Source of the DNA: Thermococcus sp. 21S9 | Lineage (GTDB): Archaea > Methanobacteriota_B > Thermococci > Thermococcales > Thermococcaceae | DNA: 64,000 nt | Direction: 5' to 3' | Assembly (NCBI RefSeq): GCF_012027635.1 | Contig: NZ_SNUS01000001.1 | Coordinates: forward strand, 248,001-312,000 | Part shown: positions 1 to 64,000 of the stretch, piece after piece | Layout of the letters: each line of letters opens with the position of its first letter | Position numbering within the stretch: position 1 is the stretch's first letter | Position numbers and translations under genes: made by a program | The notes under the pieces: model-generated | Told to the model about the DNA's origin: nothing | Seen by the model: the letters and a program-made list of their open reading frames with translations, nothing else | Databases searched by the model: none

Positions 1-243
1 AGGATTGGTGAAAGAGATGTTGAGCTCGGAGAGGGAAGCGCGACCTCGCTTCTGCCCCTAAGGGACAATCTCCTCGCCGGAGGCGAGCTCGAAGGAAACG
101 CCGTCGTCGTTGAAATCGCAGAGGGGAGAGAACCTAAAGTTCGGGAGCTCTGGGAGAACGGCTGGGTCGAGGTTTTGGGAGAGGGAATTATAGCGGGCGT
201 GACGAAGGATTGGGAGATGGTCATCGCCCGCTTCTCCTCCTAA
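1..243 (+). CDS. C-terminal part of an uncharacterised protein
   Basis: An open frame runs in from the left edge and ends at TAA 241-243, giving the last 80 residues of a protein whose start lies outside the window. The visible part is mixed alpha/beta in character, rich in Glu and Gly, with no cysteine and no membrane segment. I do not recognise the family. The codon use (frequent GAG, CTC, GCC) matches neighbouring genes, which supports a real coding end rather than a chance frame. Confidence 0.55.
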   Translation, partial: RIGERDVELGEGSATSLLPLRDNLLAGGELEGNAVVVEIAEGREPKVRELWENGWVEVLGEGIIAGVTKDWEMVIARFSS

Positions 244-353
244 TGGCCTTTGTTCCAGCATAGACAAAGCCAAAGTGAAGACCGAGAGCGGGTTCACAAG
301 TATCACTGAAACCAACGTCATGGAAAACGCTTAAAACTCCCCCATGGAGTAAA

Positions 354-363
354 CGCTTATAAA
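354..363 (+). promoter_or_regulatory. TATA box for the CPBP-like gene
   Basis: CTTATAAAGG lies about 40 bases before ATG 398, which would put transcription start near 382-386. The 244-397 gap holds nothing else that I can name; a second TATA-like stretch (GCTTAAAAC) lies just upstream. Confidence 0.5.
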
Positions 364-397
364 GGGTTTTTATTTTTATTAGGTTTTGGGGAGTGGG

Positions 398-1072
398 ATG
401 TTAAGAGAAAAGACCAAACAGCTGACTCTCTTCGCGCTCGTCTGGTTCCTCTGCATCAACTGGGGGCTTGAAATTGTAATCGGCATGGCTTTTAAATGTG
501 CAACAGGCTCGTGGATTTCAAAAACCGCCTACGTTTACCTCGCCAAGGTATGGATAATAAACCTTCTGAAGCTTTTGGCGGGAATTCTAACACTCAAATG
601 GCTGGGCCTGAATTTCAGAGACTTAATAAGGGGAAAATTCGGAAGAAAAGAACTCTCATACTCGACCGCGGTTGTCCTGCTATTCCTCGCCGTTGAGATA
701 GCGTATTTTGGAGGAAACTACTTCCCTCAGATTATCCGTGAGTTCCGCTATCACCTTAGCATCTCCCCAAACGAATGGCTTGCCGTCCTGTCGTTTGCCT
801 CGGAGTATGTCTATTACGTCATTGAAATCCTGATGGTGAACCTTCTCTACGTTGGGGCATTGAAGCTGGGCGGTAAAAGGCCAGCGGTTTTACTACCAAC
901 GTTTCTCTGGGGCTTTGCCCACGTTCTCAACATCATAATCGTCCCGCCTGTTCAGGCCTTCCTGCTTGGAGTGTACATGATGCTCTTCGCCCTGCTGACC
1001 TACGGACTAGCCCTAAAAACGAGGAGCCTTAAGGTTCCGATTTTCATATGGCTGGCTACGATGGCCCTGTGA
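398..1072 (+). CDS. CPBP-like integral membrane protein
   Basis: The product is 224 residues with about six hydrophobic membrane segments. The C-terminal half has a shape like the CPBP (CAAX protease and bacteriocin-processing) family: a Glu-containing helix around residue 142 (YYVIEIL) followed by a helix with Phe and His (WGFAHVLN) near residue 175. The usual EExxxR motif is not complete, so peptidase activity is doubtful. ATG 398 is preferred to TTG 386 because GGGGAG lies just before it. The next gene starts 22 bases downstream on the same strand and may be co-transcribed. Confidence 0.6.
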   Translation: MLREKTKQLTLFALVWFLCINWGLEIVIGMAFKCATGSWISKTAYVYLAKVWIINLLKLLAGILTLKWLGLNFRDLIRGKFGRKELSYSTAVVLLFLAVEIAYFGGNYFPQIIREFRYHLSISPNEWLAVLSFASEYVYYVIEILMVNLLYVGALKLGGKRPAVLLPTFLWGFAHVLNIIIVPPVQAFLLGVYMMLFALLTYGLALKTRSLKVPIFIWLATMAL

Positions 1073-1094
1073 AACGATAACCGGGGGGAGTGCG

Positions 1095-2240
1095 ATGATT
1101 AACCGCCTAAACCTTCACTTAAACTTCGACTTCAAAAAGGGAGCGCTGGAAGGAGGGGCAAAGTTAAAGCTGGCCGGAAAAGCGGGAACCTTCCTCCTCA
1201 ACAGGGGGCTGAAAGCGGACTCCGCGAGCGCCCCGTTTTCATGGCGCTTGGAGGGTCTGAGGGGCTTTGAGGCCTTCGAGGCCAGTGTCGTTCGGCTTGA
1301 GAATCCTCTCGAGGAAGTTGAGCTTAGCTATTTGGGAATGCTTGAGAGCTATGAAAACGTCCTCCCCTATCTCAAGGACTCCATAAGCCGGGAGTACACC
1401 CTGCTCAGAACGGACTCGCTCTTTTATCCAATCCCGTCGGAGCCGGACTTTGAAAGCCTCATCAAGTCGGTCGTGGGCTCCGAATTTAACGCGGAAATAA
1501 CGGTCGAGGGTGCTCCGGAAGGGCTGGTGGTGGCGTCTGGCGGAGAAATACGCGGGAATCGGCTGAAGATTGAGGAAACGAACCGGCTCGACATTGCCAT
1601 AGCGCCCTTCACAGTGATTGAGGAGGAGCCCTTCAGGCTCTTCGTTCTGGGCGGGGAAGGAATTGAAAGGACGCTCGAACTGCTTGAGAAGGCATACCGG
1701 TTTTATTCGTCCATCTTGGGTCGCAAAGCTGATAAGTTCACCGTCATCGAGACGCCGGAGAACTACGGTGGGCAGGCCGGGAAGGGCTACGCGCTCGTTT
1801 CGGGAAGCTCGCTCAGGGCTGAGATACCGGCAAATCTCTACCACGAGCTCGCCCACCTCTGGAACCCGAGGGCAACGCCCGAGGCGCACCTGAGCAGGTT
1901 CTTCGACGAGGCTTTTGCCAACTACCTGACGGCGCTTGCGATTAGAGAGATACACGGCGAAGAAGCGTTCAACCGCTTCATTAAAGGTTTGAAAAGGGAC
2001 TATGAGACCATCGTTAAGCGCTTTCCGGAGGCGGAGAAGCTCAGACCGTCGGAGTGGGGAAGGCTCGGCCTCTGGGAGCTCTCCTACACGAAGGGCGCGC
2101 TGATTCTGTACGAGCTCCACCAGAGGGCAGGGGATACATTTTATGACATCCTGCGGGAGCTCGTGGAAGAGGAAAGTGTGGACTTTGAGAAATTCCGGAG
2201 AATCGTGAAAGAGATCGCGGGCATTGAGGTTACTGTTTGA
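1095..2240 (+). CDS. M1-like zinc metallopeptidase (gluzincin)
   Basis: The 381-residue protein has a HELAH zinc-binding motif near residue 250 and the third ligand Glu in FFDEAFANYL, 17 residues after the second His. M1 aminopeptidases usually have 18, so this is a close but shortened gluzincin layout. The N-terminal about 200 residues look beta-rich, as in the M1 saddle domain, but the protein is far shorter than full aminopeptidases (about 800). No signal peptide is visible, so it probably acts in the cytoplasm on peptides. ATG 1095 follows a strong GGGGGGAG site. It probably shares a transcript with the membrane protein upstream. Confidence 0.75.
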   Translation: MINRLNLHLNFDFKKGALEGGAKLKLAGKAGTFLLNRGLKADSASAPFSWRLEGLRGFEAFEASVVRLENPLEEVELSYLGMLESYENVLPYLKDSISREYTLLRTDSLFYPIPSEPDFESLIKSVVGSEFNAEITVEGAPEGLVVASGGEIRGNRLKIEETNRLDIAIAPFTVIEEEPFRLFVLGGEGIERTLELLEKAYRFYSSILGRKADKFTVIETPENYGGQAGKGYALVSGSSLRAEIPANLYHELAHLWNPRATPEAHLSRFFDEAFANYLTALAIREIHGEEAFNRFIKGLKRDYETIVKRFPEAEKLRPSEWGRLGLWELSYTKGALILYELHQRAGDTFYDILRELVEEESVDFEKFRRIVKEIAGIEVTV

Positions 2241-2298
2241 AAAGAGACGGACGCCGTGGAGTTAAATGCTCGACAAGCTCCTCGACCACTCCTCGGGA

Positions 2299-2892
2299 TT
2301 AATGTGAGCTGACTATCTCGGCGAGCCAGACGTATCTATTCACCCTCTCAAACTGGCACTCCAACCCGAGCTTTTCGCAGATTTTCCTCAGGCCCTCGAC
2401 GGTGGCGAAGTACTCGTCCTCTATCTCCTCGGTGAGTCCGTCTTCCCCGCCGATGCACATCTTCGCCTCCTCCGACTTAAACATCACGTCCGCTATTATG
2501 ATTTTGCCTCCGGGCCTCAGGACGCGGAGCATCTCTCTAATCGCGTCCTGCTTTTCCTCGTCCGGCACGTGATGGAAGGCGTAGGTCGTTACCACGGTAT
2601 CGACACTCCCGTCGGGGAGGGGAATCCTCAGGAAGTGCCCGCCGAGGGGCTCGAACCCGTACTTTTCCCTGAACCTCTCGCGCATCCCCGGGGAAGGTTC
2701 GAGGCCGATGTAGTTTTCCGGGTCGAGAAAGCGCAAAATATCACCCGTTCCGCAGCCGACGTCAAGGACGAGCCCTTTAGCCCGCTCCGCAACGAGTTTC
2801 AGAACGTTCCAGTAGTCGCGGTGTATCCAGTCGTCTATTTCAACGTCCTCATCGTAGCTTTCGGCCCAGTCGTCAAAGTCCCAGCGCTCCAT
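2299..2892 (-). CDS. Class I SAM-dependent methyltransferase
   Basis: The 197-residue protein has motif I LVLDVGCGTGDI near residues 42-53, an acidic end of strand 2 (GLEPSPGM) and the motif around LRPGGKIIIADVMF typical of the UbiE/YrrT-like group. The N-terminus (WAESYDEDV) is also usual for this group. The substrate cannot be told from sequence. ATG 2892 is preceded by GGTGAG. It is divergent from the MFS gene and shares a central TATA box with it. Confidence 0.8.
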   Translation of the reverse strand: MERWDFDDWAESYDEDVEIDDWIHRDYWNVLKLVAERAKGLVLDVGCGTGDILRFLDPENYIGLEPSPGMRERFREKYGFEPLGGHFLRIPLPDGSVDTVVTTYAFHHVPDEEKQDAIREMLRVLRPGGKIIIADVMFKSEEAKMCIGGEDGLTEEIEDEYFATVEGLRKICEKLGLECQFERVNRYVWLAEIVSSH

Positions 2893-2923
2893 AAACTCAC
2901 CTATGAATGAAGTTTCACAATTC

Positions 2924-2931
2924 TTTTAAAA
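2924..2931. promoter_or_regulatory. Shared palindromic TATA box, methyltransferase/MFS pair
   Basis: TTTTAAAA reads the same on both strands and lies 28 bases before ATG 2952 on the plus strand and about 32 before ATG 2892 on the minus strand. Both distances suit an archaeal TATA box with a start 22-26 bases away. Confidence 0.5.
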
Positions 2932-2951
2932 CCCTCCTCTCAACTCTCGCC

Positions 2952-4121
2952 ATGAAGCAAACCCTCTACCGCCTTCAGCTCCTCACATCAGCCCTCAGAA
3001 CAGCGGGAGACGCTATCGAGAGTGTTGCCCTGCCCTGGGGCATCCTCCAGAGCACCGGCTCGCTCCTGAGCATCGGCGGCTTCGCCCTTTTCTCCCACCT
3101 GCCATGGGTCGTCCTCCCGCCCCTCCTCGGAAGGACGCTCGACAGAACGGCCAGGAAGGTAAGGCTGGCCTTCCTCGCGCTCCTCCTTCAATCGGCTCTT
3201 GCTATGCTCATAGTCCCGTTCTCGTCGAATGTATGGGCTTTCTACCTCATCGTCTCCGGAATCTCCGCTCTGGACATCCTTCACCGCTACTACGGATTCT
3301 CGCTGGTTGCCTCGATGACCCTTGACCCGTCGGAGCTCCAATGCCTCAACGCAAAGCTCGCCACGGTTGGGAACACCGTTTCGCTGGTGGCTTTTCCGCT
3401 GGCCGGCTTTCTTTCTTACCGCTTCGGGATAAAGGCCATGCTCCTCGACGCGGTTCTCCTTCTGGTTGGAGCGCTCACACTAATTCCGTATTTGGACGTC
3501 GAGATGAGGAGAGAAAAGAGCGAGGAACCCCAACTAGAGGAATCGGACAAAGGGATAATCATTGACAGATGGCTCGTCATAGGAGTCCTTACCTCCGTGC
3601 TCCTCTTCAACTTCGCCCTCGGCTCGTTCAGGATCTTCGTCTTCGCCTCGCTGAGGAAGCTGAGCGCGGGGGAGTTCGTTTACGGGGTTCTGCAGTCTCT
3701 CACAACCGTCGGGAGTCTTGCAGCCGTCGTGATTATTGCCCTTCTCGCAAAAAGGAAGGGAATCGGCCTCCGGAGACCGCTGATGATTGGAATGCTCCTC
3801 CAGAGCGTCGCCCTTCTCCTCACTGGATTCACCACGGTTTTGATGCTGTTTCCCGCAGTTCTGATTCTGGGATTCGGAGGGGAGCTTCTCAACGTCTCGT
3901 TCGACAGCTTAATGCAGAGGTTTATCCCGCTTGAGCGCCTTGGAACAGCGAGGGGCCTATTTGACGCCCTCGCAACGCTGGTAATTCCCCTGTCCCAGCT
4001 GACCTTTGCGTGGCTGATTGAAAGGGGAACATGGCTGAACCTTCCGGTCGGTGCCTTCCTCCTGGGGGTCCTCGCGCTTGGAATCCTCGCGCTCACCACG
4101 AGAGGCCTTCAGTTAGATTAA
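2952..4121 (+). CDS. MFS transporter
   Basis: This is a 389-residue major facilitator with about 12 hydrophobic segments and the family's central cytoplasmic loop near residues 183-205 (acidic and Lys-rich). The N-terminal helix carries the usual polar and Gly residues, and a basic GRTLDRTARK loop after helix 2 resembles the MFS A motif. It is probably an efflux carrier, but the substrate is unknown. ATG 2952 is chosen over an in-frame ATG at 2907: it lies 21 bases after the TATA box, which fits a leaderless message, and the earlier ATG lies upstream of the box. Its 3' end overlaps the next minus-strand gene by 29 bases. Confidence 0.8.
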   Translation: MKQTLYRLQLLTSALRTAGDAIESVALPWGILQSTGSLLSIGGFALFSHLPWVVLPPLLGRTLDRTARKVRLAFLALLLQSALAMLIVPFSSNVWAFYLIVSGISALDILHRYYGFSLVASMTLDPSELQCLNAKLATVGNTVSLVAFPLAGFLSYRFGIKAMLLDAVLLLVGALTLIPYLDVEMRREKSEEPQLEESDKGIIIDRWLVIGVLTSVLLFNFALGSFRIFVFASLRKLSAGEFVYGVLQSLTTVGSLAAVVIIALLAKRKGIGLRRPLMIGMLLQSVALLLTGFTTVLMLFPAVLILGFGGELLNVSFDSLMQRFIPLERLGTARGLFDALATLVIPLSQLTFAWLIERGTWLNLPVGAFLLGVLALGILALTTRGLQLD

Positions 4122-4593
4122 CCAGCTGGCCAGTCTGGTTTTCTCCCAAACTTCCCCTCAGCTCCGCTTTGTAAACCTCTGAGATGGCATCACCGATGGC
4201 AAAGAGGACATCGACGTTCTTGAGGAGGAGTCCTTTTGGCTCTCCGCTGTTCCTCACGTGGTTAAAGAAAACTGCGAGGTTCGATGAGGCAACGTGAAGA
4301 TTCCAGTAGGTTTCCTTTCCAGTGAGCTCATAGAGCGACTCAGAGGCATCGCTGAGAACCTGCGCGCAGTAGGCGTACCTCCCGGCGCGCTCCCTCAGCA
4401 AATCCGCGCTCGCGTTGTGCTCAATCATCGTCTTGAGCGCGCCCATGTCGCTCAGACAGAAGAGGGTGGTGGTGGAGACGGCTATTAAGCCCTCCCTGGC
4501 GTTACCAACCTCCGCGTTCTTCTCATGGTATGCGTAGCCAAGGAAGCCAGAAACTATGAGGAGAACGACGATGACTGCAAGGAGGCGCCTCAT
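4093..4593 (-). CDS. Membrane-anchored secreted protein, family not recognised
   Basis: The 166-residue product begins with one hydrophobic segment (about residues 3-22), then continues as an extracellular, mostly helical domain with two cysteines and several NxS/T sites. It may be an anchored sensor or lipid-facing helical protein, but I know no family for it. ATG 4593 is chosen because GGTGGTG lies just before it; the frame is open further upstream. It is divergent from the GNAT gene at 4660. Confidence 0.6.
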   Translation of the reverse strand: MRRLLAVIVVLLIVSGFLGYAYHEKNAEVGNAREGLIAVSTTTLFCLSDMGALKTMIEHNASADLLRERAGRYAYCAQVLSDASESLYELTGKETYWNLHVASSNLAVFFNHVRNSGEPKGLLLKNVDVLFAIGDAISEVYKAELRGSLGENQTGQLVNLTEGLSW

Positions 4594-4622
4594 TAACACC
4601 ACCATGCGTAATTGGGAAAGGG

Positions 4623-4632
4623 CCTTAAAAGG
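4623..4632. promoter_or_regulatory. Shared palindromic TATA box, secreted protein/GNAT pair
   Basis: CCTTAAAAGG reads as CCTTTTAAGG on the other strand. It lies midway between the divergent starts 4593 and 4660, at a distance suitable for both. Confidence 0.5.
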
Positions 4633-4659
4633 TTTCTCCAACTCGGGGCGGTGGGGTTA

Positions 4660-5469
4660 ATGCTCATACGCGAGGCAAGGCCGGAAGATAGGCCCTTCAT
4701 CGAGGAGATAGCGAGGCTGACCTGGGACGGCGGGGATTACCTCGCGCGGGTCTTCGACGAGTGGCTCGGGGACAATTTCTATGTCCTTGAAGTGGACGGA
4801 AAGGTCGTCGGCACGGCGAAGCTAACCATTCTGCCCGGAAAGGTCGGCTGGCTTGAAGGACTGAGGGTTCATCCCGACTATCGCGGAAGAGGCTACGGGA
4901 GGAAGCTCCACGACTTCCTGCTCGGGCTCGGCGAGAGACTCGCGAAGGAAGGGAAAATCGAAGTCCTCGAGTTCGCGACATACTTCCTCAACCGCGAGAG
5001 CATCTCGATGGCAGAGAGGACGGGCTTTAGAGTTAAGGCGAAGTTCTTCGTCTTCAGCGCCAAGGTCGGGGATTTTCAACCGGAGGAGCCCGAGAAAATC
5101 GAGCCTGAGCTGAGCGACCTGACCCTCGGCCTGATTCCCGTCGGCTGGCGCTTCGTGAGGAGGAGTGAGGAGGCTTTAAACTGGATTCGAGAAAACGCCT
5201 ACATTTACGACTTCAACGGCTTCCGCTTTCTGGTTTCAAAGAAAGGGGCAACGTTCACGCCCCTCGATGTTGGCCTGGCAACTCTCAAGGCGATGCTTCC
5301 GGCGATGGCGTGGGTCGCCAAGGAGCGCGGAAGAGAGGGCTTCGACGTTATGCTTCCGAGCGGGGTCAAACCCCTCCTGCCCGGGCTCAAGAGGCTCGGC
5401 CTTCACCTCTGGGACGAGACTGAGGAGCCGAACGTTCTGGTTTTCAGGAAGAGGCTCGTGAAGGGGTGA
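4660..5469 (+). CDS. GNAT-family N-acetyltransferase with C-terminal extension
   Basis: The 269-residue protein has a standard GNAT domain in residues 1-145: acceptor-side strands, then GLRVHPDYRGRGYGRKL, the acetyl-CoA pyrophosphate-binding motif A (R-G-x-G-x-G/A), at about residues 67-83. Residues 150-269 form a second domain of unknown role. ATG 4660 is preferred to a TTG at 4612 because GGTGGGG precedes it and the earlier site lies upstream of the TATA box. It is the first of three tandem GNAT genes that probably form one transcript. The substrate is unknown. Confidence 0.8.
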   Translation: MLIREARPEDRPFIEEIARLTWDGGDYLARVFDEWLGDNFYVLEVDGKVVGTAKLTILPGKVGWLEGLRVHPDYRGRGYGRKLHDFLLGLGERLAKEGKIEVLEFATYFLNRESISMAERTGFRVKAKFFVFSAKVGDFQPEEPEKIEPELSDLTLGLIPVGWRFVRRSEEALNWIRENAYIYDFNGFRFLVSKKGATFTPLDVGLATLKAMLPAMAWVAKERGREGFDVMLPSGVKPLLPGLKRLGLHLWDETEEPNVLVFRKRLVKG

Positions 5470-5473
5470 GAGT

Positions 5474-6094
5474 ATGGAAATAATTCGCCTGACCGAGAAA
5501 CACCTTCCAGACTTCCAAGAGCTTTACATCGAGTTCTTCCGCGAGCTCAGGGGAAAGCAGGGCTGGAGTCCGCACGCTGAGGCAGAGTACAGAGCAGAGG
5601 CAACGCACTACTTCAGACGAGGCGACCTGATATTTCTCGCCATCGAGGAAGAGCCTCTTGGCTTCATCAGGGTTTCAAGCAGGGAGGGCAGTTTCTGGGT
5701 TGAAGAGCTCTTCGTAAGGCCCGAGTTCAGGGGGCGGGGAATCGGGCGGGTCCTCGTCGAGCGGGCCGAGGAGGAAGTCAGGAAGCACGACGACGCGCTC
5801 TACCTCTTCGTTCTCCCGCAGGACAAAGATGCGATAGCCTTCTGGAAAAAGCTCGGCTACGACGTTATCAACACCGTGGAGCTCGTGAAGGACTTGGAGC
5901 ACTCGGAGAGGCCGTCCTTCCACACGGTCGAGCTCCTCGGCGGGCCCTTCAAAATCTTCCGCTGGAAAGGCGAGAAGTTCACGGAGGAGGAGAAGCGCTT
6001 CATGGAGCTGCTGGAGGAGTTCTACCAGAAGGGTGGGACGAAGGAGGAGTTCCTAAGGCTCGTTAACCGTGCTCTGGAAGGGTGGCTGGAGTGA
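5474..6094 (+). CDS. GNAT-family N-acetyltransferase
   Basis: The 206-residue protein has the GNAT core in about residues 1-145 with the acetyl-CoA motif ELFVRPEFRGRGIGRVL, then a charged helical tail of about 60 residues. It starts 4 bases after the previous stop, and its own stop overlaps the next GTG start (GTGA), so the three acetyltransferase genes are translationally linked. Confidence 0.8.
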   Translation: MEIIRLTEKHLPDFQELYIEFFRELRGKQGWSPHAEAEYRAEATHYFRRGDLIFLAIEEEPLGFIRVSSREGSFWVEELFVRPEFRGRGIGRVLVERAEEEVRKHDDALYLFVLPQDKDAIAFWKKLGYDVINTVELVKDLEHSERPSFHTVELLGGPFKIFRWKGEKFTEEEKRFMELLEEFYQKGGTKEEFLRLVNRALEGWLE

Positions 6095-6566
6095 GGGTTC
6101 GTGAGGCTAAGACGGAAGCCGAAAGGGAAGTTGCCTCTGGATAGCCCGCAATCTACCAGAGTGGTTCAACGAGGCGGGCCTAAAGGCGATTGAACGCGAC
6201 CTGAGAGAGGAAACTACCTTTGTCGCCGTTGAGGGAAGCGACGTCCTCGGCTTCGTGACAGTCAAGCCCGCCAACAGGAAAGCACTCAAAATCCTCTGGA
6301 TGGCAGTTAGGAGAGAATTAAGGGGCAAAGGTATTGGGACGGAACTGCTCCATTTCGTTGAGAAGTGGGCGAAGGAGAGAGACTTTGAGCTACTCGTCGT
6401 CAAGACGTCGGGAGATTTGAGCTACAAGCCCTACGACGAGACGAGGCGCTTCTATGAGCGGAGGGGTTTCGTGAAAATCGCGCTGATAGAGCCGTATCCC
6501 GAGTGGGGCGAGCCGGCGCTGATTTACGCGAAGTGTCTCGGAAACGTTTTAAAATCCCGGTTGTAA
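6091..6566 (+). pseudogene. GNAT acetyltransferase gene with a one-base frameshift
   Basis: A GTG start at 6091 overlaps the previous stop (GTGA). It opens a frame beginning VRVREAKTEAEREVAS, typical of a GNAT N-terminus, but this hits TAG at 6142-6144. From about 6136 the protein continues in another frame (WIARNLPEWFNEAGLK...), through the acetyl-CoA motif RRELRGKGIGTELL to TAA 6564-6566. The full span is 476 bases, one short of a whole number of codons, as expected from a single-base deletion. It may be a true recent lesion, a read error, or recoded; no slippery run is seen. An alternative short product could start at GTG 6255. Confidence 0.7.
6547..6554 (+). promoter_or_regulatory. TATA box for the second MFS gene
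   Basis: TTTTAAAA lies inside the 3' end of the GNAT gene, 30 bases before ATG 6584. It gives the MFS gene its own promoter with a very short leader. Confidence 0.5.
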
Positions 6567-6583
6567 TCTGAACGGGACTTCAA

Positions 6584-7756
6584 ATGCGCTGGAGCGAGAT
6601 TCCCCGCGACGCTAAGGCCTACATGCTCTACCACACGCTCATCGCTCCCGGCCTGATAGTCTGGATACTCTTCCCGCTCTACCTCATGGAGACCGGCTAC
6701 TCAATCCTCGAAGTCGGGGCGTTCTTCACCGCTGTAAACATAATCGCGATTCCCCTAACTTATCTCTTCGGCCGGCTCTTCAACCGCTGGGACATCAAGA
6801 AGGGCCTTATCGCGATAGACGTTTTAGACGGCATCGCCTACGTTTCCTATGGCCTCGCGAAGGGAGCGATAGCTCCCATCATGCTCTTCGCAGGCAGAAC
6901 GATTGAAAAGCTCTCGACGGTTCTCTATCCGCTCTACCGAGCCTACGAGCAGGTAATCTATCCGGAGGACAAGTACGAGGAAATCTTCGCCTGGCACCTC
7001 CGCCTGCCCGAGCTATCGAGGCTTATCACATTCCCAGTTATGGGCTACATCCTCGGCTACGTCTATCCTGGGCCGGAGAGCTACCGCTGGGCTTTCCTGT
7101 TCTTCGGCCTCTTCTCTGCCGTCACTGTGGCTTACATCTGGAAGTTTCTACCCTCCATTGGTCGGGAGGAGCGAATAACGCCGAGAGGCTTCAGCTTCAA
7201 GGCCGGCGAGTTCAAGGTCCTCCTCGCCTTCGAGGCGTTGCTGACACTCGCCTGGGAGCTCGCTCCCGAAATCGTGCTGATAAACTACGTCGTCTTCGTG
7301 CTCCACAAAACGGTTTTCGAGGTGACGCTGATAGCCTGCGCGAGCAGTTTGGCTTCAATAATGGGAACCTACGCGAGCGAGAGGGTTCCTAAGGGGAAGG
7401 GATTCCAGGCGATAGGGGCCGGCATGCTAATTAACGCATTCTACGCGCTTGTGATGGCCCTCTCACCACCCTTTTGGTTCGCCCTCCTCGTCTACGCGGT
7501 TGGCGACTTCGGAGGCACCTTCTGGTTCCCATTCTACCGCTCCTGGATGTTCAAGCTGATTCCAAAGGAGAAGGCCAGTGAGTTCCACTCGGCGATATCG
7601 AGCTACCGGAAGCTCCTAGGTCTCTTTACACCCTTCGTTGCGGGAGCGCTGGCGAGCCTCCACCCCACACTGCCCTACGCTGTGAGCTTCGGGCTGTTCC
7701 TTTTGGCAGGGGCGATGTTCTGGTGGCTTTACAAAGCCAGAAGTTCTCATAGCTAA
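6584..7756 (+). CDS. MFS transporter
   Basis: The 390-residue protein has about 11-12 hydrophobic segments and the general layout of a drug or metabolite exporter, with FGRLFNRWDIKKG after helix 2 resembling the MFS loop motif. It is not obviously close to the carrier at 2952. The stop TAA overlaps the stop of the convergent nucleotidyltransferase gene by a few bases. The substrate cannot be told. Confidence 0.75.
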   Translation: MRWSEIPRDAKAYMLYHTLIAPGLIVWILFPLYLMETGYSILEVGAFFTAVNIIAIPLTYLFGRLFNRWDIKKGLIAIDVLDGIAYVSYGLAKGAIAPIMLFAGRTIEKLSTVLYPLYRAYEQVIYPEDKYEEIFAWHLRLPELSRLITFPVMGYILGYVYPGPESYRWAFLFFGLFSAVTVAYIWKFLPSIGREERITPRGFSFKAGEFKVLLAFEALLTLAWELAPEIVLINYVVFVLHKTVFEVTLIACASSLASIMGTYASERVPKGKGFQAIGAGMLINAFYALVMALSPPFWFALLVYAVGDFGGTFWFPFYRSWMFKLIPKEKASEFHSAISSYRKLLGLFTPFVAGALASLHPTLPYAVSFGLFLLAGAMFWWLYKARSSHS

Positions 7757-8508
7757 ACCTTAACCGGGGTTCTAAACTTCCACCCGTCTATACTGAAACC
7801 GCCCATCCTCTCAAGGACGTGATTTACCAGCGCCTCGACGTTCTCAGTTTTAACGTCTTCCATGGCCCTGAGGAAGAGGGCGACGAAATCATCATCCGGG
7901 AAGTCAGGGAAGAGGTAAGCCCTTCTAAAGGCCTCGTCACTGAAGAGACGATGCACCTTACTAGCCGGCGGTGCCTCGACCCGCAAAAACCGGGCGTAGG
8001 ACTCAAGCGCCCTCTTCAGGGCAAGGTGATACAGATAGGGGTAGCTCGGGTCTCCCCGTTCCTCAGCATCCTTCAGGCTGTCAATGGCGTCCCAGAGAAC
8101 GTACTTGGCCAGTTCAACTTTCACCGGCTCGGGCTTTGGAAACGGCTTCCTCATGTACTCCTCGACCTCGGCTTGGAGGGCCTCTATGATACCCGTCTTG
8201 TCGAAGAGGACTTTCCCTGTGAGGATTATTCTGGCGGTGGCTCTGCTGTTATGGACCAGCTCCTCCTCAAAGTACCTCCTAACGGCCCGCACTGGGTTCG
8301 CAAAATACTCAATTAAAACGCCGTCTATGAGGACGTTTCCCCTCTCTCGCCAGTCCGCGTCGTCGGATAGGATTATGTAAACGTCCATGTCCGAGCGGGG
8401 AGTTTGAAGGCCGAGAGCGTAGCTCCCTGTGAGGATAGCGGCCTCAACGACCTCGCTCTCTTCCCAGGACTTGAGGAACTTTCTGAGGGCAACTTCCCAG
8501 GGACGCAC
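7753..8508 (-). CDS. MNT-like nucleotidyltransferase domain protein
   Basis: The 251-residue protein has the polymerase-beta-type nucleotidyltransferase signature GSYALGLQTPRSDMDVYI near residues 27-44, including the GSxxxG turn and the catalytic SDxDv pair of aspartates. A third acidic residue probably lies in VLIEYF near residue 69. The C-terminal half is helical, like HEPN or KNTase-C domains. It starts with GTG 8508, preceded by GGGGGGTGA that overlaps the upstream stop. It is the last gene of the ABC exporter operon; the link between the two functions is unclear. Confidence 0.75.
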   Translation of the reverse strand: MRPWEVALRKFLKSWEESEVVEAAILTGSYALGLQTPRSDMDVYIILSDDADWRERGNVLIDGVLIEYFANPVRAVRRYFEEELVHNSRATARIILTGKVLFDKTGIIEALQAEVEEYMRKPFPKPEPVKVELAKYVLWDAIDSLKDAEERGDPSYPYLYHLALKRALESYARFLRVEAPPASKVHRLFSDEAFRRAYLFPDFPDDDFVALFLRAMEDVKTENVEALVNHVLERMGGFSIDGWKFRTPVKV

Positions 8509-8514
8509 CGCAAA

Positions 8515-9402
8515 TCACCCCCCGTAAAGCATCGCGTAGACCTCCTCAAGGCTCGGCTCTGCCCTTTTAATCTCCTCAACCCTCAGGCCAGCTTTCACGA
8601 GGAGGGCGTTCACCTCCGACGGCTCGGCGTTCCTCAGGGCTATGTAACCCTTCACGACCTCCGGGGAATAACCCTTCTCCCGGAGAACCGCTATGGCCCT
8701 CTCAACGTCGGCCACCTTCACGAGGACGGCCTCTTCCGTCGGGGCACTTCTCCTGAACTCCTCAAGGTTTCCGGAGAAGAGAACCCGGCCCTCGCGGATT
8801 ACCGTCACGGTGTCGCAGACCTCATCGACGTCGCTGAGGATATGCGTTGAGAAAACGATGGAGGCGTTGTTCTTCCTCGCGTACTCCCTCAGGAACCGCT
8901 TGAACCTCAGCCTCCACTCAGGGTCGAGGCCCCTCGTCGGCTCGTCGAGGATTAGAACCTCTGGGCGTCCAAGAAAGGCTCGCGCTATCGCAACCCTCCT
9001 CCGCGTCCCGCTTGATAAAGCCGAAACCTTCTTTTTGGCGTATTCTTCAAGCTCGAAGAAGTCGAGGAGCTCTCTAAGCTCATCCTCGTCGTAAACTCCC
9101 TTCAGCAGGGCGTAGCGCCTGAGGTTGTCGAGGACAGTGAGGTTTGGATAGAGGAGGTCGTACTCCTGGAGGTAGCCGATTTTAGCCCTCACCTCCGGGT
9201 TCTTGAGCGGGTTGACTCCGAGCACCTCAACCCTGCCGGAGTCGGGGACGAGGAGACCGAGAATAAGGCGAAAGGTTGTTGTCTTGCCGGCCCCGTTGTG
9301 GCCGAGGTAGGCGTGGATTTCGCCCGGCTTTACTGTTAAGCTTACTCCGCGGAGGACTTCCCTTCCCCTTATGGCCTTCCGAACGTTCTCAAGGACCATC
9401 AT
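8515..9402 (-). CDS. ABC transporter ATP-binding protein
   Basis: The 295-residue ATPase carries Walker A GHNGAGKTT (about residues 34-42), a Q-loop (YLQEYDLLYP), the signature LSSGTRRRVAIA, Walker B VLILDEP and the switch His (FSTHIL). The C-terminal about 80 residues match the extension of DrrA/CcmA-type ABC-2 exporters. The signature has SSGT in place of the usual SGGQ, a common variant. It pairs with the permease 10 bases upstream. ATG 9402 follows GAGGTGG. Confidence 0.85.
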   Translation of the reverse strand: MMVLENVRKAIRGREVLRGVSLTVKPGEIHAYLGHNGAGKTTTFRLILGLLVPDSGRVEVLGVNPLKNPEVRAKIGYLQEYDLLYPNLTVLDNLRRYALLKGVYDEDELRELLDFFELEEYAKKKVSALSSGTRRRVAIARAFLGRPEVLILDEPTRGLDPEWRLRFKRFLREYARKNNASIVFSTHILSDVDEVCDTVTVIREGRVLFSGNLEEFRRSAPTEEAVLVKVADVERAIAVLREKGYSPEVVKGYIALRNAEPSEVNALLVKAGLRVEEIKRAEPSLEEVYAMLYGG

Positions 9403-9411
9403 GAAACCACC

Positions 9412-10080
9412 TCAGACGAGCACCATCCTCTCGGCGAGGCGGTCGCCCAGGGACCTCACGATTGAGAGTGATGGAATTGAAACCCCAGCCGAGATGGCAA
9501 GGGATAATACGAGGGCGAGCTTCAGGGACAGAACGTTTCCAAAGTATTTCGGGACGTAGAGGGGAACGATGAACGCCACGAAACCCACGGCAACCTTCAG
9601 GACGCTGAACCACGCAGACTGGAAGAGGAGCGTTGTTAGAATCACGAGGAACGTGAAAGTGAAGAGCAAGGGCATTGAAATCAGCAGTCCGGAGAGCATA
9701 ACCGTTAGTGGAATGTGAGTTCCGCTGTATTCCGCCAAAAACAGGCCAGCAACACCACCCAGAAGAATCCCCGTTACTTCAATGACGAACCCGGCAAGCG
9801 TTTTGAGTATGAGGAGGCGCGTGGGAGGAAACGGGAGCGAGAGAAGGAGCTCGTGAATGCCAAGGAGCTTCTCCCGGAAAACCGTCCCGCTGAAGAAGAG
9901 TGGGAACATTATGGCGAGTGAAACGCTTGCAAGGCCGACGATTGTCCCGCTCGAAACGGGGAACCAGCTGGACAGCCAGTAGATTGTCGCCGTTACCCAG
10001 GGAATGGAAATCAGGTTAAGCCCTACCTGCTTCGCGGTGTACTTGACCTCCTCGCGGAGCTGGGTGAGTGTCAAAGCCAT
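9412..10080 (-). CDS. ABC-2 type permease
   Basis: The 222-residue protein has six hydrophobic segments in ABC-2 permease layout and lies directly upstream of its ATPase. ATG 10080 is preferred to an upstream in-frame ATG at 10125, because GGTGGGA precedes it. The pair is probably an exporter for a lipid, peptide or drug. It is shorter than typical ABC-2 permeases (about 250 residues). Confidence 0.75.
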   Translation of the reverse strand: MALTLTQLREEVKYTAKQVGLNLISIPWVTATIYWLSSWFPVSSGTIVGLASVSLAIMFPLFFSGTVFREKLLGIHELLLSLPFPPTRLLILKTLAGFVIEVTGILLGGVAGLFLAEYSGTHIPLTVMLSGLLISMPLLFTFTFLVILTTLLFQSAWFSVLKVAVGFVAFIVPLYVPKYFGNVLSLKLALVLSLAISAGVSIPSLSIVRSLGDRLAERMVLV

Positions 10081-10192
10081 AGTCCCACCGACCCGAAAAG
10101 ATGTCCTGAATTTCACGTTTGCCAACTGTATTTTGTTAGAGAAGAGTTAAAAGATTAACCCAAGCGAGGGATAAAACAGAGATAAGAGCCTG

Positions 10193-10756
10193 TCAGAACT
10201 CAGGAATCCTTATCGGCGCCTGGAGCTCCTTCTCGTTCTTCTCGAGGTTGGTCGCAAGCATTCTGATTCTCTCGCAACCCTTGATTTCCCGAATGAACTC
10301 GGCGACGCTCCTCGGCACCAAATCTTCCCAGGGTTTGCCCTCGACCATGCGCTTCCTTATCTCCGTCGCCGAGAGGATGTCCTTCCTGAACATCGGCTGA
10401 ACGATGACCTCGTAGCCCTTCTCGCGGAAGAGCTGGGCGACGAGCGAGTTCCCGGTGAAAACGACGTCGAAGCGAGGCACCATGCTCACCACGTAGGTTG
10501 CCCAGATGGCGTTGAAGTTTATGTCCGGGAGCGGAATCAGGTAGTAGCGCTTCTTTGGGAACTTCGCCTCGTCGAGGGCCCTTATCAGCATCTCCATCCT
10601 CTCGCTCGTCGTGAAGGGGTTCTTTAGGGTATGGCTTGCCTGTGCACTTCCGATTCCGATGATGACCTCGTCCACCTGCGAGAAGACAAATTCGAGCGCC
10701 TTCATGTGCCCGTTGTGGACGGGCTGAAAACGACCGACGAAGAGACCGCGCTTCAT
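10193..10756 (-). CDS. nadM: Nicotinamide-nucleotide adenylyltransferase
   Basis: This enzyme joins NMN and ATP to give NAD and pyrophosphate in the cytoplasm. The 187-residue protein begins with GLFVGRFQPVHNGH, which holds the nucleotidylyltransferase HxGH-like motif, and has the second signature ILSATEIRKRM near residue 130 (ISSTxIR class). Its length matches archaeal NadM. ATG 10756 immediately follows the stop of the SAM hydrolase gene (TGA-ATG), so the two are co-translated. Confidence 0.93.
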   Translation of the reverse strand: MKRGLFVGRFQPVHNGHMKALEFVFSQVDEVIIGIGSAQASHTLKNPFTTSERMEMLIRALDEAKFPKKRYYLIPLPDINFNAIWATYVVSMVPRFDVVFTGNSLVAQLFREKGYEVIVQPMFRKDILSATEIRKRMVEGKPWEDLVPRSVAEFIREIKGCERIRMLATNLEKNEKELQAPIRIPEF

Positions 10757-11536
<780 letters not shown>

Positions 11537-11586
11537 TCACACCACCCAAAGTTTAATTAACAGCCTTGACTTTAAAGGGTTTGGAG

Positions 11587-13188
11587 ATGAAGGTGAAGAG
11601 AACGGCCGTCCTTCTGGCTCTCGCACTTATCGTGGTCGCTTCAGGTTGCCTCGTCAAGCCACCGGCAAAGGTTACATTCTCGATTGACAAGACAACCGTA
11701 CCGCCCGGGGGGACGTTCCACATAATAGTCACCGTTAATAACACGGGGAAGGTTGGACTCGTCGGGGCCACGCTAATCCTGGGCAACGACAACTTCCAGA
11801 TAGTCCAGGAGCCGAGGTTCCCACCTATTCTGAAGGTCGGTCAATCAACCCAGCTCGTCTGGATAATCCGCGCCCCATCGAAGCCGGGGATATACACACT
11901 GCAGGTGTCCCTTGAACTGAGGGACGAGCTCAAGAGAACCTGGACTGGTTTCTACGGCCACTTCAGGATAACCGTCTCCACTGAAGAAAACGTCCCGGTA
12001 AAGCTCGCGCTGAACGTGAGCGCACCCAAGACGGTCTTTGGGGGGGAGGACGTACCGGTAACGGTCAGGATAACGAACGAGTACGATGAGGAAGTCGAGC
12101 TTCTGAAGGTCAGCTTCGTGCCCCTCCAGGGAATGAGCGTTCTGGGTGCACCGACACCCCCAAAGATACTCCCGCCCGGGGGTAACGTGACGCTGAGGTA
12201 TACCTTCAAGGCACCCTACGCCTACCGCGATGGCTTCGTCTCGGTTCTCGTCCAGTACAGGGTTGGAACGGCCGAGAAAAGCATGGCAAAGAGCTTCAAG
12301 ATTAAGGTCATATGGCAACCCTGGAGGGCAACTGAAGAACAGCTGAGGGAAGCGTACGGGAAGAACTACGCCTGGACGGCCAGCGGACACATAGTTGATA
12401 GGTACTGGGAGGAGAAGTACAACTCCAGTTCATACTTCAACGCGACGGCCTTCAAGCCAGCGACCCTTGCGATAATCGGGAACGCGAGTTCGGAGTACCA
12501 GGCAGCGCTTGAGCTTTACAAGTGGATTAACGCGGTGTACAACTTCACTGGCAACACCACGACCCTCAATCCAAAGGAACTTCTGAGGATGGAGCAGATA
12601 AGCCCGAAGGAAGCCCAGATTTTAATAACCGCAATGCTCCGCTCCATAAACATCCCCGCAAGGGTTGTGAGCCTGTACAACGGGGTTGACTGCACGCTCC
12701 ATCCCATCACCGAGTTCTACACAGGAGACGGCTGGTACGTGATTGACTTCCGCCACAACTTCATAGGAACGCTCGACGAGTACCTCGCCAGCCCGTACTT
12801 CCCGAGGGTTTACCAGCTCGTGACGATGAAAGGTTACCGCCTCGTGGCCCTTAAGTACGGCACGGGACTTCACGACCACGTTGACGTCACAGACCAGTTC
12901 ACGAACGACCTCGAAGACCGGCTCATGAACGTAATCATGAACCGTGTAAAGCCATCCCTGCGCTCCAAGCTGGACCTTGTTCTCAACGGCCTGAACGAAC
13001 AGGAAAGGCTCTACGCACTGTTCCTCTTCGCTTCCGCGCCAAACGACGCCGAGCTTAACGAGGTTCTGGCGGAGTGGAGCGTCGACAAAATCCAGAAAAA
13101 CATAAAAGTCATGTACGAGTTCTACAGGGACATACCCTGGCGCGATGATTTCACCTACTACTGGAGGGTCTTCACGGGTGAGGTGTGA
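11587..13188 (+). CDS. Secreted lipoprotein with degenerate transglutaminase-like domain
   Basis: The 533-residue protein begins with a lipoprotein signal (hydrophobic core, then VASGC, Cys 21). Two Ig-like beta domains follow (about residues 30-135 and 140-245), both with PPGG-type turns, and then a transglutaminase-like domain in about residues 250-420. The conserved block around [12 protein letters not shown], a His in TLHPITEFY and an Asp in WYVIDF are seen, but the residue aligned to the catalytic Cys appears replaced (region SPKEAQIL). It may therefore bind rather than cross-link. ATG 11587 is preferred to TTG 11566 as it begins the signal peptide; TTAATTAA at 11553 is the likely TATA. 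The next gene starts on its stop codon. Confidence 0.75.
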
Positions 13189-13724
13189 TGATAGTCGTGC
13201 TGAGACTCGGTCACAGGCCGGAACGGGACAAGAGAATAACAACCCACGTGGCTTTGACGGCGAGGGCATTCGGAGCCGATAAAATCATAATCTCGGCGGA
13301 GGAAGACGAGCACGTTCGGGAGAGCGTCGAGGACGTCGTGAGGCGCTGGGGCGGGCCGTTCGAGATAGAGTTCAACCCCAGCTGGAAGAAAATCCTGAGG
13401 GAGTGGCGCGAGAAAGGTATTATAGTCCACCTGACGATGTACGGAATCCACATAGACGACGCGATGCCGAAGCTGAAGAAGGAGCTGAAGGCCGGAAAGG
13501 ACTTCCTAATCGTCGTCGGTGCCGAGAAGGTTCCGAGAGATGTTTACGAGCTGGCCCACTACAACGTGGCAGTCGGCAACCAGCCCCACAGCGAGGTGGC
13601 GGCTTTAGCGGTTTTCCTCGACAGGCTTCTCGACGGCGAGGGCCTGAGAAAGGAGTTCGAGGGAGCGAAGCTCAAAATAATCCCGCAGGAGAGGGGGAAG
13701 AAGGTAATCCAGCTCGACGGGTGA
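13188..13724 (+). CDS. tRNA (cytidine(56)-2'-O)-methyltransferase, aTrm56
   Basis: The 178-residue SPOUT-class enzyme methylates the ribose of C56 in the tRNA T-loop using SAM. The start [21 protein letters not shown] is characteristic of aTrm56, and residues [10 protein letters not shown] and [15 protein letters not shown] near 105-145 form the knotted SAM-binding site. ATG 13188 overlaps the upstream stop (TGATG), and GAGGTG precedes it. The downstream gene begins 5 bases after its stop. Confidence 0.9.
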
Positions 13725-13729
13725 AGGAA

Positions 13730-14299
13730 ATGGTCCTCAACAAGTATCGAGAGAACGTCAGGGGTTACCTTGAGGCGATAGTCAAACCCCTCGCAAAGGC
13801 CGGACTGACGCCGAACGCGGTAACTGTGATAGGTCTCCTCATAAGCCTCCTCGCGGCCTACCTCTACTACCTCCGCGAGCCGAGGCTGGCAGCTTTAACC
13901 CTCCTCGTAGGCTCGCTCGTCGATGCCCTCGACGGAACGCTGGCGAGACTGACCGGAAAGACGAGTCGCTTCGGGGCGTTCCTCGACTCGACCTTCGACA
14001 GGATAAGCGACGGCGCGGTGCTCTTTGGGATAGCACTCGGCTCTCTCGCCGACTGGCGCATTGCCTTCCTGACGTTCATGGGGAGCTACCTCGTCAGCTA
14101 CGAGCGTTGCAGGGCCGAGCTGGCCGGTTCAGGGAAGCTCGCAGTGGGTATAGCCGAAAGGGCGGAGAGACTGATAATCCTGATGGTTTTCTCGTTCCTC
14201 GGGGCGGAATACGTCAGGTACGGCGTCTACATCGTTGGAATACTCGCGTGGATAACCGTCGTCCAGAGGTTTTACGTCGCCTACCAGAGGCTGAAGTGA
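13730..14299 (+). CDS. CDP-alcohol phosphotransferase, probably archaetidylinositol phosphate synthase
   Basis: The 189-residue membrane enzyme carries the family signature D-G-x2-A-R-x8-G-x3-D-x3-D in DALDGTLARLTGKTSRFG followed by AFLDSTFDRISD, with all four aspartates present. It would join CDP-archaeol to a polar alcohol at the membrane surface. Short archaeal members like this are usually assigned to archaetidylinositol phosphate synthase, but the acceptor cannot be proved here. ATG 13730 is chosen, because the frame upstream of it lies within the aTrm56 gene. Confidence 0.82.
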   Translation: MVLNKYRENVRGYLEAIVKPLAKAGLTPNAVTVIGLLISLLAAYLYYLREPRLAALTLLVGSLVDALDGTLARLTGKTSRFGAFLDSTFDRISDGAVLFGIALGSLADWRIAFLTFMGSYLVSYERCRAELAGSGKLAVGIAERAERLIILMVFSFLGAEYVRYGVYIVGILAWITVVQRFYVAYQRLK

Positions 14300-14305
14300 A
14301 GAAGA

Positions 14306-14370
14306 GGGGAATGACGAAAATTTCGCTACACGAGGCTCCGCCGATGAAGAGCCCTGCCGTTACTGACCCC
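14306..14370 (+). ncRNA. Candidate C/D box guide RNA
   Basis: This fills the gap between two convergent genes. It has box C ATGACGA (14311-14317), a 12-base guide, D'-like ACGA (14330-14333), C'-like ATGAAGA (14344-14350), a second 12-base guide (14351-14362) and a perfect box D CTGA (14363-14366). GGGG at 14306-14309 can pair with CCCC at 14367-14370 to close the RNA. The first guide (AAATTTCGCTAC) is complementary in 11 of 12 positions to the universal GUAGCGAAAUUC segment of 23S rRNA near E. coli U1939. The D' box and the 10-base D'-C' spacer are not ideal. Confidence 0.6.
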
Positions 14371-14372
14371 TA

Positions 14373-15077
14373 TCATTTTTCCATCAGGCCCTTCACTATT
14401 TCAACGACGTCGCTGAGTTTCGAAACGACGAAGTCGCAGTTGCCCCAGAGTTCTCTCTTCTCACCCTTCGGGTCGAGGAGGACGCTGAGCATTCCAACGT
14501 TCTTGGCCCCAACGCAGTCCTTCCCCGGGTTGTCGCCGACGTAGAGAGCCTCCTCCGGCTTTACACCCGCCTTTTCGAGGGCCAGCCTGAAGGGCCTCGG
14601 GTGGGGCTTGAAGTAGCCAGCTTCCTCGCTGGTGGTTATCGAGTCGAAGAGGTCGTAGATTCCGAGTGCTTTTAAGTGGCTCTCGATGTAGTCGTTGTCC
14701 GAGTCGGTTATGATTCCCACGTGGAGGCCGAGCGTCTTGAGGGCCTTAATCGTCTCAACGGCATCGGGGAAGAGTTCCCCATAGCGAGCGTGCATCTCAA
14801 GGCTGATTTCCCAGAAGTCCTCGGGGACGGGGAAGCCGTATTTTTCAGCGACGCGCCTTAAAGCTTTCGTATCGACCTCGCGGATTTTCCTCGCTTCCTT
14901 GCCTGCCAGCTCGCTGAAGAGCTTTGAGCTCTCCTCCTCGTAGGCCCTCCAGACGGTTTCGGCGTCAAGGTCGGCGTTCGCCCTCCTGAGGACCTCGCGG
15001 ATTATGTTGAGGTGCGTTACGTTTTCTCCCTCTTTGGTTATGAGCGTCCCGACGAAGTCGAAGAATACCGCCTTCAT
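14373..15077 (-). CDS. HAD-superfamily hydrolase
   Basis: The 234-residue protein has the HAD motifs I (FFDFVGTL, nucleophile Asp near residue 8, but Val replaces the usual Asp/Gly before GTL), II (GIITDSD), III (Lys in FKPHPRPF) and IV (ALYVGDNPGKD). The cap is helical. The second catalytic aspartate of motif I (DxD) appears replaced by Phe-Val in this register, so phosphatase activity should be checked. ATG 15077 follows GGTGGTGGG. Confidence 0.75.
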   Translation of the reverse strand: MKAVFFDFVGTLITKEGENVTHLNIIREVLRRANADLDAETVWRAYEEESSKLFSELAGKEARKIREVDTKALRRVAEKYGFPVPEDFWEISLEMHARYGELFPDAVETIKALKTLGLHVGIITDSDNDYIESHLKALGIYDLFDSITTSEEAGYFKPHPRPFRLALEKAGVKPEEALYVGDNPGKDCVGAKNVGMLSVLLDPKGEKRELWGNCDFVVSKLSDVVEIVKGLMEK

Positions 15078-15225
15078 TCCCACCACCGGTTTAGGTTCTC
15101 GGCCGGCGTTAAAACGCTTCCCGCCGGGAAGACGAATCTCTGCCGAAAATTTTTCGACAAATTGTAGTTATGACGGAAAAAGTTGAGAAAGGCTTTTATC
15201 CGGGGACGACTTCCTATGGCTGGAG

Positions 15226-15507
15226 GTGAAGAAAATCGAGGCGATACTCCTCGTCTGGGGCGTTAGGGACGAGGTTTTGGAGCAAATACCCGTGGAGGGC
15301 TTCTGGCTCTACGGGGAGTACGACTTCATAGCCAGGGTGGACTTCGCGAGCGAGAGTGAGATGGAAGAGTTTGAAAAAGCCCTGAGGCGGTTAATCAACG
15401 GCAACACCTTCAAGCTCATGCCTGTCAAGCTTTCAGCCGTTAAGAGGGAAGTCGACGGGGAAGAGACGATAGCGCTCCTTGAGAGCGTCAAAGCTTCGGC
15501 CCCATGA
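15226..15507 (+). CDS. Stand-alone Lrp/AsnC ligand-binding (RAM) domain protein
   Basis: The 93-residue protein matches the effector-binding half of Lrp/AsnC regulators: a ferredoxin-like fold with VEGFWLYGEYDFIARVDF resembling the G-x-YD motif. No helix-turn-helix is present. Such stand-alone proteins may bind amino acids or modulate full-length regulators. The start is GTG 15226; the TATA-like TTTTAT near 15193 fits a nearly leaderless message. Its end overlaps the convergent ASCH gene by 20 bases. Confidence 0.65.
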   Translation: MKKIEAILLVWGVRDEVLEQIPVEGFWLYGEYDFIARVDFASESEMEEFEKALRRLINGNTFKLMPVKLSAVKREVDGEETIALLESVKASAP

Positions 15508-16057
15508 TTCCTTTCTTCTTCAGCTCCTCGTAGGCCCTCCTGAGGGCGTCCCTTATAAGGTAGCGCTTGTTCAGACCACCGAGTCTGTAGGCGGCTTTCC
15601 TAAGGCTCCCGGTTTTGAGGAAAAGCTCTATCAGCGTCCTGTCCTCCTTCGGAAGGTCGAGGTATTTCAGGGCTTTCTCGGCTATCTCGACCGGCAGGTT
15701 GCCCTCATAGGCGTAGTCCGAGCTCATAACCGGTTTGTCAAACTTCTCCACGAGGCGGAAGACTATCACGTGGGCCTTGGAGTCGTCGTTCACGTACTTG
15801 TAGTGCTCTTTCAAAGCCCTAATCAGCTCCTCCCTGCTGGAAAAGCCGTCGAGGAATGCATCTTCGTCGGTGAGCTCCTTCACCGTTTTGCTCTCGACCC
15901 TCTCGATTACGGCCTTTCCGAGGGCGTAACCGCCGGCGTGGATTAGGACGGTGTCGCCCTCCCTGAGGTTCGGTTTTCTGCCCAGCCTGACGGTTGCCCT
16001 CTTCTTCCCCTTCAGTATCGCATCGGCATAGCGACCATCGAACTCGAGGTGCTTCAT
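15488..16057 (-). CDS. ASCH-domain protein with helical C-terminal domain
   Basis: Residues 1-110 of the 189-residue protein look like an ASCH domain, a small beta-barrel related to PUA that binds RNA or acts on modified nucleosides: [19 protein letters not shown] near the start and [10 protein letters not shown] near residue 35. The C-terminal about 70 residues form a Lys-rich helical region. It is translationally coupled with a second ASCH gene upstream (ATGA-type overlap), suggesting partners in RNA metabolism. Confidence 0.75.
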
Positions 16058-16392
16058 CGCCCCTCACCGATGAGCTTGAACTTTATGGCTATGACACCGT
16101 AGCGGTTCTCCTTCCACTTGGGGTAGAGGTTGTGGAACCTCTTCACGGCCCTCTCGAAGCTCGGCTCGTCGGGAAAGATTTTCTTTATCGGCTCCTGCCG
16201 GAGGACCTGTCGGAAGGTCTCGTAGCGCTTGACCTCGGTAACAACGGCCGGAATCGAGTCGTTGAAGATGAGCTTGTCCCCGGGCTGAATCTTTCTCAGC
16301 TGAGGGTAAGCGACGCGAACCTCTATCCTCTTCTGGCCGGACTTTATGAAGTCCAGGTACTCGTCCCTGACGAACAGTCTGTAAACCTTCAT
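16054..16392 (-). CDS. ASCH-domain protein
   Basis: The 112-residue protein consists of one ASCH domain, with [18 protein letters not shown] and GDKLIFNDS as the conserved parts. ATG 16392 is preferred to upstream starts, because GGGAGC precedes it and a TATA box lies at 16421-16430. Its stop overlaps the next ASCH gene. Confidence 0.75.
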
Positions 16393-16420
16393 CTTCGCTC
16401 CCGAAAAAAGTTCGGGGAAA

Positions 16421-16430
16421 CTTTTAAAGG
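16421..16430. promoter_or_regulatory. Shared palindromic TATA box, ASCH/pilin pair
   Basis: CTTTTAAAGG lies 29 bases from ATG 16392 on the minus strand and 31 bases from ATG 16461 on the plus strand, so one symmetrical box can serve both genes. Confidence 0.5.
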
Positions 16431-16460
16431 CTTTGGGGCGTAACTTTATTGGGAGGGACC

Positions 16461-16625
16461 ATGAGAAGGGCTCAGACGGCACTGGAATACCTCTTCATGC
16501 TCGCGGCGGTTCTCGTGCTCGTACTGGTGGCTGCAAGGGTTATTCTAAACTCCATGCAGGACCTCAACAGGAACGTTAACAACTACGTTGACTCCGTAAG
16601 GAAGCAACTCCTTGAAAACCTGTGA
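16461..16625 (+). CDS. Class III signal peptide pilin-like protein (54 residues)
   Basis: The peptide begins with basic residues, then QTALEYLF, the Q-x-S/T-x-E-Y-L motif of archaeal class III (DUF361, EppA-processed) pilins, followed by a hydrophobic helix of about 18 residues and a polar tail. GGGAGG precedes ATG 16461. It is 9 bases upstream of an A24 prepilin peptidase gene, which is its probable processing enzyme. Such small pilins form the N-terminal helical core of type IV-like fibres, here without a globular domain. Confidence 0.8.
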
Positions 16626-16634
16626 GGTGAAAGT

Positions 16635-17852
16635 ATGGAAACGATTCCACTTTTAGCAGGGTTAGTCATGGGTTTGGTGACCTCCTACACCGACCTGAAG
16701 ACCGGTTTTATCTTCGACAACCACGTTTCCGTTCTTTTAGCACTCGTCGGGAAGCTTCTCGGCTGGGATGAGGGCGAGGAAGAGATTTCCCTCCCGAAGT
16801 GGCTCGTCAAACTGCCGGTCCCGGCCGTGGAAGTTGGCATAATCTACTACCTCTACAAGGGACTGAGTGAGGGTAGCGTTCTGGTCGCGCTCTCGGGAAT
16901 AATAGCCCTGTTCGTGGGGCTGATTCTCGGCCTGCTCCTCTTCTACATTGGAGCCTGGGCAAGCGGTGACGCCATCATCTTGGCAGGTTTCTCCGCGCTC
17001 CTGCCTTACCCCCCTGACACGGCAAGGATAGTCGCCCCGTACTACATCCACTACCCGCTTTATCCGATAGCGATTCTCCTCAACGGTCTCATAGCTGTGT
17101 TCCCGTTCATTTTCATCTACGCTTTCGGTGTAATAATAGCAAGAAAGCGCTTCTCCGAACTCAGGGAGATATTCGTTTCCGGCGCCGGCCTCACCGTAGA
17201 GCTGTCCCTCTGGATTATGGGTGCCCTGGGAGTAAAGGTCATCCTTGAGGAGGGACTCGGCGTATCATTGAACCTCATCCTTGGCTGGCTCCTCGCGATA
17301 GTCCTCATAACAATCTTCGGCAAGCTCAGGAGAATCGGTGATGTCGCCGGAGCGCTTGTCCTGGTGTATCTCCTCTACCTCTCCCCCGAAAACACACTAC
17401 TGGCGTTCCTGAGGCTCCTCGCGTTCCTCTACGCCTTCAAGGTGTTCCTGGCACTCGTCAAGTTCATAAGGTGGGAGGTTCTCGTGGAGGAAGTGCCGGT
17501 TGAGGAGCTAAGGGAATGGGACATTCTTGGGGAGACCGTCTTCGAGAAGGACGGGGAAATCGGACGCGACAGGACGGACCCCTTCGAGAGGCTCAAGGTC
17601 GCGCTCCTGAAGGCGGACCTTTCGCTCCTAAAGCCGGACCACGGAAAGGTCATAGCATCACCAACGGCGGAGGGACTAACGAAGGAGCAGATTGAGAAAC
17701 TCAAACGGCTCGTGGAGGAGGGGAAGCTGGAGAACAGGTTCCTTAGAAAGAAGGCGATGCCCTTTGCCCCGGCGATATTCCTCGGCTTCCTGATAAGCTA
17801 CTTCATCGGCGACATCTTTTGGTGGCTTGAGCTCAAGCTGATGGGCCTTTAA
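16635..17852 (+). CDS. A24-family prepilin/prearchaellin peptidase
   Basis: This is a 405-residue integral membrane aspartic protease. The first catalytic Asp is in SYTDLKTG (residues 17-24) and the second in the G-x-x-D-like WASGDAIILAG (about residue 116), the usual A24 pair. It is longer than archaeal FlaK (about 230), owing to extra membrane segments and a cytoplasmic loop around residues 275-375. The close pilin gene upstream suggests it processes class III pilins (EppA-like); whether it also cleaves the archaellins in this window is open. GAGGTGAAAGT precedes ATG 16635. Confidence 0.82.
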   Translation: METIPLLAGLVMGLVTSYTDLKTGFIFDNHVSVLLALVGKLLGWDEGEEEISLPKWLVKLPVPAVEVGIIYYLYKGLSEGSVLVALSGIIALFVGLILGLLLFYIGAWASGDAIILAGFSALLPYPPDTARIVAPYYIHYPLYPIAILLNGLIAVFPFIFIYAFGVIIARKRFSELREIFVSGAGLTVELSLWIMGALGVKVILEEGLGVSLNLILGWLLAIVLITIFGKLRRIGDVAGALVLVYLLYLSPENTLLAFLRLLAFLYAFKVFLALVKFIRWEVLVEEVPVEELREWDILGETVFEKDGEIGRDRTDPFERLKVALLKADLSLLKPDHGKVIASPTAEGLTKEQIEKLKRLVEEGKLENRFLRKKAMPFAPAIFLGFLISYFIGDIFWWLELKLMGL

Positions 17853-17862
17853 AGTTTTAAGG
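17847..17862 (+). promoter_or_regulatory. TATA box for the intergenic RNA
   Basis: CCTTTAAAGTTTTAAGG spans the stop of the peptidase gene. A start 25 bases downstream falls at 17878-17885, exactly where the GC-rich structured segment begins. Confidence 0.5.
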
Positions 17863-17880
17863 CCTTCTCCCAATTCTCTC

Positions 17881-17940
17881 CTGGCCCGGCGCCCGCCCTC
17901 CCTGGGGAATCGTGAACCGGGGGTTCCGGTCGGGCCGACA
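17881..17940 (+). ncRNA. Candidate H/ACA guide RNA
   Basis: This is a very GC-rich intergenic segment, a known mark of structured RNA in hyperthermophiles. TGGCCCG (17882-17888) can pair with CGGGCCG (17931-17937), and ACA follows at once (17938-17940), as in archaeal H/ACA RNAs. The inner part can form a second stem (CTCCC with GGGGG) separated from the first by an internal loop that could serve as the pseudouridylation pocket. A GUGAA element in the upper part may form the kink-loop. The target was not identified. Confidence 0.5.
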
Positions 17941-18000
17941 GGGGGATGACGAGCTTTTGCTTTGCCGAGCGGTGAGGAGCACGCCCTTCACCGACCCCTT
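17940..18000 (+). ncRNA. Candidate C/D box guide RNA overlapping the end of the HAD gene
   Basis: It has box C ATGACGA (17946-17952), exactly 12 bases of guide, CCGA (17965-17968), a 3-base spacer, C'-like GTGAGGA (17972-17978), exactly 12 bases of guide (17979-17990) and CCGA (17991-17994). AGGGG before box C can pair with CCCCT after box D. The D boxes are CCGA instead of CUGA. The second guide (GCACGCCCTTCA) is complementary to the UGAAGGrCGUGC segment near the 5' end of 23S rRNA. The 3' part overlaps the stop codon of the minus-strand HAD gene. Confidence 0.5.
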
Positions 18001-18608
18001 ATCAGTCCCTCGACTATCTCCCTGACTTCCCTCAGGCTCTCGACGACGTGGTCGCCTTCGACTCCCTCATGCGGGTTTATCGCTATCGCAACGTCCGCCT
18101 CGCGGAACATGCTGAGGTCGTTGAAGCCGTCGCCGACCGCTATTGTCAGTTCCGGCTTAAGCTCCTCCTTGAGCCTTCTGAGTATCGCGCCCTTCCCCTC
18201 GAAGTCAACCCTTGGAATGACGCCTGCGACTTTCCCGTCCTCAAAGATTAGCTCGTTGGCGAAAACGTAGTCGGCTTTAAGCTCCCTCACGACCCTTCCA
18301 GCCAAACACATCAGTCCGCTCGAGAGGAGGGCTATTTTGAAGCCGTTCTCGCGCAGGAACTCCATCAGCTCAAAGGCGTAGTCGTTGTACTCGACCGAGT
18401 CTGCCCACTCGAGGATTTCCTCTTTCCTCCGGCCAATCCAGAGCGAGGCGTCTAACTCGGCCCACTTCGCGTAGTCAATCTTTCCTGCGAAGAAGAGCTC
18501 CGCGTACTCCTTCCCCTTCTCCCACGTGCCGAACTTCTTGTGGAGCTCGACCCAGCTCGAGCGCGCCTTTACAAGGGTCCCCTCAACGTCGAACGCGATA
18601 AGCCTCAT
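17988..18608 (-). CDS. HAD-family phosphatase, phosphoserine phosphatase-like
   Basis: The 206-residue protein has HAD motif I FDVEGTLV (Asp7 with Glu at +2 in place of the usual Asp), motif II ALLSSGL, Lys in FEGKGAIL and motif IV AVGDGFNDLSMF, which is typical of the SerB-type C1-capped group. The Glu in motif I (DxE) is also found in some phosphoserine phosphatase homologues. Substrate is uncertain. GGTGAT precedes ATG 18608. Confidence 0.8.
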   Translation of the reverse strand: MRLIAFDVEGTLVKARSSWVELHKKFGTWEKGKEYAELFFAGKIDYAKWAELDASLWIGRRKEEILEWADSVEYNDYAFELMEFLRENGFKIALLSSGLMCLAGRVVRELKADYVFANELIFEDGKVAGVIPRVDFEGKGAILRRLKEELKPELTIAVGDGFNDLSMFREADVAIAINPHEGVEGDHVVESLREVREIVEGLIRGR

Positions 18609-18647
18609 TCTATCACCGGGTTATGGAGAGGAAAGGAGCTTAAAAGC

Positions 18648-21260
<2,613 letters not shown>

Positions 21261-21264
<4 letters not shown>

Positions 21265-23000
21265 GGAATCACCCCCAGCATGGTCAGTAGAGGAGCAACG
21301 AGCTGGGTCGTTCCTCCACCCATGCCCATCATCTTCTCCATGAGGCTCTGGCCGAGGTACATCCCGACAGCGAATATCCACGCGAGTATGACGAAGTACC
21401 TCGCGGAGCCAAGGATGTGGCCACCGTCAGCGAGCTTAATGACCATTGCAGCGAGGAGGGAGTGGAGAATCATAAGGGCGAGCATTATGTAGGTCAGGAA
21501 CGTCATTCCCGAGGGCGGAATCACGTGGATGAGGTCTCCTATGTAGTTGTTGACGGAGTTGATGTTCATCTGGGAGAACATCTGGCTTATCGAGACCGCA
21601 ACCTGGAACGATGCGGCTAGGGAGAACGCGAAGGCACCTGTCAGACCGTAGATTATGCCTATGAAGCTCGCTATGCTCTGCTGTCTCTTCCTCCTGAGGC
21701 GGACGAGCCTCTCAAAGTTCCTGCTGATGATAAGGCCAACGTAATCCGGCTCCGCACCCATCCTGAGGCTCTCGCGGAATATCTCTGAGAATATACCGAT
21801 TAACCAGCTCCCCGTTCCCGCTATGAAGAAGTCCCAGGCCCTGTCCCTATCGACACGGATGGCGAGTCTCCTGTAAAGGGCCTTGATGTCGTCGGTGAGC
21901 GAACCGAAGTCGTGGGCGCTCAGGTACTTGAGAACGAGCACGAGCGAGGCACCGCTCGCGGCAAGGGATGAGCTGAGACTCCTTATGAATGCTGGGAAGT
22001 TCTCGTCCTTTCTGAATATGGACTTCTCCTCCTTGTCCACAACACGCCCGAGGTAGTAGAATGGAGTAAGCACCAGGGCGACCGCAAAGGGCGTGGGGAG
22101 GGCAAAGCGTGGCTTCACGATAAGCACGTAGACGAGGGCCGTAATAATCATGCCCATGAACGAGTAAATCGCGGCGCGCTTTATACGCTCCCTGCGCGGG
22201 TCCCGTATTCCCCTGCTGTCGGCCCATATCGGGTCTTCCGGCATCCTGAACTTGACGACGAGGAGTATTCCCAGCTCTGCCGCGAGGGTCATGGCAACGG
22301 CGTAGAGGCCCATCCTGCCGATGTCCATACCGGTGATTATCGGACCTATGATGACGAACGAGGCTATGAAGACAACAGAGATGATGATTGACTCGTAAAT
22401 CTCCTTGAAGATGTCGAGGTCGTAGAGGGCGCCCTCATAGAAGGTCTGGTAGTCGTCCATGACGGTCTGCTGTTCCTGGAAGAGGTACTCCTTCAGGTCA
22501 ACACCGCTGTCAAGGGAGTAAGCCAGCCTGTCAAGGAAGTCGGCGAACATCTGGCTTGGGGTCCTCCTCGCGAGAAAGCGGAAGGCTTCTGGCATCGAGA
22601 GGTGGAGCCTGTTGACTATGGTGTGAACCTTTTTGAGCTCGCTCGCTATTGCACCGAGCTTCGGGTCACTGGCGAGAATCTTGATGAGGTCGGAACGTCC
22701 CATCTCGCTCGTTGAGAGCACGGCGAAATAGGTTATGAAGTACGGCATCTTCGAGTTGATTGATATCTTCTTCGAGTCGGCTACGATGTAGGGGTAAACT
22801 GCCGCGTAGATAAGGAGGATTAGAGGAATCATGAAGAGGAGAACCTTTATCCCCGTGGGAATCGGGAAAATCCTCGCCATTAGACCGACGACTATAAACA
22901 GGACTGCCGAGATTGCCATGTAGGGCAGTAGAACCTTCCTAAGGTATGTTTCCATGTTTAGGTCGGCCTTGGTGAAGATGCTGATTTTCTCGCTGGCCAT
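21261..23000 (-). CDS. arlJ: Archaellum membrane platform protein ArlJ (FlaJ)
   Basis: ArlJ is the polytopic membrane core on which the ATPase ArlI acts to assemble and rotate the archaellum. The 579-residue protein has two TadC/GspF-like halves, each with helices and a large cytoplasmic region (about residues 70-220 and 310-430), and a membrane-rich C-terminus, as in the family. ATG 23000 is preferred to GTG 23009 or ATG 23006, because GAGGTG is better spaced to it. It starts 10 bases after arlI. Confidence 0.92.
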
Positions 23001-23010
23001 GGGCATCACC

Positions 23011-24651
23011 TCAGACCCTGAAGCTCAAGCCCTCAAGCCCCCTGAGGTAGAAGGCCTTGATTTCCTTGTAAACGTCCCAGTAGTTGGTTATGCCAAGCTC
23101 AACCATTCTCTGGAGGATTCTCGCACGGAGGAACAGCTCGTTGTAGATGTCCTTGGGGTCTTCGTAACCGGCAATCTCCGCTATCTTTCTCTCGAGGATG
23201 TACGAGTTGTTGAAACCACGGAAGATGTGCCTGTCGGCCACGGGGTCCCACTCAAAGACGTTCCTCGTAGCGACACCGCCGAGCTCCTCGTAATAACCTT
23301 CAATCTCGACGACGCTCACCGTTCTCCTCAGGAACTTGCCCCTGACGTAGACCGCCTGCTGGAACACGGCTATGTTGAGGTTGTCTATGAACGTTATCGG
23401 AACGTTTATCGGATGACCCGTGAAACGCTGTATCATCTTCTTAACGTCACCGGCGTGGAAGGTACTCATAACCGGGTGACCGGTTTGCATTGCCTGGAAA
23501 GCTATAGCACCCTCGGCACCACGAATCTCACCGACGATGATGTAGTTCGGCCTTGAACGCAAAGCCGCTTTGAGTAGGTCGAAGAGCGTGACCCTGCTCT
23601 CCTCGGGACCGCGCTCACGTGTGATGAGCCTCTGCCAGACGGGGTGGGGAACCTGAACCTCAGGCGTATCCTCTGCGGTGAATATCTTCGAACCCGGCTT
23701 GATGAAGGGAATAATGGAGTTGAGGAGGGTAGTCTTACCGGAAGCGGTCTCACCACAGACGAAGACACTCATACCGTACTCAAGGGCTATCCAGAGGTAG
23801 GCGGCAACCTCCGCACTGAGCGTTCCCCAAGCTATCAGCTGGGTGATGCTTATCGGCGTCGCCGAGAACTTACGGATTGTCGCGCTCGGACCCTTAATGG
23901 AGATGTCCGGTGAGTAGATGATGTTTATACGGGAGCCGTCTGGTAGGGCACCGTCAACTATCGGGTTCCTGTCGCTGACGGGCCTTCCAATGCGCTCCGA
24001 TATGTTCTTGAAGTAGTCAGCGAGCTTAACGTCGTCGCCGAAGGTTATGTTGGTCTGCATCATCTCGAATATCTTGTGGACAAGGGAGACGTTGTTGGCA
24101 CCGATGATGTGGATATCCTCAATGTACGGGTCCCTGGCGAGGGGCTCAAGGGGTCCGATACCTATGATGTCCCTCTTGATGAGATAGCGGAACTTCTCCA
24201 TTTCGTCCTTGGTTATAACGAAGCGCTGACCCTTGCCGAGGGGACCACCTTTTCCAGATTTGACGAGGCCCAGCACTGCCTCATCGAAGAGCGCATCGAG
24301 GAACCTCTCGAACTCCTCCTGCTCCTCGGGGATGTCCCTCGTGGGCGCAAGCTCAAGGATTTTGTCGCGGATTTTGTTGTACTTCTCCTCCTCTTCCCTG
24401 CTCTCAATCCTTGGCTCAATGACGATGTAGCGCTTCTCAGCAGTGGCAGGGTCGGCGTAGATGTGAATGAAGATGGGGTCTCCCACTGGGTAGATGATGT
24501 TGGGGTACATTATCTCCTTCATGTCCCTGCTGAGCTGGGCGTGGAACTCTGGCATCTTGCCGTACTTCTTCCTAAACTGGTCAACGTACTTGCGAAGGTG
24601 GGGGTTCCTCGCCATTGCCTCCTCAAGGGTGTCACTGACAACCTGCGCCAT
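23011..24651 (-). CDS. arlI: Archaellum motor ATPase ArlI (FlaI)
   Basis: ArlI is the hexameric secretion-superfamily ATPase that powers both archaellin assembly and rotation. The 546-residue protein has Walker A GETASGKTT (about residue 303), the Asp box region, Walker B YIIVGEIRG (about residue 383) and the His box VMSTFHAGD. The N-terminal domain holds the usual three-helix bundle for ArlJ contact. Its ATG follows the arlH stop directly. Confidence 0.95.
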   Translation of the reverse strand: MAQVVSDTLEEAMARNPHLRKYVDQFRKKYGKMPEFHAQLSRDMKEIMYPNIIYPVGDPIFIHIYADPATAEKRYIVIEPRIESREEEEKYNKIRDKILELAPTRDIPEEQEEFERFLDALFDEAVLGLVKSGKGGPLGKGQRFVITKDEMEKFRYLIKRDIIGIGPLEPLARDPYIEDIHIIGANNVSLVHKIFEMMQTNITFGDDVKLADYFKNISERIGRPVSDRNPIVDGALPDGSRINIIYSPDISIKGPSATIRKFSATPISITQLIAWGTLSAEVAAYLWIALEYGMSVFVCGETASGKTTLLNSIIPFIKPGSKIFTAEDTPEVQVPHPVWQRLITRERGPEESRVTLFDLLKAALRSRPNYIIVGEIRGAEGAIAFQAMQTGHPVMSTFHAGDVKKMIQRFTGHPINVPITFIDNLNIAVFQQAVYVRGKFLRRTVSVVEIEGYYEELGGVATRNVFEWDPVADRHIFRGFNNSYILERKIAEIAGYEDPKDIYNELFLRARILQRMVELGITNYWDVYKEIKAFYLRGLEGLSFRV

Positions 24652-24652
24652 A

Positions 24653-25363
24653 TCACACCACCGCCGCTATCTCTACTATCAGCCCCACCTTCGGCTCAAC
24701 GCGGAAGGGTATAATCTTCTGGAAGACGCCCTTGGCGTTGTTGTACTTGACTATGGTTGCGGAATTCTTCAGGTCGCCACCGAAGACCTTCACGCTCAGC
24801 CTTATGAGCATCGTCGAGGCCTCTTCAAGGACGAAGAGCGAGTCGCGGTCAATTTCCTCGGTGTTCGCGGTGAGTATAATCACCTTGTCAAGGGAGGCCA
24901 TCTTCTTCACGTAGAGGAGGAAGTCCCTAACGGCAGACGGGTCCTGCTCGCGAGAGAGGAGGGATGAGAATGAATCGATTATCATTATGTCCGGCTCCCA
25001 GAGACGGGGCTCGCCAAAGAGCCTGCTCAGGAACTTTCTCTTCTCGCTCACACCGCTCAGGAGGGGATAAAGGGAGACGAATATGAGCTTCTTTCTGATT
25101 AGAAAGGGGATTATACCGTAACCGAGGGACTCCATCTGCTTTATGTACTCAACGGTGGTGTACTGGCTGGAGATGTAGCTTGCGGTGTAGCCGTTCATGA
25201 GGAACCCGTAGAGGAGCCTCTGGACGAAGATGGACTTACCGCTACCCCTGTCACCTTCAACGAGCATTATGGTTCCGGCGGGGATTCCACCGCCGAGACG
25301 CCTGTGGAGCTCATCGCCCTTCAGCTCTATCTTGAGCAGTTCCTCGACCAATGTGACCACCAC
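24653..25363 (-). CDS. arlH: Archaellum regulatory ATPase-like protein ArlH (FlaH)
   Basis: ArlH is a RecA/KaiC-fold protein that binds ATP and docks on ArlI inside the cytosolic ring. The 236-residue protein has Walker A GDRGSGKS (about residue 37) and a Walker B-like end in DIMIIDSFSS. The start is uncertain: GTG 25363 or 25360, or TTG 25351, which lies 4 bases after GGTGGTCACA and gives a product beginning LVEELLKIELK. Confidence 0.92.
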   Translation of the reverse strand: MVVTLVEELLKIELKGDELHRRLGGGIPAGTIMLVEGDRGSGKSIFVQRLLYGFLMNGYTASYISSQYTTVEYIKQMESLGYGIIPFLIRKKLIFVSLYPLLSGVSEKRKFLSRLFGEPRLWEPDIMIIDSFSSLLSREQDPSAVRDFLLYVKKMASLDKVIILTANTEEIDRDSLFVLEEASTMLIRLSVKVFGGDLKNSATIVKYNNAKGVFQKIIPFRVEPKVGLIVEIAAVV

Positions 25364-25391
25364 CGTCTCGCTTTATTTTAGCCCATCAATC

Positions 25392-25880
25392 TCACGGAGC
25401 CTTGAAGATGAACGTGCGCTTCTTACCGTTCTCAAGGACCACTGTAAGGGTGTAGGTGTCGTTCGACGTCAGGGGCGTTCCAAGGGTGACGTTTATGGCA
25501 CCGACCGCATAGGGGGGAAGCTTGGTTATTTCGGTAGTCGCGTACGGGTCAAGGAACGTCAGGTTGCTGGGGGGTATCAGGACGCCATTTATCATAACCT
25601 GCACCGCGTTGGAGGTGAACGGTATTACAGTGTCCCCAATGTTTTTGATATAAAACGTATAGTTAACTGGGGTCTTTGAGAGGTTGGAGTGGGGAATGTT
25701 GTTGGGGTCGTTTATTATCGCAAAGTCAGTCCTCAGCTTGTTGGCGAGCATCGCCCCGTTGTCGCTGATACCCTGGGCTATGTCGTTGGTGACGTAGGCC
25801 AGGGCACCTGCCACGCTTCCGGCGACGAGTATCGCCACGATGAACATTATGAGTTCACTCGCTGGCCCGCCTGCTGCCAT
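25392..25880 (-). CDS. arlG: Archaellum stator protein ArlG (FlaG)
   Basis: The 162-residue protein has one N-terminal membrane helix (LIMFIVAILVAGSVAGAL) and a beta-sandwich domain outside the membrane, as known for ArlG, which forms a stator filament with ArlF contacting the S-layer. Its ATG overlaps the arlF stop by one base. A 28-base gap follows before arlH. Confidence 0.88.
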   Translation of the reverse strand: MAAGGPASELIMFIVAILVAGSVAGALAYVTNDIAQGISDNGAMLANKLRTDFAIINDPNNIPHSNLSKTPVNYTFYIKNIGDTVIPFTSNAVQVMINGVLIPPSNLTFLDPYATTEITKLPPYAVGAINVTLGTPLTSNDTYTLTVVLENGKKRTFIFKAP

Positions 25881-26401
25881 CAGCTCACCTCCGTTGGACA
25901 GCCTCTCGATTCAGAGACATAGACAGCGTGATTGGCGCTGTCGTAATGCCAGGTAAACCGAATCCAGCATCCATCACCAAATATCACTGAGAGGTTGTGA
26001 ACATCGGAGTTCAGGGGAATATACGTCACGTTAAGGAGGACATGCTGACCTGGGAGCACATAGGTATAATCATCCAGGAAGCTAACATTGTCATCTTTGA
26101 TATTGTACAGGGTCACATATTTGCCATCATAAATACCAGTCCAATGAGGGGCATACATCGTGACTCCCTGGTTGTCGATAGCCAGTGTGAGGTTGTAGTA
26201 AGTGCTCGTGTTGCGAAAGCTACTAAGACCACCGTTAAGTGCGGAGAGAGTGTTCAATTGGTTAAGACGGAGGTTATACCAATATTCCTGGGCGGCCTGC
26301 ACATTGGAATACGCATTGTCCCAAGCAGTGTAGAGCGTCCCAGCCACCATTAAAAATGAAATGAAAATTATCGCTGCACTCGCTGAGACGCTGAATCCCA
26401 T
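25880..26401 (-). CDS. arlF: Archaellum stator protein ArlF (FlaF)
   Basis: The 173-residue protein has an N-terminal membrane helix (AAIIFISFLMVAGTLYTAW) and an immunoglobulin-like outer domain. ArlF binds S-layer protein and holds the motor in place. Local AT content is higher than in its neighbours, which suggests a faster-evolving or exchanged segment. It is coupled to arlG. Confidence 0.88.
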   Translation of the reverse strand: MGFSVSASAAIIFISFLMVAGTLYTAWDNAYSNVQAAQEYWYNLRLNQLNTLSALNGGLSSFRNTSTYYNLTLAIDNQGVTMYAPHWTGIYDGKYVTLYNIKDDNVSFLDDYTYVLPGQHVLLNVTYIPLNSDVHNLSVIFGDGCWIRFTWHYDSANHAVYVSESRGCPTEVS

Positions 26402-26424
26402 AGGCCGCCCCCCGGATTGCTCCT

Positions 26425-26853
26425 TTAGATGCCGTAGAACTCATCGAGCGTCTTCTCCAGCATCTTGATTTCTCTCTCAAGCTTGTCGAGGACGTTCCTG
26501 TTAATCCTGAGTCCCCTGAGGCGCTCGATGAAGAGCAGGCTTATGAGGTGGTCCTGAACGGTGAGCTTTTCAGCGGGCTTCCACTCTGGGTCCCTGTGGT
26601 GCGGTCTGGTGCCCTTGGCGTAGCGGAGCAACTGGTTGAGCACCTCCTCGCTTATCCAGCCGATTTCGTAGTAGAACTCAAGGACACGCTCGAGGTTCTG
26701 TATGCCGACCCTGTCAATGAGGAATCCGAGCCACTTGAGCGCTATCATGGTGGAAACGATGTCCTCGGGTAGTTTCTCAAGCCTGGCCTTCCTTGGCTCC
26801 TCCTCGAAGAGAAGGCTCGCGATGTCCTCGGGAATCTGGAGCTTTTCAGCCAT
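26425..26853 (-). CDS. Possible internally initiated short ArlD/ArlE-like product
   Basis: ATG 26853 lies in frame inside arlD and is preceded by GGAGGAAGGTGGTGTTGAC, a much better ribosome site than chance would give. The product would be 142 residues (MAEKLQIPEDIASLLF...), exactly the conserved FlaD/E domain without coiled coil or linker. In Methanococcus a short FlaD form made from an internal start has been described. Confidence 0.5.
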   Translation of the reverse strand: MAEKLQIPEDIASLLFEEEPRKARLEKLPEDIVSTMIALKWLGFLIDRVGIQNLERVLEFYYEIGWISEEVLNQLLRYAKGTRPHHRDPEWKPAEKLTVQDHLISLLFIERLRGLRINRNVLDKLEREIKMLEKTLDEFYGI

Positions 26854-27882
26854 GTCAACACCACCTTCCTCCTTCTTTTCTTCAACAACTTCATGAGCGG
26901 GAACCTCTTCAATCGAAACTTCACCAACTTCCTCAGGAAGGGCTTCCGCGACTTCCTCAGCCCCTTCCTCTGGGGCTTCAACTACTTCAAACTCCTCGGG
27001 GGTCTCAACTCCCCCAACCTCTTCTGCCTCAGGAACCTCGGGAACCTCTTCAGGGATTTCCTGCACCTCTTCAGCCTCTTCGGAAGGAGCTTCCGACGGA
27101 ATCTCCTCAACTTCCTCGACGGTTTCCACTTCCTCCTCGCTGGGAACCTCTTCAACCACCTCTACCTCTGAGACCTCTTCACCGGGAGCTTCTGGAATCT
27201 CCTGAACCTCCTCGCCAACCTCGGGAACTTCCTCGATGGCTTCCTCAGCACCGGCCTCCGTCTGTGCGAGTTCCGCCTGGGCCTCGGCAACGGCCTGCTC
27301 CGCCGCGGCGAGTTCCTCTTCGCTGACCTCCTCCCCGGCCTCAATTTTGGCCTGGAGCTCCTCAAGCCTCTCCTGTGCCTCTTCAAGCTTCTCGCTGGCG
27401 GTTTTTTCCTCGACCTTCTCCGCAAGCTCCTCAACTTTCTTGTGGAGCTCATCAAGTTTCTCCACGAGTTCGGAGGGAGCCTCTTCCTTCTCTTCCTCTT
27501 CCTCGAGGAGTTCCTCAAGCTTTCCAATCTTCTCGTGGACTTCCTCAACCTTCTTCGAGACGGATTCGGCCTTCTTCTCGTGAACGTCGAACTTGGCCGT
27601 TTCAAGGGTCTCAACGAGCCTGCTCAACTGCATACTGAGGTCAGTGAGCCGTTTGCCCAGCTCGTCAACGCGCTTGCTGAGCTGTTCGTACTTGGTCACC
27701 TGGTTGCCGTAGGTCTCGAGGACCTTCTGGATTATCTTCTCAAGCTGTTCGTAGGTGAGGTTCTCCTTTCTGGCTATCAGCTTCTCCCTGAGGTCGTTGA
27801 TAATGACGCTGGGAACCTTGCCCTTGAGCTCGGCCAGCTTTGCGTTGATGTCAGCCTCGGTGACGAGCCTTGTCATCTCCAT
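26425..27882 (-). CDS. arlD: Archaellum cytoplasmic ring protein ArlD/E (FlaD/E)
   Basis: The 485-residue soluble protein links the motor to the chemotaxis system. Residues 1-140 are coiled coil, 140-340 a Glu/Val/Pro-rich low-complexity linker, and 345-485 the conserved FlaD/E domain (EDIVSTMIALKWLGFLIDRVG ... GWISEEVLNQLL). The acidic linker is unusually long. An internal ATG at 26853, directly before the conserved domain, has a strong ribosome-binding sequence and is listed separately. ATG 27882 follows GGTGTG. arlC ends 3 bases upstream. Confidence 0.9.
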   Translation of the reverse strand: MEMTRLVTEADINAKLAELKGKVPSVIINDLREKLIARKENLTYEQLEKIIQKVLETYGNQVTKYEQLSKRVDELGKRLTDLSMQLSRLVETLETAKFDVHEKKAESVSKKVEEVHEKIGKLEELLEEEEEKEEAPSELVEKLDELHKKVEELAEKVEEKTASEKLEEAQERLEELQAKIEAGEEVSEEELAAAEQAVAEAQAELAQTEAGAEEAIEEVPEVGEEVQEIPEAPGEEVSEVEVVEEVPSEEEVETVEEVEEIPSEAPSEEAEEVQEIPEEVPEVPEAEEVGGVETPEEFEVVEAPEEGAEEVAEALPEEVGEVSIEEVPAHEVVEEKKEEGGVDMAEKLQIPEDIASLLFEEEPRKARLEKLPEDIVSTMIALKWLGFLIDRVGIQNLERVLEFYYEIGWISEEVLNQLLRYAKGTRPHHRDPEWKPAEKLTVQDHLISLLFIERLRGLRINRNVLDKLEREIKMLEKTLDEFYGI

Positions 27883-27885
27883 GCT

Positions 27886-28362
27886 TCACACCTCCGCGAG
27901 CACCTCATAGATTATCGAGTCGAGGTCAACGCCGTAGCCGGCGAGCACCTTTATGTCATTCTTTATCTGGGCAATCTCAAGCTTTAAGTCTTCCAGTTCC
28001 TTCCTGAGCTCCTGTATCTCACTGGTGAGCGGGTTCTCCTGCCCCATCTGCTCTTTGAAGGGGTTTATCTCCTGGCTGATGACCTCGTAGAGCATCATGA
28101 CGTCCTTGATGGTCTTGTCGAGCCTGTCGATGTCGTCGCGGAGCTCCTGTATCTGCTTCTTGAGGGTGTCAATGCTTATCTTTATCCTCGGGATGTCGTT
28201 CTCAATCTCGTTTATCCTCTCGAGTATCTGCGTAATCTGCTCGTTCTCCTGCCTGCTCTCTACTTCCTCCTCGAGCTCCTCAACTTCCATCGGCTCCGGT
28301 GCGGGGGTGGGCTCTTCCTTGGGTTTCTTTTTGAATAAAGATGAAAGGAAGTCAAGGGCCAT
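27886..28362 (-). CDS. arlC: Archaellum cytoplasmic ring protein ArlC (FlaC)
   Basis: The 158-residue soluble protein starts with a Lys-rich segment (FLSSLFKKKPKEEP) and an acidic stretch, then a long coiled coil (about residues 45-150). ArlC with ArlD/E forms the ring that receives the CheY signal through CheF. ATG 28362 is preferred to GTG 28371 since GGGGTGGGAA lies before it. Confidence 0.88.
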   Translation of the reverse strand: MALDFLSSLFKKKPKEEPTPAPEPMEVEELEEEVESRQENEQITQILERINEIENDIPRIKISIDTLKKQIQELRDDIDRLDKTIKDVMMLYEVISQEINPFKEQMGQENPLTSEIQELRKELEDLKLEIAQIKNDIKVLAGYGVDLDSIIYEVLAEV

Positions 28363-28375
28363 CTTTCCCACCCCC

Positions 28376-29158
28376 TCACTGGAGCTCCATCAGGCTCGTT
28401 GTGTAGGTGCTCGGGGTCGTGAAGTCTATGACTCCTGCCGCACCGTTCTCAGGTATAACCTTACCCGTAACCTTGGTTGATGGAGGCAGGCCGTATCCGT
28501 CGGTGACGTTGTTGTCGCCGTCGAAGGGTATCGTCCACAGGGCGATGCCGGCTATGTCACCCCAGCTGAGGGTGGGGTGCTTCGGGCTGTTGCTGAGGCT
28601 TCCGTCGGAATCACTAACGACTATGATGCCGAACATCGTTTTGTTCTTCTGGGTCATGGCGTAGTACAGGTTCTTCCAGAGTATCTCAAGGGTGGTGGCG
28701 TTGCTCGGGGTGTAGTTGGCTATGTCCACGGCACCGGTCGAGTTCTCACCCACGTCGGCAAACACGTTCCTGACGTCACCGGAGTATATGAAGTCAGTCG
28801 CGTTGAAGTCGGTGTCATCGTTGGGGTTGTAGTACCTGTAAACCGCCATAATCCTACCGTCGCTGAGCACGACCTTCACGTGGGACAGGTCGATTCCGTT
28901 GCTTCCGGCGTTCGGTGTAACGTAGATAACCATCCTGGTTATGTTTCCGCTTCCCGGCGGGTTGGCCGGGGTGTAGCCGTACACGTTCATGACCTTTATT
29001 CCGCTGGCAACCTCCTGGGTGGTTTCCCTGCCAGTCGCCATTGCCTTCTGCTGGAGGTAGCCGGATGTGCTGATGAGCACTCCAGCTGCCACTGCCGCAA
29101 CGAGGACCATTGCGATGAACACAATCAGCGTTCCGATACCTATCGCACCTCTCCTCAT
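28376..29158 (-). CDS. arlB5: Archaellin ArlB5
   Basis: The 260-residue archaellin precursor has a short basic leader with the prearchaellin cleavage site R-G before [23 protein letters not shown], the conserved assembly helix, and a beta-rich outer domain with NxS/T sites. The C-terminus ends [15 protein letters not shown], as in its paralogues. ATG 29158 follows GAGGTGG. It is the last of five tandem archaellins. Confidence 0.92.
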
Positions 29159-29168
29159 GGTTACCACC

Positions 29169-29825
29169 TCACTGCAGGAGCATCACGTTCTCGCTGAACG
29201 TTGCGGGCGTTGTGAAGTCAATGACTCCCGCGGCGCCTCTCTCGGGTATGACCTTACCGGTAATCTTGGTGCTCGGACCGATACCAGCCTTACCCTCGTA
29301 GTCAAACATGGTGGTCCACACACACAGCGCCACCATGTCCCCGAACTCAAGGGTCGGGTGGCTCTCCTGCATCTGGGTACCGATGTCGTTGATGACCACG
29401 ATTCCAAAGCTGGCGGTTCCGTTGATGTCCTTCCACACGGTTATGTTGTTAACGTCAAACAGGTCCTTAATGTTCCCCGGGTTCATGAAGCTTCCAGAGT
29501 AGTTATACACGACGAGCTTGATACCATCGCTGAGGACTATCTTCACGTTGCTAAGGTCAATACCCTCACTGCCGGCGTTGGGCGTGATGAATATGGCCAT
29601 TCTCGTTATGACACCACTGCTCGGAGGATTGGCGGGGGTGTAGCCGTAAATGTTAACGACCTTTATTCCGCTGGCAACCTCCTGGGTGGTCTGCCTGCCC
29701 GTGGCCTGAGCCTTCTGCTGAAGGTACCCTGCGGTGCCTATTATGACACCCGCTGCCACCGCTGCCACGAGGACCATTGCTATGAAGACTATCAGCGTAC
29801 CAATGCCTATTGCTCCCCTCCTCAT
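29169..29825 (-). CDS. arlB4: Archaellin ArlB4
   Basis: The 218-residue archaellin has the same leader and helix as ArlB5 ([16 protein letters not shown]), and the two share nearly the same first 65 residues ([16 protein letters not shown]), so they are the closest pair of the five. GGAGGTG precedes ATG 29825. It starts a sub-block separated from arlB3 by a T-rich gap. Confidence 0.92.
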
Positions 29826-29837
29826 AGCATCACCTCC

Positions 29838-29872
29838 GAAAAATTCTCAAAACAACGAAAGGAAAGAGAAAG
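29838..29872 (-). terminator. T-rich intergenic terminator after arlB3
   Basis: On the minus strand the gap after the arlB3 stop is pyrimidine-rich (CCTTTCTCTTTCCTTTCG, then TTGTTTTGAGAATTTTT). Archaeal RNA polymerase terminates at such U-tracts. Partial termination here would lower transcription of arlB4 and the motor genes relative to arlB1-B3. Confidence 0.5.
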
Positions 29873-29875
29873 GCC

Positions 29876-30889
29876 TCACTGGAGGTCGATGATTTGCTGG
29901 GTATAGGTGCTCGGGGTGGTGAACTGGATAACGCCGGGAGCACCGAACTCGGGGATGACCTTTCCAAGGACGGTGGTGCTGGTCTTGAATCCGTCGCCGA
30001 AGACACCGGTCCACTTAAGGGTGGTGGTAACGGTTCCAGTGAAGGACACAGTGGTGGTACCGTCACTTACGCTGGTGATTCCTGAGGTGTACTGGAAGAC
30101 CTGAGTACCGCCAACCCTGAGGGCGAGGACGACTATGTCACCGGAGGTAAGGGTTGGGAAGTTCTCCTTGACACTGTCGTCGCTGTCCTGAACGACGGCA
30201 ATACCGAAGTCAGTCGGCAGGGTAAGGTTGGTGAACGCGTAGTTGCCAAAGACGTCGCTAACGTTGGTCTGGTACGCATAGACGCTAGTCGGGGTACCGA
30301 AGGTTATGGTGACGTTCTTGGTTGAGTCCGGAAGGATGTAGTACGGCCCACCGGTGGTGTAGTTCGTGAGGTTAGCACCGACGATGGTTATGGTCTTGGC
30401 GGTTGCATCAATCTTGACCTCCGGAACGCTTGACCACTTGGCAGGGTCGAATATGACGGTCTTGGTTCCGTTAGTAACGTTGAAGTAAACCAGACTCTTA
30501 ACGGCCTGGTCGAGGAAGTAGAGCTCGTTGGCGTTGTCACCGAAGCGGTAGCTGAATATGGCCTGCTTGTTGCCGTCGCTGAGGGTAATCCTGGTCTTAG
30601 TGAGGTCGATTCCGTTGCTTCCGGCGTTCGGGGTTATGTAAACCGCGAGCTCCTGGATGTAGGTCGGGTTGGTGGCGCTGTCGGCCTTACCAACAATCCT
30701 CATGACCTGTATTCCGCTTGCAACCTCCTGGGTGGTCTGCTTACCGGTGGACTGGGCCTTCTGCTGGAGGTAACCACTCGTGTTGATGAGCACTGCCGCG
30801 GCCACTGCCGCAACGAGGACCATTGCGATGAACACTATGAGGGTTCCAATACCAACCGCACCCCTCTTCTTCAGTTTCCTAACGAACAT
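29876..30889 (-). CDS. arlB3: Archaellin ArlB3 (long form)
   Basis: At 337 residues this is the longest archaellin here, about 80-125 longer than the others, with the extra length in the outer domain (about residues 130-290, rich in Thr and Asn). The leader ends KKRG before [13 protein letters not shown]. It starts 14 bases after arlB2. Longer archaellins may form special parts of the filament, such as the hook or a terminal section; this is inference. Confidence 0.92.
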
Positions 30890-30903
30890 CTCACATCACC
30901 CCC

Positions 30904-31539
30904 TCACTGGAGCTCGATAACATCCGTAGTGTAGGTGCTCGGGGTGGTGAACTGGATAACACCAGGAGCACCCTGCTCCGGAATAACCTCACCAGTAATG
31001 GTGGTTCCTGGTCCAATGCCACCAAGGGCAGCGGTAGCGTTTATGGTAAGGGCGACAAGGTCACCCTGGTTGATGGTCGGGTAGTTCTGCTGGACTGAGT
31101 TGTCTGCGTCCTGGATGACGACGATACCGAAGTTGTAGCCGGTGGTCGGCCAAGCGCCTGAGACACTGAATATGTCGTTAACGGGTCCGTTGTAGTAGTA
31201 GTTGCTGTTGTAGTAGAGGGCAACCTCAGCGGTCTTGCTCCTGAGGACGACCTTGGTGTACTTGAGGTCGATACCACTGCTTCCAGCGTTGGGCTTGATG
31301 TAGACGGCGAGCTTGTCGATGACATTGCTGGTGGTGTTAACGTGGCCTATGACACTGCTAACCTGTATTCCGCTGGCGACTTCCTGGGTGGTCTGCCTAC
31401 CGGTACTGGAAGCCTTCTGCTGGAGGTAACCACTCGTGTTAATGAGAACTGCCGCAGCCACTGCCGCCACTAACACCATGGCAATGAACACTATGAGGGT
31501 TCCAATACCAACCGCACCTTTCCTCTTTCTCACGTTCAT
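30904..31539 (-). CDS. arlB2: Archaellin ArlB2
   Basis: The 211-residue archaellin has the leader MNVRKRKG before [13 protein letters not shown] and ends [15 protein letters not shown], identical with ArlB1 at the end. The first about 150 bases and the last about 130 bases are nearly identical to arlB1 in DNA, suggesting gene conversion. GGAGGTGATGGGG precedes ATG 31539. Confidence 0.93.
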
Positions 31540-31544
31540 TCCCC

Positions 31545-31578
31545 ATCACCTCCCAAATAAGTTAGAGGGAAACGAAAA
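31545..31578 (-). terminator. T-rich intergenic terminator after arlB1
   Basis: On the minus strand the 39-base gap after the arlB1 stop reads TTTTCGTTTCCCTCTAACTT followed by ATTT. It is the second U-tract gap in the archaellin block and may make part of the transcripts stop after arlB1, so that the first archaellin is made in excess. Confidence 0.45.
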
Positions 31579-32283
31579 TCACTGAAGCTCTATAACGTCG
31601 GTGGTGTAGGTGCTCGGGGTGGTGAACTGGATAACACCAGGAGCACCCTGCTCCGGAATAACCTCACCAGTAATGGTGGTCCTCGGGGCAATTCCACCGA
31701 GGGTCTGGTTGGCGTCGATGGCTATGATGACAAGGTCACCCTGGTTGAGGGTTGGGGTAGTCGGCTTGACGCTACCGTCAGCGTCCTGGAGGACTATGAG
31801 ACCGAAGGTCGAGCTGGTAAGGAGGCTCCAGTTGAAGGTAGCAGCGGTGGTTGAGAGAGTACCGTTAACGCCAGTAACAGTCTCGTTGAAGATGTTGCCC
31901 TGCGGAAGAGCAACATAGGTCTGGGTCTTAGAAACGCTGTTGTAGACGTAGGCGTACTTAAGGGAGACCTCCTTCTGTCCGTTGCTGAGAATGACCCTGG
32001 TCTTGGTGAGGTCAATTCCCGTGCTTCCGGCGTTCGGAGTTATGTAAACCGCGAGCCTGGTTATCGGCTGGGTCGTGTCCGGGGTGTATCCAACGACCCT
32101 CTCGACCTGTATTCCGCTGGCGACTTCCTGGGTGGTCTGCCTACCGGTACTGGAAGCCTTCTGCTGGAGGTAACCACTCGTGTTAATGAGAACTGCCGCA
32201 GCCACTGCCGCCACTAACACCATGGCAATGAACACAATCAGGGTACCGATACCGACGGCACCTCTTCTGGTCCTGGCCTTCAT
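31579..32283 (-). CDS. arlB1: Archaellin ArlB1
   Basis: The 234-residue archaellin is the first gene of the operon, with leader MKARTRRG before [13 protein letters not shown]. The cleaved subunit polymerises through its N-terminal helix. The outer domain has a few NxS/T sites for N-glycans. Being promoter-proximal and followed by a U-tract, it is the best candidate for a major filament subunit. GGTGA precedes ATG 32283. Confidence 0.93.
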
Positions 32284-32330
32284 TCACCACGCACCCCCGT
32301 AGGGTTTTCTGCGTTAGGGTTTACGCCCGG

Positions 32331-32340
32331 AAAATATAAA
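32331..32340 (-). promoter_or_regulatory. Archaellum operon TATA box
   Basis: TTTATATTTT on the minus strand, with AAGGGC just upstream as a possible BRE. Transcription would start near 32310, giving a leader of about 27 bases before arlB1. Confidence 0.65.
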
Positions 32341-32361
32341 GCCCTTTTTTGTTCTTAGTAG

Positions 32362-32397
32362 TGTAGGTGGTTATGTAGGTGCATATGTAGGTACTAA
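32362..32397. promoter_or_regulatory. Three 12-base repeats, candidate EarA operator of the archaellum operon
   Basis: TGTAGGTGGTTA (32362), TGTAGGTGCATA (32374) and TGTAGGTACTAA (32386) follow each other with an exact 12-base period; a weaker fourth unit (TGTTCTTAGTAG) occupies 32350-32361. The array ends about 9 bases (weak unit) or 21 bases (strong units) upstream of the arlB1 TATA box. It lies 30 bases upstream of the TATA box of the divergent 1190-residue protein gene. Confidence 0.75.
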
Positions 32398-32427
32398 CCA
32401 CAATGGCCCAAGCGAAACCATCACTAA

Positions 32428-32437
32428 GATATATAAA
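32428..32437 (+). promoter_or_regulatory. TATA box for the large secreted protein gene
   Basis: GATATATAAA lies 33-42 bases before ATG 32470, giving a start near 32457 and a short leader with GGTG. Confidence 0.6.
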
Positions 32438-32469
32438 CCCGACGAACACAGAAAGTTACGGTGATTCCT

Positions 32470-35400
32470 ATGCAACGAAGGGATTGGGCAATAGTGCTGG
32501 CGTTAATCGTAATGCTTCTCGGTAGTGGTGTTCCAGGACTGGCATGGGTGAGCTACACCTACGACGAGAACAGCAACGTACAGCTGTTTCTCTGGCCTTC
32601 CAGCCAGCTTGTAGCACCAAACCAGACAGTCACCGTCGCAATTGTTCTGTGGAAGCCCGGCGAGGGTGGAATAGCGAACGCGACGGTAACCATAATGACA
32701 GAGAACGGGCTCTACAACGTCACCACCAACAAGGACGGCTACGCCAGTCTGAACCTGACCTTCGCGGAGGAGGGGAACCACTGGATAAAGGCCACATACG
32801 GAAACATTTCAACGGAGACATGGGTCAACGTCGAAAAAGTCCCGCCGTATCTCTTCATCGAGAAAGACCTAACGCTCCAGGCCAACAAGAGCTACAGCGT
32901 CGAGTGGACGCTTCTCACGCCCTACATCCTCACGCCATACAGCGGAGCCGTCAACGTGACGGTGTTCTTCAACGGGCGGGAAGTCAGGAGAGAGATAATG
33001 AACGTCACCGACGGAAAGCTAAAGCTCATCCTCAGATTCAACGAGACCGGAACCGGCGAGGTTCTCTTCGACGGCAGAACAGCGTCGCACTTCGAGGTTC
33101 GGAAGAAGATAATCCTCGTCAAGCTCATAGGTCCGGATAGAGCATACGTCGGTCAGAACGTGACGATTCACCTTCTTGCCTGGGACGCCGGAGCAAACGC
33201 ACCCTACAACGGAAACCTCACCGTCGAGCTTAGGCGGTGGTACTACAGCAACGGGACCGTCATACCGGACAACTTAACGGTTGACGTGAGGAACGGCTAC
33301 ACCAACTTCACCCTGACCATCCCGGACTGCGACAGCCTCGATATCATCGCGGGTGTTGGGTCACGCACCATATGGATTGAAAAGTCCACCCCATCACCCC
33401 AGCCGTCAACCAACGAAACCTCCAATGAGACGCCGTTAATCTTCACGATAACACCCGACAGGGTTCTGGCAGAGCCGGGCCAGAGCATCGCCTTTGTCGT
33501 CAACACGACAAGGGAAGGAACCTACAACATGACCATCACATGGTACAGGTGGAACTTCGGTGGGTGGGACTGGAACGGAGAAACCAACACAACCCTCGTG
33601 ACCTTCAACGGTACCAAGAGCGTCATCAAGAGGATAACTGTTCCGGAGTGGGCATACTACGGCGAGGTCAGGATAGGAAACGCAATGGCGAGAGTTTACA
33701 CCCTGAGGCCGAACCTATGGGGCAGTGCTTGGATTAACCTGACGTACAGCCCAGAGGCAGGACTTAAGACTGGAGACACCCTCATGATTAGCGGTGGCCT
33801 CGAGAACAGAACCAAGGACTGGTTCTACGACTGGGAGAAGTTCTACAGGGGACTCGCCAACGAGACCGTGTACATCTTCACCCCCTGGGGCGTTAAAACT
33901 GTGAAGACCGACGAAGACGGCAGGTTCAACGTCAACGTTTCAGTTCCTTCGGAGAGACTGCCCGACATGGTATGGGACAGACATCCGGAGGTTCTCTTCC
34001 TCCACAGGTCGGGAGCGTACGAGGGCACGACCGTTGACACACCGAGGGCGAGGGTCTTCGTTAACATGACCTCCGACGGGGTCAGGATAAACATCGAGCC
34101 GGCGGACGACAGGGGAATTGACTGGGGCCTCAAGACCCCGACCGTTGTTGAATTCGGCCAGTACTTTGACTGGAAATACATCGGGAACGTGACTTCCCTC
34201 TACGTTACATCAAACGCGACAGTTCCGGGCAATGTAAGCCCCGGGGTTTACCTGTTCAAGATTCTCCCAAACAACTGGCTCTGCTACCGGGACCCGGAGG
34301 GTGGCGTTGGTTGCAGTGCGGGAAGTCAGACCACCGAGAGAATTTACTACGTAACCAGGGGGCTTGAACTTCCCAAGGACGTCGAATACACCGGCGGTGA
34401 GCTGGAGGTCCCGATTAAGCTCCCAGGAAAAGGCGTCTTCTACTACTCCTACTACTCCAACGGGCAGGAGCACAATGAAATCGGCTTCACCGACGAAAAC
34501 GGAAACGGTGTGGCCAAGATAAATGTCGAGAACATCCCCGCCGGAAGCTGGCACCTGTACTTCATACGCTTCGGCTTCGTGAGCGATAAGGGGGCTCTCT
34601 TCGACATAAACTGGGACCTGTGGGTGCACAACACGGTTGACACCCTCCCACCGGCAGTAACTGCAACGGTGACTCCCCAGGTTCAGGAGGTCGGTAAGAG
34701 CGTGATGATTAACATAAGCGTCTGGGACGACGGAGGAATTAAGCAGTTGAACTACACAATTACAAACGTAACGAACGTAATAGAGAGGAACAGCCTGAAC
34801 TTCACCTATCCAATAAACGGCTATTCGGTCAGGTTCAACTTCACCATCAGGGGCCTCGAAGACTACATCCTGAACGTCACCGCGGTGGATGAGGCCGGCC
34901 ACGTCACAACAAAGCTCGTAAACTTCTACGGCAAGGCCGTGGAGACGGAGAAGCTCAACCTCACAGCCAACGGAACCCACGAGCTTAACGTTGCCAACCA
35001 GATCCAGATAGTCGTTGCACCCGCCGAGAACCAGAGCGTCACGATGAACGTCACCGTAGCGTCGACCGTCGAGAACGAGAGTGCCAGGGTGAAGATGACG
35101 GCCAAGGGTTATGAGGACCTCAAATACGTTAAAGTTGAGACCAACGAAACGGTAAAGTACTCCTGGGTAATCCTCAACCTGACTTACAACGACGAGGTAC
35201 TCAAGAAACTCGGCATAAGCGAGAACGCGGTAACACTCCTCTACTGGAACGGAACCGAGTGGATTGACCTCAGCAAACACGTTGGGCAGACAATCCCCGA
35301 CAACTCACCTTACGGCAACATAACAATCTATGGCTTCGGAAGGGACCCTGTCCACAACTACGTCTGGGCCAACGTCAGCCACCTGAGCGAGTACGCCCTA

Positions 35401-36042
35401 GGCGTGAAGTTGCCGGACCTCAAGGTTGACGCCATCGGTCCGACCAAGTTCTACGTCGGTATTCCGCAGACGATAAACGTCACGATACAGAACCTTGGCG
35501 GACCAGTCGATAAGCCATTTGACGTCGTCCTCTACGTCAACGGAACCGAGGTTGGAAGGGTTACGGTTAGCGAGGTTTCGGAGGGGGCGGAGTTCTCACT
35601 GCCGTTCAAGTGGACGCCTGAGAAAGAGGGCAACTACACGATAAAGGCCGTCATTGACCCCGACAACAGGATTCAGGAGAGCAACGAGAGCAACAACGAG
35701 CTTACCGTTCTCGGTGAGGTCGTCAAGGGAGGCACGGTAAGCGCGAGCGGGCTCGTTCTGACGCTGATGAGGGTGGACTACCTCTACTACCTGTACTACA
35801 CCAGAAACATTCAGACCTTCGAAAAGCTCTACCAGGAGGCCGTAAAGGCCAACGTCTCCAATGCAACTCTCCAGGAGGCCCTTAAGCACAAGGAGCTGGC
35901 TGAGAAATACTACAAGGAGGCCTCGAAGTACGGGCCAATTCTCAGCAACATCGGCAACATCCGCCTCTACCCGTACCTGAGAAGAGCATACTCCGAACTC
36001 AAGAAGGCGATAGAAATCCTGGAGAAGGCCCTTGAGGCCTGA
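32470..36042 (+). CDS. Large secreted multi-domain surface protein with CARDB domain
   Basis: The 1190-residue protein has a signal peptide (WAIVLALIVMLLGSGVPGLAW), a series of Ig-like beta domains with very many NxS/T sites, a Pro/Asn linker near residue 310, a CARDB-type domain (about residues 975-1085, LPDLKVDAIGPTKFYVG and ESNNELTVL) and a C-terminal helical domain of about 90 residues. No C-terminal membrane helix or CGP-CTERM is seen, so it may be released or held by S-layer contacts. Divergent from arlB1 over a shared operator region, it may be an adhesin or envelope part tied to motility. GTG 32461 is an alternative start. Confidence 0.75.
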   Translation: MQRRDWAIVLALIVMLLGSGVPGLAWVSYTYDENSNVQLFLWPSSQLVAPNQTVTVAIVLWKPGEGGIANATVTIMTENGLYNVTTNKDGYASLNLTFAEEGNHWIKATYGNISTETWVNVEKVPPYLFIEKDLTLQANKSYSVEWTLLTPYILTPYSGAVNVTVFFNGREVRREIMNVTDGKLKLILRFNETGTGEVLFDGRTASHFEVRKKIILVKLIGPDRAYVGQNVTIHLLAWDAGANAPYNGNLTVELRRWYYSNGTVIPDNLTVDVRNGYTNFTLTIPDCDSLDIIAGVGSRTIWIEKSTPSPQPSTNETSNETPLIFTITPDRVLAEPGQSIAFVVNTTREGTYNMTITWYRWNFGGWDWNGETNTTLVTFNGTKSVIKRITVPEWAYYGEVRIGNAMARVYTLRPNLWGSAWINLTYSPEAGLKTGDTLMISGGLENRTKDWFYDWEKFYRGLANETVYIFTPWGVKTVKTDEDGRFNVNVSVPSERLPDMVWDRHPEVLFLHRSGAYEGTTVDTPRARVFVNMTSDGVRINIEPADDRGIDWGLKTPTVVEFGQYFDWKYIGNVTSLYVTSNATVPGNVSPGVYLFKILPNNWLCYRDPEGGVGCSAGSQTTERIYYVTRGLELPKDVEYTGGELEVPIKLPGKGVFYYSYYSNGQEHNEIGFTDENGNGVAKINVENIPAGSWHLYFIRFGFVSDKGALFDINWDLWVHNTVDTLPPAVTATVTPQVQEVGKSVMINISVWDDGGIKQLNYTITNVTNVIERNSLNFTYPINGYSVRFNFTIRGLEDYILNVTAVDEAGHVTTKLVNFYGKAVETEKLNLTANGTHELNVANQIQIVVAPAENQSVTMNVTVASTVENESARVKMTAKGYEDLKYVKVETNETVKYSWVILNLTYNDEVLKKLGISENAVTLLYWNGTEWIDLSKHVGQTIPDNSPYGNITIYGFGRDPVHNYVWANVSHLSEYALGVKLPDLKVDAIGPTKFYVGIPQTINVTIQNLGGPVDKPFDVVLYVNGTEVGRVTVSEVSEGAEFSLPFKWTPEKEGNYTIKAVIDPDNRIQESNESNNELTVLGEVVKGGTVSASGLVLTLMRVDYLYYLYYTRNIQTFEKLYQEAVKANVSNATLQEALKHKELAEKYYKEASKYGPILSNIGNIRLYPYLRRAYSELKKAIEILEKALEA

Positions 36043-36050
36043 CCTCTCCC

Positions 36051-37004
36051 TTAAATTTTTTCCACGACGAGCACGCTGTTTCCCGGACGCTCCACATTGA
36101 AGGAGAATCCCCACTTATGAAGTGTCCTCGTTATCTCCTTAACAGTCGGGAAGCCCGTGAAGTCCTTGTTCAACGCCTCGAAGAACTCCAGGGCCGAGAC
36201 GTTCTCAAAGGTGTCCCTGAAGGGCTCGACTATCACCAGCTTGCCCCCACTCTTCAGGGTCTCGAAGGCGTTCTTAAGGACCTTGGCCCTATCTGGAATG
36301 TACTCAAGGACGAAACTCATTAGAACGGCATCGTACTCGTTGACCGGCCGTATGAGCCTGGCGTCGAGCTCTTTAAGGGAAACCGGAAGGTTCTTTTCCT
36401 CAGCCCGAGAGCGGGCTATCTCAAGGAGCGCGGGCGAGTAGTCGAGACCGAGGTAGATACCGTCATAGCCGACGATTCTGCCGAAGAACTCCGGCGATAC
36501 TGAACCACAGCCTATATCAAGAACCGCCGAGCCGGGCTTCAGACCCGCGACGTCCGCCATCACCTCACGGTATGCCCTCGCGAAGGCAGTGTTCATCCTC
36601 ATGTCCCAGAAGTCAGCGTCCTTGTCGAAATCCATGAGAATGTGAGGATGTGTTGGGGTTATGAAAGCATAGTCAACCATCCTGTATATTTCCTCGTGGA
36701 TGGACACCCAGTCGGGGAGAAGGAGGTCGTACTTATCGGGCGGAATCTCGAGTGTGTAAGAAAAACCGTTGAGGTGCAACCTGCCCCTGCGAACCTCAAC
36801 TATCTTGAGGTCCTGTAGAGTTGAGACAAACTTCACGAGTAGGGCCCTGTTTGGAAGACCGACTTTGTCGAGTAGCTCCTGGAGGGTGGGTTCCTTCGCA
36901 AGGAGGGAAAAGATACCGTGTTTCGTACCGAGGGAAACAATCTGGAGTATGGCAATCCTGACCATGTGGTCTATGTTGGTGTCAACGACCCTTGGGGAGG
37001 TCAT
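36051..37004 (-). CDS. fam: fla-associated methyltransferase (fam type)
   Basis: The 317-residue protein has an N-terminal winged-helix dimerisation domain (about residues 1-85), like O-methyltransferases, and a Rossmann SAM-binding domain with VLDIGCGSVSPEFFG (about residue 163). A methyltransferase at this place in the archaellum locus of Pyrococcus was named fam; its substrate is not known to me. It lies 9 bases downstream of the EarA-like gene on the same strand and is probably co-transcribed with it. GAGGTGGGG precedes ATG 37004. Confidence 0.78.
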   Translation of the reverse strand: MTSPRVVDTNIDHMVRIAILQIVSLGTKHGIFSLLAKEPTLQELLDKVGLPNRALLVKFVSTLQDLKIVEVRRGRLHLNGFSYTLEIPPDKYDLLLPDWVSIHEEIYRMVDYAFITPTHPHILMDFDKDADFWDMRMNTAFARAYREVMADVAGLKPGSAVLDIGCGSVSPEFFGRIVGYDGIYLGLDYSPALLEIARSRAEEKNLPVSLKELDARLIRPVNEYDAVLMSFVLEYIPDRAKVLKNAFETLKSGGKLVIVEPFRDTFENVSALEFFEALNKDFTGFPTVKEITRTLHKWGFSFNVERPGNSVLVVEKI

Positions 37005-37013
37005 CTCCCCACC

Positions 37014-37343
37014 TCACAGGAACCGCCTGTAGTAGCGGTAGTATTCCTTCAGGTAATCCACGACCTTCTTGCCGTATTCTGTAAGGCGGTAGTACTTGAA
37101 GCCGTTGCTCGCTATCTCCTCAACGAGACCGAGGTAAACCAGGGAGCTCTCACCGTTGTAGCGGTTACCAAGACCAACAAGAGCCCCCCTCACGTTCGAC
37201 GGGTCAGAACCAACGACCCTTGCAATCTCCGACAGGTACGTTGCGGACGGATATATCTCGTTCAGGTACATCAGTATCTTCTTTCTGAGCTCACTGCGGT
37301 GCAATGAGCGGAGCACCTGCGGGTCTATTACCACCGAGTTCAT
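37014..37343 (-). CDS. earA: EarA-like winged-helix regulator of archaellum genes
   Basis: The 109-residue protein has a winged-helix DNA-binding domain: SELRKKILMYLNEIYPSATY, then LSEIARVVGSDPSNVRGALVGL as the helix-turn-helix, and a wing with YRLTEYGKKVVDYL. Size, fold and location match EarA, the euryarchaeal archaellum activator described in Methanococcus and Pyrococcus. ATG 37343 is preferred to a longer frame because GGTGGTGG precedes it and the upstream part includes promoter sequence. It probably binds the 12-base repeats seen at motility promoters in this window, including its own. Confidence 0.8.
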   Translation of the reverse strand: MNSVVIDPQVLRSLHRSELRKKILMYLNEIYPSATYLSEIARVVGSDPSNVRGALVGLGNRYNGESSLVYLGLVEEIASNGFKYYRLTEYGKKVVDYLKEYYRYYRRFL

Positions 37344-37395
37344 TCTTCCACCACCCCGGGCTTTTTCTGAACTGATTGTACCCCTCTGAACTTTA

Positions 37396-37427
37396 TGTAG
37401 ATGAATGTGCAGGTGCATCGTGTTAGT
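37396..37427. promoter_or_regulatory. EarA-type repeats at the earA start region
   Basis: TGTAGATGAATG (37396) and TGCAGGTGCATC (37408) are two units with a 12-base period; a shifted half unit TGTTAGT follows at 37421. Here the units lie downstream of the TATA box, at the predicted transcription start, unlike at the other promoters. Confidence 0.6.
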
Positions 37428-37440
37428 ATCTGTGATTAGA

Positions 37441-37450
37441 AAATATATAA
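37441..37450 (-). promoter_or_regulatory. TATA box of the earA-fam transcript
   Basis: TTATATATTT on the minus strand predicts a start near 37420 and a leader of about 75 bases. Confidence 0.55.
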
Positions 37451-37511
37451 CGTTTTCGCATGGATAATGTCCCTGATACAACGAAAATCTCATCGAATTG
37501 GGGAATTATCA

Positions 37512-37595
37512 CAACCTTTCGATACTCGTGGAAGGTTGGTGTTTTCCTCTATGATTTTGGATAAAATCCAAACAGGTTTCACAAAACCTTTAAAG
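37512..37595. promoter_or_regulatory. Three inverted repeats and TATA box before the membrane coiled-coil gene
   Basis: CAACCTT/AAGGTTG (37512-37538, loop 13), TTTGGAT-AAA-ATCCAAA (37556-37572, perfect) and AGGTTT-CACA-AAACCT (37574-37589) occur in a row. The last overlaps the TATA box CCTTTAAAG (37587-37595) of the gene at 37638. They could be operators for an unknown regulator. Confidence 0.45.
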
Positions 37596-37637
37596 CATTG
37601 GTGCCCATATTAGTTCCACGGGCTCCGGGTGGTAATC

Positions 37638-38684
37638 ATGTGGGAAGCTATAGCAGTAACCGCAGTGGTTGCAGTGGCGCTCGTTCTCTACGTTAGAGAC
37701 GTTACGAACAAGGTTCTCGCGAGATATTTCGAACTCAAAGACGACCTAATGGAGCTCGAAGAGAACTTCACCGGGTTCCGCTCTGCCATCGAGAAAAGGC
37801 TCTCTGAACTGAGGAGCACGGACAGGGGCCCAACCCAGCTCCCGGAGCTCAGGGAGATACGGGAAAAGCTGGCCTCTCTTGAAAAGTCCTTGAAGGAGTT
37901 CAAGAAATTCGAAACGAAGTTCGAGTTCGAGATTGGAAGCGTTAAGAACGGCCTTGAGAGACTTGAGGGCAGAGTTGACAGACTTAAAAGGGAAGTTGAG
38001 GAGAGCAGGGAGCTGATAAAGGAAGAGCTCAAGGAAGAAATCATCCGGGAGCTTGAGGAGGAGATAGAGCACCTCGAAGAGGTCATCGAGAGGAGGAAGA
38101 ACGAGGAAGTTGAGGAGTTCCTTGAAGTCATCAAAGCAGCTATTACACTGCAACCGGAGAAGCTCCGCGAGGGCCTTCTCGAAGCCAAGCGCGCGCTCCT
38201 CTCGCTCAGGGACATAGCGAAGGTTTACGTCCTGACCGGAAAGGGGCAGAAGGAGTTCCAGGAGCTCAAAGAGAACCTCGTCGAACTCCTCAAGAACCTG
38301 AGGAAGCTGGCAATCGTCTCCGTCCCGGACGAGAACGTTTACTCCAAGTTCAACGAGGTCATAGTTAAGACGAAGAGACTCGAACTGCCCATGAAGCGCG
38401 GTGACAGGGAGCTCTCACCCGAGAAAAGCTTCATCGAGATACACAGGATAACCTACGAGCTGGCAGGTGAGATTGACAGGATTGCCGAGATGCTCGGAGA
38501 GCCCGTCCCCGTGACGCCGGTAGAGAAGGAGTTCTATGAGAAACTGCGCTACCAGTTCGAGGAGCTGAGAAGGCTGGAGGAGCAGGTGCAGAAGTTAATG
38601 CTCAAGCTCGGAGCCGTTGAGAAGGAGCCCGAAGAGAAGAAAGACGACATAGAGGAAATTCTAAAGGACCTCAACCTCCTCTAA
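37638..38684 (+). CDS. Membrane-anchored coiled-coil protein, paralogue of the one at 49438
   Basis: The 348-residue protein has one N-terminal membrane helix (AIAVTAVVAVALVLYV), a long coiled coil (about residues 25-165) and a C-terminal helical domain (about 175-330). The latter matches the protein at 49438-50178: both have ...LP...LSPE/LPPEEA-[FL]I..., a helix with I-x-x-I/L-DE/AEM and then [VA]VTP[VL]E followed by a coiled coil. I know no family name. The basic face is cytoplasmic, so it would project inward from the membrane. Its 3' end overlaps convergent cheW by 4 bases. Confidence 0.75.
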   Translation: MWEAIAVTAVVAVALVLYVRDVTNKVLARYFELKDDLMELEENFTGFRSAIEKRLSELRSTDRGPTQLPELREIREKLASLEKSLKEFKKFETKFEFEIGSVKNGLERLEGRVDRLKREVEESRELIKEELKEEIIRELEEEIEHLEEVIERRKNEEVEEFLEVIKAAITLQPEKLREGLLEAKRALLSLRDIAKVYVLTGKGQKEFQELKENLVELLKNLRKLAIVSVPDENVYSKFNEVIVKTKRLELPMKRGDRELSPEKSFIEIHRITYELAGEIDRIAEMLGEPVPVTPVEKEFYEKLRYQFEELRRLEEQVQKLMLKLGAVEKEPEEKKDDIEEILKDLNLL

Positions 38685-39121
38685 AACTCGTCGCCGAGGA
38701 GCTTGTCGAGGTCAATCATTATGAGAAGCCTTTCGCCGTCGTTTATCTTGGCAATGCCCTTTATGTAGCGTATGTCCACCCTGCTGGCGAGGGTCTTTGG
38801 AGGCTGTTCTATCTGCTCGTCGGTGAGGGTTATGACGTCCGAAACGGCATCAACGATTATGCCAACGACCTCGTCCTTGACCTCTGCGATGATAATCTTC
38901 TTCTTGGAGAGGTCCTCGTCCGGGTCGTAGTAGCCGAGGAGCTTTTTGAGGTTGACGACGGTGGTAATCTGACCGCGCAGGTTTATGACGCCCTCAACAA
39001 AGTCCGGCGCGTTGGGAACGCGGGTTATGGGCATCATCTCCTTGATTTCCCGGACCTTGGATATGTCGAGGCAGAACTCCTCGTTGCCAACCATGAAAGC
39101 CACAACTTGAATCTCCCCCAA
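38681..39121 (-). CDS. cheW: Chemotaxis coupling protein CheW
   Basis: The 146-residue protein links receptors to CheA in the array. It has FMVGNEEFCLDISKVREI at the start, FVEGVINLRGQITTVVNLKKLLG in the middle and the usual beta-barrel halves. The start is TTG 39121, preceded by GGGGGGTGAT, overlapping the end region of the receptor gene; a downstream ATG would cut the first strand. It is co-transcribed with the receptor. Confidence 0.92.
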   Translation of the reverse strand: MGEIQVVAFMVGNEEFCLDISKVREIKEMMPITRVPNAPDFVEGVINLRGQITTVVNLKKLLGYYDPDEDLSKKKIIIAEVKDEVVGIIVDAVSDVITLTDEQIEQPPKTLASRVDIRYIKGIAKINDGERLLIMIDLDKLLGDEF

Positions 39122-39125
39122 GGTA

Positions 39126-40334
39126 TCACCCCCCAACCCTTTCAAGGAGTTCACGTGAACGTGAAACCGATTCGGCAAGCTCCTTAAGACCCTTTCTAAT
39201 CTCCTCCAGCCTCACCTGGACGTCAGACAGGAAGGCCGTGAAGGTATCAACCTCCGTCGAAAGGTCTTCCTGAACCTTGTAAACGCTGTCCAAGGTGTCC
39301 ATAAGCATCTGAACCGACTGGGCCTGGCCCTCGATGCTGTCGGAAAGCTCCTTTATCATGCTGGCCGTCTCGTTGGCGCGTCTCGCTATATCATCGAAGG
39401 CAGCGATAAGTTCCTGAACAGCGTCTTTTATCTCCTCGGTGACCGCGAACTCCTTCTTTATCGAGCCGACGACCTTGTCAATGCTCTCCTGCATGTTTCT
39501 AATCAGTTCCGCAATCTGGTCGGTTGACTTCTTGGACTGGTCTGCCAGCTCGCGGATGTTTTCAGCGACCACCGCAAAGCCCCTTCCATGTTCGCCACTT
39601 CTCGCGGCCTCTATTGCGGCGTTGAGGGCCAAAAGGTTCGTCTGTTCCGCGATGTTACCAATGACCTCGACGATTTCTCCAACCCGCTTGGAGTGCTCGA
39701 CGAGGAGCGAGAGGGCCTTTTCCATGTCCTGGTTGACCTCGTTAATGCTCGCGACGTTCAAAGCCACGTTATCGGAAATCTGCTTGCCCTTCTCTGCCAT
39801 GTTCGCCGTTTCAAGGGCGTAATCTGTTAGCGCCTGAGCCTGAGTGTTCATCTCTTCTATGCCGGCGGTGAGGGTCTGTATGTAGTCCCCGAGCTCGGCC
39901 ACGCGGGAACGCTCGTCCTGGATTAGGGCGAGCAGGCCGTTCGAATCAAGGGAAACCTCGAAGTCCGCACTCTCAAGAAGTGACGTTGCCTTCTCGTCGG
40001 CGTTCCGGAGTTCCTCAAGGGCCTCGTGAACCTCCTCTGGGACACCCACCCTCTCAATCCTGACCTCGCGTTTGGACCTGGCTTTCTCCGCTATGCGGAG
40101 CAACCGAGAAGCGGTTTCCTGGTCAACACCTTCGAGGGGAACGTTCTCCCCCTCGATGAGCTTTTCAAGAAGGTCAAGGAGGTTCTCCCTACGGGTTCCG
40201 GATGAGAGGTACAGTCCAACGGCCAAAGCTGTGCCAATGCCAACTACAGCACCAACCGTTAGGGAAACCGCAGAGCCCGCCAGCGTGACCACTGGAACCG
40301 ATAGCACCGAGGCGATAGCCACTGACCTGCCCAT
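39126..40334 (-). CDS. Methyl-accepting chemotaxis protein without external sensor
   Basis: The 402-residue receptor has two adjacent membrane helices at residues 5-45 with almost no outer loop, so it lacks a ligand domain outside the cell. The signalling hairpin tip [20 protein letters not shown] is intact. It may sense an internal or membrane state, or take its signal from a partner. ATG 40334 is preferred, because GGGGGTGCG precedes it. An EarA-type unit lies upstream of its TATA box. Confidence 0.9.
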
Positions 40335-40370
40335 GGGCGCACCCCCTGACTGGTACTTATTGTCACTTCG

Positions 40371-40401
40371 GGGATAAAAGACTTTCGTATGTATGTAATA
40401 A
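40371..40401 (-). promoter_or_regulatory. Receptor-cheW promoter: TATA box and one EarA-type unit
   Basis: CTTTTATCC (40371-40379, minus strand) is the TATA box. Beginning 10 bases upstream, plus-strand TGTATGTAATAA (40390-40401) followed by CC matches the third archaellum unit (TGTAGGTACTAACC) at 12 of 14 positions. Confidence 0.55.
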
Positions 40402-40438
40402 CCAAAGCTACGAGTCACTATAATAACTCTTCGATTCG

Positions 40439-40491
40439 TAACGACCTGCGTATGCACCTACACAACCATCTACACTAAAGGCTTTTTATGA
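40439..40491 (+). promoter_or_regulatory. cheR operon promoter: three EarA-type units and TATA box
   Basis: On the minus strand the units read TGTAGATGGTTG (40474 to 40463), TGTAGGTGCATA (40462 to 40451) and CGCAGGTCGTTA (40450 to 40439), with exact 12-base period. The array ends 8 bases before the TATA-like CTTTTTATGA (40483-40491). Start is expected near 40512. Confidence 0.7.
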
Positions 40492-40520
40492 GAAAAGGCC
40501 CATAAACTTGTAGGGAATTT

Positions 40521-40541
40521 CGTTGAGCCCCCAACGGGCTC
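40521..40541 (+). promoter_or_regulatory. Two mutually exclusive hairpins in the cheR leader
   Basis: CGTTG (40521-40525) can pair with CAACG (40532-40536), or GAGCCC (40525-40530) with GGGCTC (40536-40541). The stems share bases, so only one can form. They lie in the leader of about 68 bases before cheR. Confidence 0.4.
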
Positions 40542-40579
40542 GCCTTCATCCCGGACATTCACCAAGGTGCGTGAGACGT

Positions 40580-41443
40580 ATGATGGACTATAAGGACCCG
40601 GGCTACCTGAAGATTAAGGAGGAACTCTTCAGGCACCTCAAGGTTAGCAGTGATGCCTACAAGGATTCCTACCTCATGAGGAGAATCCGCGCGAGGATGA
40701 GGAAGCTGGGGATTACCAACTTCATGGAGTACTACCGCATGATAAAGACCAACAAAAAGGAGCTTGACGAACTGCTCCTAACGGTTGCTATAAACGTCAC
40801 CGAGTTCTTCCGCGACCCAATCGTGTGGAAAACCTTCGAGAAAAAGGTCATCCCCGAGCTCGTGAAGATAAAGAAAGAACAGCGCAGTTCATCGTTGAAG
40901 ATATGGAGTGCAGCCTGCTCAACCGGTCAGGAACCCTACTCGATAGCGATGACCCTCTACGAGGCCCTTGGGGAAAACCTCGGCGGTTTCAGGGTTCAGA
41001 TACTCGCGACAGACATAGACAGGGAAGCGCTGGCCGTTGCAATGCGCGGGGAGTATCCGGTTGATGTCGTTGAGAAGCAGGTTCCCAGGCATATGATACC
41101 CAAGTACTTCACAAAGGTAAGCGACGAACGCTACCGCGTCTCCCCGAAGATTAAGAGGCTCGTGAAGTTCCAGCAGTTCAACCTCTTCAGTCCAAGGTAT
41201 CCCACGGGCTTCGACGTCATATTCATCCGCAACGTGCTGATTTACATTAAGAGGGAGGCGCAGGAGGAGATATTTGCCAAGCTGTACGATTCGCTCGAAG
41301 ACCACGGATTCCTTATTCTTGGTAAAACCGAGACGATACTCGGAAACGCGGCAAAGCTGTTCAAATTGTACGACCTCGTCGCAAGGATTTATCGCAAGAA
41401 CCTGGAGGTGAAGAAGCATGGCTCGGGTTTTGGTCGTAGATGA
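40580..41443 (+). CDS. cheR: Chemotaxis protein methyltransferase CheR
   Basis: The 287-residue enzyme methylates receptor glutamates with SAM. The N-terminal helical domain (YLMRRIRARMRKLGI, ITNFMEYY) is followed by the SAM domain with WSAACSTGQEPYSIAMTL (about residue 110) and FDVIFIRNVLIYI. ATG 40580 or 40583 is chosen over TTG 40523, which lies in the structured leader. It overlaps cheY by 26 bases. Confidence 0.93.
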   Translation: MMDYKDPGYLKIKEELFRHLKVSSDAYKDSYLMRRIRARMRKLGITNFMEYYRMIKTNKKELDELLLTVAINVTEFFRDPIVWKTFEKKVIPELVKIKKEQRSSSLKIWSAACSTGQEPYSIAMTLYEALGENLGGFRVQILATDIDREALAVAMRGEYPVDVVEKQVPRHMIPKYFTKVSDERYRVSPKIKRLVKFQQFNLFSPRYPTGFDVIFIRNVLIYIKREAQEEIFAKLYDSLEDHGFLILGKTETILGNAAKLFKLYDLVARIYRKNLEVKKHGSGFGRR

Positions 41444-41780
41444 CGCCGCCTTTATGCGCATGCTCCTGAAGAAGATACTGACCCAGGGTGGCCATCAGGT
41501 AGTTGGGGAGGCAAGCAACGGAAAGGAAGCCGTCGAGAAGTACAAGGAACTCAAGCCAGACGTGGTAACGATGGACATAGTCATGCCAGAAATGGACGGA
41601 ATAACCGCCGTTCGCGAGATAAAGAAGATTGACCCCAACGCCAAGATAATCATGATTACCGCCGTCGGACAGGAGAGCAAGGTCATGGAAGCCCTCAAAG
41701 CCGGCGCCTCTGGATACATCGTCAAGCCCTTCCAGGCCCCGAAGGTGCTTGAGGAAATCAACCGCGTACTGTCGAGTTAG
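41418..41780 (+). CDS. cheY: Response regulator CheY
   Basis: The 120-residue receiver has the acidic pair DD at 8-9, the phospho-acceptor Asp in TMDIVMPEMDG (about residue 53), the Thr in IMITAV and Lys in IVKPF (about 102). Phosphorylated CheY acts on the archaellum motor through CheF and the ArlCD ring. Confidence 0.95.
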   Translation: MARVLVVDDAAFMRMLLKKILTQGGHQVVGEASNGKEAVEKYKELKPDVVTMDIVMPEMDGITAVREIKKIDPNAKIIMITAVGQESKVMEALKAGASGYIVKPFQAPKVLEEINRVLSS

Positions 41781-41788
41781 GGTGAGTG

Positions 41789-42901
41789 ATGATGCCCCTG
41801 AGCTCACCCAGGAAAAAGATTAGGGTACTCGTCGTTGACGACTCGGCGTTCATGCGCAAGATACTCAGGGATATAATCAACTCCGACCCCGAGCTTGAGG
41901 TCTGCTGTGAGGCCAGGGATGGAATCGAGGCCATAAACATGGTCAAGCTCCACAAGCCCGACGTGGTAACGCTCGACATCGAAATGCCACGAATGAACGG
42001 CCTCGACGCCCTCAGGGTGATAATGAAGCAGAGCCCAACGCCCGTAATCATGGTCAGTGCACTGACACAGGAAGGTGCCGAGGCGACGATAAAGGCCCTC
42101 GAGTACGGAGCGATTGACTTCATTCCAAAGCCCAGCTCTTCAATCTCCCTCAGCATGAAGGAGATGAGAGACGAGATAATCGCGAAAATCAAGGAAGCGG
42201 CGAAGGTTCCGAGAAGGTTCCTTGAGCTCAAGAGAACGAGACTGCTGAGGGCCCAGAAGAGCAAGGTAAAGAGGAAAGGCGTTCCCGCAAGGATTGCAGT
42301 TGCAATGGCGGCCTCAACCGGTGGACCGCAGTCACTCCTCAAGGTTTTCCCCAAGTTCCCCGAGCACCTCGGGGCCTCAATCCTGCTCGTCCAGCACATG
42401 CCCCCAGGCTTCACGAAGTCCTTCGCCAAGAGGCTCGACAGCGTCAGCAAGCTCAACGTGAAGGAAGCGGAAGACGGAGAACCAATAGAGGAGGACTGGG
42501 CCTACGTTGCGCCCGGTGACTACCACATGGAGGTCGAGCTGAGGCGCGGAAAGCCCGTGATAACCCTCAACAAGAAACCGAAGATACACGGCGTAAGGCC
42601 TGCCGCCGACCCGATGATGATTACCGCCGCGGAGGTCTTCGGCAGGAGGACCGTTGGAGTCGTCATGACTGGAATGGGACGCGACGGAGCTCAGGGAATC
42701 GTTGCCATCAAGAAGAAGGGCGGAATCACCATCGCGCAGGACAAGGAGACCTCGATAATCTACGGAATGCCAAAGGCGGCCGCCGAGACGGGCATGGTTG
42801 ACTACATCGTGCCACTGGATAAAATCGCCGACACCGTTGTGATGGCAGTGAACAAGATAAAGCGGGGTGGTGGCGGTGGAGGACCTTTCACAGTACCTTG
42901 A
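41789..42901 (+). CDS. cheB: Chemotaxis methylesterase/deamidase CheB
   Basis: The 370-residue protein has an N-terminal receiver ([21 protein letters not shown]) and a C-terminal esterase domain with the Ser in [11 protein letters not shown], His in VQHMPPGFT and Asp in GMGRDGAQG. The Gly-rich C-terminus overlaps the start of cheA. ATG 41792 is an alternative start. Confidence 0.94.
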
Positions 42902-45242
42902 TGAGTTCCTCGCCGACGCGAGGGATAGGATAGACAGCCTCAGCAACGCCATACTCACGCTGGAGAAGATAGTCAAGGAAGGTGGCAGTGAGGAAGAGAA
43001 GAAGGCAATGATAGACCAGATTTTCCGTGATGCTCACACTCTCAAGGGAACGGCCGCGACGATGGGCTTCATGAAGCTCAGCAAGGTCGCCCACAAGATG
43101 GAGAACCTGTTCGACCTCGTGAGAAGCGGTAAGGTTGAACCCACTCCCGAGCTCATAGACGTCCTCCTCGAATTCCTCGACATAATCGAGGCGATGGTTG
43201 ACAACATCGAAGAGACCGGAGAGGAGGGAGACTTTGACGTTGACGAGCTCTTCGAAAAGGCCCAGAAGTTCTTCGACCAAGCGGGAGCAGGGGGTGAAAA
43301 AGAGGAGAAGGGCGAAGCCGGGGGAAGAAGCGAGGAAAGCGGAGGGGGTGCCGAAGGCTCGGAGACCAGGGAATCCGAGGGGCCCCCAGCGGAGGCGGGA
43401 AACCGCTACCTCGTTAAGGTCTACTTCCAGAAGGACGCACCCCTGCGCGGGGTCAGGGCTTTTCTCATTCTCTCCGACCTTGAGGAACTTGGAGTCGTCA
43501 TCGAAACAAACCCTGAGAGAAAAGTAATAGAAGACGGAAAGGCCGACGTTGACGTTCTCGAGTTCGTCATCGAGACCGATGAAGACCCCGAGAAGATTAA
43601 AACCGTCGTTTCCAGGCATCCCGAGGTTGAGAAGGTTGAGGTTCAGACGCTCGGCGGTGAGACCGTAGCGAGTGGAGAGGGCGCAAAGGTTGAGGGCGGG
43701 GAGAAGAAGTACGAAGTCATCGTTTACCTCCAGAAGGACGCACCCCTCAAGGGCGTTCGCTCCTATCTCGTTCTCCAGGACCTCCAGAAGGTAGGGCTCG
43801 TTGAGAAGACCGAGCCAAACGCGATTGACATCCAGAACGGGGAGCTTATTGATGGGTACTACTTCAAGGTCATCCTCAAGACGAACCTAAGCAAGGAAGA
43901 CATAGTTAAGATAGTCACCAAGCATCCGGACGTCGAAAGCGTTGACGTTAGGGAAGTAGGGGAGGGCGCTCCAGCACAGGCTCAGCCCAAAGAGGAAAAG
44001 AAGGAGACCAAGAAAGAGACGAAGGAGGAGAAAAAGACCAAGAAGACCTCGAAGGCCCCAGTAAAAACGCCGAAGGTCAAGATTTCCAAGATAATCAAGG
44101 TCGACGTCAGCCACCTCGACAGGCTGATGAACCTCGTCGGTGAGCTCGTCATAACCAAGGGAAGGCTTGAGCAAATAGCCGAGAGACTCGGCGACAGGGA
44201 GCTTTTGGAGACCCTCTCAACGCTCTCAAGGCTTCTCACAGAGTTACAGGACGAGATAATGGAGATGCGCCTCACACCGGTCGCCGAGGTCTTCAACAAG
44301 TTCCCGAGGATGGTCCGCGAGCTCGCGAGGAAGATGGGCAAGGAAGTCGAGTTCATCATCGAAGGAGCTGACATCGAGGTTGACAGGACGATACTTGACA
44401 AGCTCGGCGACGTTCTCGTCCACCTCCTCAGGAACGCCATAGACCACGGTATTGAGCCACCGGAGGAGCGTGAGAAGCTCGGCAAGCCGAGGGCAGGAAG
44501 GCTTGAGCTCATAGCACGGCGTGAGAGGAGCCACGTCGAAATAATCGTCAGGGACGATGGAAGGGGTATAGACCCTGAGAAGATTAAGAAGAAAGCGATA
44601 GAGAAGGGTCTCATTACGCCGGAGCAGGCAGCCGAGATGAGCGACGAGGAGGCAATCAACCTAATCTTCCTGCCGGGCTTCAGCACCAAGGACCAGGTCA
44701 CGGACGTTTCCGGAAGAGGAGTCGGTATGGACGTCGTCAAGGAGGTCGTCAAGAGCCTCAATGGAAGCATAGCCGTTTACAGCGAGGTCGGAAAGGGAAC
44801 GACCTTCGTGCTCAAGTTGCCAGTGAGCATGGCCATCATCCAGGCGCTCCTCATCAAGGTGCAGGACGAGGTCTACGCGGTTCCGATAAACAACATCCTT
44901 GAGAGCATCGAGATAAAGCGCGAGAACCTCAAGAGCATCGGCGGAAAGGAGGTCATAGTTCTCCGTGGCGAGATTATACCGGTCATAATGCTCCACGAGC
45001 TCTTCGGCCTGCCGATGCCGGAGCTTGAGGAGTTCCCGGCCTTGGTCGTTGACCTCGGTGCCCAGAAGGTTGCCATAGGAGTTGACGAGCTACTCCACAA
45101 GAAGGACATCGTCATCAAGAGCCTTGGCAAGATGCTCTCACACATCAGTGGCTTCGCAGGAGCAACGATTCTCGGTGACGGTAGCGTCGTGCTGATTATC
45201 GAGATTAACGGTCTCCTCGGAGGTGGACGTGGTGGAATCTGA
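42876..45242 (+). CDS. cheA: Chemotaxis histidine kinase CheA with duplicated P2 domain
   Basis: The 788-residue kinase has an HPt domain with the phosphorylated His in [14 protein letters not shown] (about residue 52), then two P2-like modules of about 85 residues (residues about 175-260 and 277-360), a Lys-rich linker, the dimerisation helix pair ([14 protein letters not shown]), the ATPase domain ([25 protein letters not shown]) and the CheW-like P5. The modules share VY-[FL]-QKDAPL-[RK]-GVR, so they arose by duplication. GTG 42876 is chosen, because GGGGTGGTGG precedes it. It overlaps cheB by 26 bases. Confidence 0.94.
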
Positions 45243-45864
45243 GAACTACGAGGAGTACATAAAGAACCTTGACGAGGTCGCCAAGAGTGCGTTAGTCGAG
45301 ACGTTCAACATAGGTGCCTCAAGGGCAGCGGATGCGCTCAGCGAGATGACAGGTTTGACAGTAAACATCACGGTCCCGGAGATAGAGATAACGTCAATCA
45401 AAGCCGTTCCTGAGAAGGTCGGAGAAGACGTCAAGGTCGCAGTTTACATACAGCTCAGCGGGGGCTTTGACGGTCACGCGTTCTTTTTCCTTGACTTTGA
45501 GGATGCCCTCAGGATATTCGACCTCATGATGGGCCAGGAGCCGGGAACAACACGAGAATTCGACGACATGGTCGCATCGGCAGTCATGGAAATGGGGAAC
45601 ATCCTAATCTCGGCCTTCGCCAATGCCCTCAGCGAGTTCCTCGGGACGGAAATCAACCAGACACCGCCGGACATCGCGATTGACTTTACCCCTGCGATAC
45701 TCGACTTCGCCCTCGCCGACGTGGGCCAGCACTGCGATTACACAATGCTCCTCCAGACAGAGATGAAAATCGAGGGCGTCGAGTTCAGGGAGCACTTCAC
45801 GATTATTCCGCACCCGGCCTCGATGAAAAAGATTGTTGAGACCCTGCTGGGGGGATTCGTATGA
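45232..45864 (+). CDS. cheC: CheY-P phosphatase CheC
   Basis: The 210-residue protein has both CheC active-site repeats: S-x3-E-x2-N in SALVETFNIGA near the start and in SAVMEMGNILI in the middle, each with the later Pro. It removes phosphate from CheY and works with CheD. GTG 45232 is chosen because of GGAGGTG six bases upstream; GTG 45223 and 45229 are alternatives. Confidence 0.9.
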   Translation: MESENYEEYIKNLDEVAKSALVETFNIGASRAADALSEMTGLTVNITVPEIEITSIKAVPEKVGEDVKVAVYIQLSGGFDGHAFFFLDFEDALRIFDLMMGQEPGTTREFDDMVASAVMEMGNILISAFANALSEFLGTEINQTPPDIAIDFTPAILDFALADVGQHCDYTMLLQTEMKIEGVEFREHFTIIPHPASMKKIVETLLGGFV

Positions 45865-46634
45865 GCGGACACAAGAACTGGTTTTCGGAGTGGTATCAGG
45901 ACATATTTAGGGAAGCGTCGAACATAGCGATGAGCCACGCGCTCACGGCCCTCTCGAACATGATAGGCGAGATAGAGATGGAGCCCCCGTCGGTCAAGGT
46001 CCTTCCGAGGGCAAAGTTCCTCCACGAGCTCGCGAGCAAGGGCATAAAGGACAGCTTCGTCGTCATGTTCGACATAACCGAGGGGCTGAGCGGTTTGACG
46101 ATACTACAGTTCCCCAAGGAGAGCGCCAAAGCGCTCGTCATGACGCTCCTCGGAATGGACCCCGGCGACGAGGGAATAGACGAGATGGGACGCTCGGCGA
46201 TAATGGAGATAGGCAACATACTGATTTCCGTCTACACGGACATACTCGCAAAGCTCATCGAGGAGCCTGTGTCGCTGAGCCCGCCAAAGCCGGCCGAGAG
46301 CCTCTACGACGTTGAGAAGGAGCTATCGAGGCCCGACCTCAGGGACGTTACCGAGGTCATAATGTTCAAGACGCGCTTTTACCAGAAGGACACGGGGATA
46401 GAGAGCCTGTTCTACCTCGTGCCAACCAAAGACGCCTTTGACAAGCTCGTTGGCAAGCTTGAGGCCCAGGTGAAGGACGTCGAGCCCGAGATACCGCCGG
46501 AAGAGACCATAGAGCCCGGCGAAGAGGTAAGTGAGAGCAGGGTTGAGGAACCCACCGAAAGCGCCCAGGAGGAAGCTCAGGAAAGCCCCACAGAAGGTTC
46601 CGAGCCTACAATCAACGAGCAGACAGAGGGTTGA
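45861..46634 (+). CDS. CheC paralogue with acidic C-terminal tail
   Basis: The 257-residue protein is a second CheC-like phosphatase with both sites kept (DIFREASNIA and SAIMEIGNILI). It is longer than CheC, owing to a Glu/Pro/Ser-rich tail of about 50 residues (from about 208) that looks disordered and may bind partners. Its ATG overlaps the cheC stop (ATGA). Confidence 0.85.
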   Translation: MSGHKNWFSEWYQDIFREASNIAMSHALTALSNMIGEIEMEPPSVKVLPRAKFLHELASKGIKDSFVVMFDITEGLSGLTILQFPKESAKALVMTLLGMDPGDEGIDEMGRSAIMEIGNILISVYTDILAKLIEEPVSLSPPKPAESLYDVEKELSRPDLRDVTEVIMFKTRFYQKDTGIESLFYLVPTKDAFDKLVGKLEAQVKDVEPEIPPEETIEPGEEVSESRVEEPTESAQEEAQESPTEGSEPTINEQTEG

Positions 46635-46643
46635 ACCTTGCCG

Positions 46644-49398
<2,755 letters not shown>

Positions 49399-49437
49399 CT
49401 TTCGTTATTTCCTTTTCCACTTTATGGGGGTGAGAAA

Positions 49438-50178
49438 GTGGACTGGGTAATGATTGCAGTCATCGCGGTCGTGGTGTTGCTCGGCATGGTGGTTACAGCG
49501 TACATCATCACCAACGCCATTAGCAACCAGATGGGCGAACTCTACGCGGCGTTGCTTGAGAGAGAACTGAAGAGCGAGAGCCCGTCCCCCAAGAGAACCG
49601 AGCCCAAGACCGCCCCCAGGGAAGAGAAGAAGCAGATGAGTGTCTCGGGGGTTAACGAGGACGAACTCATCAAGAAGCTCCGCCAAGTAATCGACGAGAA
49701 GGTCCAGCGCGTCCTCGACGAGGCCAGGCACAAGAAGGAGAGGCTCCTTATGCTCCTTGACGTCGCGAGGGGCTACACCCTTGGCTACATAAGCGAGGAC
49801 GAGTACAACGCGTTCCTCATGAAGGTCCTCGCCGAGCTCGACGAGTTCAAGAAGCTCTGGCTTGCGCGCTTCCCGAGCCAGAAGGACAAGGAGAAGCTCA
49901 ACCAGGTGATAGCGTACGTCGCGAGGACCAAGCTCCCGATTACCGTCAAGAGCAAGGATGGCAAGAACGTCATAACGCTCCCGCCCGAGGAAGCACTTAT
50001 AAGGATGACAAGTAGCATCAACAGTGCCGTGAGCATACTCGACGAGATGATATCCTCGCGCGGTGGAAACCCGGCCGTAACGCCCCTTGAGGTAAAGCTC
50101 TCGCAGGAATGCGAGAAGCTCCGCGCGAAGGTTGAAAAGCTTGAGAGGCAACTGGAGGAGTGCCAGGCCCTCACCTGA
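49438..50178 (+). CDS. Membrane-anchored helical protein, paralogue of the one at 37638
   Basis: The 246-residue protein has one N-terminal membrane helix (MIAVIAVVVLLGMVVTAYII), a short charged linker, a helical middle domain (about residues 75-200) and a final coiled coil (from PAVTPLEVKL). It resembles the C-terminal part of the protein at 37638 over about 110 residues. It lies between a receptor gene and cheF in one operon, so it probably works in the array or at the motor. GTG 49438 follows GGGGGTGAG. Confidence 0.75.
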   Translation: MDWVMIAVIAVVVLLGMVVTAYIITNAISNQMGELYAALLERELKSESPSPKRTEPKTAPREEKKQMSVSGVNEDELIKKLRQVIDEKVQRVLDEARHKKERLLMLLDVARGYTLGYISEDEYNAFLMKVLAELDEFKKLWLARFPSQKDKEKLNQVIAYVARTKLPITVKSKDGKNVITLPPEEALIRMTSSINSAVSILDEMISSRGGNPAVTPLEVKLSQECEKLRAKVEKLERQLEECQALT

Positions 50179-50196
50179 GGGCGGAAGGGATGAGCC

Positions 50197-51222
50197 ATGG
50201 CGGTAACGGAAACCAGAGTCAAAGTAGCCATCATATCGTCCTGGAAGGGCTCGGGCCGTGTGAACTGGCGCGATGCCCTCGGGGTTATTCAACACGACAG
50301 GCTTATTCTAAAGTATCTTCGCATGGGCGAGGTCGTCGGCGAGGACAACTTTCCGTTCTCAACGCTCAGCGATTTGGCCGTTAACGTTCCCGACAACTAC
50401 AAGCTCAACCCTGAGAAGGAGCACTTCGGATTGAAGTTTTACGTTCCCGGAAGGGGCGACCTCACGCTCATCCTGACGATTGGAGACAACCTCCTCATAT
50501 ACGATGAGAAGAAGTTCAAGGAGTTCGTCCACACGATTTTTGAAACCCTGATAAACGGAAAGGCCGTTAGGATACAGCTCGCCAGGATAAAGGGCGGAGC
50601 GATAAACATGGAGTCCAAGTGGCAGGACGGTTCGCTGAGGATAGTCTCAGTAAAGTCCGCCAAGAAGGGGAGAACTGAGAGAAACATCGTGGTTCTCGAC
50701 CCCGACATGAGGCCCATCCCGATATTCTCGGACGTTGAGGATATGGACGTCGAGGAAGTAGACATGGACGGCAAGAAAGTTCAGGCGTGGAAGATAAAGC
50801 ACTTCTACATCAGCGAGACGGTAACGTCATACCTCTACATCCCTGAGAAGAAGACGAGGCTCTTCATCCTGCGCTACCTGCTCAAGTACATACCAGGCTA
50901 CTTTGAGTTCATCATGAAGGTCTCGAAGGAGTTCCCGACGCTCCAGGCGGAGTTCAAGGAGGTCATGGAGAAAGAACTCAAAGAGCTTGAGAGCCTCGAC
51001 GAGACGGAGAAGCAGATACTCATGGCGCTCTACTCCGGCCTCAACCCGCTCGAGATACACCAGTTCCTCGGCCTCAGCGAGAGGGAAATCGAGGAAATCT
51101 ACGACAGGATGATAGACAAGGGGCTCCTCAAGATAGTCATGATAAGGAAGGTCGTCGACCTCACAAGGGAAGGAAGAAAAATAGTAAACAAACTCATCGA
51201 ATACGGCCTCGTCTCTATGTGA
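50197..51222 (+). CDS. cheF: Archaeal taxis protein CheF
   Basis: CheF (DUF439) is the archaeal adaptor that binds phosphorylated CheY and the ArlCD/E ring. The 341-residue protein has the family start (VKVAIISSWKGSGRVNWRDALGV, seen in parts) and a C-terminal winged-helix-like region (LNPLEIHQFLGLSEREIEEIY). ATG follows GGGATGAGCC. It is the last gene of the che operon and overlaps the convergent propeller gene by 8 bases. Confidence 0.88.
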   Translation: MAVTETRVKVAIISSWKGSGRVNWRDALGVIQHDRLILKYLRMGEVVGEDNFPFSTLSDLAVNVPDNYKLNPEKEHFGLKFYVPGRGDLTLILTIGDNLLIYDEKKFKEFVHTIFETLINGKAVRIQLARIKGGAINMESKWQDGSLRIVSVKSAKKGRTERNIVVLDPDMRPIPIFSDVEDMDVEEVDMDGKKVQAWKIKHFYISETVTSYLYIPEKKTRLFILRYLLKYIPGYFEFIMKVSKEFPTLQAEFKEVMEKELKELESLDETEKQILMALYSGLNPLEIHQFLGLSEREIEEIYDRMIDKGLLKIVMIRKVVDLTREGRKIVNKLIEYGLVSM

Positions 51223-52489
51223 ACCTTCTTAAGAGCAGGGCAAAGACAGCGAGGAGAACTATGAACCCAGGCCCGCATATGGAACTCTTCTGGCTTCCTT
51301 TCATTGCATCCACGTCGACCACGTAGAACGTTGAGCTCGCAGTTCCGATTACCGCCTCGTTGCCCTTCACGGCTATGCTCCTCACGTAGCCCGTATTCGG
51401 AAGCTCACCGAGGACCTTCCCGTCCTTCGGACTTATGGCGTAGAGGTTTCCAACGCTGTAAACGTACGTTGTCCCGTTCTCGGTCTTGCTCTGGAACTTA
51501 CCCGTTCCGGCCAGGAGAATGCCGTCGGTATAGGCAAGCGCCTTAACGCGGTAGGGGAACTTCCGCTCCCAGAGGGTCTTTCCTGAGGGCAGTTCGATGG
51601 CTATCAGAGTTCCGTTCTTGCCATCGTAGCCACCGATGTAGGCCGTGTCGTTGAGAACCAGAATGTCCTCGGTGTAAAAGAGGCTCTCATTGAAGAGTAC
51701 TTTCCCGGCAGGAGAAACCAAGTAGAGGCGCCCCTTGGAGTTGTTCCAGCCAGTTCCGAGGAGTGCATCGCCCTTCCAGGTCTCAAGGTCCCTGACCCAG
51801 TGGCCAAAGCTCACGTTCCAGAGAAGCCTTCCATCGGGGGATATCCCGTAGAGGGAACCGAACTGAAAGCTCCCCACGTATCCCGACGGGAAGCCCGAGC
51901 TCGCGTATATGACGCCATTCCCAACCCGAACACGGGTAATCATGTCGTTGAAGGTTACGTTCCATAGGCCCGTAAAGTTCTCACCGAGCCTCACGGCGTA
52001 AACATGGCCAAGGTAGTAGGGGGTGTTGTTGGAGTAGTAGAAGTCTCCATCGGCAATGTAAACGGTATTGCCCGAGACAACGAAGTCGTAGAGCTTGTTC
52101 CTAACGTCGTAGAGAGACACGATGTGTCCCTTGGTATCAACCTTCAGGAGGGCGCCGAAGCTACCTGCAAGAACGCCGTCATCGATTGGGTATAGCTTGA
52201 CCGTGTATCCCGAGTTATTCTGCCACAGCTTTGTACCGTTCGTTGAGAAGGCCGAGAGCGTGCCGAGGTAGTAGACCTCGACGAGACCGGTTGACTTCAT
52301 GACCTGCTTGTAGGAACAGGCCACGTATACCGTGTCGTTGGTCATCGCAACGGCCTCTATGCTCTTCTGATACTTCACGTTATCACAGACCGTCCCCTTC
52401 CACAGCACTGGACTCTGGGACGCTGAAACGCTTCCGAGCAGAAGAAACGCCAGCAAAGCCACCAAAATCACTGGAACGCTTCGCTTCAT
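51215..52489 (-). CDS. Secreted PQQ-like beta-propeller with CGP-CTERM anchor
   Basis: The 424-residue protein has a signal peptide (PVILVALLAFLLLGSVSAS), repeated WD/PQQ-like blades (GTLSAFSTNGTKLW, GSLYGISPDGRLLWNVSF, GTLIAIELPSGKTLWERKF, GNLYAISPKDGKVLG) and at the end SSICGPGFIVLLAVFALLLRR, the CGP-CTERM sorting signal of Thermococcales, which is thought to be cut near the Cys for lipid attachment. It would sit on the outer face of the membrane and bind an unknown ligand. GGGGGATTGGCC precedes ATG. Confidence 0.85.
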   Translation of the reverse strand: MKRSVPVILVALLAFLLLGSVSASQSPVLWKGTVCDNVKYQKSIEAVAMTNDTVYVACSYKQVMKSTGLVEVYYLGTLSAFSTNGTKLWQNNSGYTVKLYPIDDGVLAGSFGALLKVDTKGHIVSLYDVRNKLYDFVVSGNTVYIADGDFYYSNNTPYYLGHVYAVRLGENFTGLWNVTFNDMITRVRVGNGVIYASSGFPSGYVGSFQFGSLYGISPDGRLLWNVSFGHWVRDLETWKGDALLGTGWNNSKGRLYLVSPAGKVLFNESLFYTEDILVLNDTAYIGGYDGKNGTLIAIELPSGKTLWERKFPYRVKALAYTDGILLAGTGKFQSKTENGTTYVYSVGNLYAISPKDGKVLGELPNTGYVRSIAVKGNEAVIGTASSTFYVVDVDAMKGSQKSSICGPGFIVLLAVFALLLRRFT

Positions 52490-52520
52490 GGCCAATCCCC
52501 CAAAAGGAGTGGTGAAAAGC

Positions 52521-52528
52521 TTATATAA
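52521..52528. promoter_or_regulatory. Shared palindromic TATA box, propeller/HEAT pair
   Basis: TTATATAA lies 26 bases before ATG 52547 on one side and 32 bases from ATG 52489 on the other, so it suits both divergent genes. Confidence 0.5.
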
Positions 52529-52546
52529 ACCTTTGCAGTATCCCCT

Positions 52547-53302
52547 ATGGTGGAAGCAATGGACGAGGAGTTCGACCTTAGGGAGGCACTGGCAACGGGG
52601 GAGGGCCTTCAGGAGGTCATAGCGCGAGCAACCGTCAACAAGGAGTTTCTCAAGGAGGTCATTGAACTCCTCGATGACGACCTTTGGACCGTTCAAAAGA
52701 ACGCCCTCCGAGTCGTCGTCGAAGTTCTGAGGGACATGCCTGAACTCCACGACTCGCTGATAACCAAGCTCATGGTCATGCTAAGGAAGAGTGAGGCGAT
52801 ACCCCTGACCCAGGAGATAGCCCGGGCCTTCGGTGTCCTCGCGGAGGTTGCTCCCGAGAAGGTTGCAAGAATAGTGCCCGTTATCTTCGCCAACTACCGC
52901 GTTGGAGACCCGAAGATAAAGGTGAACGCAACCTACGTCCTTGAGGAGATAATGCGCGTCAGGCCCAGCCTGCTCGGCAACGTCTTCCGCGACATAGGCT
53001 TCATGCTGACCTCAAAGGAAGCATCAGACAAGCTCGCGGCGCTCAACTTCATACTCGCGCTGAGCGAGAACGGGATGAGGTACGTCACGCCTTTCCTGCC
53101 CAAGCTCTTCGCGCTCCTCCACGACAAGAACGAGCTCGTGCGCGCGAGTGCCGTTGAAACACTCGTTGCACTTGGGGAAACAAACGAAAAGCTAAGGAAG
53201 GTCGTGATGTCAAAGCTCGAAGAGATAAAGAACGACAGAAGCGAACTCGTACAGAAGAAGCTCAAGGAGGGGCTTTCAAAGCTCATTATCCTCGACAGGT
53301 GA
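52547..53302 (+). CDS. HEAT-repeat protein, possible chemotaxis partner
   Basis: The 251-residue protein consists of paired helices in HEAT-repeat style (e.g. DDLWTVQKNALRVVVEVL, KIKVNATYVLEEIM, NELVRASAVETLVALGE). HEAT_PBS proteins near cheF in haloarchaea have been reported to interact with CheF and the archaellum ring, so a scaffold role in signalling is likely but unproved. ATG 52547 would be leaderless; ATG 52559 after GGTGG is the alternative. Its 3' end overlaps the convergent coiled-coil gene by 27 bases. Confidence 0.7.
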   Translation: MVEAMDEEFDLREALATGEGLQEVIARATVNKEFLKEVIELLDDDLWTVQKNALRVVVEVLRDMPELHDSLITKLMVMLRKSEAIPLTQEIARAFGVLAEVAPEKVARIVPVIFANYRVGDPKIKVNATYVLEEIMRVRPSLLGNVFRDIGFMLTSKEASDKLAALNFILALSENGMRYVTPFLPKLFALLHDKNELVRASAVETLVALGETNEKLRKVVMSKLEEIKNDRSELVQKKLKEGLSKLIILDR

Positions 53303-54319
53303 TTCGCTGGCCTCGTTCAACCTCTCCTGGAGAAGGGTCTTGAGCGCCTCCTTAAGTTTCTCGTTCTCCCGCCTGAGGCGTTCGTTCTCCTCCTTCAGCG
53401 ACTCGGCCTCGGCCAGGAGGGACTTTATCTCGTTGAGAGTCTTCTCGAACTTTGACTTGGGTATGAACTCGCTTTTTATGACCTCAATCGCCGAAAGGGC
53501 GTCCTTTGCACCGGTCAGGGATACAAGCTCCTTCTCAATTACCCGAATCTCCTTAAGCCTCTCCTCATACTTGCCAATCTTCTCGCTCAGGGCATCAACG
53601 CGCTTGGCCATCTCCTGGAACATTGCGAGCCTCTTCTTCAGCTCCTCCAGCTCGCGCTCCTTCTCAACGAGCTTCTTCCTCAGCTTCTCGTTTTCACTGG
53701 CGAGCGATTTGAGCCGAAGGTTCTCCTCGACGAGTTTCTCGTAGTGGTCCTGGAGCTCCCTGAGTGCCTTGGCGAGGTCAACGCTTATGCCGAGCACCTC
53801 ACGCTTGAGTTCCTCCCTGAGCTCTTCAACCCGTTCCTCAACGAGCTTCCTGAGGTGCTCATCGGCCTTCTTTCCGTAGGTTTCCTCAACGCGCCTGAAC
53901 AGCTCTGCGGGGAGGCGGTCGAGTTTCTCCTCGAGCTCGTTCATCCTTGGGACTATCGCCTCAACACCCTCAAGGAAAAGCGTCCTCTGCTCCAGCTCTG
54001 AAATCCGGGCCTCAAGCTCCTTGAGCCGTTTGTCAACGGAGTAGCTGAGTTCCCTGTGAGAAGTACCAAGCTCCTCAAGCTTACGGCTGATGTTCTCTAT
54101 TCTCTCACTCAGAAAGGAGCGTTCGATGCGGAGTTCTCGAATGACGGCGGCAATGGCCTCGAGCGCAAGGAGTGAGTAGTCACCAAGAGTTTCAGACTCA
54201 GGAATAGCCGACTTGACCTCGTCCCAGTTCCTCAAGGTCTTGAACTCCTCAATAACCTCTGAGTGCCTGTCACGTATGTAGTCCCAGGTCAACCTGCCCC
54301 TCGCTGACTTCTTGAGCAT
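53276..54319 (-). CDS. Cytoplasmic coiled-coil protein with EarA-type promoter
   Basis: The 347-residue protein has a short globular N-terminus (residues 1-60) and then nearly continuous coiled coil to the end, with no membrane segment or signal peptide. I do not recognise a family. Its promoter holds the same 12-base unit as the archaellum and che promoters at the same distance from the TATA box, so it is probably made with the motility apparatus. Candidate roles are a polar cap or scaffold part. Confidence 0.7.
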   Translation of the reverse strand: MLKKSARGRLTWDYIRDRHSEVIEEFKTLRNWDEVKSAIPESETLGDYSLLALEAIAAVIRELRIERSFLSERIENISRKLEELGTSHRELSYSVDKRLKELEARISELEQRTLFLEGVEAIVPRMNELEEKLDRLPAELFRRVEETYGKKADEHLRKLVEERVEELREELKREVLGISVDLAKALRELQDHYEKLVEENLRLKSLASENEKLRKKLVEKERELEELKKRLAMFQEMAKRVDALSEKIGKYEERLKEIRVIEKELVSLTGAKDALSAIEVIKSEFIPKSKFEKTLNEIKSLLAEAESLKEENERLRRENEKLKEALKTLLQERLNEASESPVEDNEL

Positions 54320-54350
54320 AACTACCGACCGTAAAAAAGTAGTCCCCGAT

Positions 54351-54378
54351 TCTTAAATAGCTTTTGTGTAGGTGGTTA
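54351..54378 (-). promoter_or_regulatory. Coiled-coil gene promoter: TATA box and one EarA-type unit
   Basis: CTATTTAAGA (54351-54360, minus strand) is the TATA box; plus-strand TGTAGGTGGTTA (54367-54378) is identical to the first archaellum unit. Spacing to the TATA box is 7-8 bases, as at cheR. Start is expected near 54330. Confidence 0.6.
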
Positions 54379-54390
54379 CGAGAGAAGGTT

Positions 54391-54517
54391 AGTGGCCGGC
54401 GGCGTTCCCGGTTTCCCGCCCCCTCCCGGAGGGCAGTACACCCGGGAACGCAGGCGGGCTTAACTTCCGGGGTCGAAACGAGACCGGGTGTAACCCCGCC
54501 GCTATGGCCGCCGTGCC
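54391..54517 (-). rRNA. rrf: 5S ribosomal RNA
   Basis: Read on the minus strand, the segment begins GGCACGGCGGCCATAGCGG, contains the conserved CCGGAAGTTAAGC loop and GGTGTACTGCC, and ends GCCGCCGGCCACT, which pairs with the 5' end. This is the standard archaeal 5S rRNA of about 125 bases. It is alone, without 16S or 23S, as is known for extra or separate 5S genes in Thermococcales. A TATA box at 54539-54546 is 25 bases upstream of its 5' end. Confidence 0.95.
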
Positions 54518-54538
54518 GATAACACCTTCAGAGATGAC

Positions 54539-54546
54539 TTTATAAA
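54539..54546. promoter_or_regulatory. Shared palindromic TATA box, 5S rRNA/OB-protein pair
   Basis: TTTATAAA is centred 25 bases from the 5S rRNA 5' end (54517) and 26 bases from ATG 54569. One symmetrical box thus fits both starts almost exactly. Confidence 0.6.
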
Positions 54547-54568
54547 CTTTGCGGTTCTTCAGGCTTTG

Positions 54569-56056
54569 ATGGAAGAGCTACTCGCGTTAATCAGGAAGGA
54601 GCGAAAGGAGCCCCTAACACCAGAGACCCGGGTTAGGGATTTCCTTCGCGAAATCCAAAGGAGGAACGGGGAGGAAGTTGAGGTTGAGGGCTTTCTGCTC
54701 CTCAGGCAACCGCCGAACGCACCAAGGGACGCGGTTTACTACCTCCTAACTCCACTCTCGCCGGAAGAGCTGAAGAAGAGCAGGCTCAGAGCATACCTCG
54801 TTCTGAGGATAGACGAGGCGAGCGCGATTGGGAAAAGCGTTTACTCGGGCGCCTACGTGAGGGTCAGGGGAATACTCGACGCCTACCCCTACGGAAACCT
54901 CAAGCTTCTCCGCGTCATCGAGCTGAAGGAGGTCCCCTACGAGAACCACTGGCTCAACTATCCCAACTACGCGCTGAGCCGGGGCGAACTTGAGGAGCTC
55001 ATTTCAAGCACGGTCTACGCGAACTACGAGACGGAGAGGGCGATAATATACTCCCTCTTGAGCGCGCCGACCGTCGTAGGGGCAGAAAACTGGGGGGAGG
55101 GTGTTACATTCTCGGCCTTCAAGGGGGAGCGCGAGCGCTCGGTTCTCTCACTCTGGGAAGCGTTGAAATACCTCCACTCGCTCCTTCCGGAGGAGCTGAA
55201 GCTTAGGCGGGACAGATGGACGGAGTTCGACGACGATTTCTTGGGCCTCGACTTCAGGTTCGCGAGGCCGAGGGCGAAGTTGGCCTACTACGTCCCCCAC
55301 ACGAGGACCATGCTGAAGAGGCCCAGACCGGTGCCCAAGTGGGCGGAGGAGCACTTCCGGGAAAAGAGCGCAGGCTTTCTCAGCCCGAGGCTCGTGATGA
55401 AGCCCGAAGACGAGACCGCAACTCTCGGGGAGGCCCCGCTCGTAATAACCGAGGACGTTGCCTACGAGCGAAACCGCGAGCTTGAGGAGCTTATTCCTAA
55501 CGTCGTCGCCACAATCATGGTCGCCAGAAGGCGCGTTGGAGTTTTAAACCTCGGTGAGATGGAGGACTACCGCTACCGCTTTGAGGCGTTCCTGATGAGA
55601 AACCGAAACGAGTACGGGGAGCTCTTCGATGCCCTGACGCTCTCGGGCAAGGTCTTTAACGTCGGGCTTAGGTACAGGCTCGGGGCGAGGCTTCTCGGTG
55701 CGATGGGACGCTTTGAAGGAAAACTCGGAAGGGGTCTCATAAGCGACCTGCTCGGTCTGTACCAGGAGATAACCGACACGTGGATAAACGAACTTCCAGA
55801 CAGGGAAAAGCTGAGGCTCCTGAAGGAATACGAGCGCTACATAGGGAACTCCCGGGTGGCGGAGATTGGCGTTAGAATCTTTGAAGACCTCGAGGCGACA
55901 TCCATTGACGGAACGGTCACGAGGGAGGAGTTCTTAAAGGCCCTCATCGAGGCCGGTTTTAGGAGGGAGCACGCGGGGGAGACCCTTGAAAAGTTGCTCC
56001 GCGAGGGTTACCTCTACGAACCGTTTCCCGGAAAGCTGAAGCTGGTGAGGTGGTAG
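54569..56056 (+). CDS. Uncharacterised protein with OB-like and MCM-like winged-helix ends
   Basis: The 495-residue protein has an N-terminal region (about residues 30-125) that looks like an OB fold (EVEVEGFLLL, GAYVRVRGILDAYPYGNL), a long middle part of unknown fold, and a C-terminal winged helix (residues 425-495) ending LLREGYLYEPFPGKLKLV, strikingly like the end of archaeal MCM helicases. No Walker motifs are seen, so it is not a helicase. A nucleic-acid role is likely. ATG 54569 fits a leaderless start. The RNase P subunit gene begins 2 bases after its stop. Confidence 0.6.
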   Translation: MEELLALIRKERKEPLTPETRVRDFLREIQRRNGEEVEVEGFLLLRQPPNAPRDAVYYLLTPLSPEELKKSRLRAYLVLRIDEASAIGKSVYSGAYVRVRGILDAYPYGNLKLLRVIELKEVPYENHWLNYPNYALSRGELEELISSTVYANYETERAIIYSLLSAPTVVGAENWGEGVTFSAFKGERERSVLSLWEALKYLHSLLPEELKLRRDRWTEFDDDFLGLDFRFARPRAKLAYYVPHTRTMLKRPRPVPKWAEEHFREKSAGFLSPRLVMKPEDETATLGEAPLVITEDVAYERNRELEELIPNVVATIMVARRRVGVLNLGEMEDYRYRFEAFLMRNRNEYGELFDALTLSGKVFNVGLRYRLGARLLGAMGRFEGKLGRGLISDLLGLYQEITDTWINELPDREKLRLLKEYERYIGNSRVAEIGVRIFEDLEATSIDGTVTREEFLKALIEAGFRREHAGETLEKLLREGYLYEPFPGKLKLVRW

Positions 56057-56057
56057 C

Positions 56058-56420
56058 GTGGGAAAGAAGTTCCTGAGGAAGAAGGAGCAGAGGGAGAAGA
56101 AACGGATAGCGAGGGAGCGCGTTGAGACGCTCTTCACCCTCGCGGAAAGGGTTTTTCCGTACAGCCCGGAGTTGGCGAACAGATACGTTGAGATAGCCCT
56201 TGCCGTCCAGCAGAAGGCCAAGATAAGACTCCCGAGGACGTGGAAGCGTCGCTACTGCAAGCGCTGTCACTCCTTCCTCGTCCCGGGAAAGAACGCGCGC
56301 GTGAGGCTGAGGAGCAAACCCTATCCCCACGTCGTCATAAAGTGCCTCAACTGCGGACACATAATGCGCTACCCGTATCTGCGGGAGAAAAAAGCGAGGA
56401 GAAAAGGGGAGGAAACCTAA
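56058..56420 (+). CDS. rnp4: Ribonuclease P protein component 4 (Rpp21)
   Basis: The 120-residue protein is the archaeal Rpp21/Rpr2 subunit that supports tRNA 5'-end processing by RNase P. It has the N-terminal basic helices (RKKEQREKKRIARERVETL) and a zinc ribbon with Cys pairs in RYCKRCHSF and IKCLNCGHIMRYP. GTG 56058 follows GAGGTGGTAGC. It is coupled to the uncharacterised gene upstream. Confidence 0.92.
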   Translation: MGKKFLRKKEQREKKRIARERVETLFTLAERVFPYSPELANRYVEIALAVQQKAKIRLPRTWKRRYCKRCHSFLVPGKNARVRLRSKPYPHVVIKCLNCGHIMRYPYLREKKARRKGEET

Positions 56421-57584
56421 TCAGTGCCTTCCGCTCTTCTCGGGCTTTGAACCCATTCCCGGGTTCATCTTAACGGTTTCCCTGTTCGTCATGTAGAGCT
56501 CGTGGAGGGCCTTCTTGGCATCCTTGAGGAGCACCCTGGCAACGCTGTAGTTCCCCGCGTCAATTGCCTCCTTGACCTTGTCAAGGATTGTCTGAACGGA
56601 GCTGACGTTAACTCCTGCCTTCTCAAGGACCTCAAGCTGGGCCTCAATCTTCTCAAGCTCCATCTCAAGGGCGAGCTTTCCGTTCTTTTCCATGGCCCTG
56701 TGGAGCTCCTTGTTAGCCTCCTTGAGGGCGAACTCGGTCTTCACCTGAAGCTTGAGGGCAAGCCCGTAAGCCTCGGTGACGTTTCCGGCCTGAAGGCTTG
56801 CGTTAGCCTGCTCCATGAGCTGGAGCATCTCCCTGACCTGTTCCCTAAGCTGGGTTGAGTTCGTGGTGTTTGCTATCTGTTCAATGGCCATGAGCCTCTC
56901 GCGGACCTGCTCCATAATCATCTTAACCTGCTCGGCCGTAACGTTGGCCTGGACCTGCTTGGCGGTGCAGTTGCAGGCCTTGAGCTCCCTGGAGACCTTT
57001 TCCATGACCTTCTCAGAGGCCTTGCTCTGGACCATTACCATCTCCCTGACCTGGAACCTCTCCATGAGCTTGGTGACGTTGGTCGACTGGTTGACGTATA
57101 TTATCATCGCGCGGTTCTGGACAGCGAGCCTGAGGGCGGTCTGGACTGCAAGGCTGTCGTTGCCGGCAACAACGACGCTGGCGTTGAACTTGATTCCAAA
57201 GAGCTTGCTGGCGTTGCCCATAACTGCGAGGTCAGTCTCATACCTGTTGGCTCCCCACCAGCGGTAAACGGTTATGTTGTACTCCTCAAGGTCGGTAACG
57301 TACTCGCTCACAACCGCATCGGGACCACCTATTATTATAACCTGGTCCGGGGCGTAGCTCAGTATCTCCGCCGTAACGTTCGGGTCGTAGGTGCCCCAGG
57401 TGGTCGTCACGACGACCGCACCGGTCAGGTTGGCGAGGTACTGAGCTATCGCGTTGTCCGCGGCGTTGTCACTGACGAGGATTACTGTAACCGTCGCTTC
57501 CCCTGCGTATGCACTTCCCGCTCCAAATGCCATTCCAATCATAAGCAGTCCGAACAGGACTGCCACCAACTTCTTACCCATCAT
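56421..57584 (-). CDS. Secreted protein with cell-wall-binding repeat 2 domain and helical tail
   Basis: The 387-residue protein has a signal peptide (LVAVLFGLLMIGMAFGAGSAYA), a CWB2-like domain (about residues 30-170; VIIIGGPDAVVSE and WWGANRYETDLAV are typical) and a long helical, Gln/Glu/Asn-rich domain (about 180-365). Two Cys (CNC) lie near residue 207. CWB2 repeats bind cell-surface polymers in bacteria; in Thermococcales the partner is unknown. GGTGATG precedes ATG 57584. It ends one base after the RNase P gene end on the other strand. Confidence 0.8.
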   Translation of the reverse strand: MMGKKLVAVLFGLLMIGMAFGAGSAYAGEATVTVILVSDNAADNAIAQYLANLTGAVVVTTTWGTYDPNVTAEILSYAPDQVIIIGGPDAVVSEYVTDLEEYNITVYRWWGANRYETDLAVMGNASKLFGIKFNASVVVAGNDSLAVQTALRLAVQNRAMIIYVNQSTNVTKLMERFQVREMVMVQSKASEKVMEKVSRELKACNCTAKQVQANVTAEQVKMIMEQVRERLMAIEQIANTTNSTQLREQVREMLQLMEQANASLQAGNVTEAYGLALKLQVKTEFALKEANKELHRAMEKNGKLALEMELEKIEAQLEVLEKAGVNVSSVQTILDKVKEAIDAGNYSVARVLLKDAKKALHELYMTNRETVKMNPGMGSKPEKSGRH

Positions 57585-57616
57585 GGCTCATCACCATTAT
57601 CAACTATGAAAAAGCC

Positions 57617-57628
57617 CTATTTAAGCTT
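57617..57628 (-). promoter_or_regulatory. TATA box for the CWB2 protein gene
   Basis: AAGCTTAAATAG on the minus strand predicts a start near 57598 and a short leader of about 14 bases. The rest of the gap (57630-57800) holds several GTTC/GAAC repeats and a T-rich stretch. Confidence 0.5.
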
Positions 57629-57761
57629 TTTTCACGAAATTAAGGTCAGATAGACGGTTTCTAAAAAATCCAGGGCATTTCGTTCGTTCTCATACTTCCC
57701 ACAACGAACCAGAAAGAACCTCATCGTTCCAAATCGTTCCAGGGGCAAAACTATCCAGCAG

Positions 57762-57806
57762 TTGCCCGAAAAAAGCCATAATGCCAGAGAAGAAACCAAA
57801 GGGAAC
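57762..57806 (-). terminator. T-rich terminator of the cyclase gene
   Basis: On the minus strand, directly after the cyclase stop, the sequence is pyrimidine-rich and reaches GGCTTTTTTCGGGCAA. The GGGCAA can pair with TTGCCC at 57743-57748 on the same strand's continuation to form a hairpin after the U-tract. Confidence 0.4.
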
Positions 57807-57807
57807 G

Positions 57808-58380
57808 TTAATCTTCGACTATCGCTACCGCCCTTACCGGGCTTCCAGAGCCACCCTCGATTCTCAGGGGAAGACCTATGAATGTGAAGGTTCTTCCGAG
57901 GATGGCCTCGAGGTTGGTGAGGTTCTCAAATATTGGCACCTCTTCGCTGAGGAGAACCGTGTGAACCGTCTCGTCACCAATGCTCATCGCGTCGGTGCCA
58001 ACGGCTTTAACACCCTCCGCCACGAGGAATAGCGCGACCTCCGGCGAAAGCTCCCTCCCGCCGGTTAGGAAGAGGACGATTTTCCCATAATAGCCAGAAT
58101 CTGGCAGTTCGTCGAGTTTAACGGTTCCCTCGCCATTGCGAACGTCAATAACGAAGGCCTCGCCGATGAACTTCTCGAGGGGCATCTCGTCCACCGTCTT
58201 TCCGCCGGGAATGAAGTGGGCCGGAGCATCAACATGCGTCCCCGAGTGCTCGCCAAGCTTGAGGGCGTTCATATAGTAGCCGTCGCGCTCGATGAAGGCC
58301 CAGGGCCTGACCTTTACCTCCGGGTCGCCGGGGTAAACCGGCGTGTCCTCTCCCAGGGGGAGCGAGAGGTCGACTATCAT
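57808..58380 (-). CDS. Cyclase-family (kynurenine formamidase-like) metal hydrolase
   Basis: The 190-residue protein has the family motif H-x-G-T-H-x-D-x-P-x-H in EHSGTHVDAPAHF (about residues 45-57), which binds the metal, and begins VDLSLPLGEDTPVYPGDP, also typical. Members hydrolyse formyl-kynurenine, isatin or related amides; the actual substrate here is unknown. It is divergent from the SAH hydrolase gene. Confidence 0.85.
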   Translation of the reverse strand: MIVDLSLPLGEDTPVYPGDPEVKVRPWAFIERDGYYMNALKLGEHSGTHVDAPAHFIPGGKTVDEMPLEKFIGEAFVIDVRNGEGTVKLDELPDSGYYGKIVLFLTGGRELSPEVALFLVAEGVKAVGTDAMSIGDETVHTVLLSEEVPIFENLTNLEAILGRTFTFIGLPLRIEGGSGSPVRAVAIVED

Positions 58381-58393
58381 AACAACACCAACC

Positions 58394-58417
58394 CTTTTTA
58401 ACCCAGGAAATTAAAAA
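58394..58417. promoter_or_regulatory. Crossed TATA boxes of the divergent cyclase/SAH hydrolase pair
   Basis: CTTTTTAAC (58394-58402) suits the plus-strand gene, and GGTTTTTAATTT (minus strand, 58406-58417) suits the minus-strand gene. Each box lies nearer the other gene, so the two promoters overlap. Confidence 0.45.
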
Positions 58418-58433
58418 CCCACCGGTGATTGGT

Positions 58434-59699
58434 ATGGACTGCACGAAGGATTACTGCGTTAAGGACATCTCGCTCGCTCCGAGCGGGGAGAAGAAGATTG
58501 ACTGGGTCTCGCGCTTCATGCCCGTTCTCCAGACGATAAGGAGGGAGTTCGAGAGGGAGAAGCCCTTCAAGGGGGTCAGAATCGCCACGACACTCCACCT
58601 TGAGATGAAGACGGCCTTCCTGCTCCTTACTCTCAAGGCCGGCGGAGCGGAGGTTTCAGCGGCAGCGAGCAACCCGCTGAGCACCCAAGATGATGTCGTC
58701 GCCGCATTGGCTAAAGCTGGCGTCAAGGTTTACGCGATTAGAGGCGAGAGCAGGGAGGAATACTACGAAAACATGCACAGGGCTTTGGACATAAGGCCCA
58801 ACATCATCATAGACGACGGCGCGGACATGATAAGCACCGTCCACCGCGAGAGGCAGGAGTTGATAGACGAGATATGGGGCGCGAGCGAGGAAACAACGAC
58901 CGGCGTTATCAGATTGAGGGCGATGGAAAAGGACGGGGTTCTGAGGTTCCCAATCATAGCGGTCAACGACAGCTATACCAAATACCTCTTCGACAACCGC
59001 TACGGAACCGGCCAGTCCACGTGGGACGGCATAATAAGGACCACAAACCTGCTCGTCGCCGGAAAGAACGTCGTCGTTGTCGGCTACGGCTGGTGCGGAA
59101 GGGGAATAGCGATGAGGGCAAGGGGCCTCGGTGCCACGGTTATAGTCGTCGAGGTTGACCCGATTAGGGCTTTGGAGGCAAGGATGGACGGCTTCCTCGT
59201 CATGGACATGAAGGAGGCGGCAAAGGTAGGCGACATCTTCGTCACCTCGACGGGCAACATCAAGTGCATTCGCAAAGAGCACTTCGAACTCATGAAGGAC
59301 GGCGTCATAATGGCCAACGCCGGCCACTTCGACGTTGAGATATGGAAGCCCGACCTTGAGGAGCTCGCCGTTGAGATAAGCGAGCCGAGGCCCAACATCA
59401 GGGAGTACAAGCTTAAGGACGGAAGGAGGCTCTACCTTCTCGCAGACGGAAGGCTGGTCAATTTAGCGGCGGCCGACGGCCACCCGGCGGAGATTATGGA
59501 CATGAGCTTTGCCCTGCAGGCGAAGGCGGCGCAGTACATCAAGGAGAACCACGAGAGGCTTGAGCCAAAGGTCTACGTCCTGCCAAGGGAGATTGACGAG
59601 ATGGTCGCGAGGATTAAGCTCTCAGCCATGGGAATAAAGATTGAAGAGCTCACAGAGGAGCAGAGGGAATACCTTGAGAGCTGGGAGCACGGGACGTAG
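58434..59699 (+). CDS. ahcY: S-adenosylhomocysteine hydrolase
   Basis: The enzyme splits S-adenosylhomocysteine (or S-inosylhomocysteine in some archaea) into homocysteine and a nucleoside, removing the product inhibitor of SAM methylation. The 421-residue protein has the substrate part ([14 protein letters not shown]-like segment, DDGADMIST) and the NAD-binding [15 protein letters not shown] (about residue 217). It lacks the bacterial insertion, like other archaeal forms. ATG 58434 follows GGTGATTGGT. Its 3' end overlaps the convergent membrane gene by 50 bases. Confidence 0.95.
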
Positions 59700-60552
59700 G
59701 GAGGTACAGGAAATACACTTCTTCCCCCTTTCTTAACTCCTCTGCCTTTAGTAGAGTTCTCGTATCCCAGGGGGACATTAGAACGATGACCTCTGGGGCC
59801 TCGTCGTCCCACTCAAGTTTGAGGAGTATCGGTCTCTCAACCGGAAACCCACCGGACAGGGTGAAGGTAACGCTCCTCTCCATCCTCTCCGAGACATCGA
59901 GAATGAAGGAATCACCGGCCTTCATGGTTGTGCGGAGGATTAGGTATGACTTTTTAGCGGGTTGTACCTTCTCATTCCGGTCCTCTCTAAAGTGAAGCGC
60001 AAAGGCCACTGTGGCGAAGAGCAGAAGTGGTAGCAGGAATGCCAGAGGAAGGACGTTCCGAGGGGTTTTTCCAAGGGAACTGCGCCATAGGAGCAGGACT
60101 ATCAGCATTATTCCAAGGGGCAGGGGAACGAGAACTTCACGGAGGGACGAAACGAAGAGCCTTTCACCTTCCTCACCCTCAACAGACTTAACGTCCCCCT
60201 CGAGCCACGTTATAAAGAGCGCCAGCAGGAAACCCATGAACAGGACAATTGCCCCGGGAACGTACCTGTCGAGCAGGTTAATGTCAATCCCGAAGATTGC
60301 GGGCAGAAGGTACAGAACCAGCGCCAGAAGGAACGGCCTCAGGAGGTCTCCAGTCAGGTAAACGTAAATGAGCGCGGGAACGATGACGAAAACGAGTCCC
60401 AGAAGCAGGGAAGGGGCGGGAATTCCCAATCGGGTCCCAATGTTGCCGGCGAGGAACCTGACGACGTCCGTCAGCGAAGCCAGCCACGCCAGCGGGAGCA
60501 GTAAGACCAGAACGGCGAGCTTTAGTGAATTCGTTGAGACCCTAAAGCGCAA
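59650..60552 (-). CDS. Membrane protein of the DUF58 operon
   Basis: The product of 300 residues (from TTG 60552) has about seven membrane segments followed by a soluble C-terminal domain of about 95 residues outside or inside the membrane (from about residue 205). I do not recognise the family. TTG 60552 is chosen because GGAGGTG lies six bases before it; TTG 60567 and GTG 60561 are alternatives. It overlaps the DUF58 gene end by 11 bases, so it is the last gene of that operon. Confidence 0.65.
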
Positions 60553-61789
60553 GGGAGACACCTCCAAGAACCTTTTTCAGGGCCGTGCTTGGACCCTCCT
60601 GGGAGGGAACCCACTCCACCACGGGCACGCCGAGTTTCTCGGTCAGCTTTCGCTTGTGGAGACGGGAGAGTTGCGCAACGTCTTCATCAATTGCCCCGTA
60701 GGGATTGATGTCCACGAGAAGAACCCTGCAGTTAAAGGTTTTCCTGAGCTTTCCAACGGCATCCCTCAGCTCCGAGACGTTGTAGGGAGTAACGTTGGTT
60801 ACGATTACTGCAAGGTCAACCTTTCCTGCCCTCTTGGAACGCTCCACTGCCAGGGGTATCGGTTCGGGGTCAGGAGACGGGCCGGCGGAAAGGACAGCCC
60901 GCATAAAGCTCGAAAACGCCTGCATTCCCGTTCTGGGTGTTACGAATCTTTTGGAGCCCGCGAGATACAGACCAACCCTCAGGTTTGCCTTGAGTAAGGT
61001 ATGCACGAGGGAAAGCGACAGGCTTAGGGCGCTTTCGAGGGCCCCGCTGAAGACGTCCCCAGTTCCCATCTCGGTCGTTGTGTCAGCGTACACCATGACG
61101 GTGGCCATGCCCTCGGGCTCGTACTCGTTGACGAGGGGAACACCGAAGCGGGCGGTGGCCTTCCAGTTGATTGCATTGAGGGGGTCCCCTGGCCGATACT
61201 CCCTAATCTCCTTGAAGTCCCGCGAGGATATCCCCTTGCGAGAGAGAACCGCCGGTAGACCGCGTCTTCTGGCCCGAATACTCCTCAGGGAACTTGTTCT
61301 GAGGCTACCAACAACGGGCTTGGCTTCTATCGTTACCTCGTCTCCAAATATCTCGTAGTTCGTCTCAAGGATTCCGAGGAAATCCCTGCCTATAACCTCA
61401 ACGGGGGAGATTGAGTGAACGCCCCGCTTTCCAGGGGAGACTTCATAGGAATACTCGACCTGAAGAACCTCGCCGGGTAGCTTTATGAAAACTCTGCGGT
61501 TTCGGCCGTGAACCTTAAGCCCCGGGGAAACAACATCCCCTACGAACACCAAGCCCGAACCCCTCTCGACGGTAAGTCTAACCCGAACCCGGGCCCGCCG
61601 GCCCACGGCGATGTTTTGTGCCTCCACTGTTCTTTCAACGTGAAAACCCGATGGCGGGTCGGAGAGGAGGGAGTACGCGAGAAGTGACGCAGGGATTAAG
61701 CTTGCGTATGCCAGACCAAGAACTCCGGTGAAGAGCGCGAGAGAGAACGGCGCAAGGGTCGCGAACAGCAGGACGTCCATCCGCTTCAT
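60542..61789 (-). CDS. DUF58 domain protein
   Basis: The 415-residue protein has two membrane helices at the N-terminus (residues 5-42), a beta-rich region and the DUF58 core SSRDFKEIREYRPGDPLNAINWKATAR (about residues 193-219, shown here only as landmark: R-E-Y-x-P-G-D and N-W-K-x-x-A-R), followed by a von Willebrand A-like domain (MVYADTTTEM). Such proteins usually occur with MoxR ATPases and transglutaminase or DUF4129 proteins in envelope-related operons. It overlaps the upstream gene by 4 bases. Confidence 0.82.
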   Translation of the reverse strand: MKRMDVLLFATLAPFSLALFTGVLGLAYASLIPASLLAYSLLSDPPSGFHVERTVEAQNIAVGRRARVRVRLTVERGSGLVFVGDVVSPGLKVHGRNRRVFIKLPGEVLQVEYSYEVSPGKRGVHSISPVEVIGRDFLGILETNYEIFGDEVTIEAKPVVGSLRTSSLRSIRARRRGLPAVLSRKGISSRDFKEIREYRPGDPLNAINWKATARFGVPLVNEYEPEGMATVMVYADTTTEMGTGDVFSGALESALSLSLSLVHTLLKANLRVGLYLAGSKRFVTPRTGMQAFSSFMRAVLSAGPSPDPEPIPLAVERSKRAGKVDLAVIVTNVTPYNVSELRDAVGKLRKTFNCRVLLVDINPYGAIDEDVAQLSRLHKRKLTEKLGVPVVEWVPSQEGPSTALKKVLGGVSLAL

Positions 61790-62598
61790 GAGTCAACCCC
61801 CGAGAAGCCGAGTTTTCCAAGGGTTTTTCTGAGAATCTCACGCCGTCTGAGCCTCTCGTAATCAAGCTTCTTCTCAACCACCCAGGGAGGAAGGAGGGGT
61901 GAATGCCTCGGCGGAGCGTACTCCACTATCGGTCTCACGATTTCACGGAGCTGGGCCTCGGCGAGGCCTTCAGGAGCGTTTCGGATTAAAAAGACAGTCA
62001 GAGGAACCTTGTCGCCTTTTTCAACGAACGACTCAATGACCCTTCTAAGCTCCCTTGAATAGTAGTCCTCGCGAACGCTTCCGGACGGCAGGGGGAGGGG
62101 TTCAATACGGGATTTCTTGCTCAGGTGCGTGGAGACGTAGGTGGAGACGGCGTAGGTCAAGTAGAGGATTAACCCGCTCATAGTCAATAGGATAAGGAAA
62201 CGCAGTGCTCCCCTGAGGTTTGGGTACGCAAGCAGGAACGAGAAGACGGCTCCGACGAGGAGGAACGCGAGGAATTTCCGCTCAATGAAATCGTTATCGA
62301 ACATCACCCTAAGGAGGTAGGCCAAGACGTAGGAAACAGCGACCCAAGCGGTGATTCCAACGAAAAACCATTTGTACCAATGTGAGCCGGTATAGAGGAG
62401 GAACGCAAGGGAAGCTATACCCCACCCCGCGCCCCGAATGAGGAGGTCGTGATACCTTCTTGCGTATCTGGCGAACATTGCAACTCCCGCACCTATACCA
62501 AGGAGTACGGACGGGACGGGTTCCTTCATGAACATCAGGCTAAGCACGGTCCAGGTAAAGGCCGTCGAGAGGATTGAATTAATCTTACTCTTCTCCAT
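61786..62598 (-). CDS. Membrane protein of the DUF58 operon
   Basis: The 270-residue protein has about six membrane segments in residues 10-155 and a cytoplasmic, Arg-rich C-terminal part with RRREILRKTLGKLGF. Family is not recognised. ATG 62598 lies inside the end of the previous gene, and its stop overlaps the DUF58 start (ATGA), so translation is coupled along the operon. Confidence 0.65.
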   Translation of the reverse strand: MEKSKINSILSTAFTWTVLSLMFMKEPVPSVLLGIGAGVAMFARYARRYHDLLIRGAGWGIASLAFLLYTGSHWYKWFFVGITAWVAVSYVLAYLLRVMFDNDFIERKFLAFLLVGAVFSFLLAYPNLRGALRFLILLTMSGLILYLTYAVSTYVSTHLSKKSRIEPLPLPSGSVREDYYSRELRRVIESFVEKGDKVPLTVFLIRNAPEGLAEAQLREIVRPIVEYAPPRHSPLLPPWVVEKKLDYERLRRREILRKTLGKLGFSGVDS

Positions 62599-64000
62599 CA
62601 CCGAACACCCCCAGCCTCTCAAGGGCTTCCACGAACTCCATGAAGTCGCGACTCTTGAGGGGACGCTCCGCGTAGTCAGCTAAAACGAATAGGGACGCAA
62701 TTGTCTCAAGGGCAGGGTCATCGAACCCCTTTCTCCTGAGGGCGCGGACTATCTCAAAGGGCGTCCTCCGCTCGGTGGGCACTCCCAGGGACTCCACGTA
62801 GGGGAGAAAATGCAGGTTGTAGGCCTTAATCACGGCCTCGCGCGGGGGAAGAACGTGGAACCCAAAGCTAACGTCCTCCGCCGAGAAAACGTGAGTCCCG
62901 ACGCCCGGCCGAAGCTCAAATACATCCCCTTTTCCGAGAGGCTCACCGTCAAGGAAAGCCTCCGCGGGCCTGTTCAACACGACCCTCACCGGCTCGTCGG
63001 GCAGGAAAACCCTTCTGACCGGGCTGAGAACCTTCAAAGGCTCAATGTAAAGTTGACGGGACGGTAGGGGCAACTCGGGGAGGCTTTTACGCTTCATCAC
63101 AGCGTAGGCAATACCCACAACAAGGAATAGACCGGATACCAGCTTTATTAGGCGGGAGATGTTAAGGGGATGTTTCGCCCCGAACCCCGGTGAGGATGTC
63201 GTTTCCTTTCCGTTCTCCAGAGGAGGAATCTCAAGGGTTTCGTTGAGGGGCAGATACAGGTCATCACCTGGATACACTATCCTAACCGTCCTCGTGGCGT
63301 TACCGATTCTCAGATAGGCGTAACCCCTCTCATCCGTCGTCAGATTCAGACTCATGTTTCCTACGGTAACCGTTATCGTCCTGTTGGGCAGGGGATTGCC
63401 GTTCCAGTTGAGGAAAATCGCAAGGGTTCCGTTCAGGCGCTTAAGTTCAACCTCGGGAACCCGCTTTATTGTAATTACAGGGTCGCTGTTGGAGGGATAG
63501 GCAAGGTAACCCCGGTAGTGGGCGACGACGTGGTAGCTTCCCGGCATCTCTCCCTCGGGGACTACCGCCGTCAGGTTAAACGTGCCGTTGCTGACCCGGA
63601 CAACGCCGACTATAGTGCCCGTTGTGTTCTTCGTCCTGTTGAGGGTTACGGTAACAAGGCCGTCGCGCACGGGGCTTCCGTTCGGATACATAACGGTTCC
63701 TTCGATGGGCATTCGGAGGTTGCCGTTACCGGAGAGGACATCGGGGTATTTCGTTATCTCAACAACGGGCTTTTCAAGGAGCGCCACCCACATGAGGAGG
63801 GCGGTCCTGCCTGTTTTGTTCGATGTGAAAATGAAGACCGGGTAGTAGCCGGGGGTGTAGTTTTTACCAACTGGAGGGACCTCAAAGGTGTAGGTTATTA
63901 CCGAGCCGTTTTCAGTCCTGGAAATAACCCTCAGAGGCAGGCCTGAGGTGTAGTTGAGCGGGCCCGTGAAGTTGGTATAGAACGTGAACTCAGTCGAGAC
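62585..64000 (-). CDS. Secreted/membrane protein with Ig-like domains and DUF4129-like end (5' partial)
   Basis: The frame is open through the right edge, so the N-terminus lies beyond the window. The visible about 470 residues hold Ig-like domains with many NxS/T sites, one membrane helix (LIKLVSGLFLVVGIAYAV), then a cytoplasmic part ending with a helical region (RRTPFEIVRALRRKG ... LADYAERPLKSRDFMEF) that looks like the C-terminus of DUF4129 proteins. This fits the DUF58/transglutaminase-type operon. It overlaps the following gene. Confidence 0.75.
   Translation of the reverse strand, partial: VSTEFTFYTNFTGPLNYTSGLPLRVISRTENGSVITYTFEVPPVGKNYTPGYYPVFIFTSNKTGRTALLMWVALLEKPVVEITKYPDVLSGNGNLRMPIEGTVMYPNGSPVRDGLVTVTLNRTKNTTGTIVGVVRVSNGTFNLTAVVPEGEMPGSYHVVAHYRGYLAYPSNSDPVITIKRVPEVELKRLNGTLAIFLNWNGNPLPNRTITVTVGNMSLNLTTDERGYAYLRIGNATRTVRIVYPGDDLYLPLNETLEIPPLENGKETTSSPGFGAKHPLNISRLIKLVSGLFLVVGIAYAVMKRKSLPELPLPSRQLYIEPLKVLSPVRRVFLPDEPVRVVLNRPAEAFLDGEPLGKGDVFELRPGVGTHVFSAEDVSFGFHVLPPREAVIKAYNLHFLPYVESLGVPTERRTPFEIVRALRRKGFDDPALETIASLFVLADYAERPLKSRDFMEFVEALERLGVFGDGEE

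Follow-up and report, generated by a model that had tools for sequence, protein, structure and literature searches.

Mixed-class guide RNA locus of a Thermococcus species, a very probable ortholog of Pab21-snoR9, and its distribution among Thermococcaceae

In Pyrococcus abyssi, a single transcript begins with the H/ACA guide Pab21 and continues into the C/D guide snoR9; Pab21 corresponds to Rfam family RF00065, and the locus is annotated as the C/D RNA snoR9, at 230,449-575 on the minus strand (PMC4652768). In vitro reconstitution of the Pab21 sRNP, which binds L7Ae, has been achieved with L7Ae, Cbf5 and Nop10; pseudouridylation dependent on Cbf5, Nop10, Gar1 and L7Ae has been published in vitro for it, and in its substrate the target U is followed directly by another U (PMC3726423). 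Also pertinent is the strong propensity of archaeal box C/D RNAs for U:U at the pair termed 3b.3n (PMC5689011).

A counterpart lies in the window considered here, the whole stretch of 64,000 nucleotides of Thermococcus sp. 21S9 DNA that was analysed. The initial annotation described an H/ACA-like RNA and a C/D-like RNA in tandem behind a promoter and proposed a search with covariance models, and such a search gives a full-length match to RF00065 (snoR9) at 17882-18009 on the plus strand (model positions 1-128 of 128), with 118.4 bits where the gathering score is 90, and E = 4.5e-27 within the window. Very probably, this stretch is orthologous to Pab21-snoR9 and represents, in Thermococcus, a dicistronic gene for two guide RNAs that has a promoter of its own (Table 1). 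Among related genomes, the same family matches P. abyssi (G004, contig C1) at 230449-230575 (-), the coordinates published, and a model of the H/ACA part only, built from relatives, matches that genome at 230517-230575 (-), within the published locus. The locus is thus already known, being catalogued as RF00065 with the mixed H/ACA and C/D transcript published for P. abyssi; from homology, covariation and target match, it would be an ordinary published guide RNA gene with variant boxes in the window's species. The match to the family, the covariation, the position of the promoter and the complementarity to targets bear out the mixed-class reading of the initial annotation, though not the novelty it implied (PMC4652768). 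Chance is excluded as the origin of the tandem by the Rfam E value, by the covariation and by how widely the sequence is conserved (85 of 94 genomes). Folding energy is no better than that of shuffles (z = 0.4 and 0.1), the block being so GC-rich that this measure is uninformative and an energy argument alone insufficient. An exact-pattern scan of genome contigs with GGGGAATCGTGAACC was dropped as too unspecific, nearly all its matches being chance bacterial ones.

Table 1. Features of the guide RNA locus and its flanking genes (positions in the window)
Feature	Position	Strand	Basis or remark
Archaeal A24-type prepilin peptidase-like gene, upstream, ending at the promoter	16635..17852	+	
TATA-like A/T-rich promoter box	17849..17861	+	sequence; overlaps upstream gene's stop codon 17850-17852
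H/ACA guide (probable Pab21 ortholog)	17882..17940	+	RF00065; covariation; model R1, 80.5 bits
Pseudouridylation pocket 5′ guide strand, CCCGCC, predicted to pair with 16S GGCGGG	17891..17898	+	columns invariant or nearly so; rRNA scan
Pocket 3′ guide strand, UUCC, predicted to pair with 16S GGAA directly before target U	17924..17928	+	invariant TTCC columns; rRNA scan
Box C/D guide snoR9 with closing stem GGGG / CCCC	17941..17998	+	RF00065 match; same architecture in 85/94 genomes
Box C AUGACGA (3b = C)	17946..17952	+	sequence
D′ guide GCUUUUGCUUUG	17953..17964	+	rRNA scan; essentially invariant across genera
Box D′ CCGA (3n = C)	17965..17968	+	sequence
Box C′ GUGAGGA (3b = G; G.C with D′)	17972..17978	+	sequence
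D guide GCACGCCCUUCA	17979..17990	+	rRNA scan
Box D CCGA (3n = C; C.C with box C)	17991..17994	+	sequence
HAD-IB phosphatase gene, convergent (archaeal phosphoserine phosphatase-like)	17988..18608	-	

The H/ACA half folds as a hairpin at 17882-17937, with a lower stem of 9 bp (17882-17890 with 17929-17937), an upper stem with an apical K-loop, and an ACA box at 17938-17940, which by inspection follows the upper stem by 14-15 nt, as archaeal H/ACA guide RNAs require. A stem spanning 17881-17940 and then ACA had been proposed; the fold holds, with 8 covarying pairs, and the coordinates do not, the ACA falling inside that range. Over 28 distinct sequences, 98.1% of cells are paired in the proposed fold, both sides change in 8 of its 15 pairs, none of 500 shuffles reaches the observed values, and RNAalifold, given no structure, predicts the identical fold. 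The GGA...UGA K-loop has invariant G.A/A.G positions and agrees with the tandem G.A, 10-layer GA stem criterion, with the qualification that some species have a non-canonical pair beside the pocket (columns 19-43), where the tenth layer may amount to stacking alone. In Rfam, RF00065 is typed as C/D-box only, with a model structure different from the functional H/ACA fold; its 'CD-box' label conceals an H/ACA guide at positions 1-59, which automatic annotation will consequently miss. The pocket fits 16S GGAA-U-U-GGCGGG, the best 16S site in the window's genome, where a simple pocket scan scores one 23S site slightly higher (22 vs 20); in P. abyssi this 16S sequence is the best rRNA site (23 vs 19). 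The predicted target is U869 (own-genome numbering, from the start of the Rfam match), and it has a U directly 3′ of it, as does the Pab21 substrate. L7Ae would bind the K-loop and Cbf5 the ACA box, and the H/ACA half would guide pseudouridylation to this site.

In the C/D half, the C-12-D′-3-C′-12-D spacing is exact, the 12-nt guides and terminal stem being as in archaeal box C/D sRNAs; spacing, closing stem, the CCGA of the D boxes and the AUGACGA of box C are present as first described. When 16S and 23S are both scanned, the best rRNA match of the D′ guide is 23S GAAAGCAAAAGC, with 11 contiguous Watson-Crick pairs, and that of the D guide is 23S CGAAGGGCGUG, with 10, which agrees with the earlier assignment of this last guide to the 5′ region of 23S. 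With the modified base taken opposite the fifth nucleotide upstream of box D or D′, 2′-O-methylation is predicted at G206 (D′ guide) and G55 (D guide), numbered in the genome's own 23S from the start of the Rfam match. Both predicted sites are within the first ~210 nt of 23S, so the C/D RNA would touch two near domain I sites. Both guides are almost unchanged across all six genus-level groups. The C/D half would form two L7Ae sites, C/D and C′/D′, with fibrillarin methylating two G residues of 23S domain I that lie ~150 nt from each other; in the window's species, the rRNA modifications themselves are predicted.

In k-turn nomenclature, 3b is the fifth base of box C and 3n the second base of box D. 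The CUGA/RUGAUGA consensus has U.U at 3b.3n, which is a strong tendency of the class and not an absolute requirement; here the boxes are the unusual variants CCGA, AUGACGA and GUGAGGA, and the window's clade has C.C at C/D and G.C at C′/D′. The initial annotation had foreseen replacement of U-U by C-C, correctly for the C/D k-turn and wrongly for C′/D′, whose G.C it did not mention. Across the RF00065 family, 3b.3n of C/D is U.U, A.U, C.U, C.C, G.C or G.U, plus two singletons, and that of C′/D′ is U.U, C.C, G.C and a few others. At haplotype level, mutual information is 0.54 and 0.51 within the two k-turns vs 0.17 and 0.11 across them, and in neither k-turn do any of 5000 haplotype permutations reach the observed 3b.3n co-variation. 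On a rough tree of 50 syntenic genomes (flanking genes, ~480 bases), C′5 and D′2 change together on 8 branches vs 1.35 expected (p ~5e-7), C.C and G.C at C′/D′ having arisen independently several times. Co-change of C5 and D2 is not significant on this tree (2 shared branches vs 0.73 expected, p 0.16), and the C/D pair seems to change mostly stepwise (U.U, C.U, C.C). A study of k-turns has Watson-Crick 3b.3n blocking folding in metal ions alone and C at 3b permitting it (PMC4382518); other positions also count. Attention is also drawn to nine loci in which the D′-C′ spacer, elsewhere 2-4 nt, is expanded into an insert of ~14-21 nt (L154, L155, L156, L190, L191, L193, L208, L209 and L211, of G034, G040, G044, G039, G026, G029, G054, G064 and G041, respectively); in most, the insert is a GC-rich hairpin, by which the K-loop would become a full K-turn stem.

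The A/T box AAAGTTTTAA occupies 17851-17860, with TTTTAA at 17855-17860, and is centred ~25 nt upstream of 17882, in agreement with the TATA box claimed ahead of the GC-rich block. Each of the 52 H/ACA-bearing loci tested has an A/T run ahead of the H/ACA half, centred at -31 to -20 from the start of that half (median -25), and the A/T content is 92-98% at -27 to -25. Only 3-7 nt, mostly 5, separate ACA from box C across loci, leaving no room between the halves for a separate C/D promoter, and the one promoter box is ahead of the H/ACA half. A scan for sigma-70 promoters and terminators gave nothing, as expected for an archaeon. Transcription in the window's species is predicted from these features: a single transcript starting at ~17880 would hold the H/ACA guide and, 5 nt later, the double-guide C/D RNA, with the halves presumably separated by processing.

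The unit sits between the convergent peptidase-like and phosphatase genes. The phosphatase stop codon (17988-17990) is inside the D guide, and its last codon, CGG at 17991-17993, is inside box D. A phosphatase stop inside the D guide recurs in ~30 genomes, with box D supplying the last codon, so that the 3n base sets the C-terminal residue, which is R here and Gln, Arg or Pro among relatives. Elsewhere in the window is a 5S rRNA gene, at 54394-54515 (-), with 86.8 bits.

Related species keep the stems and boxes, the point on which the initial annotation let its reading depend: the H/ACA stems covary, and the C/D half is present in 85 of 94 Thermococcaceae genomes, of all six genera (82 by pattern; G059, G060 and G082 by model). 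The H/ACA half is intact (at least 55 bits) in 62 of the 94, of three genera, and always just before the C/D half; as it was never found apart from the latter, its absences are attributed to repeated loss. Of the 85 C/D-bearing genomes, 23 have no intact H/ACA half, it being gone from groups g2, g4 and g6 and from G042, G054, G064 and G067, truncated in G091 and G092, and decayed in G056 and G066. In G054 and G064 (L208 and L209 being their respective loci), the promoter box is absent as well and the C/D RNA begins at the peptidase stop codon, suggesting that it may be released there from the 3′ end of the mRNA. Four genomes have the syntenic gap with neither half, the convergent genes abutting or nearly so (L226 in G035, L225 in G046, L227 in G055 and L228 in G063), and no strong copy of the sRNA was found elsewhere in these four, the genome of G063 being incomplete. 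In nine others (G042, G067, G001, G093, G019, G020, G021, G033 and G072), the whole unit is inverted within the same intergenic gap.

Weak matches of the Pab21 model R1 in genomes that lack the H/ACA half, examined in G050, G054, G055, G064 and G028, were rejected as relocated H/ACA copies. Those of the first four (27-35 bits) belong to multi-hairpin H/ACA arrays that look like HgcG/Pab40, and HgcG-like multi-hairpin RNAs are their likely source; in G028 the match has the look of an unrelated hairpin. The arrays themselves (L204-L207, of G055, G050, G064 and G054, respectively) are H/ACA hairpins in series resembling HgcG/Pab40.

Given this pattern of loss, it could be that only the C/D half matters, with the H/ACA half carried along as a passenger in decay, as its absence or breakage in over a quarter of the C/D-bearing genomes, with truncated remnants and decayed copies among them, would lead one to expect. 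That decay is lineage-specific, though, and in the window's genome and 61 others the H/ACA fold is intact, with compensatory changes and invariant guide strands, which makes the passenger explanation quite improbable. The converse, that in this clade the C/D half has degenerated and has no function, its sequence kept through overlap with the 3′ end of the phosphatase gene, draws on boxes that depart from CUGA/RUGAUGA, with C.C and G.C where archaeal box C/D RNAs strongly have U:U (PMC5689011), and on the phosphatase stop codon, overlapped by the D guide and box D. Yet the guides are essentially invariant also where the unit is inverted and overlaps the peptidase gene, or is elsewhere, as in Pyrococcus; the change in box D gives the protein a different last residue (Q, R or P), so that protein selection does not account for it; and the C′/D′ changes are paired, which indicates selection on the RNA. 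Degeneracy of the C/D half is accordingly rated less probable still.

Overlap of the peptidase stop codon by the promoter box, open reading frames found mechanically (e.g. 17857-17991 on the minus strand), and the G054 and G064 cases, in which the C/D RNA without an H/ACA half directly follows the peptidase stop, might be taken to mean that the conserved element, instead of being a guide RNA gene, encodes a small protein or forms a structure in the 3′ UTR of the peptidase mRNA. Conservation, however, tracks RNA structure and guide boxes and not codons, and where the unit is inverted relative to its neighbours it retains a promoter box of its own, so that a protein or UTR origin is scarcely credible. 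An extension of the reading as a dicistronic guide RNA gene is that the H/ACA and C/D RNPs might stay joined on one RNA of ~120 nt, coupling 16S pseudouridylation to 23S domain I methylation, and that the 3b.3n bases, which drift yet stay paired (U.U to C.C or G.C), might tune folding of each k-turn; this is a long shot.

What is added here is the comparative picture, that of a two-class guide transcript whose upstream half was repeatedly lost and whose downstream half was kept. The natural series of compensated 3b.3n replacements, in k-turn and K-loop, can be used in vitro to test rules of k-turn folding and L7Ae recognition, and there is modest use in the case of a unit flipping in place between two convergent genes. 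The closest relative is Pab21 plus snoR9 of P. abyssi, with the same order, H/ACA fold, guides and targets; the window's locus differs from it in boxes C, D, D′ and C′ (C.C and G.C for U.U) and in its genomic neighbours, and in its H/ACA stems by a few, mostly pair-preserving, changes. The Thermococcales H/ACA sRNAs HgcE/Pab105, HgcF/Pab35, HgcG/Pab40, Pab91, Pab160 and Pab19 are of the same class and have the same protein partners, but their guides are different, and the literature consulted does not describe them as joined to a C/D RNA. A parallel of another kind is provided by archaea and plants, in whose dicistronic tRNA-C/D box RNAs a guide RNA is likewise co-transcribed with another stable RNA (PMC7994747), as is Tko-sR44 with a tRNA (PMC4247193). 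There the partner is a tRNA, whereas the window's locus joins guide RNAs of the two classes.
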